From NCBI RefSeq assembly GCF_000266945.1, contig NC_018025.1, positions 1,178,001 through 1,242,000 of the forward strand: a stretch of DNA of 64,000 bases. Direction: 5' to 3'. Below are positions 1-64,000 of this stretch, piece by piece. This DNA comes from Desulfomonile tiedjei DSM 6799 (GTDB taxonomy: Bacteria; Desulfobacterota; Desulfomonilia; Desulfomonilales; Desulfomonilaceae). The notes beneath the pieces were generated by a model. It did no database searches. It was not told where the DNA came from and worked only from the letters and a program-made list of their open reading frames with translations. Within the stretch, counting starts at the first letter, position 1, and each line of letters opens with the position of its first letter. The position numbers were made by a program, and so were the translations under genes.

Positions 1-75
1 CGCTATATCATCGTCACTTGCGCAGGCAAGCCCCACACACAACACGACAAAGAGCGCAATCATAACCGTTCTCAT
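1..75 (-). CDS. 5' end of an exported protein, cut by window edge
   Basis: Only the first 25 codons are visible, reading off the left edge. They encode a short basic start (MRT), a hydrophobic stretch and then LACAS followed by acidic residues, which looks like a Sec signal peptide. Cleavage after ACA is possible; LAC is not a good lipobox. A GGGGGCGG stretch lies just upstream of the ATG as a plausible ribosome-binding site. The function cannot be told from this fragment. Confidence 0.5.
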   Translation of the reverse strand, partial: MRTVMIALFVVLCVGLACASDDDIA

Positions 76-381
76 AATCCGCCCCCGTAAGTTAATCAGG
101 TCATTAGGTTAATATGTAAGCCGATGGAAAGGCCAGCGTCAAGAAAAAAACTGCTTGAAAGGACCCTATTTGGTGTCTGTTGCCTCCGAATCCTGGACAC
201 ACTTCTAAGTGAGTCCGGTTCCCAAAATATTCCCCATATCTTCGCATAATAAAAATGGCGGTAATAGGGCGGTTAAGCACTGGTGACAGATGCGGGGAAG
301 CCTTTGGGAAGATATTCGCAAAAAAGACTGACAGGCAAGTACTCCTATTGGTAATCTGTTCCCAAGGAAAGGGGAATTACC

Positions 382-1068
382 ATGAAAGCCGTAGGATATG
401 CCAGAGTGAGCAGTCAAGAGCAGATCGAGGGAACAAGCCTCAAAGCACAGGAAGATCAGATCCGGGCCTATGCCATGATGAAAGGACTTGATCTGATAAC
501 TGTCATGATTGACGCGGGGATCTCGGGTGGAAAGCCTCTTGCGAGCCGTCCAGAAGGTTCCCGTCTGGCTGACATGGTTAATCAGGGGGAAGTTCAGGCC
601 GTGGTAATTACGAAGCTGGACAGGGGATTTAGGAGCGCTTCCGATTGCCTGAACAATGTCGAAGCATGGGAACAGAGGGGCGTGTCTCTGCATATCCTGA
701 ACCTCGGGGGGAGCACAATCGATACGAGCACTCCAAGCGGAAAGTTCTTTATCACGGTCATGGCGGGAGCAGCGGAGCTTGAACGCAACTTGATCCGTGA
801 ACGCTGCAATGAAGGCCGCAAGATCCGCAAAGCACAGGGCTGCCGTATTGGTGAAATCCCGTTTGGCTTTTCTCTGGCCGAAGATGGGAAGACCTTAGTA
901 AAATGTGGGGAAGAGCAGGAAGCCATAGCTTTGGCGCTCGACTTGAAATCGCAGGGATACTCTGCTTCCGGCATAGCTGGCGAATTGAACCGGAGAGAAA
1001 TCACCACAAAGAAAGGCTCACAATGGACTCACAAGCAAGTGATCCGACTGCTCCAAAGAGCGGCTTAA
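382..1068 (+). CDS. Serine recombinase (resolvase/invertase family)
   Basis: A small serine recombinase of 228 residues. The N-terminal resolvase domain begins with the YARVSS motif; Ser10 is the expected nucleophile that attacks DNA. The usual Arg-rich segment follows (KLDRGFRSA), and the long helix AAELERNLIRER marks the end of the catalytic domain. The C-terminal part (about 150-228) is a short helix-turn-helix region ending IAGELNRREITTKKGSQW, as in the start of the Recombinase domain. It is far shorter than large serine integrases, so it is closer to resolvases/invertases or is trimmed. AAGGGGAAT precedes the ATG as ribosome-binding site. It leads a tight run of overlapping genes, so it is probably the recombination gene of this small element. 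Confidence 0.85.
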   Translation: MKAVGYARVSSQEQIEGTSLKAQEDQIRAYAMMKGLDLITVMIDAGISGGKPLASRPEGSRLADMVNQGEVQAVVITKLDRGFRSASDCLNNVEAWEQRGVSLHILNLGGSTIDTSTPSGKFFITVMAGAAELERNLIRERCNEGRKIRKAQGCRIGEIPFGFSLAEDGKTLVKCGEEQEAIALALDLKSQGYSASGIAGELNRREITTKKGSQWTHKQVIRLLQRAA

Positions 1069-1190
1069 CTCCACTATCAGAGCACCCGAAAATGGACCGG
1101 CTCGCTGACATTCTGAAAGGAATACCAGCGGATCGGAAAGAAGCTTTCGAGGAATGGCTCCAAGATGCTCATGAGGATGGTGAATCATGA
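1023..1190 (+). CDS. Small acidic hypothetical protein of the recombinase operon
   Basis: A 55-residue acidic protein with no family I recognise. The start at 1023 is chosen because AAAGG sits six bases upstream; the frame remains open further upstream, but that part lies inside the recombinase gene. It overlaps the recombinase end by 46 bp and the next gene by 4 bp (ATGA), so it is translated within the same operon. The C-terminal half (MDRLADILKGIPADRKEAFEEW) is predicted helical and could be an interaction module. A start at 1092 would also be possible but has no good ribosome-binding site. Confidence 0.5.
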   Translation: MDSQASDPTAPKSGLTPLSEHPKMDRLADILKGIPADRKEAFEEWLQDAHEDGES

Positions 1191-1744
1191 ACCGGGAAGA
1201 ACTCACTACCAAGATCAACGAATTGAAAAGCGAACATGGCCGTGAATGGAAAACCATTGCTCAGAAGTTGAATGAGCTTGGGATTTCTACATTGAAGGGC
1301 AAGCAATGGAATGATCAAAGTGTGCGTAGTTTTTACAATAGGGCTCACAAAAGCGATCAGGTTGTATCTGAAGCAGAGACCCTTGATGATGATAGCAGTA
1401 TTCAACCAACATCTTCCCAAGAGCTTCCCCAAGCGCTCCCAGAGTGGCTTGACTCTGAGGCATTTCGGGCCTTGCGTGCTGTCCTAGATTGGTGGCGTGA
1501 GCGCCAAGACGAGACCATGATCCTTCCCCCGTCCAGGCCGGTCTTTAAGGGGCCGCGCCGTAATTCGGGTTTTCACATCAATGCAGAGATTCTCAAACGG
1601 GCAACCGAGAAGCTCAAGAAGGATAAAGTCCGCACTGGCGGGAGCATGAGCCTGCTCATGGAGCTTCTACTTTGGGAATACATTGGCCGCCCAGAGGACT
1701 TGCTTGAAGACGCGGGAGAGGAGCCCACGACAGCCTATGTTTGA
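1187..1744 (+). CDS. Recombinase-associated protein with helix-turn-helix-like N-terminus
   Basis: 185 residues, unknown function. The first 55 residues (WKTIAQKLNELGISTLKG then QWNDQSVRSFYNRA) closely resemble the DNA-binding segment found in Recombinase-domain proteins, where a residue run 'IA..LN..GI.T..G..W....V' recurs; the neighbouring recombinase ends with the same kind of segment. A low-complexity Ser/Glu linker follows, then a basic C-terminal domain (about 115-165). It may therefore bind the same DNA sites as the recombinase, as an accessory or directionality factor; this is inference. It overlaps both neighbours by 4-8 bp, showing translational coupling. Confidence 0.6.
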   Translation: MNREELTTKINELKSEHGREWKTIAQKLNELGISTLKGKQWNDQSVRSFYNRAHKSDQVVSEAETLDDDSSIQPTSSQELPQALPEWLDSEAFRALRAVLDWWRERQDETMILPPSRPVFKGPRRNSGFHINAEILKRATEKLKKDKVRTGGSMSLLMELLLWEYIGRPEDLLEDAGEEPTTAYV

Positions 1745-1901
1745 CCATGCCTCGGATTGCCCATGCCGTCCTTGCCAGCTTGCCCGGCAATGCGATCTTG
1801 ATTCTGACGCCCTGCTTCCTTCATTGGACGATCTGGATTCGTTGGCCGATGACCTGGGAGCCGTCGAGGAACTCGAGGAGCCGCACATTGAAACAGATTG
1901 A
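1737..1901 (+). CDS. Small Cys-rich acidic protein
   Basis: A 54-residue protein whose ATG overlaps the stop of the preceding gene (ATGTTTGA). It has a cysteine cluster near the start, Cys8-x-Cys10-x2-Cys13 and Cys19, that could bind zinc, followed by a strongly acidic tail rich in Asp, Glu and Leu. The frame is open farther upstream, but only inside the previous gene. It overlaps the next gene by 14 bp. The family is not recognised; acidic small proteins in phage-like operons sometimes act as DNA mimics or inhibitors, but nothing here demonstrates that. Confidence 0.45.
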   Translation: MFDHASDCPCRPCQLARQCDLDSDALLPSLDDLDSLADDLGAVEELEEPHIETD

Positions 1902-2424
1902 TCCCCCGCCGATCCTCGTGGATACGAGAGAGCCCGTCCCGCATCCCTGGGAATCGTTTTTCAATGGGCCGGTGATCCTGGGAACTCTCCAGACAGGGGA
2001 CTTCTCCCTTCCCGGATGTGGCGAGATGATATCGATTGAACGAAAGACCACGGCCGATCTGATTTCCTGCCTCTGCTCGAGCCGTGAGAGGTTCACGCGA
2101 GAATTGCAGAGAGCTTCCCGGATTCCTGATTTCATGGTGATCGTGGAAGGGACCTATGGCGAGATACTGAAAGGTGAGTATCGGAGTGGCATGAATCCCA
2201 AGAGCGCTTGGGAATCCATCATAGCATTGCAACAGCGATACCGAATCCCGTTTCTCTTCGCCGGTTCGACTGAAATAGCAGCTCGTTTGTGTGAATCGAT
2301 CTTGATCCGCTGGTGGAAAGAACACGTCAAGATCCTGGAAGAGATCCGGATTGCTACAAAGAAAGCCGGTCTCATTCCTTCCGGCCGGGTCTTTGCTGAG
2401 ACTAATTTTCCGCACTCATGTTGA
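1888..2424 (+). CDS. ERCC4-domain (XPF/Mus81-type) structure-specific nuclease
   Basis: 178 residues starting at TTG 1888, chosen because GAGGAG lies seven bases upstream and the ERCC4 fold begins directly after it. The full catalytic signature is visible: VDTRE (Asp12-Glu15), then Gly37-Asp38 and Ile-Glu51-Arg52-Lys53-x3-Asp57, matching the family motif GDx(n)ERKx3D. The rest (about 60-178) matches the single-domain nuclease layout, ending with a basic helix. Family members cut flaps, forks or crossovers. As the last gene of the recombinase operon it probably processes the element's DNA or its replication or recombination intermediates. The frame stays open upstream to 1741, but that portion has no homology signal and no ribosome-binding site. 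Confidence 0.8.
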   Translation: MKQIDPPPILVDTREPVPHPWESFFNGPVILGTLQTGDFSLPGCGEMISIERKTTADLISCLCSSRERFTRELQRASRIPDFMVIVEGTYGEILKGEYRSGMNPKSAWESIIALQQRYRIPFLFAGSTEIAARLCESILIRWWKEHVKILEEIRIATKKAGLIPSGRVFAETNFPHSC

Positions 2425-2484
2425 CGCTCAGTTGACTCTGACTAAAAAAGGACTCAGGGTCTGTCCTGAATCCTCAATGATGTC

Positions 2485-2560
2485 TGGTGCCCCCGGCAAG
2501 GATCGAACTTGCGACCTGCGGATTAGGAATCCGTCGCTCTATCCACTGAGCTACGGGGGC
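2485..2560 (-). tRNA. tRNA-Arg (anticodon CCU)
   Basis: A complete cloverleaf on the minus strand: acceptor stem GCCCCCG pairing with CGGGGGC, D-arm GCTCAGTGGATAGAGC, anticodon loop TTCCTAA giving anticodon CCT, T-arm with GTTCGATCC, and an encoded CCA end. The 3' end faces the recombinase segment at 382-2424, a common integration-side arrangement for mobile elements, though no second copy of the tRNA 3' end is visible in the window. Confidence 0.95.
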
Positions 2561-2667
2561 ATCCTGCAAAAGGCAAAGCGTTTGCCGATCAGGGAAGTTT
2601 AGGGTAGAATCCCGAGAAAAGTCAACCCCCTTTTGGGAAAATAGGGGACTTGCCAAAAGAGGTCCTC

Positions 2668-3009
2668 ATGTTTTTGATCGAGGCAATTATAAAACCTTTC
2701 AAGCTGGATGACGTCAAAGACGCTCTGGAAGAGCTGGGCGTCGGCGGTATGACATTCACGGAGATTCTTCATGCAGCTCCCCCGAAGCCGAAAGGCCGTT
2801 CTTTCGGGGAAACGTCGAAAGATGTGGATCTCCTCCCGAAGATCAAAGTAGAAGTGGTGGTGCCTGCAGAGCTTGCCGAGCGTATAATAGAGGCTCTGTG
2901 CGTTCATGGTTCGGCAGGCAGAAATGAAGACGGCAGAATAATGGTCGAGCGAGTCAACGGTGCTGTCCGAATCCGTACCGGAGAAATCGATTCGGACGCC
3001 CTCGAATGA
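2668..3009 (+). CDS. Divergent P-II nitrogen-regulatory family protein
   Basis: 113 residues of P-II (GlnB/GlnK) fold: start FLIEAIIKPFKLDDVKDAL, the PKIKVEVVVP strand, and the C-terminal VRIRTGE signature are nearly canonical. The start at 2668 is supported by AAGAGG five bases upstream. The T-loop is not canonical: the usual RGHTELYRGAEY region, which carries the uridylylated Tyr51, is replaced by a proline/lysine-rich segment (APPKPKGRSFGETSKD) with no tyrosine. P-II trimers sense ATP/ADP and 2-oxoglutarate and control nitrogen proteins. Here the effector-binding body is kept but the standard modification site is missing, and no amtB or glnA lies alongside, so the partner is unknown. Confidence 0.85.
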   Translation: MFLIEAIIKPFKLDDVKDALEELGVGGMTFTEILHAAPPKPKGRSFGETSKDVDLLPKIKVEVVVPAELAERIIEALCVHGSAGRNEDGRIMVERVNGAVRIRTGEIDSDALE

Positions 3010-3019
3010 AAATTGTCGT

Positions 3020-3358
3020 CTAGAGTGCTTCTACATGGCATTGATCCCCGAAGCGTTCGGCGAGTTCCCGCTGAAGTGCCTCCAGGTCTTGACGGTCTTC
3101 CACTTCTACAACGAGTTCACCATCGTCAAAGCATTTGAGACGCCCATGTGACTCGAAAACCTCCACCGCCTTGCCGGGATCGATAGTGATCCAACCTTTC
3201 ATTCGCTTGACCAATTCAGCTCCAGTCAAGTCTCGTTCGATAACAAGGTCTATTTCCCTGGCTTTTCCTTTCCACCCTATTACGGCCGGTTTCACCAGCA
3301 CAGGCATGACGGGATCGTGCATGGCCGAACACCGAAACCAGACTGTGGCTCTGATCAT
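3020..3358 (-). CDS. Hypothetical protein, convergent with the P-II gene
   Basis: 112 residues, not recognised. AGGAG stands eight bases upstream of the ATG. The sequence looks like a compact alpha/beta cytoplasmic protein: a beta-rich first half (VWFRCSAMHDPVMPVLV) and an acidic alternating second half with a predicted amphipathic helix (EDRQDLEALQRELAERF). There is no signal peptide or membrane segment. It is separated by only 10 bp from the end of the P-II gene, which it faces tail to tail. Confidence 0.6.
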   Translation of the reverse strand: MIRATVWFRCSAMHDPVMPVLVKPAVIGWKGKAREIDLVIERDLTGAELVKRMKGWITIDPGKAVEVFESHGRLKCFDDGELVVEVEDRQDLEALQRELAERFGDQCHVEAL

Positions 3359-3598
3359 AACCGAATCTCCTGATTTTACGTTGCAATAAACGCAAGACTC
3401 ACAGCCGTACAGCGCTTATACAGCTCAAAGCACTTTCATTAATGGGCCCCTTGGAAAGGCGTTTTGCGCGTACACGATTCAATGTTGTATCAGAAAATTG
3501 AATGAAAAGTCATGCGGGGAGTTTTATGCGGGAGTTAAATCCCGAGAGCGTCCATTCCATTTACATCGGCAGGGAAGGGGCACTGAGACGAATGAGTC

Positions 3599-4276
3599 TC
3601 AGGTCTGGAGCCTATAACCAAAACCCCGCACGGTCTCGATGCGTTTTCCTTCGGAACCGAGCTTCCTTCTCAGGCCGACTATCTGAACATCCACAGAGCG
3701 CTCGGTGACACAAATATCGCTGCCCTTAACTTCATTGAGAATCTGCTCGCGTGTTATAACCCACCCTGGATGGCGTGCTAGATAGCATAAAATTCTGAAT
3801 TCGGTTCTGGTCAGTTCGACGATGCTGTTTCGAACAAAGACACGGTGACGATTGAGGTCGATAGTCAGATCGTCAAATGATAGCACTGACGCGTCATTCG
3901 TAGGGATGCTTCTCAAACGATTGATTGCCGCCAGTTTCGCACTGAATAACTCGGTACTGACCGGTTTCATCATGTAGTCGTCAACGCCTGCATCGAGACT
4001 ATCTGAAACATATGCCTGATCGGACTGAGATATAAGCACCACAACGGATATGTCTCGGGTTGCCGCGTTGCTTTTCAGCCGTCGACAAAGACCCACCCCT
4101 TCGTTACTCGTAATATTTATGATTACAAAATCAGGTGATTCGACACTGGCCCGTCCGAATGCATCATCTCCATTTGTCACCGTGCTTATGTAATAGCCGT
4201 CCCCTAACAATTTCGGTAACAACGTTTCGAGAACGTCGCCTTTGCTGTCAATTATGAGAATTCGATTTCGTGACAT
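3599..4276 (-). CDS. OmpR/PhoB-type response regulator with altered receiver
   Basis: 225 residues: a receiver domain (about 4-118) and a winged-helix DNA-binding domain (about 128-225; ELTRTEFRILCYLARHPG, ERSVDVQIVGLRRKLG, TVRGFGYRL are typical). The phospho-acceptor aspartate normally found in the third strand (LLDLMLP) is Asn54 here (VIINITSNE), and the acidic pair near the start is reduced to Asp10-Ser11. The conserved Lys of the MMKP motif remains. The regulator probably works without conventional phosphorylation, as in atypical receivers. No sensor kinase lies next to it; the porin gene follows upstream on the same strand, so the porin is a candidate target, by proximity only. Confidence 0.85.
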   Translation of the reverse strand: MSRNRILIIDSKGDVLETLLPKLLGDGYYISTVTNGDDAFGRASVESPDFVIINITSNEGVGLCRRLKSNAATRDISVVVLISQSDQAYVSDSLDAGVDDYMMKPVSTELFSAKLAAINRLRSIPTNDASVLSFDDLTIDLNRHRVFVRNSIVELTRTEFRILCYLARHPGWVITREQILNEVKGSDICVTERSVDVQIVGLRRKLGSEGKRIETVRGFGYRLQT

Positions 4277-4459
4277 CGATGTATGCGTCTCAATGCAATT
4301 TGTCTGCCAGCCGCGATCTTCTCAGACCACTTTGAGGAGCGAGACTAACATTGAAAATCATGATGCCGACGATGGATTGGGAGGACCACATCGCCGGCAT
4401 CCGATCAGAAAGGCATCAAAATATCAGCACATTCTGAGATCAAAAAGTTCCCCACACCT

Positions 4460-6220
4460 TTAGAAAGTGACTAACAGGTTGGTCTCCACCGCGATCAGAG
4501 GATCGATGCAGCGACCAGGATTGAATGTTGCAATTGCTTCGCTTGTGTTGGTATTTGGCACCAAGCCTAACCGGTATATGTGCGCTGTATTCGGAAATGC
4601 GTTCTGCCACCAGTTGCCGGGCTGCCACCAGGCGAAAGTGGAATTCCAGGTGAGATTCTCCAGGAGCTTCCAGTTCATGCCAAGATCGACTTCCCACCCG
4701 ATTTCCCTGGCACTGTCGGGAACGGGACGTCTTGTAGATGCACCAGTTTGAAAAGCCAAGAGATCGGCATTGGTGTATGGTCGCAATCCCTTCTGATAAT
4801 CTCCACCGAAGGTGTACGCTGTGGGCTGATCACGCCACGCATACGCTCCTGTTGCTGAAATGTTCAAGTTCGAGGCAACTGCATAGTCCCATCGGGCACC
4901 CACATGATGGAAATTCGTGGGCTGGCCCCATCCGGCTGCATCCCACCCATCGCCGGTTCCATACATGTAGTACATCAAGTAGCCCCATTGCTTCATGTAG
5001 CAGGCTGAGGCACCCTGCTCGGAAGTCGCCGCGTCTTCACTCGTGAACCTGGTGCTAATGTCATCTCCGGTAGCCCTCACATAATTGAGGGTAACTTTCA
5101 GAGGACCTGCCAAAGCTCCAGTCTCGATTCCATAAAGCCAGCCGCTGTCATCCTCGTTTTGGTTTACCAGACCGCCCGGGGTTCCGGTTCCACGACCGGC
5201 ACGCCACCTGTTGAACCAGTCTGCTTCAGCATTGAAGAAAAAACGGCCGTTAAAATATTTGACTGCCGAAGCTATCCTGTATCTCATGATATCGTCAGAA
5301 GGATTTGCCACGGTAAGAGCCGCACCCCTCACACTATTCGGACTGGGTGCGCTGGGCTGCCGATAAGAGTCAGAGACGAGCTGGAAGACCAAGGGACCGT
5401 TTGCATACTGGATCTCACCAAAGAAGGCAGTGAAATAGTTTCTTCTGTCTTCCTGCCTCTGAGGTGCTCCTGCTCCTTCATTTCGTGAACGTCCCGTGGC
5501 AGGCGTCCATCCCCACGCTGAGAGCTCTCTATTGAAATACGGGCTGAATCCGATTTTGAAAGGTCCGTAATGGGCCGTGACTCCAAAGGAAGCCGATGCA
5601 CGATTGCATTTATGCTTCCACAAGCCCATGCCTATAGAGCTGTCTTTGTACCCGATGCTGAAGTCGACCATAGGCGTCTTGATCCCCAGTTTGAGCCACT
5701 GGAGGGTAACAAACGTGTTCGGCACATTCACGTTCACTGCCCTGTCCTGAATAGGAACATACAATGAGTTCACGTACCCCACATTGGGAAGTGAGTCGGG
5801 CGGATTTGTTCGGCCTGCCTCATAGGGCTGTCCGGCAGACCAAATACCAAGAGACGTAAGATTGACCGACGCACTGATGTCTATTGCCTTGTTGACCTTA
5901 ATATGAGGATACAAAGTAGTCCTGTAATCCGTTAAGGACATGTCGGCGCCGAAACGGTTTTCACCCGCCAGCACACCGAAAAGACCACCGTCACTCCCAC
6001 CTCTGTTGGTGGTGGCGTAGGTAGGGAAAGTCGAAAGATGGTTGATTCCGAGATTGACGAAATTGGCATCCATGGTGCCGAAGATGTCGTCATCTCCAGT
6101 TCTGCTCCAGTACCGATAGCGCCATTCGGATTCGCCCTTCATGGAGAACTCCCAGGCGAAGGCCGAACCGGCCGCGGCAAGGAATGCGAACAAACTCAGT
6201 AAAATGACTAACCGCTTCAT
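4460..6220 (-). CDS. Outer-membrane beta-barrel porin
   Basis: 586 residues with a clear signal peptide ending SAFA before WEFSMKGESEWRYRYW. The mature protein is dominated by alternating strands with aromatic belts (FFNAEADWFNRW, WNSTFAWWQPGNWW), many Tyr/Trp/Gly residues, few cysteines, and a C-terminal Phe (LLVTF), which is the usual outer-membrane insertion signal. This is the pattern of the large porins common in sulfate reducers; no exact family name is certain. GGAGGA precedes the ATG. It presumably lets small solutes cross the outer membrane. The 387-bp upstream gap probably carries its promoter. Confidence 0.8.
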   Translation of the reverse strand: MKRLVILLSLFAFLAAAGSAFAWEFSMKGESEWRYRYWSRTGDDDIFGTMDANFVNLGINHLSTFPTYATTNRGGSDGGLFGVLAGENRFGADMSLTDYRTTLYPHIKVNKAIDISASVNLTSLGIWSAGQPYEAGRTNPPDSLPNVGYVNSLYVPIQDRAVNVNVPNTFVTLQWLKLGIKTPMVDFSIGYKDSSIGMGLWKHKCNRASASFGVTAHYGPFKIGFSPYFNRELSAWGWTPATGRSRNEGAGAPQRQEDRRNYFTAFFGEIQYANGPLVFQLVSDSYRQPSAPSPNSVRGAALTVANPSDDIMRYRIASAVKYFNGRFFFNAEADWFNRWRAGRGTGTPGGLVNQNEDDSGWLYGIETGALAGPLKVTLNYVRATGDDISTRFTSEDAATSEQGASACYMKQWGYLMYYMYGTGDGWDAAGWGQPTNFHHVGARWDYAVASNLNISATGAYAWRDQPTAYTFGGDYQKGLRPYTNADLLAFQTGASTRRPVPDSAREIGWEVDLGMNWKLLENLTWNSTFAWWQPGNWWQNAFPNTAHIYRLGLVPNTNTSEAIATFNPGRCIDPLIAVETNLLVTF

Positions 6221-6607
6221 GATTCCTCCTTAGAATAAAAGCAGCACACCAGAACCCATGATCTAACTATCGATCACGAGGGCATAAAAGAAATGTGACG
6301 TGTCGCATGGAATTTTGTGGATGATAATGACTTGGAATTGTGAAAATACGGTTAATGCGCGATTAAATTTCCGCTAACCGCGCACATTGTAACATGCGCA
6401 ACGCGTTTATTTAAAAGGTTTGGATTGTGTTCAGGGTCGGTTTGTTCAACGAGAGGAAGGAAAGATTTTCGTAGAGGTTATTTTTGGTCAAAGTTCATCC
6501 GGGCAGTGCACTCAGAAAACTGGTGACAATATTCTGACGACCTTATCCAATGAATGCACTACAAAAAATGACGATTCAATGTGTTGTCTCTTGCTTTATC
6601 GAGAAAA
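6221..6607. other. AT-rich intergenic region between porin and HMA-like gene
   Basis: A 387-bp non-coding stretch. It contains the upstream region of the porin and an imperfect inverted repeat around 6348-6385 (GGTTAATGCG and CCGCTAACCGCG). An open frame on the plus strand from 6420 runs antisense through the next gene and looks spurious. No RNA gene is recognised. Confidence 0.35.
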
Positions 6608-6979
6608 TTATATGAAGGCGGCGAGAAGAACCAATGGAGTGCCTTCAAAGGCTTTATCCAAGGCCAAACCCAGCAATGCTTTCGAAGCGGCATACCCTAT
6701 ATTGGAGACTGCTTCTTCCATATATTGCGGGCTCGATATTGCTCTCGTTAAATCAATGTATCCCTCTTGCGAAAGGAGAGTAAGGATACTGTGTGAACAA
6801 ATGCTCTCAGGGCAAAACTGAATGAGAACGCTTCCAGTAAGCACATTGGCAGTAACTGAACCGATGCCGTGCAGACTTTCCAGAAGGCATTCCAATTCAG
6901 TGCATTTGAACTTGTTTCTCTTTAAACCCGGCATCTTGATTCGTAATCTCCCGGGCACTTCATGAACATAATAGCGCAT
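6608..6979 (-). CDS. HMA-like (HMA_2-type) domain protein
   Basis: 123 residues. The N-terminal ~75 residues start MRYYVHEVPGRLRIKMPGL and continue IGSVTANVLTGSVLIQF, the pattern of degenerate heavy-metal-associated domains that lack the metal-binding CxxC. The same pattern recurs in the first 80 residues of the P-type ATPase encoded at 8279 (AVSASVLTGNVLIVYDE), so the two proteins share this module. The C-terminus (about 90-123) is a hydrophobic helix (ASKALLGLALDKAF) that may contact the membrane. It probably partners the nearby ATPase system, perhaps as an adaptor; the substrate is unknown. Confidence 0.65.
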   Translation of the reverse strand: MRYYVHEVPGRLRIKMPGLKRNKFKCTELECLLESLHGIGSVTANVLTGSVLIQFCPESICSHSILTLLSQEGYIDLTRAISSPQYMEEAVSNIGYAASKALLGLALDKAFEGTPLVLLAAFI

Positions 6980-7305
6980 TCTCAGACTCCTCTGACTTTT
7001 GTTAGCATATTACAGGTACACTAAAAATTGACTCCTCGATGTTAGAAAAGTACTAAGTCCAGGCTAGTTGTTGATTAATGGAGCCGTAAAAAAGACCTTT
7101 TTGAGAGAGTGACTTGGCTGCGGGTAATGAGGATGGTGTTTGACGTGTTGCTCACCAAACGTATACTTGTCGACGTAGCAGTAAAAGCGGTTATCTATGA
7201 AAGAAGATTATTTCTGTGACATCAGATTTAATGGAAAACTAATCAAGAATTAATGGAACAATAGTAAAATAATCATTTAACTTTATAAGAAGGGAGAAAT
7301 GTATC
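6980..7305. other. Divergent promoter region of the ATPase module
   Basis: 326 bp between the minus-strand HMA-like gene and the plus-strand DUF5132-like gene, so promoters for both are expected here. The sequence is AT-rich, with a GAAGGGAGAAAT ribosome-binding region just before 7306. No palindromic operator stands out. Confidence 0.35.
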
Positions 7306-7563
7306 ATGGCATTGTGGAGGCCTCAAGGAGGTATATGGACTGGAGTGGCAATCGGGGTAGGGTTGCTGATCGCCCCTGTTGTAATTCCCATAGTTGCAAC
7401 GGCTGCTCGCCCCGTTTTGAAGGCTGCTTTGAAGGGTGGGTTCATGGTTTTCGAAAAGGGTCGCGAAATGTTGGCTGATGCTATCGAAGTGGCAGAGGAT
7501 GTGATTGAGGAAGCGAAGGCTGAGGTTCGTACGGAACTGGCAGAGACCAAAGAGCAAATGTGA
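7306..7563 (+). CDS. DUF5132-like small membrane protein
   Basis: 85 residues. A short N-terminal segment is followed by one hydrophobic helix (GVAIGVGLLIAPVVIPIV), then RPVLKAALKGGFMVFEKGREML and a long acidic helix (EVAEDVIEEAKAEVRTELAE). This layout matches my memory of the DUF5132 family, small proteins often encoded beside HMA-like and P-type ATPase genes. The ribosome-binding site AAGGGAG is 10 bases upstream. It probably forms a membrane-anchored scaffold or accessory for the ATPase; the function is not known. A 77-residue frame overlapping its stop is not credible as a gene. Confidence 0.7.
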   Translation: MALWRPQGGIWTGVAIGVGLLIAPVVIPIVATAARPVLKAALKGGFMVFEKGREMLADAIEVAEDVIEEAKAEVRTELAETKEQM

Positions 7564-7910
7564 CCGAAAAGCAACGTATGTTGACGCACTTGTTTCCGGC
7601 GTTTGCCTGTGGCGCCTTTAGCCTCTCGACGTCAATTCATATATTCCTTTGTGAGCGTCGGAAAGTTCTGTCCCGAGCGCACGGAGTAGTAGGCGTGTGG
7701 AGTGTTCCGCATTTTTCACTTGTCCAGGGAATCTTTTTGCCCTGCTTCTCCATGTTCGATTCCAGCAGCCTCGATTCTTCAGGCTGCGTATAGCGACTTA
7801 TACCTATTTGCTTTCAAAGTTGGAAGAAAATCCCTTCTACTCCCTTTTATAAAGGGGGGAATGGAGCATAGGCGTTAAAATAGGAACACGGCGTAAGATG
7901 TGATGACCAA

Positions 7911-8158
7911 AGCGAACCGCGTCTTTTTGAGAGTTGCTGAATGACTGTCATTGCGAGCGAAGCGAAGCAATCGCCTGAAATTAAGCGCCTGAGTGCCAGG
8001 CGATTGCCACGTCGCTACGCTCCTCGCAATGACAACGATTAAGTTAATTGCTAAATGGCGGATTCCTAGCTGTTCGCGGGCGTTTTCCGTCAACATGGGT
8101 CGGCAGAGACGCCGACCTCCACCAGGAAAGTTGAAGGTGGATGCTCTTATTTTAACGC
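7911..8158. repeat. Dispersed repeat, copy A (partner at 35033)
   Basis: About 250 bp nearly identical to 35033-35282. It contains a palindromic core: TGTCATTGCGAGCGAAGCGA at the left pairs with the rightward TCCTCGCAATGACA, followed by a second small palindrome GGTCGGCAGAGACGCCGACC. There is no coding capacity. The pair looks like non-autonomous mobile or REP-type DNA. Together with the flanking sequence it fills the gap between the DUF5132-like gene and the ATPase. Confidence 0.8.
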
Positions 8159-8278
8159 TTATGGGGGAATGGGGGATTTTGAATGTAAATTGGTATTAGT
8201 CGCAGTGAATAACGTCCTGGTTTGCTTCCGATGTGCGGTCACGATATAAGCAAGCCGGATAGTAGATAGGCACCGAAA

Positions 8279-11266
8279 ATGATTGCGGAAATCCATAATG
8301 CGGTAAAAGGCAGGCGTAGATACAAATTGACGGCTCTGTACAGGTGTGAAGCGCTCAAGAACTTCCTCGAAACAACACTCGTGCGAAACGGCAAAATCAA
8401 AGCGGTTTCTGCAAGCGTTCTCACCGGGAATGTCCTCATAGTTTATGATGAAAGCTATGATTCCCGAACAATTTTTCATTCACTCGAAAAAATCGTACAA
8501 GAATTTCTACTGGATCCGAATCGAGCGCTAATAGCACTTCAACCCGAAAACGATCGTTGCAAGAAAGCGTTCGCTGGGCCTGTAATGTCAGATTTGGCCG
8601 GTGAACCCTTGCAGCAGTGGCACGTCATGGAGCAGGAGCAGGTTCTATCATTCCTGGGGAGTTCACTGGAGTCGGGTCTTTCGAGAGAGTCTGTAGAGGC
8701 GAGTGCTCACAAATATGGAATAAATGCGGTGCCCGAAGCAGAAGTGCGATCCAAGTTGGAGATCTTTCTCGATCAATTCAAGTCTTTGCCGGTTGCTTTG
8801 CTTGGAGTTGCGGCAGGTATATCCGTCCTTACGGCAGGAGTAATAGATGCCGTAGTGATTGCGGCAGTAGTTGGAATCAATGGAATCGTGGGGTATTACA
8901 CGGAAAGCCGTGCAGAGGAAACGATTAGGGCATTACGGCATTTTGTTCAACCGTCTGCAAAAGTGCTGCGTGAAGGGATTGTCACCGAATTATCGGCTGC
9001 AGAGGTGGTGGTTGGTGACATTCTGGTCCTCAAGCCGGGCACGTATGTGGTGGCAGACGCCCGCGTGGTTCATTCGAATAACTTGAGCCTTGACGAATCA
9101 ATTCTTACGGGCGAGAGCATGCCCGTTATGAAGACTGCCGAAGCATTGCAGCAAAAGGATACTGCATTGGGCGACAGGATCAACATGATTTACGGTGGAA
9201 CCCTTGTCACAGGAGGGCTGGGCCTGGCTGTAGTAGTTGCGGTAGGGCCCATGACCGAGATCGGAAGAATTCAGTCGCTGGTTGCTACTTCAGCGCCTCC
9301 CGAAACTCCTATCGAACGTCAATTGGAACAGATTGGTAATCAGCTCGTCTTGTTATCGGCTGTTGTCTGCGGTGTAGTCTTCTTGATGGGGTTGCTCAGG
9401 GGCAACAGCTTCATTCAGATGCTCAAGAGTTCGATCTCACTGGCAGTAGCAGCAGTACCGGAGGGATTACCTACGGTTGCCACGACTACATTGGCTCTCG
9501 GTGTCGGAAGCATGCGCCAACATCAAGTCCTGGTGCGCAATCTTGAAGCAGTGTGTACACTTGGTTCCGTTGAGACCCTTTGTTTTGATAAGACAGGCAC
9601 CGTGACGGTTAATGAAATGTCGGTCGTCCGGGTGTACTCCGGAAGCCAACAGGTGTCAGTGAGCGACGGAACCCTCTTTGTAGGTGATAAACCTGTTGAT
9701 GACAACATTCCCGAGGAAGTGCTCAAACTCGTTCACATATGCGCGTTGTGTAATGAAAGCGAAGTAATCAGAAAGAATGGGACATTTATAGTCAATGGTA
9801 CGAGCACGGAAAACGCTCTCATTCATCTTGCCATAGCATGCGGAGTCGATGTTCAGGAATTGAGAGGCCGGCATCCGATTCTCAACACAAGGCATCGGGC
9901 GGAAGATCGTCAGTTTATGACCACATTGCACGAGAATCACGGCGAGCAGCATCTTCTGGCGCTCAAGGGAAGTCCTTTGGAAGTGTTGCATAAGTGCAAG
10001 TACATTTTCAAAGACGGATACATGTCGGAACTGACCGACGAAGACCAGGAGCTCATCGAGGCTGAAAACGACAGCATGGCAGGAGATGCACTTCGTGTGC
10101 TCGGAGCTGGCTTCACTTTGCAGGCTTCTGACGAAGGTTCTGATGAGGACCAGACGTTTACCTGGCTGGGGCTGGTGGGAATGGCCGATCCTGTTCGCCG
10201 TGGAGTGAAGGAGTGCGTGCAAGTATTCCACCAGGCTGGTTTGGAAACGGTTATGATAACAGGAGATCAGAGCCAGACTGCGTACGCTGTGGGAAGGCAA
10301 CTGGGACTTGCCAACGGGAATCCGCTGGAGATTCTCGATTCCAGTCATCTGAACACGGCAGATCCCCAGGTGATTAACGCTCTTGTGAAAAAGGCGCACG
10401 TTTTTGCCCGTGTCAGTCCTTCAAACAAGCTTCAAATAGTTCAGGCTCTTCAGAATGCGGGCAAAATTGTGGCAATGACCGGCGATGGCATAAATGATGG
10501 ACCGGCCCTGAAAGCCGCGGATGTCGGAATAGCCATGGGACGGGGAGGAACGGATGTTGCCCGCGAGGTGGCTGATGTCATTCTTGAGCAAGACGATCTC
10601 GAGACGCTCATTATTGCCATTCGTGATGGCCGAACGATTTATCTGAACATCAGAAAGTCTCTCCATTATTTGCTCGCTACCAATTTTAGCGAAATTCAGC
10701 TTATGTTTACGGCAACTGCGCTTGGACTTTCTCATCCGTTGAATGCCATGCAGTTGCTGTGGATCAATCTTATTTCCGATGTGTTTCCCGGGCTTGCCCT
10801 GGCAATGGATCCCTCCGAACCCGACATTATGGACCAGCCGCCTCGGGACCCTGACGAATCAATCGCAAAGATACAGGATTTCAAACGCATTACGGCCGAA
10901 TCTGCAGTAATGACCGCGTCGTCTCTTGCTGCCTATGCATACGGTTTCATGCGTTATGGAGCCGGGATGCAAGCCGGAACATTGGCTTTCCAGAGCTTGA
11001 CCGGCGCCCAAATCTTGCACGCCCTGAACTGTCGTTCGGAAACTCGGAGCATCTTCGATGACGAAAACCAACCGAACCGATATCTGAGTACCGCGGTTAC
11101 TGTTTCTCTCGGGTTGCAGGCAGCAACTCAGCTTATTCCGGGACTGAGAAGTCTACTCGGACTTGCTCCTTTGACGTTAATAGACGGCCTCGTTGCCACG
11201 GCTGCTGCAACTGCTCCTCTGTTCATCAACAATGCTATGAAGAAAAGGCAGGTAGATCAGGCATGA
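8279..11266 (+). CDS. P-type cation-transporting ATPase with N-terminal HMA-like domain
   Basis: 995 residues. Residues 1-85 form a degenerate HMA-like domain without CxxC. The P-type core follows: actuator motif TGES, membrane motif PEGLP (typical of P2-type Ca2+-pump relatives, not the CPC of copper/zinc pumps), phosphorylation site DKTGT with Asp437, and the hinge GDGINDGPAL. The C-terminal membrane block (about 770-985) resembles a P2 pump. The overall plan matches CtpI/CtpH-like actinobacterial pumps of uncertain substrate. ATP hydrolysis would drive cation movement across the inner membrane. It overlaps the MetK paralogue by 4 bp, so the two are co-translated. The ribosome-binding site is weak (GATAGG). 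Confidence 0.9.
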   Translation: MIAEIHNAVKGRRRYKLTALYRCEALKNFLETTLVRNGKIKAVSASVLTGNVLIVYDESYDSRTIFHSLEKIVQEFLLDPNRALIALQPENDRCKKAFAGPVMSDLAGEPLQQWHVMEQEQVLSFLGSSLESGLSRESVEASAHKYGINAVPEAEVRSKLEIFLDQFKSLPVALLGVAAGISVLTAGVIDAVVIAAVVGINGIVGYYTESRAEETIRALRHFVQPSAKVLREGIVTELSAAEVVVGDILVLKPGTYVVADARVVHSNNLSLDESILTGESMPVMKTAEALQQKDTALGDRINMIYGGTLVTGGLGLAVVVAVGPMTEIGRIQSLVATSAPPETPIERQLEQIGNQLVLLSAVVCGVVFLMGLLRGNSFIQMLKSSISLAVAAVPEGLPTVATTTLALGVGSMRQHQVLVRNLEAVCTLGSVETLCFDKTGTVTVNEMSVVRVYSGSQQVSVSDGTLFVGDKPVDDNIPEEVLKLVHICALCNESEVIRKNGTFIVNGTSTENALIHLAIACGVDVQELRGRHPILNTRHRAEDRQFMTTLHENHGEQHLLALKGSPLEVLHKCKYIFKDGYMSELTDEDQELIEAENDSMAGDALRVLGAGFTLQASDEGSDEDQTFTWLGLVGMADPVRRGVKECVQVFHQAGLETVMITGDQSQTAYAVGRQLGLANGNPLEILDSSHLNTADPQVINALVKKAHVFARVSPSNKLQIVQALQNAGKIVAMTGDGINDGPALKAADVGIAMGRGGTDVAREVADVILEQDDLETLIIAIRDGRTIYLNIRKSLHYLLATNFSEIQLMFTATALGLSHPLNAMQLLWINLISDVFPGLALAMDPSEPDIMDQPPRDPDESIAKIQDFKRITAESAVMTASSLAAYAYGFMRYGAGMQAGTLAFQSLTGAQILHALNCRSETRSIFDDENQPNRYLSTAVTVSLGLQAATQLIPGLRSLLGLAPLTLIDGLVATAAATAPLFINNAMKKRQVDQA

Positions 11267-12432
11267 AGAAAGATTTTATCCATACCTCGGAATCAGTAAC
11301 AGAAGGGCATCCGGACAAATTATGCGATCAGATCAGTGACGCCATCGTAGACCGTTTTCTCGAGCGTGACCCCTGTGCTCGCGTCACGGCAGAATGCGCG
11401 GTCTCACTCTCAGTCGTTTTCATTTCTGCGCGGTTCGCTTCCCATGTCAAAGTGGATTTTCCTAATGTGGCCCGTAAAGTAATCAGGAAAATCGGGTATG
11501 TGGACCAGGAGTTCGATTATAAGACGTGCAGCATATTGACCAGTCTCAAAGATATGGCTCCTCGAGATCAGGCAAGAGATCCGGAAACCGATGGTTACCA
11601 GGTAAGCAATCAAGTGACGATTTTCGGTTTTGCGTGCGATCATACGCCTGCGCTCATGCCTCTGCCTATCTGGCTTGCTCACAAGCTTTCATCAAAGCTT
11701 TCCCGGGTGAGACAACACGGAGTGTTGCCATATCTGGCGCCGGATGGAACAACACAGGTAGCAGTGGAATTCAAGGATACTCGACCTCACAGGATTCACA
11801 CCATTGCAGTGAACGCAAGTCAAATAGATAGGAATATACCCAATCAGAAGCGGTTGTATGACGACATAATAGAGAACGTTATCGAAGGCGTTTTCGAGGA
11901 TGAACCCGTTACACCCGATGCAAACACCAGAATATTTGTGAATCCCGGTGGACCTCTCATCCTGGGTGGACCTTCCGTGCATTCCGGTCTCACAGGCAGA
12001 AAGAATGCCATCGACACTTACGGGGGATTCTCCAGGAATAGCGGCTCCGCTTTAAGCGGAAAAGATCCGCTGAGAATCGACCGTGTGGGAGCTTACGCTG
12101 CACGATATGCCGCAAAGAATGTTGTTGCGGCCGGACTCGCGAAACGATGCGAGATTCAACTCAGTTATACGATCGGTTTGTCGGAACCGGCGAGTGTCCA
12201 GGTGGAAACCATGGGAACAGGCACTATCCCGGATGAGGAAATTGTGGAGCGAGTAAGGAAGGCGTTTCCCTTCACCTTGGAAGGTATTATTCGTGAATTC
12301 GACCTGATGAAACTCCCTGCTTCATCCAAAGGCGGCTTTTACCGGAAGTTGGCAGCGTACGGTCATTTTGGAAGACCAGATCTGGACTTGCCCTGGGAGC
12401 GTACTGACAAGGTCGATGTGCTTCGTGCATAG
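11263..12432 (+). CDS. Divergent S-adenosylmethionine synthetase paralogue
   Basis: 389 residues, clearly MetK-like along its full length: SESVTEGHPDK (His16), SGLTGRK, DTYGG, GKDPLRIDR, AARYAAKNVVAAGLA, AAYGHFGR. Compared from memory with E. coli MetK, several active-site residues differ: GEITT is replaced by SARFAS (Glu55 lost), GDQG by SNQV (Asp118 to Asn), PDAKSQV by PDGTTQV (Lys165 to Thr), GDCGLTGRK by VHSGLTGRK (Asp238 to His) and Lys269 by Arg. It may have weak, altered or no AdoMet synthesis. Its ATG overlaps the ATPase stop, tying it to the transport module and not to methionine metabolism. Confidence 0.85.
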   Translation: MKKDFIHTSESVTEGHPDKLCDQISDAIVDRFLERDPCARVTAECAVSLSVVFISARFASHVKVDFPNVARKVIRKIGYVDQEFDYKTCSILTSLKDMAPRDQARDPETDGYQVSNQVTIFGFACDHTPALMPLPIWLAHKLSSKLSRVRQHGVLPYLAPDGTTQVAVEFKDTRPHRIHTIAVNASQIDRNIPNQKRLYDDIIENVIEGVFEDEPVTPDANTRIFVNPGGPLILGGPSVHSGLTGRKNAIDTYGGFSRNSGSALSGKDPLRIDRVGAYAARYAAKNVVAAGLAKRCEIQLSYTIGLSEPASVQVETMGTGTIPDEEIVERVRKAFPFTLEGIIREFDLMKLPASSKGGFYRKLAAYGHFGRPDLDLPWERTDKVDVLRA

Positions 12433-12507
12433 AATTGATATGGAGGGAAAGACCTTGTTATGCGATTGCCAAAAATTCTTACGTTTATTCTAAGCTCGAG
12501 TACAAGA

Positions 12508-12784
12508 TTAGGGACAGCCGTCCCGAAACTGTCTCAAAATTCAAAATTTATCCCAGATCGTAGCACGAAGTTCTCATGGTCCTGCTGGCCTGATTGTAGG
12601 GGCGGGCCTCGTGTCCGCCCAAATAGGGGAAGGCACTAGGCCTACCCCTACGAAGATGGGGAATCGTGGCACGATTTCTTGTCCATTTGTAAATTTTGAG
12701 ACACTTTCTCTCTGTCGCTCCATCCTGTCGATATCATTGATTATATTGAAGACGTGCCGGCACGGAGGCACGGCACCTACCAAT
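12508..12784. repeat. MITE-like element, copy 1
   Basis: One of three related elements (others at 48109 and 54834). Inner inverted ends GAAACTGTCTCAAAA (12525-12539) and TTTTGAGACACTTTC (12694-12708) enclose a palindromic, non-coding insert; flanking arms include GCACGGAGGCACGGCACCTA on the right. The inner ends match those of the IS1182-like element at 49204. The remainder of the 12433-13130 gap holds this element, the repeat at 13009-13100, and nothing else recognised. Confidence 0.7.
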
Positions 12785-13008
12785 ATCCATATCTTCAATC
12801 GGACATTAATCTTGGCATTCGTATAGATAAAATTCGTTGGAAGAGATCGGGGAAAGCCTCCTACTGGAAGGGGGTTCCCCGGTTTCTCTTCAATGACAAA
12901 TCGTTAATAGATGAATGCACAAACAAAGGTGCTCACGCCTCATTCTTCCGGTAGAGGTCAGCGTTCCTGCCGACCCCATGTACAACGGAATACGTGCTCG
13001 AACAGCAA

Positions 13009-13100
13009 TGGCACCCAAGATCCAGAAACGATGAAATCGTGGGGTGTCACTGACCTGGGAACCAGGTCAGTGCGGAAAAGAAATTTTAGTCCTGTATTAC
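13009..13100. repeat. Dispersed repeat, copy C (partner at 61950)
   Basis: About 92 bp closely similar to 61950-62045, with a perfect hairpin TGACCTGGGAACCAGGTCA at 13051-13069. It has no coding content. It lies just downstream of the TPR-CHAT gene end. Confidence 0.65.
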
Positions 13101-13130
13101 GTAAAAGATTTTCTGGACACTTCCCCGATA

Positions 13131-16100
13131 TCACATATTAAGCAGTTTTCGCCAGGTCGATGTGCCGCGAGCCTTCACTTGAATCGGGTCCTGTTGGTCT
13201 GAGGGACGGAATTTCACTGTCCAATTTCCCATAAGAATGAATGGAGCCCAGTAGTAGGGATGGCTTGTCGACTGACTTCCCAGCAGCGTAAGCTTGGCCT
13301 GTCTCAGCGCTTCGGCTTTTGATCCTTCCTTCAGATTTCGGTATGTTTCAATGAAGAGCCGCGCGGTGCTCTCATCATTGACCTGCCACATGCTCAAGAC
13401 CACCGAGTCTGCACCTGCGAAGAGAAAGGCTCTCGACAGTCCGAGAATTCCGCTGTTCTCACTTGGGCCTATTTTCCCCGGCGAAAGACACGAGGACAGG
13501 ACCACCATGTCTGCATTAAGTTTCAACCCGAAAACTTCCCCAAGTTGCAGGAAGCCGTCATTTTCACGATCCCCGAAAAGAGAGAAGATGATTGCCGGTT
13601 GCTGCTGAGAGTTTGCTGTTGTACCGACAAGCACTCCATGAGTCGCAAGATGAATATACGCATACCGGCCCAGATCAACTCTTTTGAATAAGGTTTCCGT
13701 CGCCTGAGCCCCAAGATACGTTTGGATCGGACCGCCCATGATGCGGGAAATCTCCGAAATTTCCTTTCTCGCTCCGGGCAGGGGCCGAAGATCCTGTATC
13801 CGAGAATCCTTCATATTGCGATTGAGACTGTTCAGGAGTCGATCGGCGCCAGGATTCGGTTCTTGCTTCTTCTCCTGATCCTGGTACACCGCGTCCCCGA
13901 AGGCTGCAAGAGTCCATCCGGGCTTCCGGTCGGCAGTCCTGCTTCGCACCTGAGAGAGTACTGAAATAGACGGTGAGTAACAGAAGGCGTACTTTTCCAC
14001 GAGATACGACGGTTTATCCGTTGCCGACCAAAAACGCTTCTTTGCATGCGCCTGAGAATTGATGAGTATTTCAAACGGCAAGAATGCCAGCGGTCCGTGA
14101 GGCACGATCACTACCGTCTTTTTTGCCAGCAGGAAGTACTCTATCGGCTTAACGATCTGAGAATAGAGTTTGTACGCAACGGACGGGTCCCAACTTGCCT
14201 GAGTATCCGCTCTGTAGAGAGGTCGAGTTAAAACATCCACATCTCTTTCCAGGTCTTTTATGGGGTAGTCGATGGAGTAAGAGTGGAACCGGTGTTTATC
14301 TATTGCGAAAACGTACGTCCTGCTCCTGGTTACCATGAATTCGAGAATAGCTTCGTCCTGATCGATGATTTCTTTCTGAATCTGGTGGAGAGACACGGGG
14401 CGCGGATACCTCAGATCGGCATAGGACGGATACTCTCTCATGAGGCGCTCTTTAAGTTCCCTGAATAGTCTTTCTTTTGCTCGTCGTTCTTCAAGCAGCT
14501 TTTTTATCTGAGGCTGGTTCGGGTTGCTCTTCGAGAGTTCTTCAACGAGCCGGGTGTTCAGTTTTCTCAAGGTTAGCTTGAGACTCTTTTCTTTGATAAG
14601 GAGTTCCCTGGGAAGATCCGAAAAGCTATCCACATTGATCCTGGAGAGAGTATTCTCGAATTCGGCCGCTTTGAGTTTTTCCACTATCCGAAGCGCTTGG
14701 CTGTCGTATGCTCCTTGGGGATCTTTCTTGGCCAGATTCATCATCACGCGGAGTGTCGTCTCGAAGAGACCCGTCCTGCCCCCAAAAATAAAGTTATCTT
14801 CATCCGACTCTTCGATGATGTCAGCCTCCATTGCTTCAAGAATCGTAATAGCCTTGCGGTACGATTCCATTGCTTCGCCGAGGCTCTTTTTCCCTTCCAG
14901 GGTCCGGCCCATGACAAAGTAAGCTTTCCAAAGCATCCCCCGGTCTTCCGAGCACTGAGAAATCTCAAAAGCTTTTTTGAGGTGCGTTAATGCAGAATCG
15001 TAGTCGCCGAGAATCGAGCTTACAAGAGCCATCTGGAGGAGGTTTTCGTTGACTCCCCGGCGATCGCCCATCCTGTTGCGAATATCCATTGCCTCTTGAT
15101 AATGTTCCAATGCAACCCGCGGGCGGCCGAGCATCTGATCGAGCGTTCCTATTCTGGTGAGTATGCGGGCCTCGGCACGCTCGTCTTGTGTCTCGCGGGC
15201 AAGCGTGAGCGCTCGTTGCTGGTATTTGACAGCAGTTTCAGGGTCCCCGAGCTTGCTCAGGAGATCTCCCAATCGAATAAGCTCGCTTTTCTGTAATGTA
15301 TTGTTGTGGAGTTCACCATGGATCCGCAGAGCATCTTCAAGAAAATTCCGTGCCTTGGTGTAATCCTCCATATTGTAATAAATATTGCCGATTCGATCGT
15401 AGATCTTTCCCAGAATGGGATCGCTCGCTTCAGCCTGAGATGCAGACATGGCTTTTTGGTAGTGCTCGAGAGCCTGTTCCAGGTCTCTGAAGCCCTCATA
15501 GATTTCTCCAAGATGGAATTCCAGATCTCTTGATTGAGAAGGAGGAAGCCCCATTTCCGAGCACAGCTTAATTGCTTCGTGAAGGTTGGTAAGCGCATTC
15601 TCGTAGTCTTCGGTTTTCGACTGAATAATCCCTATGCTCCCGAGAGCCCAGAGTTCACCGGACTTGTCGCCCATCTTTCTCATGGAATCAAGAGCATCGC
15701 GCAAATAAGAAAGCGCCTTCGAATAATCTCCGGAATCTTCTAGAATGGAAGCCATCTTCAAATGGATGGACGAAACAGCTCGTGAGTCGTTCATCTGCTT
15801 CGCAATTTCCAGTGCCTGATTCAGCAGAGTGAGGGCCTGTTGAGGATTGCGTTTGGCTCGATGCAGCATGGCCAATTCTGAGAGGATGGCTACGTCTCCC
15901 TGCGGATTCCGAATCTTTTTGTTGAATTTTTCGGCTTCGTCCAGGCTTTGCAAAGCGCTTTGCAGATCGCCTCGCGCAAGGTAGATCCTTCCCATCCCGG
16001 CGAGATCGGCTGCCGAACCCCTGTGATCGTAGGTTTCTCTATGGATCTTCAACGCTTCGGAAAATTTTTCCAGTGCCTGCGTCTGAGCCCCTTTCGATGC

Positions 16101-18191
16101 ATCTATCATGCCCAGGCCGGTCAGAACGTCTGCTTCACCCTTTTTGTCCAAGATCTGTCGATACACTGACAACGCTTGCTGCAACTTTTGGGTCGCGTCG
16201 GAAACATTATTCCTGTGACGGAGAAGATTTCCGATATTGGCCAGATTCGCAGCATAGCCCCGGCGGTCTCCGATTCCACGCCTCAGTTCGAGCGCTTTGG
16301 AGAAATACTCCATTGCCTTCTCGGGATTCCCGATGTTCTTGAAATGAACACCAAGAGCGGTCAAATCTCTGCCTTCACCAAAACGGTCCCACATGGCTTC
16401 GTGCTCGGTGAGGGCCCGTTGCAGGTGAGCGAGAGTCTTTTCTCGATCTCCCTGGAGCTCGTACGATACGCCGATAAGACTGTCACAATCCGCGACTCCT
16501 CGGCGATCGTTTAGCTCGACAAATTCTTTCCGCGCCTCGGAAGCATCCTGGAAAGCACGTTCACCTGATTCCCGGGAAAGTCTGAAACGAGCGAGGGCCA
16601 AACGCAATGCTGCCCTGGATCGTCGGCTTATGTCTTTCTTGGCCTCTTCGAGCGCTTCTTTGAGCACCTTGGAAGCGGATTCCACCTCCCCGAGACCGAT
16701 GTGAATGTCAGCAAGGAGAACGCGAACCTGCACTGCCTGATTCTTATCCTGAATCCTTTTTGCCAGATTGAGAGCTTCGAGGGCATATTCTTGAGCCTTC
16801 TGCACGAACCCTTGACGGAAATACACGTCTCCGATGACGAGCAGAGCACCGGCTTCTCCTCCTGCTGAAGAAACGGCACGAAATTGCTCGAGTGACATGC
16901 CGGCCAACTCAAGAGCCGATTTGAGCCTGGAACGTTCCAGCTCCAATTGTGCCAGGAGCAGTCTTGAACGAGCTGCCATTATCTTGTCGCCTGCACGTTC
17001 ATACTGGTTCAATGCCGCGGTAAAGCTGTTCGCTGCCTGAATAATCTTGCCTTCACCGGACTCCGTCATGCCTCTCACGAGCAGAGGAAGAGCAGACGTC
17101 GGACCTTCGGTCCCGCAACCGGGAAGCGACTGACCTTCGCGAATCGATGCGTTGGCGGCTGCGACATCTCCAAGTGCATGATCCAGATACGCTATTCGGA
17201 ACAGGGTTTCCCCAAGCTCCTTTGGACGATTGAGGTCACGGTACGTTTTCTCCGCTCTCTTGAAATGAACCCGTGCAGATTTGTAATCGCCCCGGGACAC
17301 CTGAATTTCACCTATACTGGATAGAATCCGGGCAGCTTCGAGTTCGTTTCCGGCTTTAGAATGGATGGAAGCGATGCGACTATATGCAGCTATTGCTTCG
17401 GGGTATTTATATAATCTCAGGTTACAATTTGCGGTCTCTTCCAGAATTGACGGAATTTCCTTAGCCTCTGAAGCAGGCAGAATTTTCAGTGCTTCTTCAT
17501 AAGCCTTGAGCGCCTGAACGTAGTTTTCCTGAGCGCTTAAGATGCGACCTGCCATTACGTAATCGAGGCTTCTTGCATGGGCATTTTTGAGTGACTGATT
17601 GGTTTGAACAGATCTTCCAATATAAACGAGCGCTTCGGAGTAGTCTCCAAGACTGTAAAGCATGCGGGCTGCTCCTCCCAGTGATTGGGCGAGCATTTTC
17701 TCATCCTTTTTCTCAGAAGCTATCCTGATGACATCTCGATATTTCTCCAGCGCAGACGAGTATTCACCCTTACCGGCCAGATCCGAAGCAGCTCTGAGCA
17801 GCGTTGAACCTTCGTCATGAGTGGAGACGGTTTTATCCGCGGAACCAGGCTGCTTTCCTTTTCCTTTTTCTTCTTCCACAGGAGCAGCCCCAGTGACCGG
17901 CGATTCCGGGGTGGAAGCTTCTCCATCCTTGCCGTTCGATTGTGCAGCAGGGGCTTTCGCGGGAGGCGCGGGATCGGGGACGGGTGCTGTTTCTTCAGGC
18001 TGTGGCTGAGGCTTTTCCCCTGATGGTTCCCCGGTATCTGGAGGCGGAGTGCCTGCCATGAGTGCCTCAATAGAGGAAAACTTCACAGGATGATCTTCAT
18101 GCGCAAAACAAAGGCTCGGTTGAAAGTGCCCGAGCACAATCGCTGCTGAACATGCAGCAAAACTAAAAAGCACTACGCCCTTTTTTGTCAT
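13131..18191 (-). CDS. Exported TPR-CHAT protease-like protein
   Basis: 1686 residues when started at ATG 18191, which overlaps the lgt stop (ATGA) and yields a signal peptide (MTKKGVVLFSFAACSAAIVL ending at SLCFA). A Pro/Glu-rich linker (about 50-130) is followed by some thirty TPR units to about residue 1200, a helical region, and a C-terminal CHAT domain. The caspase-like dyad is visible: His1518 in IHLATHG and Cys1568 in LSSCLSPG, followed by SRAFLFAGADSVVLSMWQV. CHAT proteases are activated by partners bound to their TPRs. Here the protein should act outside the cytoplasm. An upstream extension to 18446 lies inside lgt and is not used. Confidence 0.85.
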   Translation of the reverse strand: MTKKGVVLFSFAACSAAIVLGHFQPSLCFAHEDHPVKFSSIEALMAGTPPPDTGEPSGEKPQPQPEETAPVPDPAPPAKAPAAQSNGKDGEASTPESPVTGAAPVEEEKGKGKQPGSADKTVSTHDEGSTLLRAASDLAGKGEYSSALEKYRDVIRIASEKKDEKMLAQSLGGAARMLYSLGDYSEALVYIGRSVQTNQSLKNAHARSLDYVMAGRILSAQENYVQALKAYEEALKILPASEAKEIPSILEETANCNLRLYKYPEAIAAYSRIASIHSKAGNELEAARILSSIGEIQVSRGDYKSARVHFKRAEKTYRDLNRPKELGETLFRIAYLDHALGDVAAANASIREGQSLPGCGTEGPTSALPLLVRGMTESGEGKIIQAANSFTAALNQYERAGDKIMAARSRLLLAQLELERSRLKSALELAGMSLEQFRAVSSAGGEAGALLVIGDVYFRQGFVQKAQEYALEALNLAKRIQDKNQAVQVRVLLADIHIGLGEVESASKVLKEALEEAKKDISRRSRAALRLALARFRLSRESGERAFQDASEARKEFVELNDRRGVADCDSLIGVSYELQGDREKTLAHLQRALTEHEAMWDRFGEGRDLTALGVHFKNIGNPEKAMEYFSKALELRRGIGDRRGYAANLANIGNLLRHRNNVSDATQKLQQALSVYRQILDKKGEADVLTGLGMIDASKGAQTQALEKFSEALKIHRETYDHRGSAADLAGMGRIYLARGDLQSALQSLDEAEKFNKKIRNPQGDVAILSELAMLHRAKRNPQQALTLLNQALEIAKQMNDSRAVSSIHLKMASILEDSGDYSKALSYLRDALDSMRKMGDKSGELWALGSIGIIQSKTEDYENALTNLHEAIKLCSEMGLPPSQSRDLEFHLGEIYEGFRDLEQALEHYQKAMSASQAEASDPILGKIYDRIGNIYYNMEDYTKARNFLEDALRIHGELHNNTLQKSELIRLGDLLSKLGDPETAVKYQQRALTLARETQDERAEARILTRIGTLDQMLGRPRVALEHYQEAMDIRNRMGDRRGVNENLLQMALVSSILGDYDSALTHLKKAFEISQCSEDRGMLWKAYFVMGRTLEGKKSLGEAMESYRKAITILEAMEADIIEESDEDNFIFGGRTGLFETTLRVMMNLAKKDPQGAYDSQALRIVEKLKAAEFENTLSRINVDSFSDLPRELLIKEKSLKLTLRKLNTRLVEELSKSNPNQPQIKKLLEERRAKERLFRELKERLMREYPSYADLRYPRPVSLHQIQKEIIDQDEAILEFMVTRSRTYVFAIDKHRFHSYSIDYPIKDLERDVDVLTRPLYRADTQASWDPSVAYKLYSQIVKPIEYFLLAKKTVVIVPHGPLAFLPFEILINSQAHAKKRFWSATDKPSYLVEKYAFCYSPSISVLSQVRSRTADRKPGWTLAAFGDAVYQDQEKKQEPNPGADRLLNSLNRNMKDSRIQDLRPLPGARKEISEISRIMGGPIQTYLGAQATETLFKRVDLGRYAYIHLATHGVLVGTTANSQQQPAIIFSLFGDRENDGFLQLGEVFGLKLNADMVVLSSCLSPGKIGPSENSGILGLSRAFLFAGADSVVLSMWQVNDESTARLFIETYRNLKEGSKAEALRQAKLTLLGSQSTSHPYYWAPFILMGNWTVKFRPSDQQDPIQVKARGTSTWRKLLNM

Positions 18192-19015
18192 GGTTTGACT
18201 CTCGATGTTCGATCGGATCGTTTTTCGGTCGGAACTCCGTAATACCGAAGATATGTAAAGAGCGCAGCTCCTGCGATCATCATACCGATGCACAAAAGCT
18301 GGCCCATAGTGAGTCCGAAAAAGAGATATCCCAACTGAGGGTCGGGTTCTCTGAGGAACTCGATTGAGAAACGAGCAAGCCCATAACCCACGAGAAACGC
18401 TGCAAGCACCTGTCCGTGCACTGCTGTCCTGACTCGTAGTATCCACAAAATGAGAAAAAGAACAGGGCCCTCAAAAAATGCCTCGTAAAGCTGGGATGGA
18501 TGACGAGGCAGATTTCCGCCATCCGGAAATACTATGCCCCAGGGTAAGTCGGTTACCCGTCCGAACAATTCGCAATTGATGAAATTACCTATTCTTCCCA
18601 GCATCAACCCTATGGGAGAAGCCAGAGCGCCAATATCCGCAAGGCTCCAGAAATTCGCATTACGGGTGCGAGAGAAGACCACTCCCGCGAGGATCATCCC
18701 GAGCAAGCCCCCATGAAAACTCATTCCGCCGTGCCACACGTAAAGAATTTCCCAGGGTGCAGCAATGTATGCAGGAAGATTGTAGAACAATACATACCCG
18801 ATTCTTCCGCCCAGCAGGAGACCGACAACGAGGTAGAAAAGGAGATCGTCTGCATTTTCAGCGGGAATGGGTCCTTGCTTACGCCGTAGCTCGGATTTGA
18901 TAACGTAATATCCAGCTATAAACCCAAGGAGATACATCACGCCGTACCATCGGATCTCCAGGGGTCCTAAACGGACGAGAACCGGATCGATGAACGGGCA
19001 GGTCAATGCAGCCAT
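18188..19015 (-). CDS. lgt: Prolipoprotein diacylglyceryl transferase
   Basis: 275 residues from ATG 19015, preceded by GAAGGA six bases upstream; the frame extends 19 codons further without a better site. Lgt moves diacylglycerol from phosphatidylglycerol to the lipobox cysteine of prelipoproteins in the inner membrane. Typical features are FYGV-like IRWYGVMYLLGF, HGGMSFHGGLLG, the signature GRIGNFINCELFGR, and RHPSQLYEAFFEG, with about seven membrane helices. It lies between trmJ upstream and the TPR-CHAT gene, which it overlaps by 4 bp, so all three probably form an operon. Confidence 0.95.
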   Translation of the reverse strand: MAALTCPFIDPVLVRLGPLEIRWYGVMYLLGFIAGYYVIKSELRRKQGPIPAENADDLLFYLVVGLLLGGRIGYVLFYNLPAYIAAPWEILYVWHGGMSFHGGLLGMILAGVVFSRTRNANFWSLADIGALASPIGLMLGRIGNFINCELFGRVTDLPWGIVFPDGGNLPRHPSQLYEAFFEGPVLFLILWILRVRTAVHGQVLAAFLVGYGLARFSIEFLREPDPQLGYLFFGLTMGQLLCIGMMIAGAALFTYLRYYGVPTEKRSDRTSRVKP

Positions 19016-19125
19016 AGATAATCCTTCTGAGACGTCAGCGAGTGAACTGATTTTCGACGGAGAAGAAGGCACGTACTCTGGCGACTAAATTAGTTTCATG
19101 AACCGGAAGATCATTGACGGTCATA

Positions 19126-20010
19126 TCAATCCTTCTCACCGGATTCCGGGGTACGTACCTTTTTCTCCTTGTGTATGCGTATGGCATTTCCCATTTTCCG
19201 GAAAATGCCTCGCATGATTTTGACATCCCTGTCGTCCATGCTGGCGCTATTGAGTATCCGGCGAATGTCTCGCATCATGATGAGGGGATTGACCCCTTTG
19301 ATGAAGCCTGCCGAAATCAATACCTGCTCGATGTGCTGGTACATTGCCTCTCGTGTTTCGACGGCAGCGGGACGAAACGTTTTTGCCTGGAATCCTACAG
19401 GACGTGAAGCGACGCTGAAAATCTCATAAGCTGTCACTGCAACTGCCTGAGCCACATTCATGGACGCAAATTCCGCATCAGTGGGAATGATCATATGATG
19501 CGTGCAAAGCTTCAGTTCCTCGTTGGTCAGGCCTCTCGATTCCCGGCCGAACACGATTGCGACGGGCCCGGTTGCAGCCTTTTCCATCAATTCCGGGACG
19601 ATTGTCTCCGGAGTTCGTGCGGTAATCCGTTTTCCGCCGAGTCGCGCAGATGTGCCCACTGCCATGACCATGTGTTCCAGCGCTTCAGCAGGCTCACTGA
19701 AAAAAGCGGCCTGCTCGATCACGTCATAAGCGCCTGAAGCCATTGCAAATGCATCGGTTTCCGGACCGCACGAGGTTGAAGAAACCAGCCTAAGTTTCTT
19801 CAGACCCATATTCTTCATGACACGCGCGACTGCACCTATGTTCCCGGCATGAGTGATGCCGATCATCACGATATGGACATTTTCAAGTATCTCTGCCCAA
19901 TCCGGATGAACTCTGAAGCCTCTCTGGATTTTCCTCGTCGGCCTCATTTGGACGCAATAACCCACAGGTGCAGCGGCATTCGTCCGTGTTTCTTCACGAA
20001 CACGGACCAC
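19126..20010 (-). CDS. trmJ: tRNA (cytidine/uridine-2'-O-)-methyltransferase, TrmJ family
   Basis: 294 residues with the SPOUT fold and TrmJ signatures: VMIGITHAGNIGAVARVMKNMG at the first strand, VAIVFGRESRGLTNEEL and the Ser/Asn motif ASMNVAQAVAVTAYE near the knot. A C-terminal helical domain (about 225-294) is typical of TrmJ and differs from the shorter TrmL. TrmJ methylates position 32 of certain tRNAs with AdoMet. The start is uncertain: GTG 20010 has only a distant GGAGG, and ATG 19947 has none. It leads a run with lgt 110 bp downstream. Confidence 0.85.
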   Translation of the reverse strand: MVRVREETRTNAAAPVGYCVQMRPTRKIQRGFRVHPDWAEILENVHIVMIGITHAGNIGAVARVMKNMGLKKLRLVSSTSCGPETDAFAMASGAYDVIEQAAFFSEPAEALEHMVMAVGTSARLGGKRITARTPETIVPELMEKAATGPVAIVFGRESRGLTNEELKLCTHHMIIPTDAEFASMNVAQAVAVTAYEIFSVASRPVGFQAKTFRPAAVETREAMYQHIEQVLISAGFIKGVNPLIMMRDIRRILNSASMDDRDVKIMRGIFRKMGNAIRIHKEKKVRTPESGEKD

Positions 20011-20187
20011 CGGTTTTCAGGACAGCCTCCGGAGAAGGTTGTCATCCGGCGCATCAGAAGATATTATCGCATGGGTTGATTGTCAAGGAATATCAAAGTA
20101 AAATGAGGATTTCCTAAACATAGAACAGAAAGGTACGTTGTAACTCTCAACGACGTGTCTGTAATTTTATTCAAGATATTTGTCGCC

Positions 20188-20343
20188 TCATCCTGAGGCA
20201 ATGGCGGTTCCGATGGCAGCGCCTATGAGCACTGCGACAATCGGATTGCACCAGATGGCTCACCCGCTCCCCGAGTATGTGCTGAACAGGTTTATTATCA
20301 GTCCTACTGCAGCGCCGATGCCGGCTCCGATAAGAAATTTCAT
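20188..20343 (-). CDS. Probable small membrane selenoprotein (DUF6132-like), in-frame TGA at codon 28
   Basis: ATG 20343 has a good ribosome-binding site (AGAGG, seven bases upstream) and codes for MKFLIGAGIGAAVGLIINLF, a membrane helix, then STYSGSG, a TGA at 20260-20262, then AIWCNPIVAVLIGAAIGTAI and a real stop, 51 residues in all. The second half is hydrophobic in the same frame. It fits a small two-helix family in which SG-x-C is followed by a hydrophobic tail beginning xNP; the TGA falls exactly on the conserved Cys. Downstream of the TGA the RNA can fold (TGAGC with GCTCA outside, CAAT with ATTG inside), a weak SECIS candidate. Function unknown, presumably redox. A plain nonsense mutation remains possible. 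Confidence 0.6.
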
Positions 20344-20635
20344 GAAGTGCCTCTTCAGACAGTGCGTTTGATTTCTAAAATAAAAGAGATAGCGCATTTG
20401 TCAAGCGGCAGACATAGATTCGGCGGAGAGAGCAGTCGTGAATTTCGCGCTAAATCGTCAGACTGAGGGCACAAAGTTTTGACTTGAGTGTGACATGGGC
20501 TATATTGGTGTCTAGGCAGGGATCCAGACTTTGCCATATGGAGGAACGGTAACTCTTGGAAAGGATGTAATATAGGCTATAGTCATCTGGAATGTCGTTT
20601 TCATAATAGTCTGAGAAGAGGTAAACAGAACAGAG

Positions 20636-20875
20636 ATGAAATATCTTTCTTTTGAAATCGTCATAGAGAAAGAACCCGAAGATGAGGGATACTTCGCCTA
20701 TAGTCCTACTCTGCCGGGATGTTTCAGTAATGGCAAGAGCATCGAGGAGACTAAACGAAATATTCGAGAAGCAATTAAGCAGCACATTGAATCATTACGA
20801 GCGCATGGAGAAAATATTCCCCAAAACAACCGGATCGTGCATGTCGAAGAGCTGACGTTTGGGATACCAGAATGA
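20636..20875 (+). CDS. hicB: HicB-type antitoxin
   Basis: 79 residues. The degenerate RNase H-like fold of HicB antitoxins is visible: IVIEKEPEDEGYFAYSPTLPGCFSNGKSIEETKRNIREAIKQHIE. It lacks a separate C-terminal DNA-binding domain, as in the short HicB form. It overlaps the next gene, the toxin, by 4 bp (ATGA), so the pair is co-translated in HicB-HicA order. It should bind and neutralise HicA. The GAACAGAGATG context gives a modest ribosome-binding site. Confidence 0.9.
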   Translation: MKYLSFEIVIEKEPEDEGYFAYSPTLPGCFSNGKSIEETKRNIREAIKQHIESLRAHGENIPQNNRIVHVEELTFGIPE

Positions 20876-21099
20876 GCCGGATGCCACAGGTTTCTGCTCA
20901 AGAACTCTTGAGATTTCTCAAAGCACACGGATTTGCAGAGGATCGTCAAACAGGAAGCCATCTCATCGTAAAAAATGAACAGAAAGGTATCACGTTGACA
21001 ATCCCAGTACACACTGGCTGTGACATAGGGCGAGGTTTGGCACTTCGTATTCTTAAAGATGCCGGCTTTACTCCGGACGACTTCACGGCTTGGAAATAA
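20872..21099 (+). CDS. hicA: HicA-type mRNA-interferase toxin
   Basis: 75 residues of the double-stranded-RNA-binding-like HicA fold: VSAQELLRFLKAHGF, then RQTGSHLIVKN containing the catalytic His of the GSH motif, then LTIPVHTGCDIGRGLALRILKDAG. HicA cleaves mRNA when free of its antitoxin, HicB, encoded immediately upstream with a 4-bp overlap. It appears intact. The pair stands alone between the small selenoprotein gene and the hgc region, as is usual for a mobile toxin-antitoxin module. Confidence 0.9.
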   Translation: MSRMPQVSAQELLRFLKAHGFAEDRQTGSHLIVKNEQKGITLTIPVHTGCDIGRGLALRILKDAGFTPDDFTAWK

Positions 21100-21321
21100 T
21101 CTGACAGAGTCTTTATTCAGCTTTTGACCATTGATATGGAGCAATAGATTTCCTGTCTCGTTTGTCTCCTGGTTTCGACTTCTTAGATTTGCTGATATTG
21201 GAAGCAAATTAGCTCTTTTTCCTGCCATGATTTCACTACTTTCTGAGAAATGCTGATCAAGGCTTTTCCTTAACCTATTTCCATACTAAATTGTATGTGA
21301 GATTTCCGGGGAGGTACAACC

Positions 21322-22323
21322 ATGTCCGAGAAATGGGATAAAGAGAGCATTCTATCGCTGAGCGGAGCTTTTCAAACCTGCAGGATTCTCCTCACTGCAG
21401 CAGAGCTGGATCTGTTTACCATTCTGTCCGACGGTCCCAAGAGCGTCGAAGATATAGCACGAGACAAATCATGGGACGAGAGAGGGCTCCGGATCGTCAT
21501 GGATGCGCTTGCCGCAACCGGGTTTCTGCAAAAGTCTGCTGAAGGAAGCTACAGTGCAGATGAGACGATGCTCAAGCTCATGGCCAAGAACGGATCGCAA
21601 TCGATCCTTCCTCTGGTGCTGCACAGAAATCGTATGTGGGAAAGCTGGTCAAAACTCACTGAAATCGTAAAGACCGGCTCAAATCCCAATCCGTTAGGGA
21701 TGGCTTCCCGGACCTCTGAAGAAGTGCAGGATTTCATTGATGCAATGCATGTCGTAGGCTCCGTCATGGCCAACAGGATCGTCGAATCTTTGGACCTGGC
21801 TCCCTTTAAACGTATGCTCGACGTGGGAGGAGCATCCGGAACATACATAATGGCGTTTCTCAGGAAAGCTCCCCATATGAAAGCTACACTCTTCGACTTT
21901 CCCCGGGTCGTTGAAATGGGCCGAAACAGGTTGACACAACACGGCTTCATAGATCGGGTGGAAATCGTGGCTGGAGATTACACAAAAGATGAACTGCCCA
22001 GCGGACACGATCTGGTGCTCTTGTCTGCCATAATTCACAGCAACAGTCGTGACGTGAACCGCATGTTGTACGGGAAAATTTTCAGAAGCCTCGATCCCGG
22101 CGGAACCGTGCTGATCCGTGATTACGTCCTGGATGAAAGTCGTACGAACCCTCCGGACGGAGCCATATTCGCAGTGAACATGTTGTGCGCCACATCAGCG
22201 GGGGATTCTTACACTCTTAAAGAAATTCGTGAAGATCTGGAGACCTCCGGGTTTGTCAGCGTGAATCTGATTCGCAACGGAGCCAACATGGACCAACTGA
22301 TCAGCGCGGAAAAGCCCCGGTGA
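21322..22323 (+). CDS. SAM-dependent O-methyltransferase-like protein
   Basis: 333 residues in two parts: a winged-helix dimerisation domain (about 10-95; LLTAAELDLFTILSDGPKSVEDIA) and a class I methyltransferase domain with motif I MLDVGGASGTYIMAFL, the acidic motif ATLFDFPRVVEMGR, GDYTKDELP and DLVLLSAIIHS. This is the plant-type O-methyltransferase layout (Methyltransf_2), whose bacterial members act on small molecules. GGGGAGG lies upstream of the ATG. It overlaps the next gene by 4 bp and stands 1.3 kb upstream of hgcA. A role connected with mercury methylation is only suggested by position. Confidence 0.8.
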   Translation: MSEKWDKESILSLSGAFQTCRILLTAAELDLFTILSDGPKSVEDIARDKSWDERGLRIVMDALAATGFLQKSAEGSYSADETMLKLMAKNGSQSILPLVLHRNRMWESWSKLTEIVKTGSNPNPLGMASRTSEEVQDFIDAMHVVGSVMANRIVESLDLAPFKRMLDVGGASGTYIMAFLRKAPHMKATLFDFPRVVEMGRNRLTQHGFIDRVEIVAGDYTKDELPSGHDLVLLSAIIHSNSRDVNRMLYGKIFRSLDPGGTVLIRDYVLDESRTNPPDGAIFAVNMLCATSAGDSYTLKEIREDLETSGFVSVNLIRNGANMDQLISAEKPR

Positions 22324-23414
22324 AACGTATGTCGCGTATCGCCGGGAATGCCTCTTCTGGAATGAAAGGCAAAAGACCAGGGAAGAAATGGCTGATTGTT
22401 CCAAGCATCCTGATTCTGGCAGGAACTGCAAGTCTTGCATGGTCTTTGTATGTTCCCGGGAGCGCTCTTTCTGGTGAAAAACTCTATTCAAAGCTGATCG
22501 TCCCGCTCCTCAAACTGCTTGTGTTGTTATCAGTGGGATTACTGGCCGGTCAGGCACTTGAAAGCCTCGGATGGACCCGTAAACTCGCTCGGCTTGTGCG
22601 TCCGTTGACTCGATGGGGCCATCTCAATGATGAAAGCGGTGCAGCATTCGTCTCCAGCTTCGTATCCGGAGTGGTGGCAAATTCCATGCTCGTGGATTTT
22701 TATCAGGCCAAGAGAATATCCCGGAAAGAACTCGTACTTACGTATCTCGTGAATAACGGCCTGCCGGTTTACCTTGTTCATTTACCCACAACCTTCTTCG
22801 TTGTGGCATCCCTTGCGGGTACTGCAGGGCTCTTGTATCTTGCTCTTACCTTTATTGCCGCATGTCTCAGGAGCATTGGTGTGCTTGCATACACTAGATG
22901 GACTCTGCCGGCCCCTTCTCCCGCCTGGAGCGCTCTGGTGGATCACCTGGATGCAAACAACACCTCGGTCATGAGAAAAATCTGGGAAAAATTTCGGGGC
23001 CGATTCGTTCGATTGGTACTGTACACAATCCCGATTTACATCCTGGTCTTTCTCGCCGGAGAACGGGGAGTGTTCCAATGGTTGAGGAGCGGAGCCGTCG
23101 GTTTCGTTTCCTCCGACGTTTTTCCGATCGAAGCTGCGGGAGTGGTTATCTTTGCGCTTGCAGCCGAGTTCACTTCGGGAATGGCTGCAGCCGGTGCGTT
23201 ACAGAACACGGGATCGCTTGATGTAAAACAAACCGTCCTGGCGCTCGTTCTCGGAACCATTATTGCGACTCCCTTGCGTGCGGTGCGCCATCAGTTACCT
23301 ACCTATGCCGGATTGTTTTCCCTCGGGCTGGGGAGTCAACTCCTGTTCATGAGCCAGGCACTCCGCATCCTGAGCCTCGCCGCGGTCGTACTGCCCTATG
23401 CAATCTGGGGATGA
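22320..23414 (+). CDS. Membrane protein with Gate/nucleoside-recognition-like domain
   Basis: 364 residues beginning at GTG 22320 (GTGA overlap with the methyltransferase). After a basic N-terminus there are about eight membrane helices. The segment GAAFVSSFVSGVVANSML and the later AAEFTSGMAAAGALQ resemble the Gate domain of nucleoside-recognition and SpmA/SpmB-like proteins, which form polytopic transport-like bundles. The transported molecule is unknown. The gene ends 224 bp before hgcA; a hairpin repeat at 23456-23525 and a separate promoter lie between, so co-transcription with hgcAB is not certain. Confidence 0.6.
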   Translation: MKRMSRIAGNASSGMKGKRPGKKWLIVPSILILAGTASLAWSLYVPGSALSGEKLYSKLIVPLLKLLVLLSVGLLAGQALESLGWTRKLARLVRPLTRWGHLNDESGAAFVSSFVSGVVANSMLVDFYQAKRISRKELVLTYLVNNGLPVYLVHLPTTFFVVASLAGTAGLLYLALTFIAACLRSIGVLAYTRWTLPAPSPAWSALVDHLDANNTSVMRKIWEKFRGRFVRLVLYTIPIYILVFLAGERGVFQWLRSGAVGFVSSDVFPIEAAGVVIFALAAEFTSGMAAAGALQNTGSLDVKQTVLALVLGTIIATPLRAVRHQLPTYAGLFSLGLGSQLLFMSQALRILSLAAVVLPYAIWG

Positions 23415-23455
23415 GGAATATGCAGCTTATACCTATTGCTTTTATAGACCCAATT

Positions 23456-23525
23456 TTGGCCGGCACGGAGGCACGGCCACTACTGGCTGATGGTAGGGTC
23501 CGGCGTCTCTGCAGAACCTTTCGGT
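23456..23525. repeat. Imperfect inverted-repeat hairpin upstream of hgcA
   Basis: GCACGGAGGCACGGCCACTAC faces GTAGGGTCCGGCGTCTCTGC across a short spacer, giving an imperfect hairpin. Its words (GGCACGGAGGCACGGC, CCGGCGTCTC) also occur in the MITE-like elements at 12508, 48109 and 54834, so it is a fragment of the same repeat family. Confidence 0.5.
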
Positions 23526-23578
23526 TTTTGTCAAATTTATTGGCGAAATGGTGTTACGTGAAGACCGTCGGCCTGAAC

Positions 23579-23614
23579 TTGTGCACTTATAAGCAATACT
23601 CTATAGTATAAGTG
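23579..23614 (+). promoter_or_regulatory. hgcA promoter overlapping a perfect 8-bp inverted repeat
   Basis: A -35-like TTGTGC (23579-23584) and a -10-like TATAGT (23602-23607) are separated by exactly 17 bp. A perfect inverted repeat CACTTATA (23584-23591) and TATAAGTG (23607-23614) spans the core promoter, the expected layout for a repressor operator. hgcA starts 25 bp downstream of the palindrome. The regulator is not identified; no ArsR-type gene lies nearby. Confidence 0.5.
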
Positions 23615-23638
23615 TCTATTATTCCCCAGGAGGGACTC

Positions 23639-24790
23639 ATGACCACCTCTTTACCGGCAGAAAATCCATCGGGTCGACCGATTCCTCCACCTGCCCGCAG
23701 TTGTTGACCGCCCCGTCCCAAGACTCGGACGAGTCTTCCCGGGCTGGATCAACCGTTTGTTACCGGTGCTGTGGACACTTTTGCCGGAAAAATCCCGAAA
23801 GTATCTTCCGATCTGACTTTTACCGATAGATTCGGCACGTACAAGGCTCGATGGAAGATCGGTCGCATGAAGTTCGTCGTGGACCCCGGTTTGTATGCGC
23901 TCAACGATCCCGACGCTGCTTCTCCGGTGCTGGTGACCGCGAATTACAAGATGAGTTTCGATTCGTTGAGGTCGGCTCTTCCCGGCAGTTCAGCGTGGCT
24001 GCTCGTGCTGGATACCCAGGGAATAAATGTCTGGTGTGCAGCGGGGAAGGGGACCTTCGGGACGGACGAACTCGTGAATCGCATTGAGACAAGCGGGTTG
24101 ACCAAAGTCGTATCACACAAACAATTGATTCTGCCGCAATTGGGTGCTCCTGGAATAGCAGCTCACAGAGTCAAGAAACTTTCAGGATTCAAAGTTGTTT
24201 ACGGACCTGTGGACTCGTCGGATCTGCCTGAATTCATCGCTTCCGGGTTGGAAGCCACTCCGGAAATGCGCACCAAGACGTTTACTCTGCGGGAAAGGGC
24301 TGCGGTCATTCCCGTTGAACTGGTAAGCGCTTCGACAACAGCTCTGTATATAATTCCCGTGTTGCTGATCCTGAGCGCTTTTGGCGGGCCGTACGGCTAC
24401 TGGACGAACATCACTCATTACGGGCTGGCTGCATCTGCGGGTCTCGTGGCTGCAATCATTGCAGGCACGGTTCTGTTTCCGCTTCTGCTTCCTTGGCTTC
24501 CGGGACGTGCCTTTTCCCTCAAGGGATTCGCTATCGGGATAGCGACCTCGTTGGTTTTCATCGCACTCAAAGCTACAATAACCGGAGAGTGGCCGAATAC
24601 GCTTGAAGCAGGCGCTTGGATCTTGCTCATTACTGTTGTTGTGTCCTATTTGGGCATGAATTTTACCGGTTGTTCCACGTACACGTCGCTTTCTGGGGTC
24701 AAGAAAGAGATGAAATGGGCAGTGCCCTTCCAGATTGCAGGAATCGTAGCAGGGATAGCGCTGTGGGTCTCATCCGGATTTCTGGCCTGA
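23639..24790 (+). CDS. hgcA: HgcA corrinoid mercury methyltransferase, probable selenoprotein (TGA at codon 23)
   Basis: 383 residues when read through TGA 23705-23707. GGAGGG five bases before ATG 23639 marks the start. A Pro-rich leader ends ARSC22-U23-PP, then the conserved start of the corrinoid domain follows (PFVTGAVDTFAGKIPKV). The cap-helix motif NVWCAAGKGTFG carries Cys133, the cobalt ligand unique to HgcA. Five membrane helices occupy about 230-383. The protein methylates Hg(II) with a corrinoid-bound methyl group at the inner membrane. Without read-through the 22-residue leader stops and the main frame has no comparable start; GTG 23771 lacks a ribosome-binding site and would cut conserved residues. 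A SECIS-like hairpin follows the TGA. Confidence 0.85.
23720..23737 (+). promoter_or_regulatory. Candidate bacterial SECIS hairpin of hgcA
   Basis: A perfect 7-bp stem (AAGACTC with GAGTCTT) closes a GGAC tetraloop. The loop begins 19 nt after the TGA codon and has G at its first two positions. To my knowledge of bacterial SECIS rules (apical loop 16-37 nt after UGA, G among the first two loop bases) it fits well. It lies inside the coding region, as bacterial SECIS elements do. Confidence 0.75.
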
Positions 24791-24802
24791 AAGGAGATGC
24801 CG

Positions 24803-25138
24803 ATGCGGAAACTCGTTTATTTGCATGATGTGGTGACTCTTAATCTCGATGAGACCCGCTGTTCCGGGTGCGGCATGTGCCTGCAGGTATGTCCTCATGG
24901 CGTCTTGGCAAAACACAACGGCAGCGTGGAAATCGTCAATCGGGATGCATGCATGGAATGCGGAGCATGTGCGAAGAATTGCCCTACTGCAGCACTTTCC
25001 GTTAAAACAGGAGTCGGATGCGCCACCGCAGTAATCAACTACGCGCTCGGGAGGAACTCTTCTTCCTGCTGCTGCGTCATCGAACCGGATGCCGAGAATT
25101 CAAACCAAGCGCCGACACAATCCTCCGGGTGTTGCTGA
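24803..25138 (+). CDS. hgcB: HgcB ferredoxin-like partner of HgcA
   Basis: 111 residues from ATG 24803, placed six bases after AAGGAG; an ATG six bases earlier would leave no spacing. Two 4Fe-4S motifs are visible: CSGCGMCLQVCPHG and CMECGACAKNCPTA. The characteristic HgcB tail follows, with a single Cys in VGCATAV, then a CCC cluster (SSSCCCVIEP) and a terminal CC. HgcB reduces the HgcA corrinoid to Co(I) and the tail cysteines are thought to handle Hg(II). It lies 12 bp downstream of hgcA in the same transcript. No second TGA is involved here. Confidence 0.95.
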   Translation: MRKLVYLHDVVTLNLDETRCSGCGMCLQVCPHGVLAKHNGSVEIVNRDACMECGACAKNCPTAALSVKTGVGCATAVINYALGRNSSSCCCVIEPDAENSNQAPTQSSGCC

Positions 25139-25198
25139 ACCTGTGAGAAATTCCTCCGCACCTTCTTTCCAACTGCGAATGTGAATCGTCGATTCGGT

Positions 25199-25792
25199 CT
25201 ATTTCTCCAATGACAGCAGCTTCTGCTTGAACACACTTATCGGCTGTGCACCGACCAGCTTTATTGAATCTTCAATGATAAACGTAGGCACTGCAGTGAT
25301 CGTGTTCGCGACAGCGCTCCGGTGAGCTTCTTCCAGTCTGTCTTTATACATGCCGGTTTTCAGCGCATCCAGAAGCGAGCCGGCATCCATTCCGATCTCC
25401 TGCGCCCACGCAGCTAACAGGTCCACGTTTCCGATATCCTGCAGCTCTGTGAAATATGCATGAAAGACTCGTTCGTGAAACTCGTGGAATTTGCCGACGT
25501 CTTTCGCATATTCCGCGGCTTCCAGAGCGGACTGAGAATTACGCACCCTTTCGAGATGGGCAAAATGAATGCCGTAAGGCTCGCCTGCACGATTGAGGCT
25601 TTCGTATCGTTGGGTGAGATCTGCTCCCGGGAAGAGTGTCGTCAGAAGAATGCCTTCTTTCGGTGTTTCGGGTCGTAGTTGATACGCCAGCCATTCGTCT
25701 TCCAGGGAAAACTCTTTCTTCAACTCGTCGACAATACCCTTGCCGATATAACAGTACGGTCAAACGAAATCGGAATATATTCTGATTTTCAT
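25199..25792 (-). CDS. DsbA/FrnE-like thiol oxidoreductase, probable selenoprotein (UPYC active site)
   Basis: 197 residues from ATG 25792, which overlaps the glycosyltransferase stop (ATGA). The start MKIRIYSDFV is followed by TGA at 25760-25762 (codon 11), then PYCYIGKG; family members have C-P-x-C at this site, so the motif becomes Sec11-Pro-Tyr-Cys14. Downstream, the FrnE/HCCA-isomerase layout continues with a helical insertion, then TAVPTFIIEDSIKLVGAQP containing the cis-Pro of the thioredoxin fold. Without read-through the protein would lack its first strand and active site. A short stem (ATATC with GGTAT, loop GGCAAG) follows 15 nt after the TGA. The protein probably exchanges disulfides in the cytoplasm. 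Confidence 0.8.
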
Positions 25793-26772
25793 TCAGTAAC
25801 TCCTGCCCGCTGTTCGGGTTGCGCTGCTTTTTTATTGATCCACCCTGAAAAGAAGCCCCAATTCCAGCATAGTATGGTGCCCAGAATGAGGCCTGTAAAG
25901 GTGAGACTTTTTGAAACCGATTCAGTTTTCCACAAAAACCATGCAAAGAATAGGGCTGGAAAGACAATCACAAGAAAGGCCGCTGCTGCTTCTCTGCAAA
26001 GTGCCGCAAGAAACCCCAAAAAACATACAATCAGCAACGGCGGAATATAGTGGAGCTTACGGAACAATCCGTACTTCATGACCAACGGCCATTGAGAGGC
26101 TCCGTATCTTAACATCATGCGACAAAAACCCCTGTACGTGGAGGGTCTGTAATGGAACACCACTGCTGACGGGTTGTACATGAGTTTGTGGCCCTTTCGG
26201 ACTATCTTCAAATCCAGTTCGACATCTTCCCCGGGCCAGAGCGATTCGTCAAATCCGCCAACGTCCAAGAGGACTTGTTTTCGATACATTGAGTTACAGG
26301 AAGGGTTGTGCTCGGTTTCTCTGAGTTGTGCATCGGTCTTTATATATCCAGTGATAAAACCTATGGATTTAAGAAACTCCTGGACAATTCTGCCCGTCTC
26401 CGTTTCATCATCGGGACTTTTTTGATCTCCGCCCGTGCCGGCAATGCGAGGGTCCGCAAACGGAACTTCGAGTTCCTTGAGCCACCGAGCGTCCACCAGG
26501 CAATCACCATCCGTGAAAGCCACAAATTCGCCCCTTGCTGCGGTGATGCCGATATTCCGCGCGCGGGAAGGGCCTCCTCTTGATAGACGAATTAGCCGTA
26601 CCTCGGAATATCGATCGCACAGTTCAGGAGTTCCGTCTGTGGAACCATCATCCACGATGATGATTTCAAGACTGTCGTGATCGAGAAGCAAGAGCGATTC
26701 AATGCATTTTTCGATCGTCTTTCGGCTGTTGTACACCGGAATAACGATGGAAACTCTGGGTTCTCCTGTCAT
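25789..26772 (-). CDS. Family 2 glycosyltransferase with C-terminal membrane segments
   Basis: 327 residues. The GT-A core shows VSIVIPVYNSRKTIEKCIESLL, DDGSTDGTPELC, FTDGDC (metal-binding DxD-type) and GGFDESLWPGEDVELDLKI with the catalytic acidic patch. Two or three hydrophobic helices near the C-terminus (about 240-310) anchor it to the inner membrane. Its ATG overlaps the stop of the radical SAM gene, and its stop overlaps the DsbA-like gene. It should transfer a sugar to a lipid or surface glycan made by this operon. Confidence 0.85.
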   Translation of the reverse strand: MTGEPRVSIVIPVYNSRKTIEKCIESLLLLDHDSLEIIIVDDGSTDGTPELCDRYSEVRLIRLSRGGPSRARNIGITAARGEFVAFTDGDCLVDARWLKELEVPFADPRIAGTGGDQKSPDDETETGRIVQEFLKSIGFITGYIKTDAQLRETEHNPSCNSMYRKQVLLDVGGFDESLWPGEDVELDLKIVRKGHKLMYNPSAVVFHYRPSTYRGFCRMMLRYGASQWPLVMKYGLFRKLHYIPPLLIVCFLGFLAALCREAAAAFLVIVFPALFFAWFLWKTESVSKSLTFTGLILGTILCWNWGFFSGWINKKAAQPEQRAGVTE

Positions 26773-28208
26773 GTGGCCCGTCTCTCGTTCCAGAGATAAG
26801 AGAGAAAATTCCTGGCGCCCCGCAGTTTTCGATAAAGATCGGACATGCTCCGTGTCTGGAACAGAAACTTCAGCATGTAAGACGGGCGAAAATAGAACTT
26901 CTTGAGCCCCTCATCCACCGCTTGTTTCACTCTATCTCTGCTGAGGCCCGGATAATCCACCACTGCTGCTTGTTCACCGTCTTCGAGCCACAAATCCCAT
27001 TGCTCTGTCTTTAAGAGACCGTTTTCTTTGCAGTAGTCGAAATATCGCGTTCCCGGAAACGGAACCGCCCCGGAAAACTGCACAGTGTGCAGACCCAATC
27101 CAAGGGCCATATCGATAGTCTTCCCGATCGAATCTTCCGTCTCACCAGGTAAGCCGATGACAAAACACCCATGCACATCCAGTTTGGTTTTGTGAGCGAG
27201 CTCCATGAATCGGCGGGCATCATCGACACTCTCTCTTTTTTGCATGTGCGTGAGCACGTTCGAGTCACCGGATTCGAACCCTACCAGCAGCTCCCTGCAT
27301 CCCGCAGCTTTCAGAATGCGAAACAGCTCCTCATCAGCAGTGTCGGTCCTGGCATTTACGGAAAATTTTACTTTGAGCCCCCGTTTCACAATTTCTTCGC
27401 ATATGGCAACGGCATTTGATTTGATCAGTGTGAAGGTGTCGTCTTCGAAGAAGAATTCTCCTCCCTGCACGACTTTCGGACACAGTGCAATATCTCGCTC
27501 CATCTCGTCCACAACGTTTTCAGGAGATCTCAGCCGGACCTTACGGCCGTGCATTACCTGGGGCCAGAGACAAAACGTGCAGGAATGCGGACATCCTCGA
27601 CCGGAAAAGATATCCACGTACGGGTAGAGCTTTGAGCCGTCGAAGTATCGCAGGAGGTCCAAATGATGCCATGCAGGAAACGGCAAGGAGTCCAAATCTT
27701 CTATGAGAGGTCTGAATACGGTGCGTTTGGGCTTGCCTCGATCCAGGAAACAAATGCCATTGACGGTTTCTAGGTGAGGGTAGTTCTTTACCACGTCCAG
27801 GACGGTGTAGTCGTATTCTCCTATGCAAATAGCATCCACAGCACCGTCTGCAAGCTCGATCGTTTCTTCCGGGCGAGCCGACGCATGGGGACCCACCATG
27901 AGAACCGTAGCACCTGCCTCTTTGCACATGCGGGCGCATTCGATATCGGAATATATGGAAGGCGTGGTTGAATCCAGAACCACAAAATCAGGGCGTTGTT
28001 CGTTCACCAGCCGCCGGAGTCGATCCTTGTCCCAATCCCGGGCAGGGAAGTCGAAGAGTTTGACCGGTATTCCTTCGCGTTCCAGCACTGCGGTTGCGTA
28101 GGCGAGCCAGTCCGGAGCACGCAACACTCTCCCTCGGGTTCGAGCAGCCCACCTCTGGGTTCTGTTAAAATCCTTTACGTATGGCTCATTTATGATGAAG
28201 ACGCTCAC
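26769..28208 (-). CDS. B12-binding radical SAM protein
   Basis: 479 residues from GTG 28208. An N-terminal cobalamin-binding-like domain (about 30-150; VVLDSTTPSIYSDIECARMCKEAGATVLMVGPHASARPEE) is followed by the radical SAM core with the cluster motif CPHSCTFCLWPQ (CxxxCxxC) at about residue 205, and the TIM-barrel motifs FFEDDTF, ELLVGFESGD and GCFVIGLPGETEDS. Such enzymes methylate or rearrange unactivated carbons. Between two glycosyltransferases, it probably modifies a glycolipid or hopanoid-like lipid. It overlaps both neighbours by 4 bp. Confidence 0.85.
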   Translation of the reverse strand: MSVFIINEPYVKDFNRTQRWAARTRGRVLRAPDWLAYATAVLEREGIPVKLFDFPARDWDKDRLRRLVNEQRPDFVVLDSTTPSIYSDIECARMCKEAGATVLMVGPHASARPEETIELADGAVDAICIGEYDYTVLDVVKNYPHLETVNGICFLDRGKPKRTVFRPLIEDLDSLPFPAWHHLDLLRYFDGSKLYPYVDIFSGRGCPHSCTFCLWPQVMHGRKVRLRSPENVVDEMERDIALCPKVVQGGEFFFEDDTFTLIKSNAVAICEEIVKRGLKVKFSVNARTDTADEELFRILKAAGCRELLVGFESGDSNVLTHMQKRESVDDARRFMELAHKTKLDVHGCFVIGLPGETEDSIGKTIDMALGLGLHTVQFSGAVPFPGTRYFDYCKENGLLKTEQWDLWLEDGEQAAVVDYPGLSRDRVKQAVDEGLKKFYFRPSYMLKFLFQTRSMSDLYRKLRGARNFLSYLWNERRAT

Positions 28209-29446
28209 GGAGTATCCTGACCGTCCGCCTTGGTTTCAACCGATCTGACCAGAGATAAATGTCTTTGGGGCGGTTTCTCTGCAGCCTCTTTCTTGGACAT
28301 GCTGATTCTGAACATCCCCAGAAAAAAGGAAGAGAACACGACCTGGAACCCAAGCGCAATTACGGTTGTGGCGACGAAAACCGCATGGGTCGAGCCGAGA
28401 TTGCCTCTGTCACGTGCGAGCCAGGTTGCCAGAATGGCAGAATCCGCGAGCAATCCTATCCAAATCATGGCAGCGCCAATGACGATTCCAGCCTCAAGGG
28501 TGAACCAGTTCATGAGATTGCTGAATATTCTTCCGCTCATCTCGAAGGATTCGTTCATTGCGAAGGCCTTCGCGAAAGCCCCGAGGGAGAGAACCTGAAA
28601 TCCTAGCAGAGAGAAAAGACATCCCAGTGCCAACCAGTGAACCCCAAAATATTGACCCCACAGCGTGACCGGACCGAAGAGCAGTAACGCCTGAAAAAGG
28701 ACTCCTAACAGAAACAGGGCGCTTCCGGGAATTACGTACAGATAATCCGGGGCATAAAACAAGAGCAATCGGAGCGTGCGCCACCCGTCTCTGAACGATC
28801 TCAGATGAGGGGGTCTCGACCGGCCGTCCGGGTGGAGAGTAATGGGAATTTCCGTGATGCGCATCTGCTTGTTGGAAGCTTTGATGATCATCTCGATGGC
28901 GAATTCCATCCCATCCGCCTGCAAGTGCATCCGGTCGAACGCAGCTCGTGAGAATCCCCGCATTCCGCAGTATGCATCCGATGCGCCGGTCCGAAAAAAC
29001 AGGTTCATGGTTCCGGAAAGAAATGGATTTCCGAAGTACTGATGCAGAGGAGGCATCGCGGAAGGAAGAATGGTACCCTTCAGTCGGGTTCCCATGACGA
29101 GATCGTAGCCTTCTCGCAGTTTTTCTATGAACGGGCCCAACCCGCTCCAATCGTACGAATCGTCGGAATCCGCCATGATGCAGTACTTGCCATGAGATGC
29201 ATAAATGGCCGCTTTCAATGCCGAACCGTAGCCTTTGCGGTTTTCGGGAATCACCCGGGCACCGAGCGACTTGGCTATGAGCACAGACCTGTCGGTCGAC
29301 CCATTGTCACCTATGACCACCTCGCCTTTGACTCCCAAGGCGGCAAAGCACGCCAAGGCCTTTTCTATACAACGCCCGATGGTCTCCTCTTCATTGAGGC
29401 ACGGCATGACCGCGGAAACTTCGATTTCCGTATCGGGAAAGAGCAT
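28205..29446 (-). CDS. Family 2 glycosyltransferase, dolichyl-phosphate-type, membrane-bound
   Basis: 413 residues. The catalytic domain (about 10-235) has VSAVMPCLNEEETIGRCIEKAL, GDNGSTDRS, MADSDDSYDW (DxD) and MGTRLKG, as in polyprenyl-phosphate sugar transferases. The C-terminal part (about 240-385) holds four or so membrane helices. It starts at ATG 29446 with GGAG seven bases upstream and is the first gene of a four-gene operon with the radical SAM enzyme, a second glycosyltransferase and the DsbA-like protein. It probably loads a sugar on a polyprenyl carrier. Confidence 0.85.
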   Translation of the reverse strand: MLFPDTEIEVSAVMPCLNEEETIGRCIEKALACFAALGVKGEVVIGDNGSTDRSVLIAKSLGARVIPENRKGYGSALKAAIYASHGKYCIMADSDDSYDWSGLGPFIEKLREGYDLVMGTRLKGTILPSAMPPLHQYFGNPFLSGTMNLFFRTGASDAYCGMRGFSRAAFDRMHLQADGMEFAIEMIIKASNKQMRITEIPITLHPDGRSRPPHLRSFRDGWRTLRLLLFYAPDYLYVIPGSALFLLGVLFQALLLFGPVTLWGQYFGVHWLALGCLFSLLGFQVLSLGAFAKAFAMNESFEMSGRIFSNLMNWFTLEAGIVIGAAMIWIGLLADSAILATWLARDRGNLGSTHAVFVATTVIALGFQVVFSSFFLGMFRISMSKKEAAEKPPQRHLSLVRSVETKADGQDTP

Positions 29447-29824
29447 GAGAAAGCTCCGAATTCGTAGACAACGTCATTTGATTTCGCATCTTAGTCAGTT
29501 CCGAGCAGAGTCCCTGTGGTTCCGGCTGTTTTGATAGGCCTGGAGCGGAGTATCACAAGACATGCCGCACGGAAACGCTTTATGCGAAATCACTTGCAAG
29601 ACTGCATCTTTATACCTGTTTTGGGCCCTGGAATCAATAATGAAGAACTAGACGGGTATTGAGCAATAAATGAGAGCCCTTTCACCGAGTCCTCGGATTC
29701 TACCTGGAATTCTCATACCATTCTTTTCGAATGTTTTCATATGATGAGCCGGATATTCACCTGTTGACACGCAGTATACTCTTGATACAAATAAATACAT
29801 ATTTTAGATGAAGGGTGCATTAAG

Positions 29825-29986
29825 GTAAGGACCACACTGAATGTTGACGACAATCTGCTTAAATAGGCATGCGAATTAACAGGGATTAGAGAAAAAACCA
29901 CATTGGTGAAACTTGGACCTGAAGCTCTGATAGCCAGAGAAAGTGTAAGAGGCTGGTACAATCTGGCGGGACAGGAAAGCAATTGA
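29825..29986 (+). pseudogene. Decayed VapB-type antitoxin
   Basis: The frame reads VRTTLNVDDNLLK, an in-frame TAG, then ACELTGIREKTTLVKLG and PEALIARESVRG, which is unmistakably the short ribbon-helix VapB antitoxin family (usual: MRTTLNIDDxLL..A..LTGIREKT). The start codon is changed to GTA and there is an internal stop. It is followed by a VapC remnant. Dead by inspection. The rest of the 29447-30200 gap has no other recognised content. Confidence 0.75.
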
Positions 29987-30023
29987 AAGCCATCCCAAGA
30001 TGACGAATCACGGAGCAGTGGAG

Positions 30024-30080
30024 GTGGTCCTTGTGGACACATCAGTGTGGCGAACCTGTGCCATGCGGAGCCCAGGGTGA
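30024..30080 (+). pseudogene. Remnant of VapC toxin start
   Basis: GTG 30024 begins VVLVDTSVW, the opening of PIN-domain VapC toxins, including the first catalytic Asp. The frame then breaks off at a stop 19 codons in, and no further PIN motifs follow. It lies directly after the decayed antitoxin, in the normal vapB-vapC order, so the whole locus is a dead toxin-antitoxin pair. Confidence 0.6.
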
Positions 30081-30200
30081 CACGATGGGCTGCGGACTTG
30101 ATCCCGACTGAATGGTGGGACGGTGAGAGGAGCATTTTGGATTCAGACAAGCTATGTGGCCTATTCAGACCACCGGTCTTGTTCTTTTGGGGAGGTTACC

Positions 30201-33200
30201 GTGAAAATAAGATTTCAGCCGAAGATAGCCCTTATGGTAGTGTGCGCCTTCTTTTTCTGTTTAACTGCCGCCAATTGCGTCGCGAGTGAATCGGCCACAA
30301 AAGCAAAGGCTGCTAAAAACCCTTATCCGTACATCATAAATACACTGCCTGTAGATGGGTACGTCAAAAAACTGATAATCCCGAAAAGTTCTCCCAATTT
30401 CCTCTATGCACTGGTTCGGAATGACGGGGGCCCTAAACCTACTGACAAAACTGGTCTGTATATTTTTGACATTTCTGATGTGACCAAAATCGGCCAAATC
30501 ACATTTTTTCCCGTAACCAGTCCGATAGGAATGGACATGAGTCCCGACGAGAAAACCCTGTTTTTGTACAGTACGTATTTTCAAGGGCAGGATCCGAAAG
30601 GTTGGTACGGTGTTATTGCATTGGATATTAACAACCCAAAAGCATTGCGAGAGGTTGGAAGAGTTGAGCTGGATATTCTAAAGGCTCGTCTTTCTGCTGA
30701 TGGTAAATATCTCTTCGTTTCAGAACGATACCTCACGAAGAAGAATGCAGAACGGTCTATTTTTCACATCTTTCAGGTATTTCATGATAGTGGTCCTAAA
30801 CTGCTCGCAAGCGTCAAGGACCCGAAAAGGTACTCTACACCCGCATATGAATTTTACCCACTTCCCGACGGCAAACACTTGCTGGTTCAAAATGTGCATA
30901 AGAATTTAACGGTCTTTGATATTTCCAATCCGTTGAGTCCAAAAGTGGAGTTAGAGAGAGAAAGTCACATAGGGGACCCCAAGGCTATTCTGCCCAACGG
31001 AATTCTTCTCTTGACTGATGAACGGGCCGAAATCTTAGGAAAATTCTTCCCGAAAACTGAGAGATTGGGTGCATTGCAAGGCAACTATTCTGGTGCAGAA
31101 GTGACTTTTGTCAGCGACGAGACAATCTATCTTTCTACAGTGGACAATGCACTCCATATTATCGATGTAAGTGACCCGAAATCTCCGAAGGCCATATCCG
31201 AATACGTTATGCCCCAGTATATAAGTTCAGCCGCACCGGCACGAAACAGCAACATTGTTTTTGTAGGACTGAATGGATCAATTATGGTGATCGATCCCGA
31301 CAAAGCGGTCGTCACCTCCGCGCGACTTCGCGCCGCGCATGCTGATGCTTTGAGGCAGTATCACCACAAGGACGTCAAGCAAGACTATGAAAAAACTAGA
31401 ATCGCAATCAATCTTCTTGAAGCTGCCGGTATCAGAACAGCCGTCAAAGAGCGGCCCCGGGGACTTTCCGATAAGGCATTCGCGAGTATCCTGAACGACT
31501 ATGGATTCTTCCTGGAAAAAGTATTTCGAATGGCGGAAGCGATTGAGATCTACAAGAAGGCGATCACATTGGACCCGACACGCTCAGTGGCGTACCTGAA
31601 TCTTGGCGGATGTTTACAGAACCAGTTGCCAGTGGTTGAATCGTTTCAGGAAAAAATTGAACTAACGAAGGAAATAAAGCACGCTTACCTGCAATACAAA
31701 AGACTTAAAGGAAAGTCCACACCCGCAATCGATTCCTTTCTCAGCCTTAATATCGTCGATCATCCCATTGATAATTTCTGCGAATACGTGGCGGCCTACG
31801 CCAATCAAGGGCGGCTCGGTGAGATATTTGGCTCGGGTAATTCAGTTTTGAAGTCCGATGAAAGTGGAACTATGCACGTAGAGATCGAGTACGGAGGCAC
31901 CGCACATATTCCTTGGGTCAGCTTGACGGACAACAGCACAAATAAGGGGATTTCAGAGGCTGACGATGGGAATGAAATGGCCGAAGAAGATGGAAATGAT
32001 GACAATTCATGGACACAGAGAATTGAATTAGTCCCGTTCTCCGATGGGCATCATTTGCTGTATCATAACTATAAGGAATATTTAGTCCGTTCGTCACCTG
32101 TTGGTGCGGCACGAAACAAAGGAAATGCCTGCCGCTTTTCTGTGCATGTCACAGAATCGTTCGATAAGAAATCAGTCGACACTGAATTATGTAAACGTAT
32201 ACAGGCTTCGTCGCCTGAATATATCCGTTTCGATCAGCCTCATTCGATCACAAATGAGATGATTGGTAAGAGCGGCTTTTCAGAAACGGGCGTGGGTAAA
32301 GCAGGAAAAATAGACTTCGACAACGATGGAAAAGAAGAGACTCTCGTCGAACTCCTATATGCAAGTGGCGCCGGACCGGGTTGTGGATATGATTTCTTTG
32401 ATTTGTTGAACGCTGAAGAAGACGGATTCTCCAATTCAAAGAAAAGGCAACTATTGCACGAATTACAGGGAATCCGACTCAATGAACGACACCCTGTTCC
32501 TCACTGTCAGGGCAATGTCACCGGATGGTTCCGATATAACGGCATTACGTATTACGAAACCAAGTATCCGGGAGAACAGCCGGAATATGAAGGACAAGAA
32601 TTCCATACTGTCTCGTACATAAAGAATGGGAAGATACATAGGGTCTGCGAAGCATCTTTCAGAGTCCGAATCGAAGGTGAGTATCGGCAAGAAGCGATAC
32701 AGAATCGGTCGAGAGAATCCCAGGCTGACCTCTCATTGAATGAACGATTGATGCGTGCCGCCGGACAGCATCGTTTGGAAGCGGTGAAGAACCTGCTGGC
32801 ACAAGGTGCGGACGTGAATGCAAAGTGGGAGGACGGCCGAACAGTCCTCATGCAGGCCGTGCTGTCGACAAATCTCGAACTTGTGAGATTTCTCCTCGAT
32901 AAGGGAGCTGACGTCAATGCAACAGACCAATCCGGAACGGCCCTGATGTATGCTGCCGAGCGAGGACAATTTGAAATCATGAAAGTCCTCCTCGATAAGG
33001 GAGCTGACGTCAATGCCAGAGGTAACAGCGGCATTACGGCTCTCATATACGCTGCAAGGTCGCGAAATGTCGAAGCGGTAAAACTCCTTATTGACAAGGG
33101 CGCTGACGTGAAGGCCAAGACCGAATCGGATGAAACGGCCTTTCTTAGCGCTGCCGCCTTAGGAAATCTCGAACTTGTGAAACTCCTCGTTGATAAGGGG

Positions 33201-34850
33201 GCGAATATACATGACGAGGGCGCATACGGTGGCACGGCCCTCATGTCCGCTGCGTTCCAGGGAAACCTGGAGCTCATGAAATTCCTCGTCGATAAGGGCG
33301 TGGACGTGAGAACCAAGAACCAAAAGGGCGACACTGCGCTCATGAGTGCTGTCGTGAGGACCAACTTCGAAGTCCTCCAGTTCCTCATCGATAGAGGTGT
33401 AGATGTCAATGCAATGAACAAATACGGAGACACGGCCCTCATGGTGGCTGCCGCGCGGGGACGTATCGAAGTCGTCAAACTCCTGATCTACAAGGGAGCC
33501 GATGTCAATGCGATGGGCAGACTCGGGCAAACGCCACTTCTGAAAGCTACCGAAGGGAATCGTCTCGATATCATGAAGCTCCTGATCGACAAAGGAGCTC
33601 AGGTCAAAGGCAATATCGGCGCTCCGGTCCTGATAGAGGCTGTCAGAAAGAACAATCTGGATCTCATTAAATTCCTTCTGAATCATGGAGCCGACGTTAA
33701 TGCCAAAGATCGAAGAGACCAGGGAGTCATCCTGAACGCAACCGTCGAGATCCGCATTGGTGGCGGAGCCGATCCAGATGACGCGACCGACGGAGGCAAG
33801 ACTGCTCTGATGACCGCTGCTTCGGCGGGAAACCTTGAACTCATCACATTCCTCATCGATCAGGGGGCTGACGTGTATGCCAAAGACCTTTACGGTGGGA
33901 CGGTCCTCATGTACGCCGCGTCCCAATCAAACATCGAAGTCTTGAAGTTCTTCATCGACAAGGGCCTCGACGTCAAAAGCAAGAACAACAAGGGCGATAC
34001 CACGCTCATGTCTGCCGCGTCCGGGGGAAACCTGGAAGTCATGAAGTTCCTCGTCGATAATGGCGTGGATGTCAATGCAGCAAACAAGAACGGCGACACA
34101 GCGCTCACGGCCCACGCATCGCAGCAAAACCTCGACGTCTTTCAATTCCTGATCGATAGAGGGGCCGATGTGAATGCAAAAAGTAAAGACGGCACAACGG
34201 TCCTCATGCGCGTTTCCACGGGTGGAAATCTCCGAGCCGTGAAGTTCCTCATTAGTAAGGGAGCCGATGTAAATGCAGTGGGCAGGCACGGCGAAACGGC
34301 ACTTCTGTTCGCCACCATGACAGATCGTCTCGAGATTATGAAATTCCTCGTCGACAAGGGAGCTGACGTCAATATCAAAGGAAATAACAGCTACACGCCT
34401 TTAATGGAGGCTGCCAGAAATGGACATCTCGAAGCCGTGAAGTTCCTCATCGACAAGGGAGCAGACGTCAATGCGAGAGACGAGCGAGGGCGAATGGTCA
34501 TCCGGAAGTCTGGTATGTCGATGGAAATTCCTTTCGACGGAGGAACCGATCTCGATGCCAGGACAATGGTAGGAAGCACAGCCCTCATGGCCGCAGTGGA
34601 ATCAGGAAATCTCGAAGTGGTGAAGGTCCTTATCGCCAATGGGGCCGATCTCAACGTCAGGTGCAGGCACGGCGAAACGGCTCTGGGCCTTGCCTCCGCC
34701 CGTAACAAGCCCGAAATTGTCCAATACTTGGAGGCTCATGGCGCAAAACCGTCAGATGAATCTCCTCGCTCGAATCCTCATGGCGCGAAGCCATCAGGCG
34801 CACCTCCGCCGCTCCCCCCGATAGAGGGGACGAAGCTCCTCTCAAGATGA
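30201..34850 (+). CDS. Exported LVIVD-like/TPR/ankyrin-repeat protein
   Basis: 1549 residues from GTG 30201 (GGGGAGG five bases upstream). A signal peptide (VKIRFQPKIALMVVCAFFFC ending near CVA) is followed by a beta-propeller-like region with recurring FDISDVTKI, FDISNPLSP and IIDVSDPKSP strands (about 45-390), a TPR-like segment (about 440-490), an unassigned region, and 19 ankyrin repeats (about 845-1530) with the consensus DKGADVNA. Two odd inserts interrupt the ankyrin array at matching places. It should be an exported or periplasmic scaffold; binding partners are unknown. The longer frame to 30123 lacks a ribosome-binding site. Confidence 0.75.
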   Translation: MKIRFQPKIALMVVCAFFFCLTAANCVASESATKAKAAKNPYPYIINTLPVDGYVKKLIIPKSSPNFLYALVRNDGGPKPTDKTGLYIFDISDVTKIGQITFFPVTSPIGMDMSPDEKTLFLYSTYFQGQDPKGWYGVIALDINNPKALREVGRVELDILKARLSADGKYLFVSERYLTKKNAERSIFHIFQVFHDSGPKLLASVKDPKRYSTPAYEFYPLPDGKHLLVQNVHKNLTVFDISNPLSPKVELERESHIGDPKAILPNGILLLTDERAEILGKFFPKTERLGALQGNYSGAEVTFVSDETIYLSTVDNALHIIDVSDPKSPKAISEYVMPQYISSAAPARNSNIVFVGLNGSIMVIDPDKAVVTSARLRAAHADALRQYHHKDVKQDYEKTRIAINLLEAAGIRTAVKERPRGLSDKAFASILNDYGFFLEKVFRMAEAIEIYKKAITLDPTRSVAYLNLGGCLQNQLPVVESFQEKIELTKEIKHAYLQYKRLKGKSTPAIDSFLSLNIVDHPIDNFCEYVAAYANQGRLGEIFGSGNSVLKSDESGTMHVEIEYGGTAHIPWVSLTDNSTNKGISEADDGNEMAEEDGNDDNSWTQRIELVPFSDGHHLLYHNYKEYLVRSSPVGAARNKGNACRFSVHVTESFDKKSVDTELCKRIQASSPEYIRFDQPHSITNEMIGKSGFSETGVGKAGKIDFDNDGKEETLVELLYASGAGPGCGYDFFDLLNAEEDGFSNSKKRQLLHELQGIRLNERHPVPHCQGNVTGWFRYNGITYYETKYPGEQPEYEGQEFHTVSYIKNGKIHRVCEASFRVRIEGEYRQEAIQNRSRESQADLSLNERLMRAAGQHRLEAVKNLLAQGADVNAKWEDGRTVLMQAVLSTNLELVRFLLDKGADVNATDQSGTALMYAAERGQFEIMKVLLDKGADVNARGNSGITALIYAARSRNVEAVKLLIDKGADVKAKTESDETAFLSAAALGNLELVKLLVDKGANIHDEGAYGGTALMSAAFQGNLELMKFLVDKGVDVRTKNQKGDTALMSAVVRTNFEVLQFLIDRGVDVNAMNKYGDTALMVAAARGRIEVVKLLIYKGADVNAMGRLGQTPLLKATEGNRLDIMKLLIDKGAQVKGNIGAPVLIEAVRKNNLDLIKFLLNHGADVNAKDRRDQGVILNATVEIRIGGGADPDDATDGGKTALMTAASAGNLELITFLIDQGADVYAKDLYGGTVLMYAASQSNIEVLKFFIDKGLDVKSKNNKGDTTLMSAASGGNLEVMKFLVDNGVDVNAANKNGDTALTAHASQQNLDVFQFLIDRGADVNAKSKDGTTVLMRVSTGGNLRAVKFLISKGADVNAVGRHGETALLFATMTDRLEIMKFLVDKGADVNIKGNNSYTPLMEAARNGHLEAVKFLIDKGADVNARDERGRMVIRKSGMSMEIPFDGGTDLDARTMVGSTALMAAVESGNLEVVKVLIANGADLNVRCRHGETALGLASARNKPEIVQYLEAHGAKPSDESPRSNPHGAKPSGAPPPLPPIEGTKLLSR

Positions 34851-35032
34851 AAGCGACTATTTCAGATGTTCTTGAACAGTTGCCGTGGGAATTCTGGGGA
34901 CATCATGCTTAATTCTGGAACTCCTATCCAATCCTTCCGGGCTAGGATTCCGGAATCGGACGGGGATCTACAGGGGTCGAGCTTGCGTCTCGAGAGAAAG
35001 TCATCATTTCCCAGAGACCTGCCGGTGAGCGA

Positions 35033-35282
35033 AGCGAACCGCGAACGTTTTGCCAGAGTGTCTGAATGACTGTCATTGCGAGCGAAGCGAAGCAATCGCC
35101 TGAAATTAAGCGCCTGAGTGCCAGGCGATTGCCACGTCGCTGCGCTCCTCGCAATGACAACGATTAAGTTAGTGCTGAATCGTGGATTCCTAGCTGTTCG
35201 CGGACGTTTTCCGTCAACATGGGTCGGCAGAGACGCCGACCTCCACCAGGAAAGTTGAAAGTGGATGCTCTTATTTTAACGC
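35033..35282. repeat. Dispersed repeat, copy B (partner at 7911)
   Basis: About 250 bp almost identical to 7911-8158, with the same palindromic core and GGTCGGCAGAGACGCCGACC-type end. It sits in the 34851-35588 gap. Next to it, at 35284-35367, are C-rich and G-rich tracts around TTTATTAAAGGG and TTTCATAAAGGG, which look like two further short palindromes. Confidence 0.8.
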
Positions 35283-35524
35283 CTATCCCCCTACCCCCCC
35301 CTTTATTAAAGGGGGAATTGCAGGTGCCTTCTTCACCCCCCTTTCATAAAGGGGGGAAGGGGGGATTTTTCCCACGAATAACTGAATCGATACTTACCAG
35401 GTAACCTCTCAGTTTTGCGCGAGGATATAGATGGCCACGTGGCAAAGATCCTCTGCCGGGGACTCTCGTCGCAGATAGCGTTACAAAAATTTCGTTAGTG
35501 CTCCAAAATTTCCACCGGGCACCC

Positions 35525-35574
35525 TTGACCTTCCCCCATACATGACTTATGGTCATAAAAGACTTGAAGTCATG
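35525..35574 (+). promoter_or_regulatory. Promoter and probable operator of the tetR gene
   Basis: TTGACC (35525-35530) and TATGGT (35548-35553) have a 17-bp spacer. Two overlapping palindromes cover the -10: CATGACTT (35541-35548) with AAGTCATG (35567-35574), and ATGAC-N5-GTCAT (35542-35556). This is the usual place for autoregulation by the TetR protein encoded 14 bp downstream, which may also control the pump genes. Confidence 0.5.
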
Positions 35575-35588
35575 AGTAGGGGAAGCCT

Positions 35589-36254
35589 ATGGACAATGCT
35601 CTTCATCATGCAAATTCGGAGAATTCGCCGTCATGCGGAAAACCGCCCAACAGACGCGAGAAGCGACGAACCGAAACACGCGAACGGATCGTACAGCAGG
35701 CTTTAAGGCTTTTCTCCGAACGCGGGGTCATGGCGACTACCGTAGAAGATATTACCAATGCGGCTGATGTCGGCAAAGGGACGTTCTTTAACTATTTTCC
35801 CAGTAAAGAAGACATCCTCACCTATCTGTGCCAGTCACAGATGGGAAAGATCAAGGAATTTGTTTCGAAAGCAATTCATTCTACGGAATCAATGGATCAA
35901 GTGCTGTATAGACTTGCCTCGATAATTACCGAGGAATTTGCCGACTGTCCAGCGCTGGCACGGAGCCTTCTTGTGCCGTTCTTTGCGAGTGACTCCGCGC
36001 GTCAGCGAATGGCAGCCGATTTGAAAAAAGACAGGAAGATGCTTGCAGGTGTCATGGCCGCGAGACAAAAACGCGGCGAGATCCGAGACGATTTGACACC
36101 GACTGAATTAGCGCTTCAGTTCCAGCGGGCGCTTTTTGGCACGACTGTCCTGTGGTCGCTGGACCCGTCAAAACCTTTACCCGATTGTCTGAAGGAAATG
36201 TCGGATGTCTTATGGTCGGGTATAAGATCTCAGACGAGCAGACAAAATCAATGA
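35589..36254 (+). CDS. TetR-family transcriptional regulator
   Basis: 221 residues. The N-terminal DNA-binding domain (about 25-85) has ERIVQQALRLFSERGVMATTVEDITNAADVGKGTFFNYFPSKEDIL, the typical TetR helix-turn-helix. The C-terminal ligand domain is helical and not assigned. GGGGAAG precedes the ATG. The gene is followed by an RND efflux adaptor and pump, a standard arrangement in which the regulator represses the pump until a toxic compound binds it. A palindrome at the promoter supports autorepression. Confidence 0.9.
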   Translation: MDNALHHANSENSPSCGKPPNRREKRRTETRERIVQQALRLFSERGVMATTVEDITNAADVGKGTFFNYFPSKEDILTYLCQSQMGKIKEFVSKAIHSTESMDQVLYRLASIITEEFADCPALARSLLVPFFASDSARQRMAADLKKDRKMLAGVMAARQKRGEIRDDLTPTELALQFQRALFGTTVLWSLDPSKPLPDCLKEMSDVLWSGIRSQTSRQNQ

Positions 36255-36377
36255 TACGAGGCACCATCGTCTGAGACGAGACAATTTGGTGTTGGTCCCC
36301 ATTGTCAGAGAATTCAGAACCAACAATGAAATTCCCTCTCGCGAAGGGTTCATAACGTATGAGCGGAGTATCATCGC

Positions 36378-37523
36378 ATGAAAACACGTTCTGTTAAGGC
36401 ACTGGTTGTCGTCTGCCTCTTGGCCATTGTGCTGGTGGGCTGTGACAAGAAGCCTCAGTCAGGGTTCGACCGGCCGCCCGCGCCCGTGTCGGTTGTCTCG
36501 GCAGTCACGCAGGACGTGCCCGTCTACCTCGACGGGATCGGCAAAACTGTCGCCAGAGAGGTGGTCTCCATCCAACCGCAGGTTTCCGGCCGCATCACCA
36601 AAATCCACTTCACCGACGGCGCGGACCTCAAGACCGGCGACCTGCTTTTTACTATCGATCCTCGGCCGTACGAAGCTCAACTCGCCTCGGCCGAAGGCAC
36701 TCTTGCGGAGAAAAAAGCGCAGTTGGAACTCGCCAAAATCCAGTTCAACCGCTACGCCGACCTGCTCAAGACGAACTCCGTGTCGCAGCAGGAATACGAC
36801 CAGAGGAAAAACACGCTCGATGTGGCACAGGCCCAGGTGCGACAGAGCGAGGCTGCCGTTGAGACAGCGCGGCTCAATCTGGATTACTGCTCCATCCGCT
36901 CACCGATTGACGGTCGAGCAGGACAGAGGCTCGTGGATATCGGGAACGTCGTGGCAGCGAACACAGGCTCGCTCCTGGTCATTGAGCGGTTGGACCCCAT
37001 CTACGCGGATTTCACAATTGCAGAGACAGACCTTACGGCTGTGCAACGGAACATGCGGCAAGGAACGCTCAAGGTGGAAGTGCGCTTGCCTGACGAGCCC
37101 ACCAGACCGAGAGACGGGAAGCTTACGTTTCTGGACAATGCCGTTCAGGAAGGTACGGGGACGGTTAAGCTGCGGTCAACGATTGCCAACAGCGATCACT
37201 ACTTCTGGCCTGGTCGATTCGTCAAGGTTCGGCTTGTGTTGAGCACCTTGAAAGAGGCTGTGCTCGTGCCGGCAGACGCACCTCAAATGTCCGCAAAAGG
37301 CGAATTTGTGTACGTAATTAAACAGGATTCCACTGCCGAGCTGCGGCCGGTGAAATTGGGCCAACGTCAAGACGAGTTGGTTGTGGTCGAGCAAGGTCTC
37401 AAACCCGATGAGCGAGTAGTAGTCAGCGGCCAGATCGCGGTAACGCCCGGGGCCCAGGTACACGTTCAGGAGTCTCGCTCCGTGCAGACCCGGCCGGCAG
37501 GCAACAAGGAGAACGAGTCATGA
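36378..37523 (+). CDS. RND efflux periplasmic adaptor lipoprotein (MdtA/AcrA type)
   Basis: 381 residues. A lipoprotein signal (VCLLAIVLVGC, lipid on Cys22) leads into the membrane-fusion protein layout: lipoyl half (QPQVSGRITKIHFTDGADLKTGDLLFTID), alpha-hairpin (LASAEGTLAEKKAQLELA and the matching QVRQSEAAVETARLNLDYC), second lipoyl half (IRSPIDGRAGQRLVDIGN) and beta-barrel domain. It links the inner-membrane pump to an outer-membrane channel, but no TolC-like gene lies in the window. It overlaps the pump gene by 4 bp. The GC content of this pair looks higher than its neighbours, which may reflect transfer. Confidence 0.9.
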   Translation: MKTRSVKALVVVCLLAIVLVGCDKKPQSGFDRPPAPVSVVSAVTQDVPVYLDGIGKTVAREVVSIQPQVSGRITKIHFTDGADLKTGDLLFTIDPRPYEAQLASAEGTLAEKKAQLELAKIQFNRYADLLKTNSVSQQEYDQRKNTLDVAQAQVRQSEAAVETARLNLDYCSIRSPIDGRAGQRLVDIGNVVAANTGSLLVIERLDPIYADFTIAETDLTAVQRNMRQGTLKVEVRLPDEPTRPRDGKLTFLDNAVQEGTGTVKLRSTIANSDHYFWPGRFVKVRLVLSTLKEAVLVPADAPQMSAKGEFVYVIKQDSTAELRPVKLGQRQDELVVVEQGLKPDERVVVSGQIAVTPGAQVHVQESRSVQTRPAGNKENES

Positions 37524-40500
37524 ACCTCTCGGAGCCTTTCATTCGCCGACCGGTTATGACTGCAGTCTTGACGGTCTCAGTGATTTTTTTCGGCGTGCTT
37601 AGCTATCTACGACTCCCGGTGAACGACCTTCCGGCCGTTGATTACCCGGTTATTCAGGTTGAGGTGAATTATCCGGGAGCTAGTCCGGACACAATGGCTA
37701 ACAACATTGCCACGCCTCTGGAACGGGCGTTCATGCAGATTCCAGGACTGGAACTCGTGACATCCAAGAGTTCCCAGGGACACACGAGCCTCACCCTTCA
37801 GTTTGTGCTGGAAAAGAGCATAGATGCCGCGGCTACGGACGTGCAGACTGCTATCACTCAGGCTACGGGCAACCTGCCCGTGGACCTGCCTTCGCCACCG
37901 ACTTTCTCCAAAACCAACCCAAACGACCAGCCGATCCTGTACATCGCGCTCACCAGTGACTCGGTGACTCGAGGCCAGCTCTACGACTACGCGAGTACCC
38001 AGGTCGGTCAGCGGATTAGCATTTTGCCGGGTGTGAGCCGAGCGATCGTGTACGGCACGAAGAGCGCGGTCCGTGTCAAGGCGGATCCATCCAAAATGTG
38101 GGCACGAAGCATATCCGTGGATGATGTGACTGCCGCGGTCAGAAATGGCACATCGTACGTCGGCGCCGGGCAGTTCGACGATGCAGCGGGCACGGCGTTG
38201 TTGCGCCCGCGAGGCCAACTGGAACACGCCCAAGAGTACGGTGATCTTATCGTTGCCACCAGGAACGGCGCTCCGGTGTACCTCCGCGATGTGGCCCAAG
38301 TGAAGGACTCCGTCCAGGACGAGCGGATAAACATGCGGTTCTGGCTGCGAGGCTACCCTCTTCCGTCAGCCACCGTGGTCGTCGCTGTCTTCCGTCAAGC
38401 CGGGTCCAATGCAGTAGAGGTAGCGAAGAGCATCCGCGATTTGCTTCCGGTGATCAGCCAAGAACTCCCGGGCTCGGTGCGTGTCACGACGATTTACGAC
38501 CGTTCGCAGACGATTGTCAACAGCGTCCGGGACGTGCAAGAGACGCTCGTGATCGCGTTTGTTCTGGTGGTGATCGTAATCTTCCTGTTTCTTGGGCGAG
38601 CCACAGATACTCTGATTCCCGTCGTGGCGCTACCATTGTCGCTTCTGCTTACTTTTGTTGTGATGCACGCGCTCGGGTACAGCCTCGACAACTTGTCGCT
38701 CATGGCCCTTACCCTGGCAATCGGGTTTCTCGTTGACGATGCGATCGTGTTCCTGGAGAACACGGTACGTCGTATGGAGCACGGGGAGAAGGCGCTGGAG
38801 GCGGCCATCAACGGCGCCCGGGAAATCAGCTTCACAATTCTCTCGATGACCATCTCGTTGGCGGCAGTATTCATCCCTTTGGTCTTCATGTCCGGACTGA
38901 TGGGTCGCGTATTTCGTGAGTTCGCCATCACGATCGTGGTTGCCATCTTTGCTTCCGGTCTTGTGTCGCTGACGCTCACACCGCTCATGTCCGCAAGGCT
39001 GCTTAAAGACCGGGGGCCCGGCGCCAAGAGAACATGGATGGAACGGGTCATCGGTGGCGCGGAGAAAAAGGTTCTCGCCGCTTATGGCAGGTCGCTTTGG
39101 TGGTTCTTGCGGCGGCGGTGGATCTCTGCATTGATCTGGGGCGTCTGCCTCGTCGGTACGATATGGCTTTTCATGCTCATCCCAAAGACGTTCCTACCAA
39201 CCGGTGATAGCAGCTTCATCTGGGGCGTGATGATCGCCCGGGAGGGCTCATCGCCCGAGCAGATGTATCGCCTTCAGGATCAAGCCGACGAGATCCTCAG
39301 CGAGGACCCTGCTGTCAACGCCACTTTCACCATGACGGGCAACAATCAGTTTCTGTCATCCAACCAAGGATTGCTGCTCGCGTTCCTCAATCCACCCAAT
39401 GAGCGTGCGCCCATCCAGGCTGTCGCGGGGCAATTGATGGGAAAATTAGGCGCTATTCCCGGCGTATTCCCCTTCTTGCGTCCCTTCCCTGTGTTGGAGA
39501 TCAGCACAGGCGCCACAAACCGGAATCAGGGGCAGTATGCATTCTCCCTGTCCGGGGTGAACGCCGGTCAAGTGTACGAGGTGGCCGGAAAGCTTATGGG
39601 GAAGCTGAGAGAGTATCAGGGGTTTCAGACCATCTCGTGGGACTACTTCAACAACACGCCCAACGTGGACATCGACATCCGTCGCGATCAGGCCAGAACG
39701 TACGGAGTCTCGGAGGCGCGGATTCTTGGTCTTCTGCGGAATGCGTACTCCCAAAACTATCTGTACCTGATCAAGAAGCCCGAAGACCAGTACCAAGTCA
39801 TTCTAGAGGTCAAAGACGCCGAACGGTCGAAACCCGAAGACCTTTCGCTCTTGTATATCAAGTCCGATGACGGTCGGAATATGGTGCCGCTCAATGCCCT
39901 GGTCACGTGGAAGACTACGCTTGGCCCCCAGGCTGTGAACCACCTGAATCAATTTCCGAGTGTTACGTTTTACTTCAACCTCAAGCCGGGGGTTGCAATG
40001 GGTGAGGCCACCGATTTCGTCGCCAAGACAGCGGCAGAGATCGTGCCGCCGACCATGCGTGCCAACTTACAGGGCGAGGCCCTGACTTTCAGAGACACGG
40101 TCAAGGATTTGACAGTCCTCATGGGTTTGGCTGTGTTTGTGATGTACGTGATACTTGCCATCCTCTACGAGAGCTACGTCCACCCGCTCACGGTGCTTTC
40201 GACCCTTCCCACTGCCCTGGTAGGCGGGTTAGTGACCTTGCTCCTGTTTGGAGAGCAGGCGTCCCTCTATGCATTCGTGGGTATGTTCATGCTGATGGGG
40301 ATCGTCAAAAAAAACGGGATCATGATCGTCGACTTCGCGCGCCAGCGGGTAGAGGCCGGTGAACCGGCCGAAAAAGCTATCCACGACGCGAGCATGGACC
40401 GATTCCGTCCTATCATCATGACGACCCTCGCTGCGGTCATTGGCGCCATCCCCATCGCGGTGGGCTTCGGCGCTGATGCGGCATCTCGCCGGCCGCTCGG

Positions 40501-40690
40501 GCTGGTGATCGTAGGCGGCCTCGTCGTGTCTCAGTTCATCACTCTGTACATTACACCAGTGATCTACCTGTACCTGGAAGAGTTCCAGGAGAAGGTGCTG
40601 GATCGCACGTCCTTCTTCCGGTCGGGGCATTCACGGGTCCTTCCGGAACCGTTGCACCAATCACAGCTCGGAGTGCGGAGCACAGACTGA
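37520..40690 (+). CDS. RND multidrug efflux transporter (AcrB/MdtB family)
   Basis: 1056 residues of complete RND architecture. It begins MNLSEPFIRRPVMTAVLTVSVIFFG (first helix), has two large periplasmic loops, and a transmembrane block with the proton-relay motif GFLVDDAIVFLENTVRR (Asp pair in helix 4) and a later Lys (VKKNGIMIVDFARQ). The product pumps drugs or metabolites out using the proton gradient. Its ATG overlaps the adaptor stop. The family is HAE-1 rather than heavy-metal HME, judging by the helix-4 motif. Confidence 0.93.
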   Translation: MNLSEPFIRRPVMTAVLTVSVIFFGVLSYLRLPVNDLPAVDYPVIQVEVNYPGASPDTMANNIATPLERAFMQIPGLELVTSKSSQGHTSLTLQFVLEKSIDAAATDVQTAITQATGNLPVDLPSPPTFSKTNPNDQPILYIALTSDSVTRGQLYDYASTQVGQRISILPGVSRAIVYGTKSAVRVKADPSKMWARSISVDDVTAAVRNGTSYVGAGQFDDAAGTALLRPRGQLEHAQEYGDLIVATRNGAPVYLRDVAQVKDSVQDERINMRFWLRGYPLPSATVVVAVFRQAGSNAVEVAKSIRDLLPVISQELPGSVRVTTIYDRSQTIVNSVRDVQETLVIAFVLVVIVIFLFLGRATDTLIPVVALPLSLLLTFVVMHALGYSLDNLSLMALTLAIGFLVDDAIVFLENTVRRMEHGEKALEAAINGAREISFTILSMTISLAAVFIPLVFMSGLMGRVFREFAITIVVAIFASGLVSLTLTPLMSARLLKDRGPGAKRTWMERVIGGAEKKVLAAYGRSLWWFLRRRWISALIWGVCLVGTIWLFMLIPKTFLPTGDSSFIWGVMIAREGSSPEQMYRLQDQADEILSEDPAVNATFTMTGNNQFLSSNQGLLLAFLNPPNERAPIQAVAGQLMGKLGAIPGVFPFLRPFPVLEISTGATNRNQGQYAFSLSGVNAGQVYEVAGKLMGKLREYQGFQTISWDYFNNTPNVDIDIRRDQARTYGVSEARILGLLRNAYSQNYLYLIKKPEDQYQVILEVKDAERSKPEDLSLLYIKSDDGRNMVPLNALVTWKTTLGPQAVNHLNQFPSVTFYFNLKPGVAMGEATDFVAKTAAEIVPPTMRANLQGEALTFRDTVKDLTVLMGLAVFVMYVILAILYESYVHPLTVLSTLPTALVGGLVTLLLFGEQASLYAFVGMFMLMGIVKKNGIMIVDFARQRVEAGEPAEKAIHDASMDRFRPIIMTTLAAVIGAIPIAVGFGADAASRRPLGLVIVGGLVVSQFITLYITPVIYLYLEEFQEKVLDRTSFFRSGHSRVLPEPLHQSQLGVRSTD

Positions 40691-40748
40691 GCGATATACT
40701 GTAGAGCAAATTTCTACCGAAACGGTCAATGCTCGGAAAGAAGATTCA

Positions 40749-41000
40749 TGTGTTGTAGGAAATGGCTCTTTTCAGATGCACCGTGCCAAATTTGTCTTCG
40801 TCATCATAGGCGCAGACAAGGAGAGTGGAGCCGTCTTTCAACTTTTTGTAAACCTCTTCGGCTGTAATGCGTTCCGGTTCTGACTAATTGTCTTAGTCGC
40901 CACATCCCCAGAGATAGCACTCCTACAAGCACATTATCTTTGTCAACGACCAAAATACGATGGATCGTTAAACCGTTAAGCGAACTTTCGCCTTGACTGA
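40749..41000 (-). pseudogene. Decayed CBS-domain and rhodanese-like sequence
   Basis: On the minus strand one frame reads LTIHRILVVDKDNVLVGVLSLG, typical of a CBS domain; after a one-base shift DVATKTIS continues it, and then a separate piece reads ITAEEVYKKLKDGSTLLVCAYDDED, like the start of a rhodanese domain, ending at TGA near 40749. A stop (TAG) and frame changes separate the parts and no start codon is evident. It looks like the eroded end of a CBS or rhodanese protein. The rest of the 40691-41046 gap shows nothing else. Confidence 0.4.
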
Positions 41001-41046
41001 ATTTCCAAGATGGTATATTTTAATTGTTTCTCTTGAGGTTGGAGCT

Positions 41047-41592
41047 ATGAAGATCAAAATTGAAGAACTTAACGATAAAGATTTAGAATTAAGCTTCTCA
41101 GGCCAGGAGAACGTTCTCTCACTCGCCCTGCAAAAATTGCCTCAAAAGGAGGCCCTCAGCCTGGATCCCCGAATTGCGGGTAACGTGAAGCTGACCAGGA
41201 GCGGAAAAGAAATATTCCTCACGGGCTCGGTTCGAGGCATATTGCATCTCCAGTGCTCACGCTGTATCAAGGATTTCGATTTGGACAAGGAGATCGACCT
41301 GAGCCTCGTCCTGACAACGGAATCCGGATCTTATGCGGAGGAGCATGAGATTCTGGAAGCAGAAGGTGACGAACTCATCATCCAGGGATCTGAAATAGAT
41401 CTCGGGGAGATTATCGTTAACGAATTCATGCTGAGCATCCCCATGAAACCTTTGTGCACGCCGGATTGCCCGGGTTTGTGCCCGACGTGCGGCGAAATAC
41501 AAGGATCGGAAAAATGCAAGTGTTCCAAGGAACAGCGCGTTGACCCGAGATGGGAAGCGCTCGCAAAACTGAAAGATAAAACTGCGGATTAA
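41047..41592 (+). CDS. yceD: YceD/DUF177 family protein
   Basis: 181 residues from ATG 41047 (GAGG nine bases upstream). The N-terminal DUF177 region is present, with a first CxxC (LQCSRCIKDFDL), an acidic middle and a cysteine cluster near the C-terminus (CTPDCPGLCPTCG and KCKC) that probably binds zinc. YceD is conserved next to rpmF and helps 23S rRNA accumulation. It is 166 bp upstream of rpmF here, the normal order. An upstream extension to 40993 has no supporting site. Confidence 0.85.
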   Translation: MKIKIEELNDKDLELSFSGQENVLSLALQKLPQKEALSLDPRIAGNVKLTRSGKEIFLTGSVRGILHLQCSRCIKDFDLDKEIDLSLVLTTESGSYAEEHEILEAEGDELIIQGSEIDLGEIIVNEFMLSIPMKPLCTPDCPGLCPTCGEIQGSEKCKCSKEQRVDPRWEALAKLKDKTAD

Positions 41593-41758
41593 AGGAATCC
41601 CGATAGGGAATCCTGACCCCGCAAACCGCACCAGCCAAGCCAAAAAAAGCTCGAGACAGATCTAAAGATATTGAGTTCGAGTCAAGGCCGGTGTATATCT
41701 AGAAGATTGTGAATAGAGACGGTCTTCACTCGACTATGTATTCTGCAAAGGATTTGTC

Positions 41759-41935
41759 ATGCCAGTACCAAAGAAGCGGGTCTCGCGGACGAGGCGAGAC
41801 AAACGGCGCACTCACAAAAAACTGACTCCTGTCAATCTGGTTCAGTGTCCGGAGTGTTCTCAGGCGATGATGCCGCACAGAATCTGCCCGGGCTGCGGTT
41901 TCTACAAGGGCAGAACCGTCATAGAAATGGAATAG
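41759..41935 (+). CDS. rpmF: Ribosomal protein L32
   Basis: 58 residues: MPVPKKRVSRTRRDKRRTHK start, then two zinc-binding pairs, CPECSQ and CPGCGFY, ending KGRTVIEME. It is the four-cysteine form of L32, part of the large ribosomal subunit. It lies between yceD and fabD, as in many bacteria. Confidence 0.95.
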   Translation: MPVPKKRVSRTRRDKRRTHKKLTPVNLVQCPECSQAMMPHRICPGCGFYKGRTVIEME

Positions 41936-41950
41936 TAAGCGACTGGTGCT

Positions 41951-42913
41951 ATGCAATCTGTAGCCGTACAGGAATTCAGATCGGTCGCACTTCTGTTTCC
42001 GGGGCAAGGATCGCAATTTGCCGGAATGGCACAGGATCTCATTCGAGAGAGTCCGGAAGCGCGTGAACTCCTGGAACGTGCAGACGATATTCTTGGTTAT
42101 TCCCTGAGCCGTGTCATGGCGGGCGATCTCGGAGACGAGCTGAACAGAACCGTTCACACGCAGCCTGCCGTATTTGTGCATTCCATGGCCCTCCTGGCCG
42201 CTTTGCGAAGTCGATACACCTTTGCGCCTATTGTGGCGGCGGGGCATTCTCTTGGAGAATATTCCGCTCTCTGCGCAGCGGGTGTTCTGGAATTCGGTGA
42301 GGCGCTCGACATCATTCGCGTCCGCGCAGAGGGAATGGATAACGCGCAACCACTCGGAACCTGTGCCATGGCCGCGCTTATAGGTCCCTCTCGGGATGAT
42401 GCCAAGAAGATCGTCGACGCGCACAGAGGAGGGCAGGTGCTTGAGGCGGCCAATTTCAATGCGCCCGACCAAACTGTCATTTCCGGTCATGTGGAAGCGG
42501 TGAACCGAGTTCTCGAAGCAGTGAAAGAGGAAAGAAGAACCCGAGCGGTTATGCTCCCTGTCTCTTCGGCATTCCATACCAGTCTGATGGAGCCCGCGAG
42601 AGAAGCATTGAAAGAGCGCCTTCAAAAGGTGTCTCCTGCCAATGCCGCTTTTCCTGTGGTTGCGAACGTGAACGCCGATTTCTATCCTGATTCCGGCAAC
42701 AGCATTAAAGATCTTCTCACGGAACAGGTTATTCGCCCGGTTCTTTGGGAAGATTGTGTTCGCACGATGCAGCGATCCGGCGCGAGTCTTTTCATCGAGA
42801 TAGGGCCGGGAAAGGTTCTGACCGGACTGATGAAACGAATCGACAGGAAAGCTCCTGCAATGAGCATCTCGGATCTTGAAACCCTTCGAGCATTGGAGGC
42901 CCCTCCGCAATGA
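41951..42913 (+). CDS. fabD: Malonyl-CoA:ACP transacylase
   Basis: 320 residues. The signature LLFPGQGSQFAGMA near the start, the nucleophile elbow GHSLGEYSAL (catalytic Ser) and the later SSAFHTSLM (catalytic His) are all present. FabD loads malonyl groups onto acyl carrier protein for fatty acid synthesis. The ribosome-binding site before ATG 41951 is weak, 15 bp after rpmF. It overlaps fabG by 4 bp (ATGA). The plsX and fabH genes that usually precede fabD are not present between rpmF and fabD. Confidence 0.95.
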   Translation: MQSVAVQEFRSVALLFPGQGSQFAGMAQDLIRESPEARELLERADDILGYSLSRVMAGDLGDELNRTVHTQPAVFVHSMALLAALRSRYTFAPIVAAGHSLGEYSALCAAGVLEFGEALDIIRVRAEGMDNAQPLGTCAMAALIGPSRDDAKKIVDAHRGGQVLEAANFNAPDQTVISGHVEAVNRVLEAVKEERRTRAVMLPVSSAFHTSLMEPAREALKERLQKVSPANAAFPVVANVNADFYPDSGNSIKDLLTEQVIRPVLWEDCVRTMQRSGASLFIEIGPGKVLTGLMKRIDRKAPAMSISDLETLRALEAPPQ

Positions 42914-43668
42914 TCCCGGAGTTGATTTCCCTCCATGGACAAACTGCACTCGTAACAGGAGGCTCACGCGGAATCGGCAGCGCTATAGCGCTTGAGTTGG
43001 CTCGAGCCGGGGCTTATGTCATTATCAACTACCGGACTGATGAGGCTTCCGCAAATCTGGTGGCTGAGAAAATACGGCATTCCGGAGGTCAGGCGACTGT
43101 TAAAGGATTTGACGTAAGCGATCCTCAGGCAGTTGACCGGGCAATAGCGGAAACAGTGCAGGAGCGAAACGGAATCGACATACTCGTGAGCAACGCGGGG
43201 ATCACCCGGGACGGGCTCATAGGGCGCATGAAGGATACCGATTGGAATGAGGTCGTGTCTACGAATCTCAGCGGTGTATTTTACCTGTGCCGCAGTGTGA
43301 GCAAGAACATGATCCGCAGGAGAAAAGGCCGGATTATAACTATTTCGTCCACCGCGGGAGAGGCGGGAAATCCCGGTCAGGCAAACTATTCGGCGGCAAA
43401 AGCGGGACTTATCGGATTCACTAAAGCACTGGCACGGGAACTGGCTCCGCGGAATATTCTTGTGAACTCCGTTTCACCGGGTATAATCGCCGGCGGCATG
43501 ACCGATCAGCTCACTGAAGATCAAATGGAGGCAATCCGCTCGCATGTCCCACTGCGCCGGACTGGGAAGCCGGAAGACGTAGCTGCAGCGGTTCTGTTCC
43601 TATGCTCGGGAATGTCTGAATACATAACCGGTCAAGTGATTCGGGTAAATGGCGGGCTGTATATGTGA
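42910..43668 (+). CDS. fabG: 3-oxoacyl-ACP reductase
   Basis: 252 residues of short-chain dehydrogenase type. TGGSRGIGSAIALELARAG is the NADPH-binding Gly-rich loop, SNAGITRDGL marks the conserved NAG, and the catalytic Ser-Tyr-Lys lie in ISSTAGEAGNPGQANYSAAKAGL. The C-terminus ends with IRVNGGLYM. It performs the first reduction of fatty acid elongation. It overlaps fabD by 4 bp. Confidence 0.95.
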   Translation: MIPELISLHGQTALVTGGSRGIGSAIALELARAGAYVIINYRTDEASANLVAEKIRHSGGQATVKGFDVSDPQAVDRAIAETVQERNGIDILVSNAGITRDGLIGRMKDTDWNEVVSTNLSGVFYLCRSVSKNMIRRRKGRIITISSTAGEAGNPGQANYSAAKAGLIGFTKALARELAPRNILVNSVSPGIIAGGMTDQLTEDQMEAIRSHVPLRRTGKPEDVAAAVLFLCSGMSEYITGQVIRVNGGLYM

Positions 43669-43764
43669 CATGGGGAAGCGGGGAGGGCATTCCGGGAATT
43701 CAGACCCTTCCACCTCTCTAGGAGCAGCCTGGAAAAAGACTGTGATTTGTCTGGAGGAATACAC

Positions 43765-44007
43765 ATGGACGATATCGAAAGCAGAGTAGTAGAACTCGTT
43801 GCTGAAGTTCTCGTGGACGTCAATAAAGAAAATATTCAGCTCAGCTCGAAAATCGTGGAAGATCTGGGAGCCGAGTCGCTGGACATCTACGATATGATAG
43901 CGCTTCTGGAAGATGAATTCGGGATGGAAATAACCGATGAACAGGTAGAGAAGATTCAAACCGTTCAGGACGTCGCTGATTTCATCAGACAGCAAAAGGC
44001 TTCGTAG
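43765..44007 (+). CDS. acpP: Acyl carrier protein
   Basis: 80 residues, strongly acidic. The phosphopantetheine attachment Ser38 lies in LGAESLDIYDM; the residue before it is Glu instead of the usual Asp (DSL), a common variation. GGAGGA upstream fixes the start at 43765. It carries growing acyl chains for the fab enzymes on either side. Confidence 0.93.
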   Translation: MDDIESRVVELVAEVLVDVNKENIQLSSKIVEDLGAESLDIYDMIALLEDEFGMEITDEQVEKIQTVQDVADFIRQQKAS

Positions 44008-44045
44008 GCCGACATATTTTACCTATTTTCTCCTGCGGAGGAACC

Positions 44046-45287
44046 GTGCCGCACAAAGTCGTCGTAACCGGGATGGGAATGGTCACCTGCCTTGGAACGG
44101 GAGTTCAGGCAAACTGGGAGGCTGTGCTCAACAGCCGATCCGGAATAGGGCCGATTACACTTTTTGACGCCGGCCTCTTCGCTACTCGCATAGCCGGAGA
44201 GGTTCGGGGGGATTTTGACGTTCGCGGACATGTTCCTGCCAAAGAACTGCGGAGAATGGACAGATACCAGCAGTTCTGTCTGGTGGCCGCAGGCGAAGCG
44301 ATGGAGCAATCCGGGCTTCCTATGCCACCGGAAGACCCGTTTCGATGCGCAATCGTGGTCGGGTCGGGAATGGGTGGACTGTTTACCATTGAAAGCGGCG
44401 TATTGGCCTATCATGCCAAAGGTCCGAAAGGCGTACATCCCTTGCTTATTCCCAAGGCGGTTATCAATCTTGCTCCGGGAATGTTGTCCATGAGATATGG
44501 CTTCAGGGGGGCGAATTTCGGCCTGGTAAATGCCTGTACTTCCGGCACTTCGGCTATTGGCGAGGGTTTCAGAATCGTTCGGGAAGGACGTGCCGACGTA
44601 GTAATTGCAGGAGGCACCGAGGCTGTGGTCACTCCCTTGTCCATTGCGGCTTTCAATGCTCTCAGGGCGTTATCCACGCGCAATGACAATCCTGAGGCAG
44701 CATCGAGACCCTTCGATCGAGACAGGGATGGGTTCGTGATATCTGAAGGTGCCGGCATTCTCGTTTTAGAATCCGAAGAACACGCCCGACGTCGCGGAGC
44801 AGAGATTCACGGGGAAATAATGGGATATGGAGCTACAGGGGATGCTTATCATTTCGTAATGCCGGACCCGGAAGGCGAGGGCGCTTACAGGGCCATGAAG
44901 ATGGCCTTGGAAGATGCGGAAATCGATCCCGGTGAAATCGGGTATATTAATGCTCACGGAACATCAACCGATCTCAACGACAAAATGGAAACTCTGGCAA
45001 TCAAGAAACTTTTCCGTGAGGCAGCATACACGGTGAGTATAAGTTCTACCAAGTCCATGACAGGTCACTTGATCGGAGCGGCAGGTGCTGTTGAAGCAAT
45101 CTACTCTCTGATGGCTTTAAAGACCGGGAATATACCTCCGACTATCAATCTTGAAAATCCCGATCCGGAATGCGACCTTGACTATACTCCGCATAAATCC
45201 ATAACCAGGCAGTTGGAATATACTCTTTCCAACAGTTTCGCATTTGGAGGACAAAATGCGAGCCTGGTGTTCAGGCGTGTATCATGA
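44046..45287 (+). CDS. fabF: 3-oxoacyl-ACP synthase II (KAS II)
   Basis: 413 residues from GTG 44046 with GGAGGA four bases upstream. The thiolase-fold condensing enzyme motifs are complete: catalytic Cys in NACTSGTSAIGEGF, His in YINAHGTSTDLND and His in KSMTGHLIGAAGAVEA, with C-terminal NSFAFGGQNASLVF. It elongates acyl-ACP. The usual ACATG context is replaced by ACTSG, a mild deviation. It overlaps rpiB by 4 bp (ATGA). Confidence 0.95.
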   Translation: MPHKVVVTGMGMVTCLGTGVQANWEAVLNSRSGIGPITLFDAGLFATRIAGEVRGDFDVRGHVPAKELRRMDRYQQFCLVAAGEAMEQSGLPMPPEDPFRCAIVVGSGMGGLFTIESGVLAYHAKGPKGVHPLLIPKAVINLAPGMLSMRYGFRGANFGLVNACTSGTSAIGEGFRIVREGRADVVIAGGTEAVVTPLSIAAFNALRALSTRNDNPEAASRPFDRDRDGFVISEGAGILVLESEEHARRRGAEIHGEIMGYGATGDAYHFVMPDPEGEGAYRAMKMALEDAEIDPGEIGYINAHGTSTDLNDKMETLAIKKLFREAAYTVSISSTKSMTGHLIGAAGAVEAIYSLMALKTGNIPPTINLENPDPECDLDYTPHKSITRQLEYTLSNSFAFGGQNASLVFRRVS

Positions 45288-45721
45288 CAGAGATGATTCT
45301 CATAGGATCGGACCATGCAGGATTCGCTTTGAAGACCTTGGTCCGGCAGTATCTTTCTGACCGGGGAATTCAGGTTAAAGACGTGGGGTGTGAAGGCGAG
45401 CAGTCCTGCGATTATCCCGTATTCGCTAAAAACCTCTGCGAGCGAATTCTCGCGGGGGAGGCCGGGCGTGGTATACTGATCTGCGGCACAGGTCTCGGCA
45501 TGTCCGTTGCTGCAAACCGCTTTGAAGGCATTCGAGCGGCACTGTGCACAACGGAATTCCATGCTCGCATGAGTCGTGCTCATAACGATTCCAACGTATT
45601 GGTCCTGGGTGGGCGAGTTACCGGTTCGGAACTGGCCCTGGCCATTTTGAAGGAGTGGCTGGACACGCCTTTCGAAGGCGGGCGCCACAACAGAAGAATA
45701 AATCTTATCGATAATTGCTGA
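45284..45721 (+). CDS. rpiB: Ribose-5-phosphate isomerase B
   Basis: 145 residues: IGSDHAGFALK start, YPVFAKNLCERI, and GILICGTGLGMSVAANRFEGIRAALC with the catalytic Cys region, then RAHNDSNVLVLGGRVTG. It interconverts ribose and ribulose 5-phosphates. It is translationally coupled to fabF and followed by glyA, a frequent order in Deltaproteobacteria. Confidence 0.93.
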   Translation: MTEMILIGSDHAGFALKTLVRQYLSDRGIQVKDVGCEGEQSCDYPVFAKNLCERILAGEAGRGILICGTGLGMSVAANRFEGIRAALCTTEFHARMSRAHNDSNVLVLGGRVTGSELALAILKEWLDTPFEGGRHNRRINLIDNC

Positions 45722-45788
45722 CTTATTGTCTTTGGATAAGGGTTAAGGAAAAGGAGAATGCATCTTTGCTCTCCAGAATAGGGACAAC

Positions 45789-47051
45789 ATGACCGCGCTG
45801 CAGCAAACAGATCCGGAAATCTACAAGCTATTGGCCTGCGAGAGGGAAAGGCAAGAGAACCGCCTTGAGTTAATCGCTTCCGAAAATTTCACTTCCCCTG
45901 CCGTTATGGAAGCACAGGGTAGTATTTTTACAAACAAGTATGCAGAAGGCTATCCCGGAAAGCGCTATTACGGGGGCTGTGTCCATGCCGATGTGGTTGA
46001 AGAACTGGCGAGAACCCGCGGACGGGCTCTTTTCGGTTGCGATCACATAAACGTTCAGCCTCATTCGGGAACGCAAGCGAACATGGCGGTGTACTTTACC
46101 GCGATGAAGCCGGGCGACGCGTATCTCGGGATGAATCTCGCTCATGGCGGCCATCTTTCCATGGGACATCCGAAGAATTTCTCCGGGATCATCTATCACG
46201 TCATTCCTTACGCGGTTCGTGCCGATGACCACAGGATAGATTACGATCAGGTCCGAGACCTGGCACGCAAACATAAGCCGCGCATGATTATCGCAGGCGC
46301 CAGCGCATACCCGCGAATAATACGGTACGATCTCTTTGCCGAGATTGCAGCCGAGGTCGGTGCAATTCTCATGGCCGACATAGCTCATGTGGCCGGACTG
46401 GTTGCCGCGGGACAGCATCCTTCACCGTTTCCCCATGCGGATTTCGTCACCACCACCACGCACAAGACACTTCGTGGACCCCGCGGCGGACTCGTGATGT
46501 GCAAGCAGCAATATGCTGCGGCTCTTGATTCCTGTATTTTCCCGGGAATGCAAGGCGGGCCGCTTATGCATGTGATTGCGGCAAAAGCGGTTGCCCTGGG
46601 TGAAGCCATGACGCAGCAGTTCAAGGAATATCAGGCGCGGGTGGTTCAAAACGCAAAGGCACTGGCTTCCGGTCTTCTGGAAGAGGGCTTTCGATTAATC
46701 TCCGGCGGCACTGACAATCACCTCGTTTTAATCGACCTGACCGACAAGGGTATTAATGGAGCCCAGGCACAGGAATATCTGGAGAGCGCCGGGATCACAG
46801 TCAACAAGAACTCTATTCCATTCGATCCACTGCCTCCGGGAAAAGCTTCCGGAATCAGGATAGGGACTCCTGCAGTGACCACCCGAAATATGGGCGTAGA
46901 GGAAATGCGTCTCATTGCCGGCATGATCTCCAAGGTGTTGACCCAATACGCGAATGAGGACGTTGTTACCCGCACCCGCAACGAAGTCCTTGAATTGTGC
47001 CGCCAATTCCCTTTGTATCCTCAAAACGGAAATGGAATTCTTCATGGGTGA
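45789..47051 (+). CDS. glyA: Serine hydroxymethyltransferase
   Basis: 420 residues. [20 protein letters not shown], the PLP lysine motif [16 protein letters not shown], and [18 protein letters not shown] are diagnostic. It converts serine and tetrahydrofolate to glycine and methylene-THF. It starts 67 bp after rpiB; AAAAGGAGAA lies far upstream and GGGAC is nearer the ATG. Its last 8 bp overlap the next gene. Confidence 0.96.
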
Positions 47052-47502
47052 TAGCAAATTTTTAGCCCGATGTTTTCCCCTCAGACGGTTCGATCCGGAT
47101 TTTCCGCTTGCCTTATGGTTCGCGGGACTCTGGTTTTACCTGAAGAGCTTCTTGTACGTATGTTACGTTTACATGCTCGGCACGGAACCAGCCCCCTACG
47201 ATCGCTGGACCTGGATTGAGATCGGCTATTTTGCAGGAGCATTTATTCCGGCACTCTTGCTGGGATACGCGATGTGGAATGAGAAGAAAAATCTCGTCTG
47301 GGTCGCAGTGCTTTTCCTGCTTATCGATACGCCTCTTCTCGTGTTTCACGTAATGAAACTCGGTGAGGCAGGATTCCTGGAATCGGGACTGACCAAGTTT
47401 CTCGAGTTGGGCAGTCTTGGCCTGAATTTTATGGCCCTGGGCTGGCTCATCGGATATCTCACCACGAAAAATACTAAAGCCTCCCGGAGAGGCTCTGTCT
47501 GA
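47044..47502 (+). CDS. Hypothetical membrane protein after glyA
   Basis: 152 residues from ATG 47044 (ATG 47032 is also possible), overlapping the end of glyA. Four predicted membrane helices: [55 protein letters not shown] and [14 protein letters not shown]. The C-terminus is basic. No family recognised. Its stop codon falls within the left inverted end of the repeat element at 47498-47735, so the native tail may have been changed by insertion. Confidence 0.65.
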
Positions 47503-47735
47503 TACCTATTCACTTTCAAAGAAGTAATTCTCGAGGAACCTTTTTTGTAATTGTAAAAAAGGTTCCTCAAACTCCTCCAAAAAACTTTTAACACTTGTTT
47601 AAATCACGGTTTTTCCATCGAAAAACCGTGACTTAAACCAAATGCTAAAAGTTCTTGGGAAGGGGCTTGGGGAAACACTTCTTACCAAGAAGGGTTTCCC
47701 CGGTATTTACTGCTTGAAAGTGAATAGGTATCAGA
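47498..47735. repeat. 238-bp inverted-repeat element with 30-bp ends
   Basis: The left end (47498-47527) and the reverse complement of the right end (47706-47735) agree at about 27 of 30 bases (TCTGATACCTATTCACTTTC at each outer end). Inside are two more hairpins: GAGGAACCTTTTTT with AAAAAAGGTTCCTC, and CACGGTTTTTC with GAAAAACCGTG. There is no coding capacity. The structure is MITE-like. Half-matches to the end occur at 7799 and 23426. Confidence 0.75.
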
Positions 47736-47914
47736 GATGTCGGGAAACACAGTTTTCTCGACATGTTCTTTGTCGAAAATCACATCGTTAACGAGAGCCA
47801 CCCGAACGAATCTCATCGAATAGTCTCCTCTCTCTGAGAGAAACCGGATTTTTCTGTCTTCTTGCCGCGTAGGTACAATTTTCTCCCGACGAAGCGATGT
47901 TTCGTAATTTTATG

Positions 47915-47943
47915 TTGACAAATTAGTCATATGTTGATATGTT
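47915..47943 (+). promoter_or_regulatory. Strong sigma-70-like promoter of a candidate small RNA
   Basis: TTGACA (47915-47920), a 17-bp spacer, and TATGTT (47938-47943). The -35 is a perfect consensus. No protein frame starts downstream, but a terminator ends about 100 bp later. Confidence 0.6.
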
Positions 47944-47949
47944 ATCTCC

Positions 47950-48041
47950 AGAACTTAAAGAAACACATTAACAACGAGAACTTCAACACTCCTTTATTTA
48001 CCTCCTAACGCCGGGTCTGATGCGAACCCGGCTATTTTTTT
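47950..48041 (+). ncRNA. Candidate small non-coding RNA
   Basis: About 92 nt from the predicted start of the promoter above to an intrinsic terminator. The 5' part is AC-rich and unstructured and contains ACCTCCT (47999-48005), complementary to Shine-Dalgarno sequences. The end is the hairpin GCCGGGT with ACCCGGC followed by TATTTTTTT. No ORF of credible length lies within it. It belongs to no RNA family I can name. Confidence 0.5.
48010..48041 (+). terminator. Intrinsic terminator
   Basis: A 7-bp GC-rich stem, GCCGGGT and ACCCGGC (loop of about nine), followed by TATTTTTTT. It ends the candidate small RNA. Confidence 0.75.
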
Positions 48042-48108
48042 GGGAGGAGGCTGGAGATTAGAGTCAGTGCCAAAACTTCTGTCGTTCATCCCTCGTGTGA
48101 ATTACAGG

Positions 48109-48391
48109 ATTGGTAGGAACCGGCGTCCCGAAAGTGTCTCAAAAGTCCAAATTTATCTCAGATCGTGGCACAAATTTCTCATTATCTTTTCTGCCTGAGT
48201 GTAGGGGCGGACCTGTAAGCCCGCCCAAATGAGGGCAGACACACAGGTCTGCCCCTACTCGGATGGATAATCGTGGCACGATTTGTTCTGCATTCGAGAA
48301 TTTTGAGACAGTTTCTCTCTGCCGGTCCATTCTATCGATATCATTGATCATATTGAAGATGTGCCGGCATGGAGGCACGGCACCCACCAAT
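48109..48391. repeat. MITE-like element, copy 2
   Basis: Inner inverted ends at 48130-48144 (GAAAGTGTCTCAAAA) and 48301-48315 (TTTTGAGACAGTTTC) with outer arms ATTGGTAGG and CCCACCAAT. The interior differs in sequence from the copies at 12508 and 54834 but keeps the ends and the arms. It is about 0.8 kb from the IS element whose ends share the inner motif. Confidence 0.7.
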
Positions 48392-48657
48392 ACTCCTAAT
48401 CTTCAACTGGTCACTAATTTTGGGAACTGCTATAGCGCGGAAAAAGTGAGTGTCATTCGAGTTGCTGAGGAATAGTTGCGGGTGCCGGAAGAATGTGGAA
48501 GAAAAAGCCAGGGAACTGCTGAAAAACTGGAAAGGGCTTCAGGCAAACCTGTACAAAACGAATTGATGGAGGGTTCGCAGACAAGTTGAAACGGGTACAT
48601 TGAACGCGATAAACGCGTTTACATCATTTCTCTGATCCTGCTGGACCGGGTAAAAGA

Positions 48658-48918
48658 CTACGGGTGTGCCCTGTGAGGTGGGGGCGGCATGGTTCCCAGA
48701 GTGGCGGGTTTGGGATTCACTATGCCATCGATGATGCGGACCGGGATCATGAGAACCATATAAGGCAGATACAGTACGCTGGCCCGCAGAGAATTCTCTT
48801 CGTGAACAAGCGCCGACCAGTACGAACTGTCGGAGACTTCCGGATTAGCTGCATAAGAGCTGACCGGAGAAACACTCATCATGAAGCAGACAATCAAGAC
48901 AATTCCTAAACGAGCCAT
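48658..48918 (-). CDS. Small exported hypothetical protein
   Basis: 86 residues from ATG 48918, chosen because a GGTGG-type site lies upstream and the protein then starts with a signal peptide (MARLGIVLIVCFMMSVSPVS ending SYA). The mature part has a second hydrophobic segment (VLYLPYMVLMIPVRIIDG) and a Pro/His-rich end. An extension to 49008 is in frame but lacks support. Function unknown; perhaps an inner-membrane or periplasmic anchor. Confidence 0.5.
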   Translation of the reverse strand: MARLGIVLIVCFMMSVSPVSSYAANPEVSDSSYWSALVHEENSLRASVLYLPYMVLMIPVRIIDGIVNPKPATLGTMPPPPHRAHP

Positions 48919-49203
48919 TTCCGTCCACCTGAAATTTTGAATAAAATTCTCATACTGAGCGGCTGATGTCAACCAAAATCGGACGCGTGGAGGAAGACTC
49001 TCCGTCACCGGAGTCTATGATGAATTGCCCCGAAGGGGCAATCCTATGGTAGCCGTGGGTGTCAACCCACGGAGAGGATGCGCAAAACCGATGCTCTTAC
49101 AGGACCCTGAAAGGGTCTTCCAGAAGATCGCAATACTTGCTTCTTCGGGTTTCTTCGGGCGACCCCGTCAGGGTCGTTTCATTCGGTGCTGAGACGTAAT
49201 GCT

Positions 49204-50908
49204 CCACGGGTTTGCGAAACTGTCTCAAAACTCCATTTTGGGCTCGCGATTTGCCAAGAGATGTACTAGAAAGGAGAGGAATTCAACAACCACGAGGCTG
49301 TCATGGGCAAACAGATCCGGGCCGATTACGAACAGATCTTGATGTTTCCGCCGTCAGTGGAAGACTGGGTGGCTAAGGATCACCCGGCGCGCTTTATCCG
49401 AGATTTCGTGGATTCCTTGGATCTGTCCGAGTTGGGAATCGAGGTTCCCGACAGCGATACAGGACGTCCTCCGTATGCGCCAGATCTTCTGTTGAAGGTG
49501 TGGCTTTTCGGATACTTCAATCGGATCAGGAGTACCCGTAAGCTTGAAAAGGGTTGCCTTGAGAATATGGGGCTGATTTGGCTGACGGGGATGAATGCTC
49601 CGGATCATAATTCCTTATGGCGATTCTTCAAGGCGAACAAGAAATCATTGAGGCATCTGTTCAGACAGTCGATTCGTGTTGCTCTGAAGGCCGATCTGAT
49701 CGGTCTAGCTCTTCATGCCGTGGACGGGACCAAGATCCAAGCCGTCTCATCCAACGACAAGGCTCGGGGTCGTGAGCACCTGGAGAGGTTTCTGGAAAGT
49801 GTTTCGGAGAGATTGGACCGCACGATTGCCGATGCGATGACTGAGATAGAGAGAGCCGAGCGGGAAGAGACCGGTGAGTATCGCCTTCCGCAGTCCATGC
49901 AAGACGGATTGAAACGGAAACAGCGGATACAAGAGGCTCTGAAGGAGTTGGATGAATCGGACAAGAAGTCAGTTCACCCTTCGGAACCGGAAGCTCGCTT
50001 TATGAAGAATCGCCGGACCAAAGACTTGTCGTACAACGCTCAGGCGGTTGCCGACCAAAAGAGCGGCCTTATCGTGGCCGCAGATGTGGTCACGGATGGG
50101 GCCGACAACGGGCAATTGGTCCCCATGCTCGACAAGGTGAAAGAGAATCTGGGCGCTGTGGCAGAGGAAAATGTGGCGGACGGGGGATATTTTTCCTCAG
50201 GGCAGATAGGTCTGGCCCATGAGCGAGAATACGGCATTCTTATCGGGAAATCGTCAGGGGAAATTGTTTCCGAGAGAGGTGCGGATGAGGATCTCTATCA
50301 CCGATCCCGGTTCGTCTTTGATCAGGAGCGTGATTGCTTCATATGCCCTGAAGGGCGCTTGTTGCCTTTTCATCAGCGGAAAATTAACGGCAAGAACCAC
50401 AATGAGGTTCGCAGGTATCACTGCAAGGATTTTCTAACGTGTCCCAATCGCTGGAAATGCTCCAAGAGCAAGAACGGACGCCTCATAGACCTCAGCGTTT
50501 ACGAGGCGGCCCTAGAACGACACCGCAGCAAGAGGGAAAAACCAGAGAACAAAGAGCGCCTGAAGACTCGAAAGAAGATTATCGAGCCACCGTTTGCCTG
50601 GATCAAGAGCGCATTAAGCTTTCGGCGATGGACCGTGGCCGGAATCGACAACGTAAAGGCCCAGTGGGACCTTATTTGCACGACCATAAATCTCAGGAAG
50701 CTCTACCACCATTGGGTATCCGGCGAGGTGGCATTCACGTAAGCAGCCGGAGGGAGACCATGACCTTATAACGGACAGTACACTCGGATCGAACCTCGCC
50801 TGATCTTCACTTGACGGGACTGCTTTTTTCCCAGAAGCAGGTCCTCCCGTCCGGCTTGCGTGATTCGCCGCAGTGCGCAGGTTTTGAGACGCTTTCTTGC
50901 ACCCGTGG
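49204..50908 (+). mobile_element. IS1182-like insertion sequence, apparently intact
   Basis: About 1.7 kb with 28-bp imperfect terminal inverted repeats: CCACGGGTTTGCGAAACTGT at the left, continuing CTCAAAAC (49204-49231), and the reverse complement of 50881-50908 at the right, which shares CCACGGGT and GTCTCAAAAC. It carries one intact transposase. No clear target duplication can be read at the borders. It sits in repeat-rich DNA. Confidence 0.75.
49303..50742 (+). CDS. IS1182-family transposase
   Basis: 479 residues. The N-terminal DUF772 part (about 20-110; FSVEDWVAKDHPARF-like VEDWVAKDHPARFIRDFVD and PPYAPDLLLKVWLFGYF) binds the ends, and the DDE core is visible: first Asp in LHAVDGTKIQAVSS, second in ENVADGGYFSSG, and Glu in KIIEPPFAWIK. 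The Cys-rich CPEGRLLPF/CPNRWKCSK insert is typical of this family. AAAGGAGAGG precedes the ATG by about 20 bases. The frame is intact, so it may be active. Confidence 0.92.
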   Translation: MGKQIRADYEQILMFPPSVEDWVAKDHPARFIRDFVDSLDLSELGIEVPDSDTGRPPYAPDLLLKVWLFGYFNRIRSTRKLEKGCLENMGLIWLTGMNAPDHNSLWRFFKANKKSLRHLFRQSIRVALKADLIGLALHAVDGTKIQAVSSNDKARGREHLERFLESVSERLDRTIADAMTEIERAEREETGEYRLPQSMQDGLKRKQRIQEALKELDESDKKSVHPSEPEARFMKNRRTKDLSYNAQAVADQKSGLIVAADVVTDGADNGQLVPMLDKVKENLGAVAEENVADGGYFSSGQIGLAHEREYGILIGKSSGEIVSERGADEDLYHRSRFVFDQERDCFICPEGRLLPFHQRKINGKNHNEVRRYHCKDFLTCPNRWKCSKSKNGRLIDLSVYEAALERHRSKREKPENKERLKTRKKIIEPPFAWIKSALSFRRWTVAGIDNVKAQWDLICTTINLRKLYHHWVSGEVAFT

Positions 50909-51055
50909 CTACCTTGGGGTCACCCCTGACGGGGTTCGAATTTTTCTTCTCCCCGGATGCTTGAAATCTAGCGTGATATTCCCGAACAAGAGCCGTCAGC
51001 AACTATTTGCAGGCGCGGGGCTTTAGGGTCTTGGAGCAGTTTTCCAATTGGACTA

Positions 51056-52480
51056 TTAATTATCCCAGGGAATGGAATTGAGATATTTGTCGAGCTTATT
51101 CAAATACGAACGTGTTTTCCAGTTTCCGCCATGTTTCACCTGAGCAGATTCCCCCATCCAAAGCTCACCGATAACGGCAAAGGGTGTTTCTCCGAAATTC
51201 TCCCGGTGAGTGTCACGGATGGCCCTGTGCACGTTCGTATAGATGTACTGCTGATCTTTTTCGAGGAGAAGCGATTTCAGCACTTCACCTCGCATTGATG
51301 GAGGAACAATGGAAAGCACGGCTGCCATTGTCTCGGAGTCTTTTCCGACAGGGTTCCCTGAATCGTCATATCGTAGAAAATCGCCGTCAACAGCGATCTT
51401 GCGTCCTGAAAGGTCCCTGATCCTGACTTGCTCCATCATGTTTCTGCTGGAAAAAGGACCGTAATGATAGTCCATTCCCACGAAGAACATCCATGAAAGA
51501 TTCCCAGGAGATCCGTACCTTCCCGAGTACTGTACGAACATAGGCCTCAATGCTGCCACACCAACGTCGATGCCGCCTTTCATGGTGTACATATACTTTG
51601 TGAGTTCCGCATCCGTGAACTGTTCACCCCGTTCCCGCATGACCGTTCGGGCTCTGTTGAAATTCAGTTGCATGGAGCCTTTGGTGCGTACCACATTAGC
51701 GAGTTTGTCCAACTCCTTGTAGATCGCGTTGCGAATCACTCCGGGCAACCGCTCGGCATCTTTTTTGAGCTCCTCGGCAATTTCTTTTGCCAGGACTTCC
51801 ACGTCTCCTTCTGTGCGGCATGCACAAAGCCTGGGGTAATACTTCTCCTTGTACAACGCGTAGAGCTGAGGCACCGGAGGTATGGATAGAAGAGGCCCGA
51901 ATTTCTGAAAGAATTCTGCTTCCGCTCTTTCCAGGACGCTTGCCATGTCTTCACCTTTGGACGAATCGATGGCAACGGGATCCACCTGAAAGCTGCTTTC
52001 AATCGAGATCAGGGTTGCAGTGAGCGCAAGAATTTCTTTGCACAGGGGCAGTCGGTTTCTCTCTACGGCATCCAGTATTGCCTCAACCCATTTCTGTTGC
52101 GAGTGTACAGGGCAGTTGAGCGGCCTGGCAGACACAAAGGATGACAGCCAACGCACCGCAGAATCCCGATCCAGAAGCTGGACTGTCGATTCCATAAGCC
52201 GCTCTTCTTCTTCGATCGCCGGATCGTAGAGCAAGAGTTGCTCCTGCCGCGTGCGAAGCAGCGCCGCAGTCTTCTCATCGGGAATTGCAGTGTTTTTTTG
52301 ATCTACCGTATTGTCCGGGCCGGATTTTGCCGTGTTTTCTTCCTGATCCGGAAGGACCGAGATTTCGCTGGCTTCGGGAACATTGCACAGGACAAACAAG
52401 CTGAAGAGCAGAATGATAAAGCCAATTCTGCTCCAGCCGTGCGCATAAGATGAGTTATCGAGGGGTGTGTGCGGAATCAT
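51056..52480 (-). CDS. Exported DUF1615-like protein
   Basis: 474 residues with a signal/anchor near the start (IGFIILLFSLFVLCNVPEASE). The body resembles the DUF1615 lipoprotein family of Proteobacteria: WVEAILDAVERNRLPLCKEILALTATLISIESSFQVDP, reminiscent of lytic transglycosylase catalytic regions, then VGVAALRPMFVQYSG and FFVGMDYHYGPFSSRN. If it is a transglycosylase relative, Glu in IESSF would be the acid. It probably acts on peptidoglycan in the periplasm; this is inference. It is followed at its 5' side by the TPR-DUF2314 gene on the same strand. Confidence 0.7.
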   Translation of the reverse strand: MIPHTPLDNSSYAHGWSRIGFIILLFSLFVLCNVPEASEISVLPDQEENTAKSGPDNTVDQKNTAIPDEKTAALLRTRQEQLLLYDPAIEEEERLMESTVQLLDRDSAVRWLSSFVSARPLNCPVHSQQKWVEAILDAVERNRLPLCKEILALTATLISIESSFQVDPVAIDSSKGEDMASVLERAEAEFFQKFGPLLSIPPVPQLYALYKEKYYPRLCACRTEGDVEVLAKEIAEELKKDAERLPGVIRNAIYKELDKLANVVRTKGSMQLNFNRARTVMRERGEQFTDAELTKYMYTMKGGIDVGVAALRPMFVQYSGRYGSPGNLSWMFFVGMDYHYGPFSSRNMMEQVRIRDLSGRKIAVDGDFLRYDDSGNPVGKDSETMAAVLSIVPPSMRGEVLKSLLLEKDQQYIYTNVHRAIRDTHRENFGETPFAVIGELWMGESAQVKHGGNWKTRSYLNKLDKYLNSIPWDN

Positions 52481-52563
52481 CTTCCTGAGGGTGATAACGT
52501 CTCAGGAAGCGATTGTCAATGGGCTCGCAGGTCATGCTTGACAGTAATTCGCTCTGCGCCTCC

Positions 52564-54603
52564 TCATGCGGTTAGCTTTTCTGTGTATGCCCCTTCCAGG
52601 ACGTCCCCGCTCTGCACTATGACCCAGTCGAAGATTTCCGCTTCCGTAATCTGCACTCGGCTGCCTTTGCTGAGATCTTTGCGCAACACGGGAGAGCTCT
52701 CCAGATGTCCGACGAGAGACTGACCGCGCCAGGCGTCCAGCGTCACCCACATCCACTCATACTTTCCGCCTTGAGCCGGAAAACCCACCTTCACGGCATG
52801 AATGTGCTCGTCTGAATCGATAGACTGCTGAAAGCTTGTTTTGAAAAGCGGTAATCCCTGTCGCGCCCGTTTGTGAGCTTCCACCATGTCCCTTCGCAAA
52901 GTGACCGGCACTTTTTCGGGTTCGGCAGCGTCTGCACCTGGTTCGCTTCTCCTGCCGAGCGAGGCATGAGACATTCTGGAGGACACTGACGAAAGAATTC
53001 CCCTCGCGTCATCCAAAGTACCTTCAGCATCGGGCACGAGTCGTATTTTGAGACTCCCATTGGGAAAGTGTCCTTCCTGATCGGGGGCTTGAGGTTCCAA
53101 ATTCAGTATCGCCGGGACACCGGGAATTTCAATTTCAGTCTCAATGCTGCACTCGCCTCGTTTTTTTATGAGTAATTCCGCGACGGCAAGCACCACCATC
53201 CTGCCGCGATTCGCCAGATCCTCGGGTATGCCTTCCATCTCGATATCGGGAAGCCCGAATTTCTGCATTCCGTGAGAATGAATCCATACATTCCCGTCAT
53301 CTGCAAGAATTTCAAAATGGAGATTCGTTTCGACAAGTCTCGATGGCTGTTGAACCTGTTTCTTCCACTGTTCGGTTCCCCATAACACATGGGATGCTGC
53401 ATCCTGGACTACTCCGTTCACCAGGCTGCGCACAGTCTCAACGAATTTGGCAGCAAAAACGAGGTATTCGATCCCCGCTTCAGTCTCCGCGTGAGTAAGC
53501 CTCAACCGCACAATCATCTCAGCTTGAGCTAAGGTTGTCCGATCCTCATCGCTCAATTCTCTGGAATTACAGGGAATCAACTCATCCGGATAGAGAAACA
53601 AAGCTTCCGATTCGTGACGAAGAATATACTCGATTGACAGGCTGTTCTTCTCAATGGCATTCTCGAGGAAGCGGAACATCTGCTGCCTCTCGGAGCGTCC
53701 TGAACAACAGTCAACGAGTTGCGTCCTCAGATCATCCCACGTGGGGATTACTTTTCCGGGAGTATAGATCCAATATTCAAGAACTGCCGGGCTTGTACCG
53801 GAAACTGAAGTCGATACCGTCTCAGCTCGTCGCTGTTTGGTCGGGCTGCTCCCCTGAGGATTGCGCCCTGCGCCTGCGACAAAGTTTCGTGCTCTGTCGC
53901 TCAAGGTTTTGAGACTTCCTTTGCCCGCTTCCAGCAGGAGACGCTGGAGAGGTCCCTGTTTACCCAACAAGGACCGAATGCCGGATGCTTCCGATTTGTT
54001 CAATGCTTTTCTGGCCTTCTTGACGAGCGGATCTCTGGAATCGATATGAGGATAACTGTCCAAAACTGTTTTCGCCTTCTCCGGATTGTTCATTCCGGCA
54101 TATGCGAGGGCCAATCTGGCCACGTCTCCACTTCCTATGGCGGACGGGTCCAATGAGGCGAGCGCTTCGCCGAACTGAGCCACCTCATCGAACTTATTGC
54201 GCTGAAAAAGCAAGTCCAAAAGACAATGCAAGATCTCTCTGTCGTCCGGGAATTCCTGAGCAGCAGTCCTAAGAAACTCCTCAGCTTTGTTCTTCTCTCC
54301 CATGGCCGCATATCCCAGCCCAAGAGCCTTGTTGCTATCTTCGACCGCACCGTAGTGACGGACCAGCGACTCCAGGGCAAAGACGACTTCCCGGGATACT
54401 CCGCCACCATTCAGAATTCTGCGAGAAAAGGCGATCATTTTATGATGTGCCTCTTCCGGTACAGAATCTTCCTGCGGTTCCCATTTTTTCGGTACTTGCG
54501 CATTGCAATGCGGGCAACCGATGAATTCATCGGAAATAGAAAGAAATCTTTCCTCGGACATGACCTGAAGAAATCCGCATTCGGGACATCGCACATGAAC
54601 CAT
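52564..54603 (-). CDS. Zinc-ribbon/TPR protein with C-terminal DUF2314 domain
   Basis: 679 residues from ATG 54603, which has GAGGAG seven bases upstream; an earlier ATG at 54621 has no such site. A zinc ribbon comes first (CPECGFLQV ... CPHCNAQVP), then TPR-like helices (about 60-180), a long middle region of unknown fold, and a final ~75 residues (AVKVGFPAQGGKYEWMWVTL then GSRVQITEAEIFDWVI) that match DUF2314. Cytoplasmic. It probably acts as a regulatory scaffold. The downstream gene on the same strand encodes the DUF1615-like protein. Confidence 0.65.
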   Translation of the reverse strand: MVHVRCPECGFLQVMSEERFLSISDEFIGCPHCNAQVPKKWEPQEDSVPEEAHHKMIAFSRRILNGGGVSREVVFALESLVRHYGAVEDSNKALGLGYAAMGEKNKAEEFLRTAAQEFPDDREILHCLLDLLFQRNKFDEVAQFGEALASLDPSAIGSGDVARLALAYAGMNNPEKAKTVLDSYPHIDSRDPLVKKARKALNKSEASGIRSLLGKQGPLQRLLLEAGKGSLKTLSDRARNFVAGAGRNPQGSSPTKQRRAETVSTSVSGTSPAVLEYWIYTPGKVIPTWDDLRTQLVDCCSGRSERQQMFRFLENAIEKNSLSIEYILRHESEALFLYPDELIPCNSRELSDEDRTTLAQAEMIVRLRLTHAETEAGIEYLVFAAKFVETVRSLVNGVVQDAASHVLWGTEQWKKQVQQPSRLVETNLHFEILADDGNVWIHSHGMQKFGLPDIEMEGIPEDLANRGRMVVLAVAELLIKKRGECSIETEIEIPGVPAILNLEPQAPDQEGHFPNGSLKIRLVPDAEGTLDDARGILSSVSSRMSHASLGRRSEPGADAAEPEKVPVTLRRDMVEAHKRARQGLPLFKTSFQQSIDSDEHIHAVKVGFPAQGGKYEWMWVTLDAWRGQSLVGHLESSPVLRKDLSKGSRVQITEAEIFDWVIVQSGDVLEGAYTEKLTA

Positions 54604-54833
54604 TGAACTGCTCCTCGCCATTACCTATGTCAAAGCTGCGTCAAGGCAGCAAGTTACCTTTCGTGGCGAGAGATAGCTTTCATAAATAGATTCAAATGTC
54701 AAGAAAAACTAATATATTTCGTAGCAATTCAATTGTTGGAGGGAAGGTTTCCTCTGCCTTGATGAAAGGACATAGGTATCACAGGGGTTGCCAAAAAATT
54801 ACGACATTTATCCGATGGCCGAATTCAAAGGAC

Positions 54834-55088
54834 TTGGTAGGGGGTCGGCGTCTCGAAAGTGTCTCAAAACCGTATTGACGCTCAGAATCGTGCCACGCTG
54901 GCCACCCGGCGCTGAAGCCCCGGGCTATTTTTTGTCGCCCCTTCGAGGCCCAGGAAGCTGACGTCCCAGAGGGACGTAAGATAATAGCCCGGTAATTCAT
55001 TGGCGGGAAGAAGGATGTCGTGCCACGATTTAGGATAGATTTCGACTTTGAGACAGTCTCTCTCTCCTCAGAGGCCGACATCCACCAA
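54834..55088. repeat. MITE-like element, copy 3
   Basis: Inner ends GAAAGTGTCTCAAAA (54855-54869) and CTTTGAGACAGTCTC (55046-55060), outer arms TTGGTAGG and CCACCAA. The insert differs from copies 1 and 2 and contains a further palindromic module around AAGCCCCGGGCTATTTTTT. The outer sequence after the right end (CTTAATCTTCAATCGGTCAC) also matches copy 2. Confidence 0.65.
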
Positions 55089-55197
55089 CATTCTTAATCT
55101 TCAATCGGTCACTAATCTCGGGAATTGTATATCCGGCTCATAGTATACCGATTCTCGAAAGTAATCACGGATTGTGAAGAGCAGTTCCCAGCAATTG

Positions 55198-55275
55198 GTA
55201 GCGCCGGCCTCCGTGCCGGCGAACAATTCACCAAACAAATCAATAAGTTCTCGCCGGCAGGGACGCCGGCGCTAC
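55198..55275. repeat. Long GC-rich hairpin repeat
   Basis: GTAGCGCCGGCCTCCGTGCC plus GGCGAAC (55198-55224) pairs with GTTCTCGCCGGCAGGGACGC plus CGGCGCTAC (55247-55275), nearly perfect, around a 22-base AT-rich loop. It lies between the MITE-like element and terC and could also act as a terminator, though no T-run follows. Confidence 0.65.
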
Positions 55276-55341
55276 TGATTCTTCTCATTGCAGGCATTGG
55301 ATTCCGTCAAGACTTTCGATAACCGCTATAGTCCCGGCTTC

Positions 55342-56175
55342 TCACCCGGGCGCTCGATTTTCATTCTTCTTTTCGCTCAATGTATCATTTGATTCCGAAG
55401 GTGCGGTCGGCTGCGGCTTTTCTGCGGTATCCTGTTCAGTCGTTGGCGTAAGAGCCTCAGGTGCAGGAATCAACCGTCTTCGTAAGCGCATATTGAGCAT
55501 CTCTACACACACGGAGAAAGCCATTGCAAAGTAGATATACCCTTTCGGTACATGATGGCCAAAGCCGTCTGCAATCAAAACGACGCCGACCACGACCAGG
55601 AACGACAGCGCCAGCATCTTGATCGTTGGATGACCACTGACAAACTGTCCTATCGGTGTGGCAAAAGCCATCATCAGTCCAACGGAAGCGACCACAGCCG
55701 CAATCATTACAGGAAGCTTGTCCACCATTCCCACAGCCGTAATTATGGAATCCAGCGAAAATACGAGATCGACTAACATGATTTGCATGATTACTGCTGA
55801 AAAACCGGACTGCAATTGCTTCGTGACTCCTTCTCTTTCTCCCTCCAAGAGATGATGGATTTCCTTGGTGCTTTTCCAGAGCAGGAAGAGACCGCCTCCA
55901 ATGAGGATAAGGTCTCGGCCGGAAATCTCTTGCTGTAAAATCGTAAATAATGGTGCGGTCAGCCCAATCAGCCATGAGAGCACTGAGAGCAAAGCGATTC
56001 GCATGAACATGGCCAGAAACAGACCAAGGCGTCTGCCGAACTCACGCCGCTTTTCGGGCAACCTGTCTACAAGAATCGAGATGAAAATTATATTATCGAT
56101 TCCCAGGACAAGTTCCAGTGCAGTCAAAGTGATAAACGCAATCCAAGCGTCTGTGCTCGTCAGTAGTTCCAGCAT
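55342..56175 (-). CDS. TerC-family integral membrane protein
   Basis: 277 residues with about seven membrane helices. The family motifs ITLTALELVLGIDNIIFISI and MLVDLVFSLDSIITAVGM, each with a membrane Asp, are diagnostic of TerC/YoaE-type proteins linked to metal (manganese) handling at the membrane. A charged, low-complexity C-terminal tail (about 230-277) is cytoplasmic. The GAGG site eight bases upstream supports the ATG. It follows a small membrane protein gene by 13 bp. Confidence 0.88.
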   Translation of the reverse strand: MLELLTSTDAWIAFITLTALELVLGIDNIIFISILVDRLPEKRREFGRRLGLFLAMFMRIALLSVLSWLIGLTAPLFTILQQEISGRDLILIGGGLFLLWKSTKEIHHLLEGEREGVTKQLQSGFSAVIMQIMLVDLVFSLDSIITAVGMVDKLPVMIAAVVASVGLMMAFATPIGQFVSGHPTIKMLALSFLVVVGVVLIADGFGHHVPKGYIYFAMAFSVCVEMLNMRLRRRLIPAPEALTPTTEQDTAEKPQPTAPSESNDTLSEKKNENRAPG

Positions 56176-56188
56176 AAATCAAGCCTCG

Positions 56189-56560
56189 CTATTTGGGGTA
56201 TTCATCATCCCATCGTCGTTTGCCGGTATTCAGGAGGGGCAGCAGGAGAAACGCAAGGAAGAGAATCGACCAGGAGAAGTTCCCCGGTTCCTGAAGGCCT
56301 CCCGAAACCAGCACAAAAACCACTGCGGACACGACAAACAGAGTAAGCAGTGGGAGCATGAGTTTCCAGTAAGCCATAGTAGGGTGCTTCCAAGGGGCAA
56401 GAAGAAATATGAGCGCCAGAGCCATTAAGAATGATCCACCCCCCAGTGCGGCGAAAAGGTACTTTCCCTGCCAAAGCCAGACTATACTCGAGATAAGTAT
56501 CCAGATGAACGATCCCAGCCAACCGCCTATCCAGCCCCATTTTTCCCCTGTGCGTGACAT
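56189..56560 (-). CDS. Small four-helix membrane protein
   Basis: 123 residues: helices WIGGWLGSFIWILISSIVWL, YLFAALGGGSFLMALALIFL, LMLPLLTLFVVSAVVFVLV and WSILFLAFLLLPLL. No family is recognised. It is directly upstream of terC in the same direction (13-bp gap), so they are probably co-transcribed and may work together. Confidence 0.65.
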   Translation of the reverse strand: MSRTGEKWGWIGGWLGSFIWILISSIVWLWQGKYLFAALGGGSFLMALALIFLLAPWKHPTMAYWKLMLPLLTLFVVSAVVFVLVSGGLQEPGNFSWSILFLAFLLLPLLNTGKRRWDDEYPK

Positions 56561-56824
56561 CGTTTCACCTCAGCCGCATTACGTCGGACTTTGATGGTTC
56601 GGCCGATTGTGAAACGAAGCAGCGCCTGTGTCAACCGTTAGCGGGAAGCGTCTCCGGATATTTCCGCAAAAAACGTTTTCATTGCTTCCCAGGAACGTTG
56701 GCCACACGCCCCTTCTACGCAGCAACGAAGAAACGAACAGCAGAATAATATTTCGTGAATTTGGAAATAAGATAAACGAAGCTACGCAAAAGAACGCGGC
56801 GAAATACCCATGTTTTCATGATTT

Positions 56825-58720
56825 TCAGTGCTTTTGTATTTTCGATGAATTGCCGTGCCCGTTCATCTGCTCGATCATCTCAAGAATCGATTCGAGCCGA
56901 CCGGAAATGTTCTCAAGAAGTTCGCGATCTGAAGCTTCCATGCTTCCGACCCGCGCGACTACCAGATCCTGCACGCACCTGATCATATCGGGAAGAATAT
57001 CGCATGAAATCGAGCTGCCGACACCTTCTTCGCTCAAGTACGCTGCAACGGCAAAGAGAGTACGAGGATGAATCTTCTCCGGGCCTATTTCCTGCGATAT
57101 GCCCGAACGTGCAAGCAGCATTCTTGCTTGTCTCTGCACTCGGCTCAATCTCAGGTGAATACCGTTTTCCCGAAGCTTGGTATGCAATTCTCCCAGCATT
57201 TCCGCTCCGGGCAGATCCAAGTCGCTGGTCATCTCGAGATCCAATATTACGGTTTTGATTGGATGGTCAGCACTACGGACATGGTTCAAAATCTCACCTC
57301 GAATGGAATCGGCGTTCGCATAAAAGATCCCTTCATCGGCTCGCATAATGGAAAGTCCCGGAATAGTAGCGTTTTCCGGATTATCCTTGAGATTCGTGAA
57401 CTGGGGGAGACCGGGCACTTTGCCCAGCAGACTCATACGAGATTCTGACGCCCTGCTTATGACGAGAAGCAGGGAAAGGAGCGCACCAATCACCACTCCA
57501 TCGAGAATGCCCAGCACGAGCACGCCTACAAGCGCTCCCATAGCAGTCCAGAACTCAGTTCTGCGAAGCCGGTATAATCGGATTAACGCTCCAATCTTGA
57601 AAAGTCCTCTGACAGCTACGATTACAACCGCGGCAAGGATCGGTTCAGGGAGGTTGGTGAATACTCCGGCAAAGAACAGGACGACTGAGGCAATTAATAA
57701 CCCGCCGATACCATTGGCAAGTTGACTTCTTCCTCCAATGGCATCATTCAGGGCGCTACGGGAAAAACTGCCCGCCACAGGATATGATTGCGTCAAACCA
57801 GCTCCCAAACTTGCACACCCGAGCGCCAGCAATTCCTGATTTGCATCGACCCGGTACTTATTCTTTGCCGCAAATGTTCTCGCCATGCTCATGCCTTCGA
57901 GATAGGCAAGCACGAACGCTCCAACTGCAGTGCGCAAAAGATCGGGTATTTCGGCTAAAGTTATCTCGGGGAAAACGAATGCAGGAAGTCCCCTGGGAAT
58001 TTCTCCAATAATATTAACACCGCGACTCGCCAGACCGGTTACGCTCATGAGAGCCGTTGCGCCGAGCACCACGAGAAGCGCCCAAGGTATTCTACGAAAG
58101 AAGTGTTCACCGATAACGAGTATTACTATGCCTCCGACCCCAAGCGCCAATGAGTACACGTTTATGTTCCCGAGATGCTGCACGATGTACAAAACACGTT
58201 CCAAGAATTGGCCGTGCGATGCAGGCATTCCAAAAAGCTTACTCAATTGGGTGGACGCTATGTACAGTCCTGCCCCGGTAGCAAATCCGATGAGAACCGA
58301 TTCTGAGATAAAATTGACCAGAAAACCGAGCCTCAGAAGATATGAGACAATGGCGATGAATCCCACGAGAATAGCCGTTGCAGCGGCAACCGCAGCATAT
58401 TGCTCCGGTGAGCTTATGGCCAGTCCGGAGAGTCCTGAAGCAATAAGGATAGATACGGCCGATGTGGGGCCCAGTACGAGCTGACGCGAGCTTCCGAACA
58501 CCGTGTAGAGCAGAGCAGGCAGAATTGAAGCATACAGTCCTGCGGACGGAGGCAAACCGGCCAATTCGGCGTAGGCTATAGCTTCCGGGATCGTGAAGGC
58601 CGCGAGAGTAAGACCCGCCATGAGATCCGGCCTCAACCAGGCAGAATCGTACGCGGGCAGCCACTCCAGAATGGGCAAATAGCGCTTTAATCCATGTTTT
58701 CTGGGAATTGCGTACGGCAT
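56825..58720 (-). CDS. SulP-family anion transporter with STAS domain
   Basis: 631 residues from ATG 58720 (AGAGG five bases upstream; GTG 58726 is less well placed). The membrane domain (about 20-420) has AFTIPEAIAYAELAGLPPSAGLYASI and the conserved QSYPVAGSFSRSALN. The C-terminal STAS domain (about 440-570; VILDLEMTSDLDLPGAEMLGEL) is followed by an extra helical tail of about 60 residues. Such proteins carry sulfate, bicarbonate or related anions; sulfate would suit a sulfate reducer, but the substrate cannot be read from sequence. Confidence 0.9.
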   Translation of the reverse strand: MPYAIPRKHGLKRYLPILEWLPAYDSAWLRPDLMAGLTLAAFTIPEAIAYAELAGLPPSAGLYASILPALLYTVFGSSRQLVLGPTSAVSILIASGLSGLAISSPEQYAAVAAATAILVGFIAIVSYLLRLGFLVNFISESVLIGFATGAGLYIASTQLSKLFGMPASHGQFLERVLYIVQHLGNINVYSLALGVGGIVILVIGEHFFRRIPWALLVVLGATALMSVTGLASRGVNIIGEIPRGLPAFVFPEITLAEIPDLLRTAVGAFVLAYLEGMSMARTFAAKNKYRVDANQELLALGCASLGAGLTQSYPVAGSFSRSALNDAIGGRSQLANGIGGLLIASVVLFFAGVFTNLPEPILAAVVIVAVRGLFKIGALIRLYRLRRTEFWTAMGALVGVLVLGILDGVVIGALLSLLLVISRASESRMSLLGKVPGLPQFTNLKDNPENATIPGLSIMRADEGIFYANADSIRGEILNHVRSADHPIKTVILDLEMTSDLDLPGAEMLGELHTKLRENGIHLRLSRVQRQARMLLARSGISQEIGPEKIHPRTLFAVAAYLSEEGVGSSISCDILPDMIRCVQDLVVARVGSMEASDRELLENISGRLESILEMIEQMNGHGNSSKIQKH

Positions 58721-59288
58721 CGACACCTCTGGAATCTTTTCAAAAGCCTGTGTTCAACATCATCTCAACGCTCCTCGGTCACTATATATGATAATTGATA
58801 TATATGCAAGCCCTAATCTAGTTCGGGTTCCATGAAGTCGGTTACTCTCCATTCCGGGTACGGATTAGCATCTCACAATTCTTTGTGCTTGTGCAGTCGT
58901 CGGCGCAAAACCGGACAAGCAGCCGGGATCAGGTCATCGTAGTCGGCATTTTAAATCCGTTAGCATGTCAGGATTGGTGTTTTGCTGGCTTATACAGGAG
59001 TTCGGCGTAATATTTTGATTGACCTCTTTACCAAAGTTAATATAGTAGTAGGGTTCAGAACGAACTTCGGTTCTTAAGGCGGGGAACAAATTTACTCGCC
59101 GTCGTCTGTACACATCAACAAATATGCAGTGCGACCGCGCCTCCTCAAAGCTAGTTGTCACAGCCTGACATGGCAGTGCTCATTCATGTGCGTCTTTTCC
59201 CTGGGCATCAGTAGCGCTTTGAGAGTCGAATGAAAACACCACAACGGATGCCTATTGGGGCCAATGTGAAGTTTGATGGAGATCGAAA
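58721..59288. other. Intergenic region between SulP and the response regulator
   Basis: 568 bp with no credible gene. It includes divergent promoters for the SulP gene and the response regulator, but no palindrome or RNA is recognised. The open frames here are short and lack homology signals. Confidence 0.35.
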
Positions 59289-59765
59289 ATGCCATACAAA
59301 TGTAACGTATTGCTCATTGAGGATAATCCGGTCGATGCTGATTTTATAAGAGAAGCGTTGAACGAAATTGAATCCAATATTCAGTTGGATTGGGTAGAGG
59401 ACGGAGAAGCAGGCATCAATTTTCTGTTTCAACACTGTTATTCACGAGATGCGGATCTGCTTTGTCCGGATCTGATTTTGCTGGACTTGAATTTACCAAA
59501 GTTGAGCGGACGAGAAGTCCTTGAGGCAATCAAAGAGAATCCTAATACCAAACACATTCCGGTTATTATTCTGACTACCTCTTCAGACCCCAGAGATATA
59601 ATCGATACGTATTCTCTGCATGCTAATTGCTTCGTCACGAAACCCACTGACTTGGATGAATTCACGGCCGCAGTAAAGTCAATTCGAGAATTCTGGACAC
59701 GATGTGCTTCACTGCCGAGCCCGGATGATTGCAGCTTCGGAAGGACTCCGGCTCTAGAACATTGA
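59289..59765 (+). CDS. Single-domain response regulator (RcpA/Rcp1-like)
   Basis: 158 residues. A full receiver of the type paired with phytochrome-like kinases: VLLIEDNPVDADFIREAL with the acidic pair, LILLDLNLPKLSGREVLEAIK with the phospho-acceptor Asp, VIILTTSSDPRDI and the Lys in CFVTKPTDL. There is no output domain; the last ~25 residues are a tail. It stands tail to tail with a sensor kinase (12-bp gap), its likely partner. Confidence 0.88.
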   Translation: MPYKCNVLLIEDNPVDADFIREALNEIESNIQLDWVEDGEAGINFLFQHCYSRDADLLCPDLILLDLNLPKLSGREVLEAIKENPNTKHIPVIILTTSSDPRDIIDTYSLHANCFVTKPTDLDEFTAAVKSIREFWTRCASLPSPDDCSFGRTPALEH

Positions 59766-59776
59766 TCTGTGCAATA

Positions 59777-61459
59777 TTATCCAAGAATCGCCTTTTTTTC
59801 GCAGATACGATTTGGAATGGCAAAATAAAAGGTGGATCCCACACCGACCTCAGATTCCACCCAGACTCTTCCGTGGTGACGCTCGACAATTTTCTTAACG
59901 ATTGCCAGTCCTATTCCTGTTCCATGAAAAGGACCCTTTTTGCTTAGCTGCTGAAATATTACAAATATCCGATCGAAATATTTTTCTTTTATGCCTGTGC
60001 CATTATCCTTGACGGAAAACACCCATTCATTTCCGTTTTGTTGTGCGGACACATGCACCTTCGACGACACGGCAGGACCGAATTTTACGGCATTTCCAAT
60101 GAGATTTTGTAGAAGTTGCACCAACTGAAGGGGATCGCCCGTGATTGTCGGCATCCGGTCGTACGTTATCTCCGTGCCTTTCTCCTTTATCAGACTTCCG
60201 CAATTCTCTATTGACCGGTCCAGTACTTCCGTCATGTCAACTGCTGTAAACGATTGACCCTGGGTGTCCAGGCGGGAATACGTCAGCAGGTCCCGTATGA
60301 GGGACCTCATCCTTTTTGCGCCATTAACGGCGAAGTCGATCAGTTGATCGGAATCTTTGTCAAATTTCCCTTTATGCTTCTTCTCGAACATTTGCAGGGC
60401 ACTCGCCACAGTGCGTAAAGGCTCTTGGAGATCATGCGATGCCACGTAAGCAAAATGCTCAAGGTCAGCATTCGCTCTGATCAGGTCGGTAAGTGTGTGC
60501 TCCAACTCTTCGTTCTTTGCTGCTAATTCTGAAGTGCGCTTACTCACCAATTTCTTGAGCATTGCCGACCACAGCATAGCTCCAAAGGCAATTACTATCG
60601 CAACTGGCAATCCGAGTAGGAGGTATTTTCGATACCTTAGCCAAGGGTCATCAAACGCAAGCCATTTTTCGTAAATCCTGTCGTACTGGCCGCCGGTCTT
60701 TACAATTAACAGCCCTTGGTTGAGCTTTTCCTTAAGCTCATCCTCGCCTTTTCTTATGCCGAACGAAAAAACTCGCTTATAATCGGGGATAGGAGGGCCG
60801 GCAGTCAGGCCTCTTATTCCATGGGTTTTGATTGCCAAGATACCGATGAGTTTCGAGCAGAGGAATGCGTCACACTTACCGGCTGCAACCATCGATAACC
60901 CTTCCGGTATCGTATCGGCTAGCATCAACTCCCCTTGGAAATTCAGTTCCAGGAGCTCGTGGTGGGCAGCATCCGACCGCATGGCGACTATCGTCTTTCC
61001 CTGGGCAGCTTCAATGGTTCCCAAAATAGGGCTCCCGTCACGTACGAAAAACGCATCGAACGTCTCGGTGTGGGCAAGGCTGAAATCTACCAATCTAGCC
61101 CGCTCAGTTGACTTCGCCACAATTGGCAAGACGTCCAATTTGCCGGAAACCAAATCGTTCCACATCTTGTTCCAATCGCCCGATTCAAAAACAACCGACA
61201 ATCCCATGGCTTCGGCTACCGCTTTGATAAGATCTACCGAGAATCCTGAAGGCTGCCCGCTCTCATCAACAAGAGCAAATGGGGGGAATTCAATCTCGCT
61301 GCCTACCCGGATCACGGGTCTGTCAGTTTCCGCACTGCAGTTGCCGGGGAAGAAAAATCCGAAGACAAAAAAGGAGACAATCAGGAATAGGCTCAGAAAG
61401 CAGCGCAACTCCGATGCTTCAGAGCGGACTGCTTCAAAACAACCCTCGACATTTGCCAT
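59777..61459 (-). CDS. Sensor histidine kinase with periplasmic solute-binding domain
   Basis: 560 residues from ATG 61459, which gives a signal/anchor (FLSLFLIVSFFVFGFFF, cleavage near NCSA). A solute-binding (SBP_bac_3, amino-acid type) sensor follows (about 45-275; IRVGSEIEFPPFALVDESGQ, SGFSVDLIKAVAEAMGL), then a membrane helix (about 285-305), a HisKA domain with His in AYVASHDLQEPLRT, and the HATPase domain (NLIGNAVKFG, DNGTGI, GTGIGLAIVKKIVERHHG). It should sense a small molecule in the periplasm and phosphorylate a regulator, probably the single-domain one next door. A longer frame to 61603 lacks a better site. Confidence 0.85.
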   Translation of the reverse strand: MANVEGCFEAVRSEASELRCFLSLFLIVSFFVFGFFFPGNCSAETDRPVIRVGSEIEFPPFALVDESGQPSGFSVDLIKAVAEAMGLSVVFESGDWNKMWNDLVSGKLDVLPIVAKSTERARLVDFSLAHTETFDAFFVRDGSPILGTIEAAQGKTIVAMRSDAAHHELLELNFQGELMLADTIPEGLSMVAAGKCDAFLCSKLIGILAIKTHGIRGLTAGPPIPDYKRVFSFGIRKGEDELKEKLNQGLLIVKTGGQYDRIYEKWLAFDDPWLRYRKYLLLGLPVAIVIAFGAMLWSAMLKKLVSKRTSELAAKNEELEHTLTDLIRANADLEHFAYVASHDLQEPLRTVASALQMFEKKHKGKFDKDSDQLIDFAVNGAKRMRSLIRDLLTYSRLDTQGQSFTAVDMTEVLDRSIENCGSLIKEKGTEITYDRMPTITGDPLQLVQLLQNLIGNAVKFGPAVSSKVHVSAQQNGNEWVFSVKDNGTGIKEKYFDRIFVIFQQLSKKGPFHGTGIGLAIVKKIVERHHGRVWVESEVGVGSTFYFAIPNRICEKKAILG

Positions 61460-61603
61460 AATACTTCGATCAACCGCAGTACGACGTTTCGCTCCGAGAT
61501 GTTGACATATTCGCGTCAGTACGAAAGCTGAACGAACTACGAACAGCAAAGTAAGGAGAGTTCGAGTCTTCACTTGATATTTTCCTTCAAAGTGGCTCCT
61601 CAA

Positions 61604-62762
61604 AGCCGGTAAACGGTGTATCCACTCGTCGGAAGATATTACGGTTCAAACCCCTATTACGTAATGTTCAGAAATCCCAGTGGTCACACGCAGCCCTGCC
61701 ATTGACGGACCAAACAAATGCCCTTCAAACATCGTTCGAAAAGTGTCTGACAGGTTGACAGACTAAATTTGTGGAGCAGTCTACCAGAAAAATTCGTATT
61801 TTCAACTGATTATTTGACCGGCATTCGTCAGAAGAAAATGCAGAAGCGCTCCGTGCAGTGCTTCTCATTTACAAAGAGCTTATACTACTTCGCTTTCAGG
61901 CGTGTAACATTGAAAATGAAGGAGCACTGACCTGCGAAACGCAGGCCAGTGGCACCCAGGACACAGAAACGTCAAAATCAAACGGGTGCCATTGACCTGG
62001 GAACCAGGTCAATACGGAAAAAGAAATTTCAATCCGGGATCTTATTTTTTGAAAGCGAATTCGTATTAGAAAACACGGAGAAACGTTTATAATCTTCATA
62101 GTTGGGCTCATAATCGCGAACCTTGACCTTATTTTCTGTCTACGCTACCAGTAATTCAACACTAAACTGAAAAAATAACAATTTATTGGAAATATCTCAA
62201 TTTAGGAAATCAGTTTGTTTTTTGTCCAGTCCAAGATGTTACCAATATGTATTATTATGGCATAGAATACGAAATGCATACATTTTTGTAAGATCAGGTT
62301 TAGCAGTTTATGTACAAAAGCATAGTTCAGGTACGAATTATGGAGATCATCAGCACACGCGAAAAACAGTACAGCCCACCGATGAATGTTGACATGAGGT
62401 TCGACAATGTTATTATGCATTTGGTGGGCAGCAAACAGCTCTCGAAAAAGAAGCGAATCCTGCCGAATCGTATATGGCTTTATGTTCTCCGCTCAGGGGA
62501 ACGGTTGTTGATGCGAATGGACTATGTGGGGCAATATTCGGGAATTGAGTAATTTCCCGACCTGCCTTTATGAATCCGACTCTGTGAAAATGAACTACTG
62601 AATACGGCACCTTAGTATCTGTGCTCGTGAGGTTCTGCTGCGTATGACCGAGGTGGGCCAAAGGTTCGCAGCCAGTATCTCCGTGTCGCTTTTCCTGGCT
62701 AACCCGGATGGAGCGACAGTAAACCATGGACGTCCCCTTCTTGGCGAAAGCTGAGGTAAGTG
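61604..62762. other. Long intergenic region before the surface-protein gene
   Basis: About 1.16 kb. It contains the dispersed repeat at 61950-62045, AT-rich DNA and short open frames (62310-62552, 62186-62392) without homology signals or good ribosome-binding sites. The last 130 bp are the leader of the surface-protein gene. No riboswitch is recognised with confidence. Confidence 0.35.
61950..62045. repeat. Dispersed repeat, copy D (partner at 13009)
   Basis: About 95 bp matching 13009-13100, including TGGCACCCA, CAGAAACG and the hairpin TGACCTGGGAACCAGGTCA. A second hairpin, CTGACCTGCG and CGCAGGCCAG, lies just before it. Confidence 0.65.
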
Positions 62763-64000
62763 ATGAAAAAATTTATCGATTCCCTGTTTGTCAAATTCAT
62801 CGAGCCCCTCGAAGTGTTCGAACAGTTGGAGGAGCGCATTGTTCTGGATGCGAGTATTGGGGCCATTACCGATCAAAACGTGCCTGAAGCTTCTACCATG
62901 AACGTGGATGTTCAGGCGACTGATGAGGGCGAGACGGGATTCACGTACAGCCTTGAAATTGACTCAGGCAGCGGCCCCCAATCGGTTGCGGATTTCAATG
63001 CCGGAGTCGGAGCGGATGTAAGCTTCAACCAGTCTACCGGACTCATCAGTTGGACACCGAACAACCATGATGTCGGCTCTTACACTTTCATTGTTTCTTC
63101 AAACGACGGCGGAAATGGATCGGCTCCTCATACCGATCAGCAGTCGTTTCAAGTTACCGTAGATAATATTGCACCGGTAATCACTTCCGTGGCAAACGGC
63201 ACGTTCACGGAAGACGCCGGGCCTCAAGTCATTAATATTTCCGCTGACTTCAACTTGGGAGGCGCATTCAGTCTTTCCGGTGCTCCTGGATGGCTTTCTC
63301 TTACCACTGTGAATGACGGACAGAATGCCATTTTGTCAGCCGATCCGGGAAACGCGGAAACGGGTGTTCATGTCTTCTCGGTTCTCGCTGATGACGGTCA
63401 CGGCGGTGTTACTTCGCAGATTTTCACTCTTACGGTAAATAATACGCTGGATTTTACCACCGCGGATAACGCTTCCGTTGTTGAGGACACGCAACTGCTG
63501 TTCGATGTACATACGGATTCCGAGCAATCCGGTAAACCGGTAACGTACTCTCTGACCGGCGCTCCCGGATGGGTGTCCATCGATCCGTCCACGGGAGTTA
63601 TCTCCGGCAATCCTGACAACACGCTGGTCGGAAGCTACAATTTCGTGGTAAATGCCCAGAGTGCTGAAGGCAACCAGAGCCAGCCTTTTACTCTCACTGT
63701 TCAGAACGATGCTCCAGGCTTTCTCAATTTCGAGACTACAATTCATATGACGGAGAACAGCGGGAATCAGACCTTCGATGTCCAAAATGAGGATGAAGGT
63801 ATTTCTCTGTCTGCAGTCCCGTACACAATTGTCTCGTTGGACGGAGGAACAGTTCCCTCCTGGTTATCGATTAATCAGTCAACAGGACTTATTACGGCAA
63901 ACCCGCCACTCGGAACAGTGGGGTCTCACACTCTGGTCGTTCAATTCAATGACGGCAATGCTCCAGATGGAGTTCAACAGCAGACCTTTACGTTGGATAT
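62763..64000 (+). CDS. Large Ig/cadherin-repeat surface protein, 5' part
   Basis: The frame is open from ATG 62763 to the window edge (about 412 codons). The start MKKFIDSLFVKFIEPLEVFEQ runs into LEERIVLDASI, resembling the LEPR-x-LLD N-terminal motif of large secreted repeat proteins. Repeats of about 95 residues follow, with FNQSTGLISWTPNNHDVGSY, IDPSTGVISGNPDN and INQSTGLITANPP, the pattern of putative Ig (He_PIG) and cadherin-like domains. It is probably an adhesin exported by type I or similar secretion. AGGT lies upstream. The rest is outside the window. Confidence 0.8.
   Translation, partial: MKKFIDSLFVKFIEPLEVFEQLEERIVLDASIGAITDQNVPEASTMNVDVQATDEGETGFTYSLEIDSGSGPQSVADFNAGVGADVSFNQSTGLISWTPNNHDVGSYTFIVSSNDGGNGSAPHTDQQSFQVTVDNIAPVITSVANGTFTEDAGPQVINISADFNLGGAFSLSGAPGWLSLTTVNDGQNAILSADPGNAETGVHVFSVLADDGHGGVTSQIFTLTVNNTLDFTTADNASVVEDTQLLFDVHTDSEQSGKPVTYSLTGAPGWVSIDPSTGVISGNPDNTLVGSYNFVVNAQSAEGNQSQPFTLTVQNDAPGFLNFETTIHMTENSGNQTFDVQNEDEGISLSAVPYTIVSLDGGTVPSWLSINQSTGLITANPPLGTVGSHTLVVQFNDGNAPDGVQQQTFTLD

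Follow-up and report, generated by a model that had tools for sequence, protein, structure and literature searches.

The window analysed here, 64,000 nucleotides of the Desulfomonile tiedjei DSM 6799 genome, holds an hgcA gene with an in-frame TGA directly 3′ of a cysteine codon, which raises the question of whether codon 23 ends translation or is decoded and, if decoded, as which amino acid and in what role. A first-pass annotation had proposed that the encoded HgcA is a selenoprotein with a vicinal Cys-Sec pair; this proposal is now strongly supported by the corresponding column in homologues, a conserved downstream hairpin and the selenocysteine genes of the organism, and UGA codon 23 is very probably decoded as selenocysteine (Sec) by the ordinary bacterial SelB/SECIS route. 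To existing predictions we add a comparison of the SECIS-like element with covariation analysis, the distribution of Sec, Cys and absent forms, the case against decoding of UGA as Cys, and a second Sec-type open reading frame (DsbA-like, with a UPYC motif).

An in-frame TGA near the start of hgcA

From its ATG, preceded by the strong ribosome-binding site that the first-pass annotation had pointed out, the hgcA frame continues through the TGA, again as described there, to a stop at 24788-24790 (Table 1). The first start past the TGA under translation table 11 is GTG 23771, so routine annotation would drop 44 residues, among them the leader together with QPFV, a conserved segment; the first-pass annotation had likewise expected standard annotation to mis-start the gene. 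No Shine-Dalgarno-like sequence was seen ahead of GTG 23771.

The identity of the product is clear from profile searches, with 470 bits against NF040863 (curated cut-off 275; residues 52-381) and an additional match to Pfam CdhD. A corrinoid domain with the cap-helix Cys133 is followed by membrane helices, and the cap-helix motif N(V/I)WCAAGK reads NVWCAAGK here, its cysteine being invariant in 35 aligned homologues. Because the NF040863 model starts only at residue 52, leaving 23639-23791 and with it the Cys/Sec leader uncovered, a wrong start cannot be flagged by the family model.

Table 1. Features of the hgcA locus (positions in the window).
Feature	Position	Strand	Basis
SAM-dependent methyltransferase (PF00891), overlaps the Gate-domain gene	21322-22323	+	profile
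Gate-domain (PF07670) membrane protein, upstream of hgcA	22320-23414	+	profile
Ribosome-binding site AGGAGG, 5-nt spacer to ATG 23639	23628-23633	+	sequence
hgcA with TGA as Sec; HgcA of 383 aa, predicted Cys22-Sec23	23639-24790	+	sequence, profile and homologue comparison
Cys22 codon TGT	23702-23704	+	sequence
In-frame TGA, codon 23, very probably read as Sec	23705-23707	+	sequence, homologue columns, hairpin
SECIS-like hairpin, 7-bp stem AAGACTC/GAGTCTT, loop GGAC 23727-23730	23720-23737	+	folding, comparison, covariation
hgcB, dicluster ferredoxin with GVGC, SCCCVIE and C-terminal CC	24797-25138	+	profile, homologues
DsbA-family ORF (PF01323), in-frame TGA in CxxC motif, SDFVUPYCYIGK	25199-25792	-	profile, sequence

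Cysteine or selenocysteine in the HgcA leader

To place codon 23 in context, we took 80 HgcA loci from a collection of bacterial and archaeal species and added others from 60 related genomes. Once duplicates were removed, 94 sequences remained, of which 93 are on the tree, and their leaders were read with TGA as U; this sample is biased to relatives of the Sec-type query, and its counts are not population frequencies. Among the 93 sequences on the tree, the codon-23 column held TGA in about 40 and Cys in 39, with Sec aligned to the Cys column, mostly 15-17 residues ahead of QPFV, itself conserved in homologues between the TGA and GTG 23771. The first-pass annotation had pointed to Cys-rich leaders in several homologues, with TGA replacing Cys, and the alignment of N-termini bears this out. 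Scripted classification of all 94 leaders gave CU (29), other Sec (14), CC (22), CxC (10), single Cys (6) and none (13), where the last class includes two sequences with a Cys pair further upstream (L108 and L112) and one that is masked (L084). Two members (L077 and L097), in which the TGA lies ahead of the likely start, were removed by hand from the Sec class, leaving 41, among which the assignment of L090 is doubtful (TGA ahead of the likely start, no hairpin). The order of the pair is not fixed among relatives (CU, GUC, TUC and CGAGU all occur); the same-family loci included Desulfomonilaceae, and in a genome of the same genus (L113) the pair reads CU and is likewise followed by a hairpin.

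On a tree built from the core domain without the leader (quickly made, many of its forks being unresolved), the Sec label changes nine times, at least three of these changes being forced by well-supported branches. As judged from the aligned leaders, the pair is retained as Cys-Cys or Cys-Sec across large distances. Some HgcA lineages have neither Cys nor Sec near this column, so the pair is probably auxiliary to catalysis. The Desulfobulbaceae-type HgcA of three loci (L075, L078 and L079) have leaders without Cys, and the HgcB tails at these loci are short and have no mid-tail CCC. Across the sample, the shortest HgcB tails belonged mostly to one clade without leader Cys, and the events were too few to link leader type with HgcB tail cysteines.

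A conserved hairpin downstream of the TGA

The first-pass annotation had described a 7-bp hairpin with a GGAC loop 19 nt past the TGA; the hairpin stands, and the distance is that of the loop, the stem starting at 12 nt. The window has 2,397 TGA triplets, counting both strands; just one of them has, at that distance, a 4-nt loop closed by 7 bp or more and bearing a G in loop positions 1-2, and any 7-bp SECIS-like hairpin follows 3.3% of them. The folding energy of the single-sequence hairpin is unremarkable (z about -1.3), and the weight of the argument is on the comparative hairpin signal, folding energy alone being weak.

By criteria applied identically to both groups (a stem at the expected distance and a G within the first two positions of the loop, with thresholds that we set ourselves), a hairpin at bacterial SECIS distance was present at 38 of the 41 TGA loci versus 7 of the 33 Cys loci. 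The loop mostly lies 19 nt past the TGA, and 16 or 22 nt past it in other TGA loci. Compensatory, two-sided changes occur in six of the seven stem pairs (26 ungapped sequences), and the covariation score of 0.260 was reached in 0 of 500 shuffles (shuffled mean 0.180; 0.224 at the best slide), a result that counts as support rather than as a probability because the shuffles leave relatedness in. The conserved core comprises the inner five pairs, the outer two surviving in no more than about half of them, and relative to the consensus inner stem GGCTC/GAGCC the window has GACTC/GAGTC, a compensated G-C to A-U change. An AQ(V/L)S protein motif past the Sec position is found mainly in Sec forms, a pattern that would be expected if selection acts on the RNA hairpin rather than on the protein. 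The first-pass annotation had proposed a search for a bacterial SECIS at 23700-23745, and the conservation and covariation at SECIS distance fit such an element; no SECIS family in Rfam matched the hairpin.

Decoding of codon 23

A search of the genome (6.53 Mb, 2 contigs) recovered all four of the genes that the first-pass annotation had named as a check, selA (599 bits), selB (404.5 bits), selC (a tRNA-Sec with anticodon UCA, TCA in DNA) and selD (G000:C1:3873142-3874065, L018). The selD gene has an in-frame TGA, and selenophosphate synthetase, its product, is probably itself a selenoprotein. Each of the 11 related genomes sampled with Sec-HgcA contains selA and selB, but the same is true of nearly all those whose HgcA is Cys-type or leaderless (selA in 17 and selB in 18 of the 18 related genomes, whatever the HgcA type), so co-occurrence of Sec-HgcA with the machinery does not discriminate. 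The genome also carries a second selB, which directly follows a tRNA-Sec-like tRNA-Cys with anticodon GCA (L002 / L010, G000:C1:3562734-3564838), matching the described selC*/selB* arrangement (PMC7609411).

Could the TGA instead be a true stop that ends a 22-residue leader peptide, with HgcA initiated further downstream, for instance at GTG 23771? The standard code, the existence of an open reading frame from that GTG and the NF040863 profile, which begins only at residue 52, would all fit, but about 40 relatives keep the frame across the TGA and 39 others have Cys at the column, the QPFV segment that would be lost is conserved, the GTG has no Shine-Dalgarno-like sequence and the hairpin goes with TGA loci; we consider a stop highly improbable and reject it on the alignments. 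Decoding of UGA as Cys by the second system is less probable still: this genome has the selB* beside a tRNA-Sec-like tRNA-Cys, and a selC* tRNA-Cys with an opal anticodon has been described in Desulfobacterales (PMC7609411), but the tRNA here has GCA, which reads UGC and UGU rather than UGA, so UGA should not be read by this system, and a separate tRNA-Sec with UCA is present. We reject this route on the GCA anticodon. Insertion of Sec, by comparison, is supported by the Cys/Sec column, the conserved hairpin, the presence of selA, selB, selC and selD, and an independent prediction in the literature. On the testable points at which the first-pass annotation had laid its proposal open to refutation, the column holds Cys or Sec in homologues and selB and selC are in the genome. 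Full-length HgcA would then carry Cys22-Sec23 on a flexible N-terminal tail ahead of its corrinoid-binding domain.

Neighbouring genes

The adjoining hgcB scored 120.5 bits against NF040864 (cut-off 99), and its homologues suggest that it starts at the second ATG, 24803. The DsbA-like ORF is convergent with hgcAB. About 20 nt past its TGA stands a 7-bp hairpin whose loop reads GGGTA, and the ORF is probably a second selenoprotein gene adjoining hgcAB; no such gene was seen next to hgcA in the other fetched loci. Homologues of the Gate-domain protein occurred, among fetched loci, only in the hgcA loci of L113 (75% identical) and L108 (60%), and the methyltransferase had no homologue beside hgcA among the other fetched loci. 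The reported methyl donor of HgcAB is SAM (PMC11588087). A plasmid search gave no match.

Relation to known and predicted systems

The first-pass annotation knew of no Sec-containing HgcA, a statement that is outdated: a 2026 review (PMC13188914, citing Haft and Gwadz 2023) tabulates HgcA (NF040863, motif CU, WP_250697417.1) and HgcB (NF040864, motif GVGU) as predicted selenoproteins, and some hgcA and hgcB homologues have been noted as possible selenoproteins (PMC11588087). In the main text of the PLoS Genet 2008 paper that the review cites for HgcA (its reference 61), we found no HgcA or CO-dehydrogenase entry. We found no difference of kind between the window HgcA and the predicted Sec-HgcA (same family, CU motif, inferred UGA recoding), and on sequence evidence it is a further member of this already predicted family, for which the comparative case is now stronger. 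HgcB, the partner in the same complex, is predicted to contain Sec in some species, whereas the window HgcB has GVGC, and GVGU occurred in none of the HgcB tails that we examined. At one locus (L043, about 1810-1812), hgcB has a TGA in place of the last Cys of the mid-tail CCC motif seen in relatives (CCU-VVEP), with a second TGA as the stop; the first TGA is possibly a Sec site distinct from the listed GVGU.

HgcA of Pseudodesulfovibrio mercurii ND132 (PMC7305189, PMC11588087) shares with the window protein the corrinoid domain, the cap-helix Cys, the membrane domain and hgcB. Its cap-helix residue is Cys93 (PMC7305189) as against Cys133 here, and by this numbering it probably has no Cys-Sec leader. 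The C-terminal Cys pair of mercuric reductase (MerA) is comparable in function alone, in that a mobile tail carries vicinal soft ligands, MerA being an unrelated protein that uses the other terminus, carries out reduction rather than methylation and has no Sec.

Possible roles of the Cys-Sec pair

In an AlphaFold2 model of HgcA (35 sequences, mean pLDDT 82.9), residues 1-10 and 12-29 have pLDDT below 50 and the first strand begins at residue 41, which places the pair on a predicted disordered, flexible tail ahead of the corrinoid domain. There, Cys22-Sec23 would be a mobile, high-affinity soft-metal ligand near the corrinoid that would take up, hold or pass Hg(II) or CH3Hg+, complementing the Cys pair on the C-terminal tail of HgcB, much as the mobile C-terminal Cys pair does its work in mercuric reductase. 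HgcB of ND132 requires one or both of the two C-terminal Cys on its disordered tail, a pair that the authors compared with that of MerA (PMC7305189); we count this requirement and the disorder of the HgcA leader in favour of a ligand role, which we put forward tentatively. The first-pass annotation had offered capture or transfer of Hg(II), or protection of the cell, as roles for the pair, and these are plausible. The pair is probably not essential for catalysis, given that some lineages lack it and that ND132 methylates with what is probably a much shorter leader.

Sec might also be inserted and the pair serve thiol/selenol redox chemistry or the protective trapping of mercury rather than mercury delivery. 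Vicinal Cys-Sec pairs have redox roles elsewhere, for example in thioredoxin reductase, and here a Sec-type DsbA-like ORF adjoins hgcAB and the pair is missing in some lineages; yet the DsbA-like gene lies beside hgcA in no other fetched locus, and the pair sits within the methylation protein itself, where it persists in Cys-Cys or Cys-Sec form between distant relatives. This role is possible, if on the improbable side. The broadest form of the ligand reading, in which the N-terminal Cys-Sec is a dedicated HgcA shuttle for Hg(II) or CH3Hg+ that is Sec, Cys or lost by lineage, such that selenium supply tunes methylmercury formation in many anaerobes, we consider unlikely.

Implications

HgcAB is the source of microbial methylmercury, and selenium strongly alters mercury chemistry. 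Should full-length translation depend on Sec in many HgcA proteins, databases would hold truncated HgcA sequences, the protein could be shortened under selenium limitation, and biochemistry on forms with short leaders, such as that of ND132, may overlook a metal-binding element.
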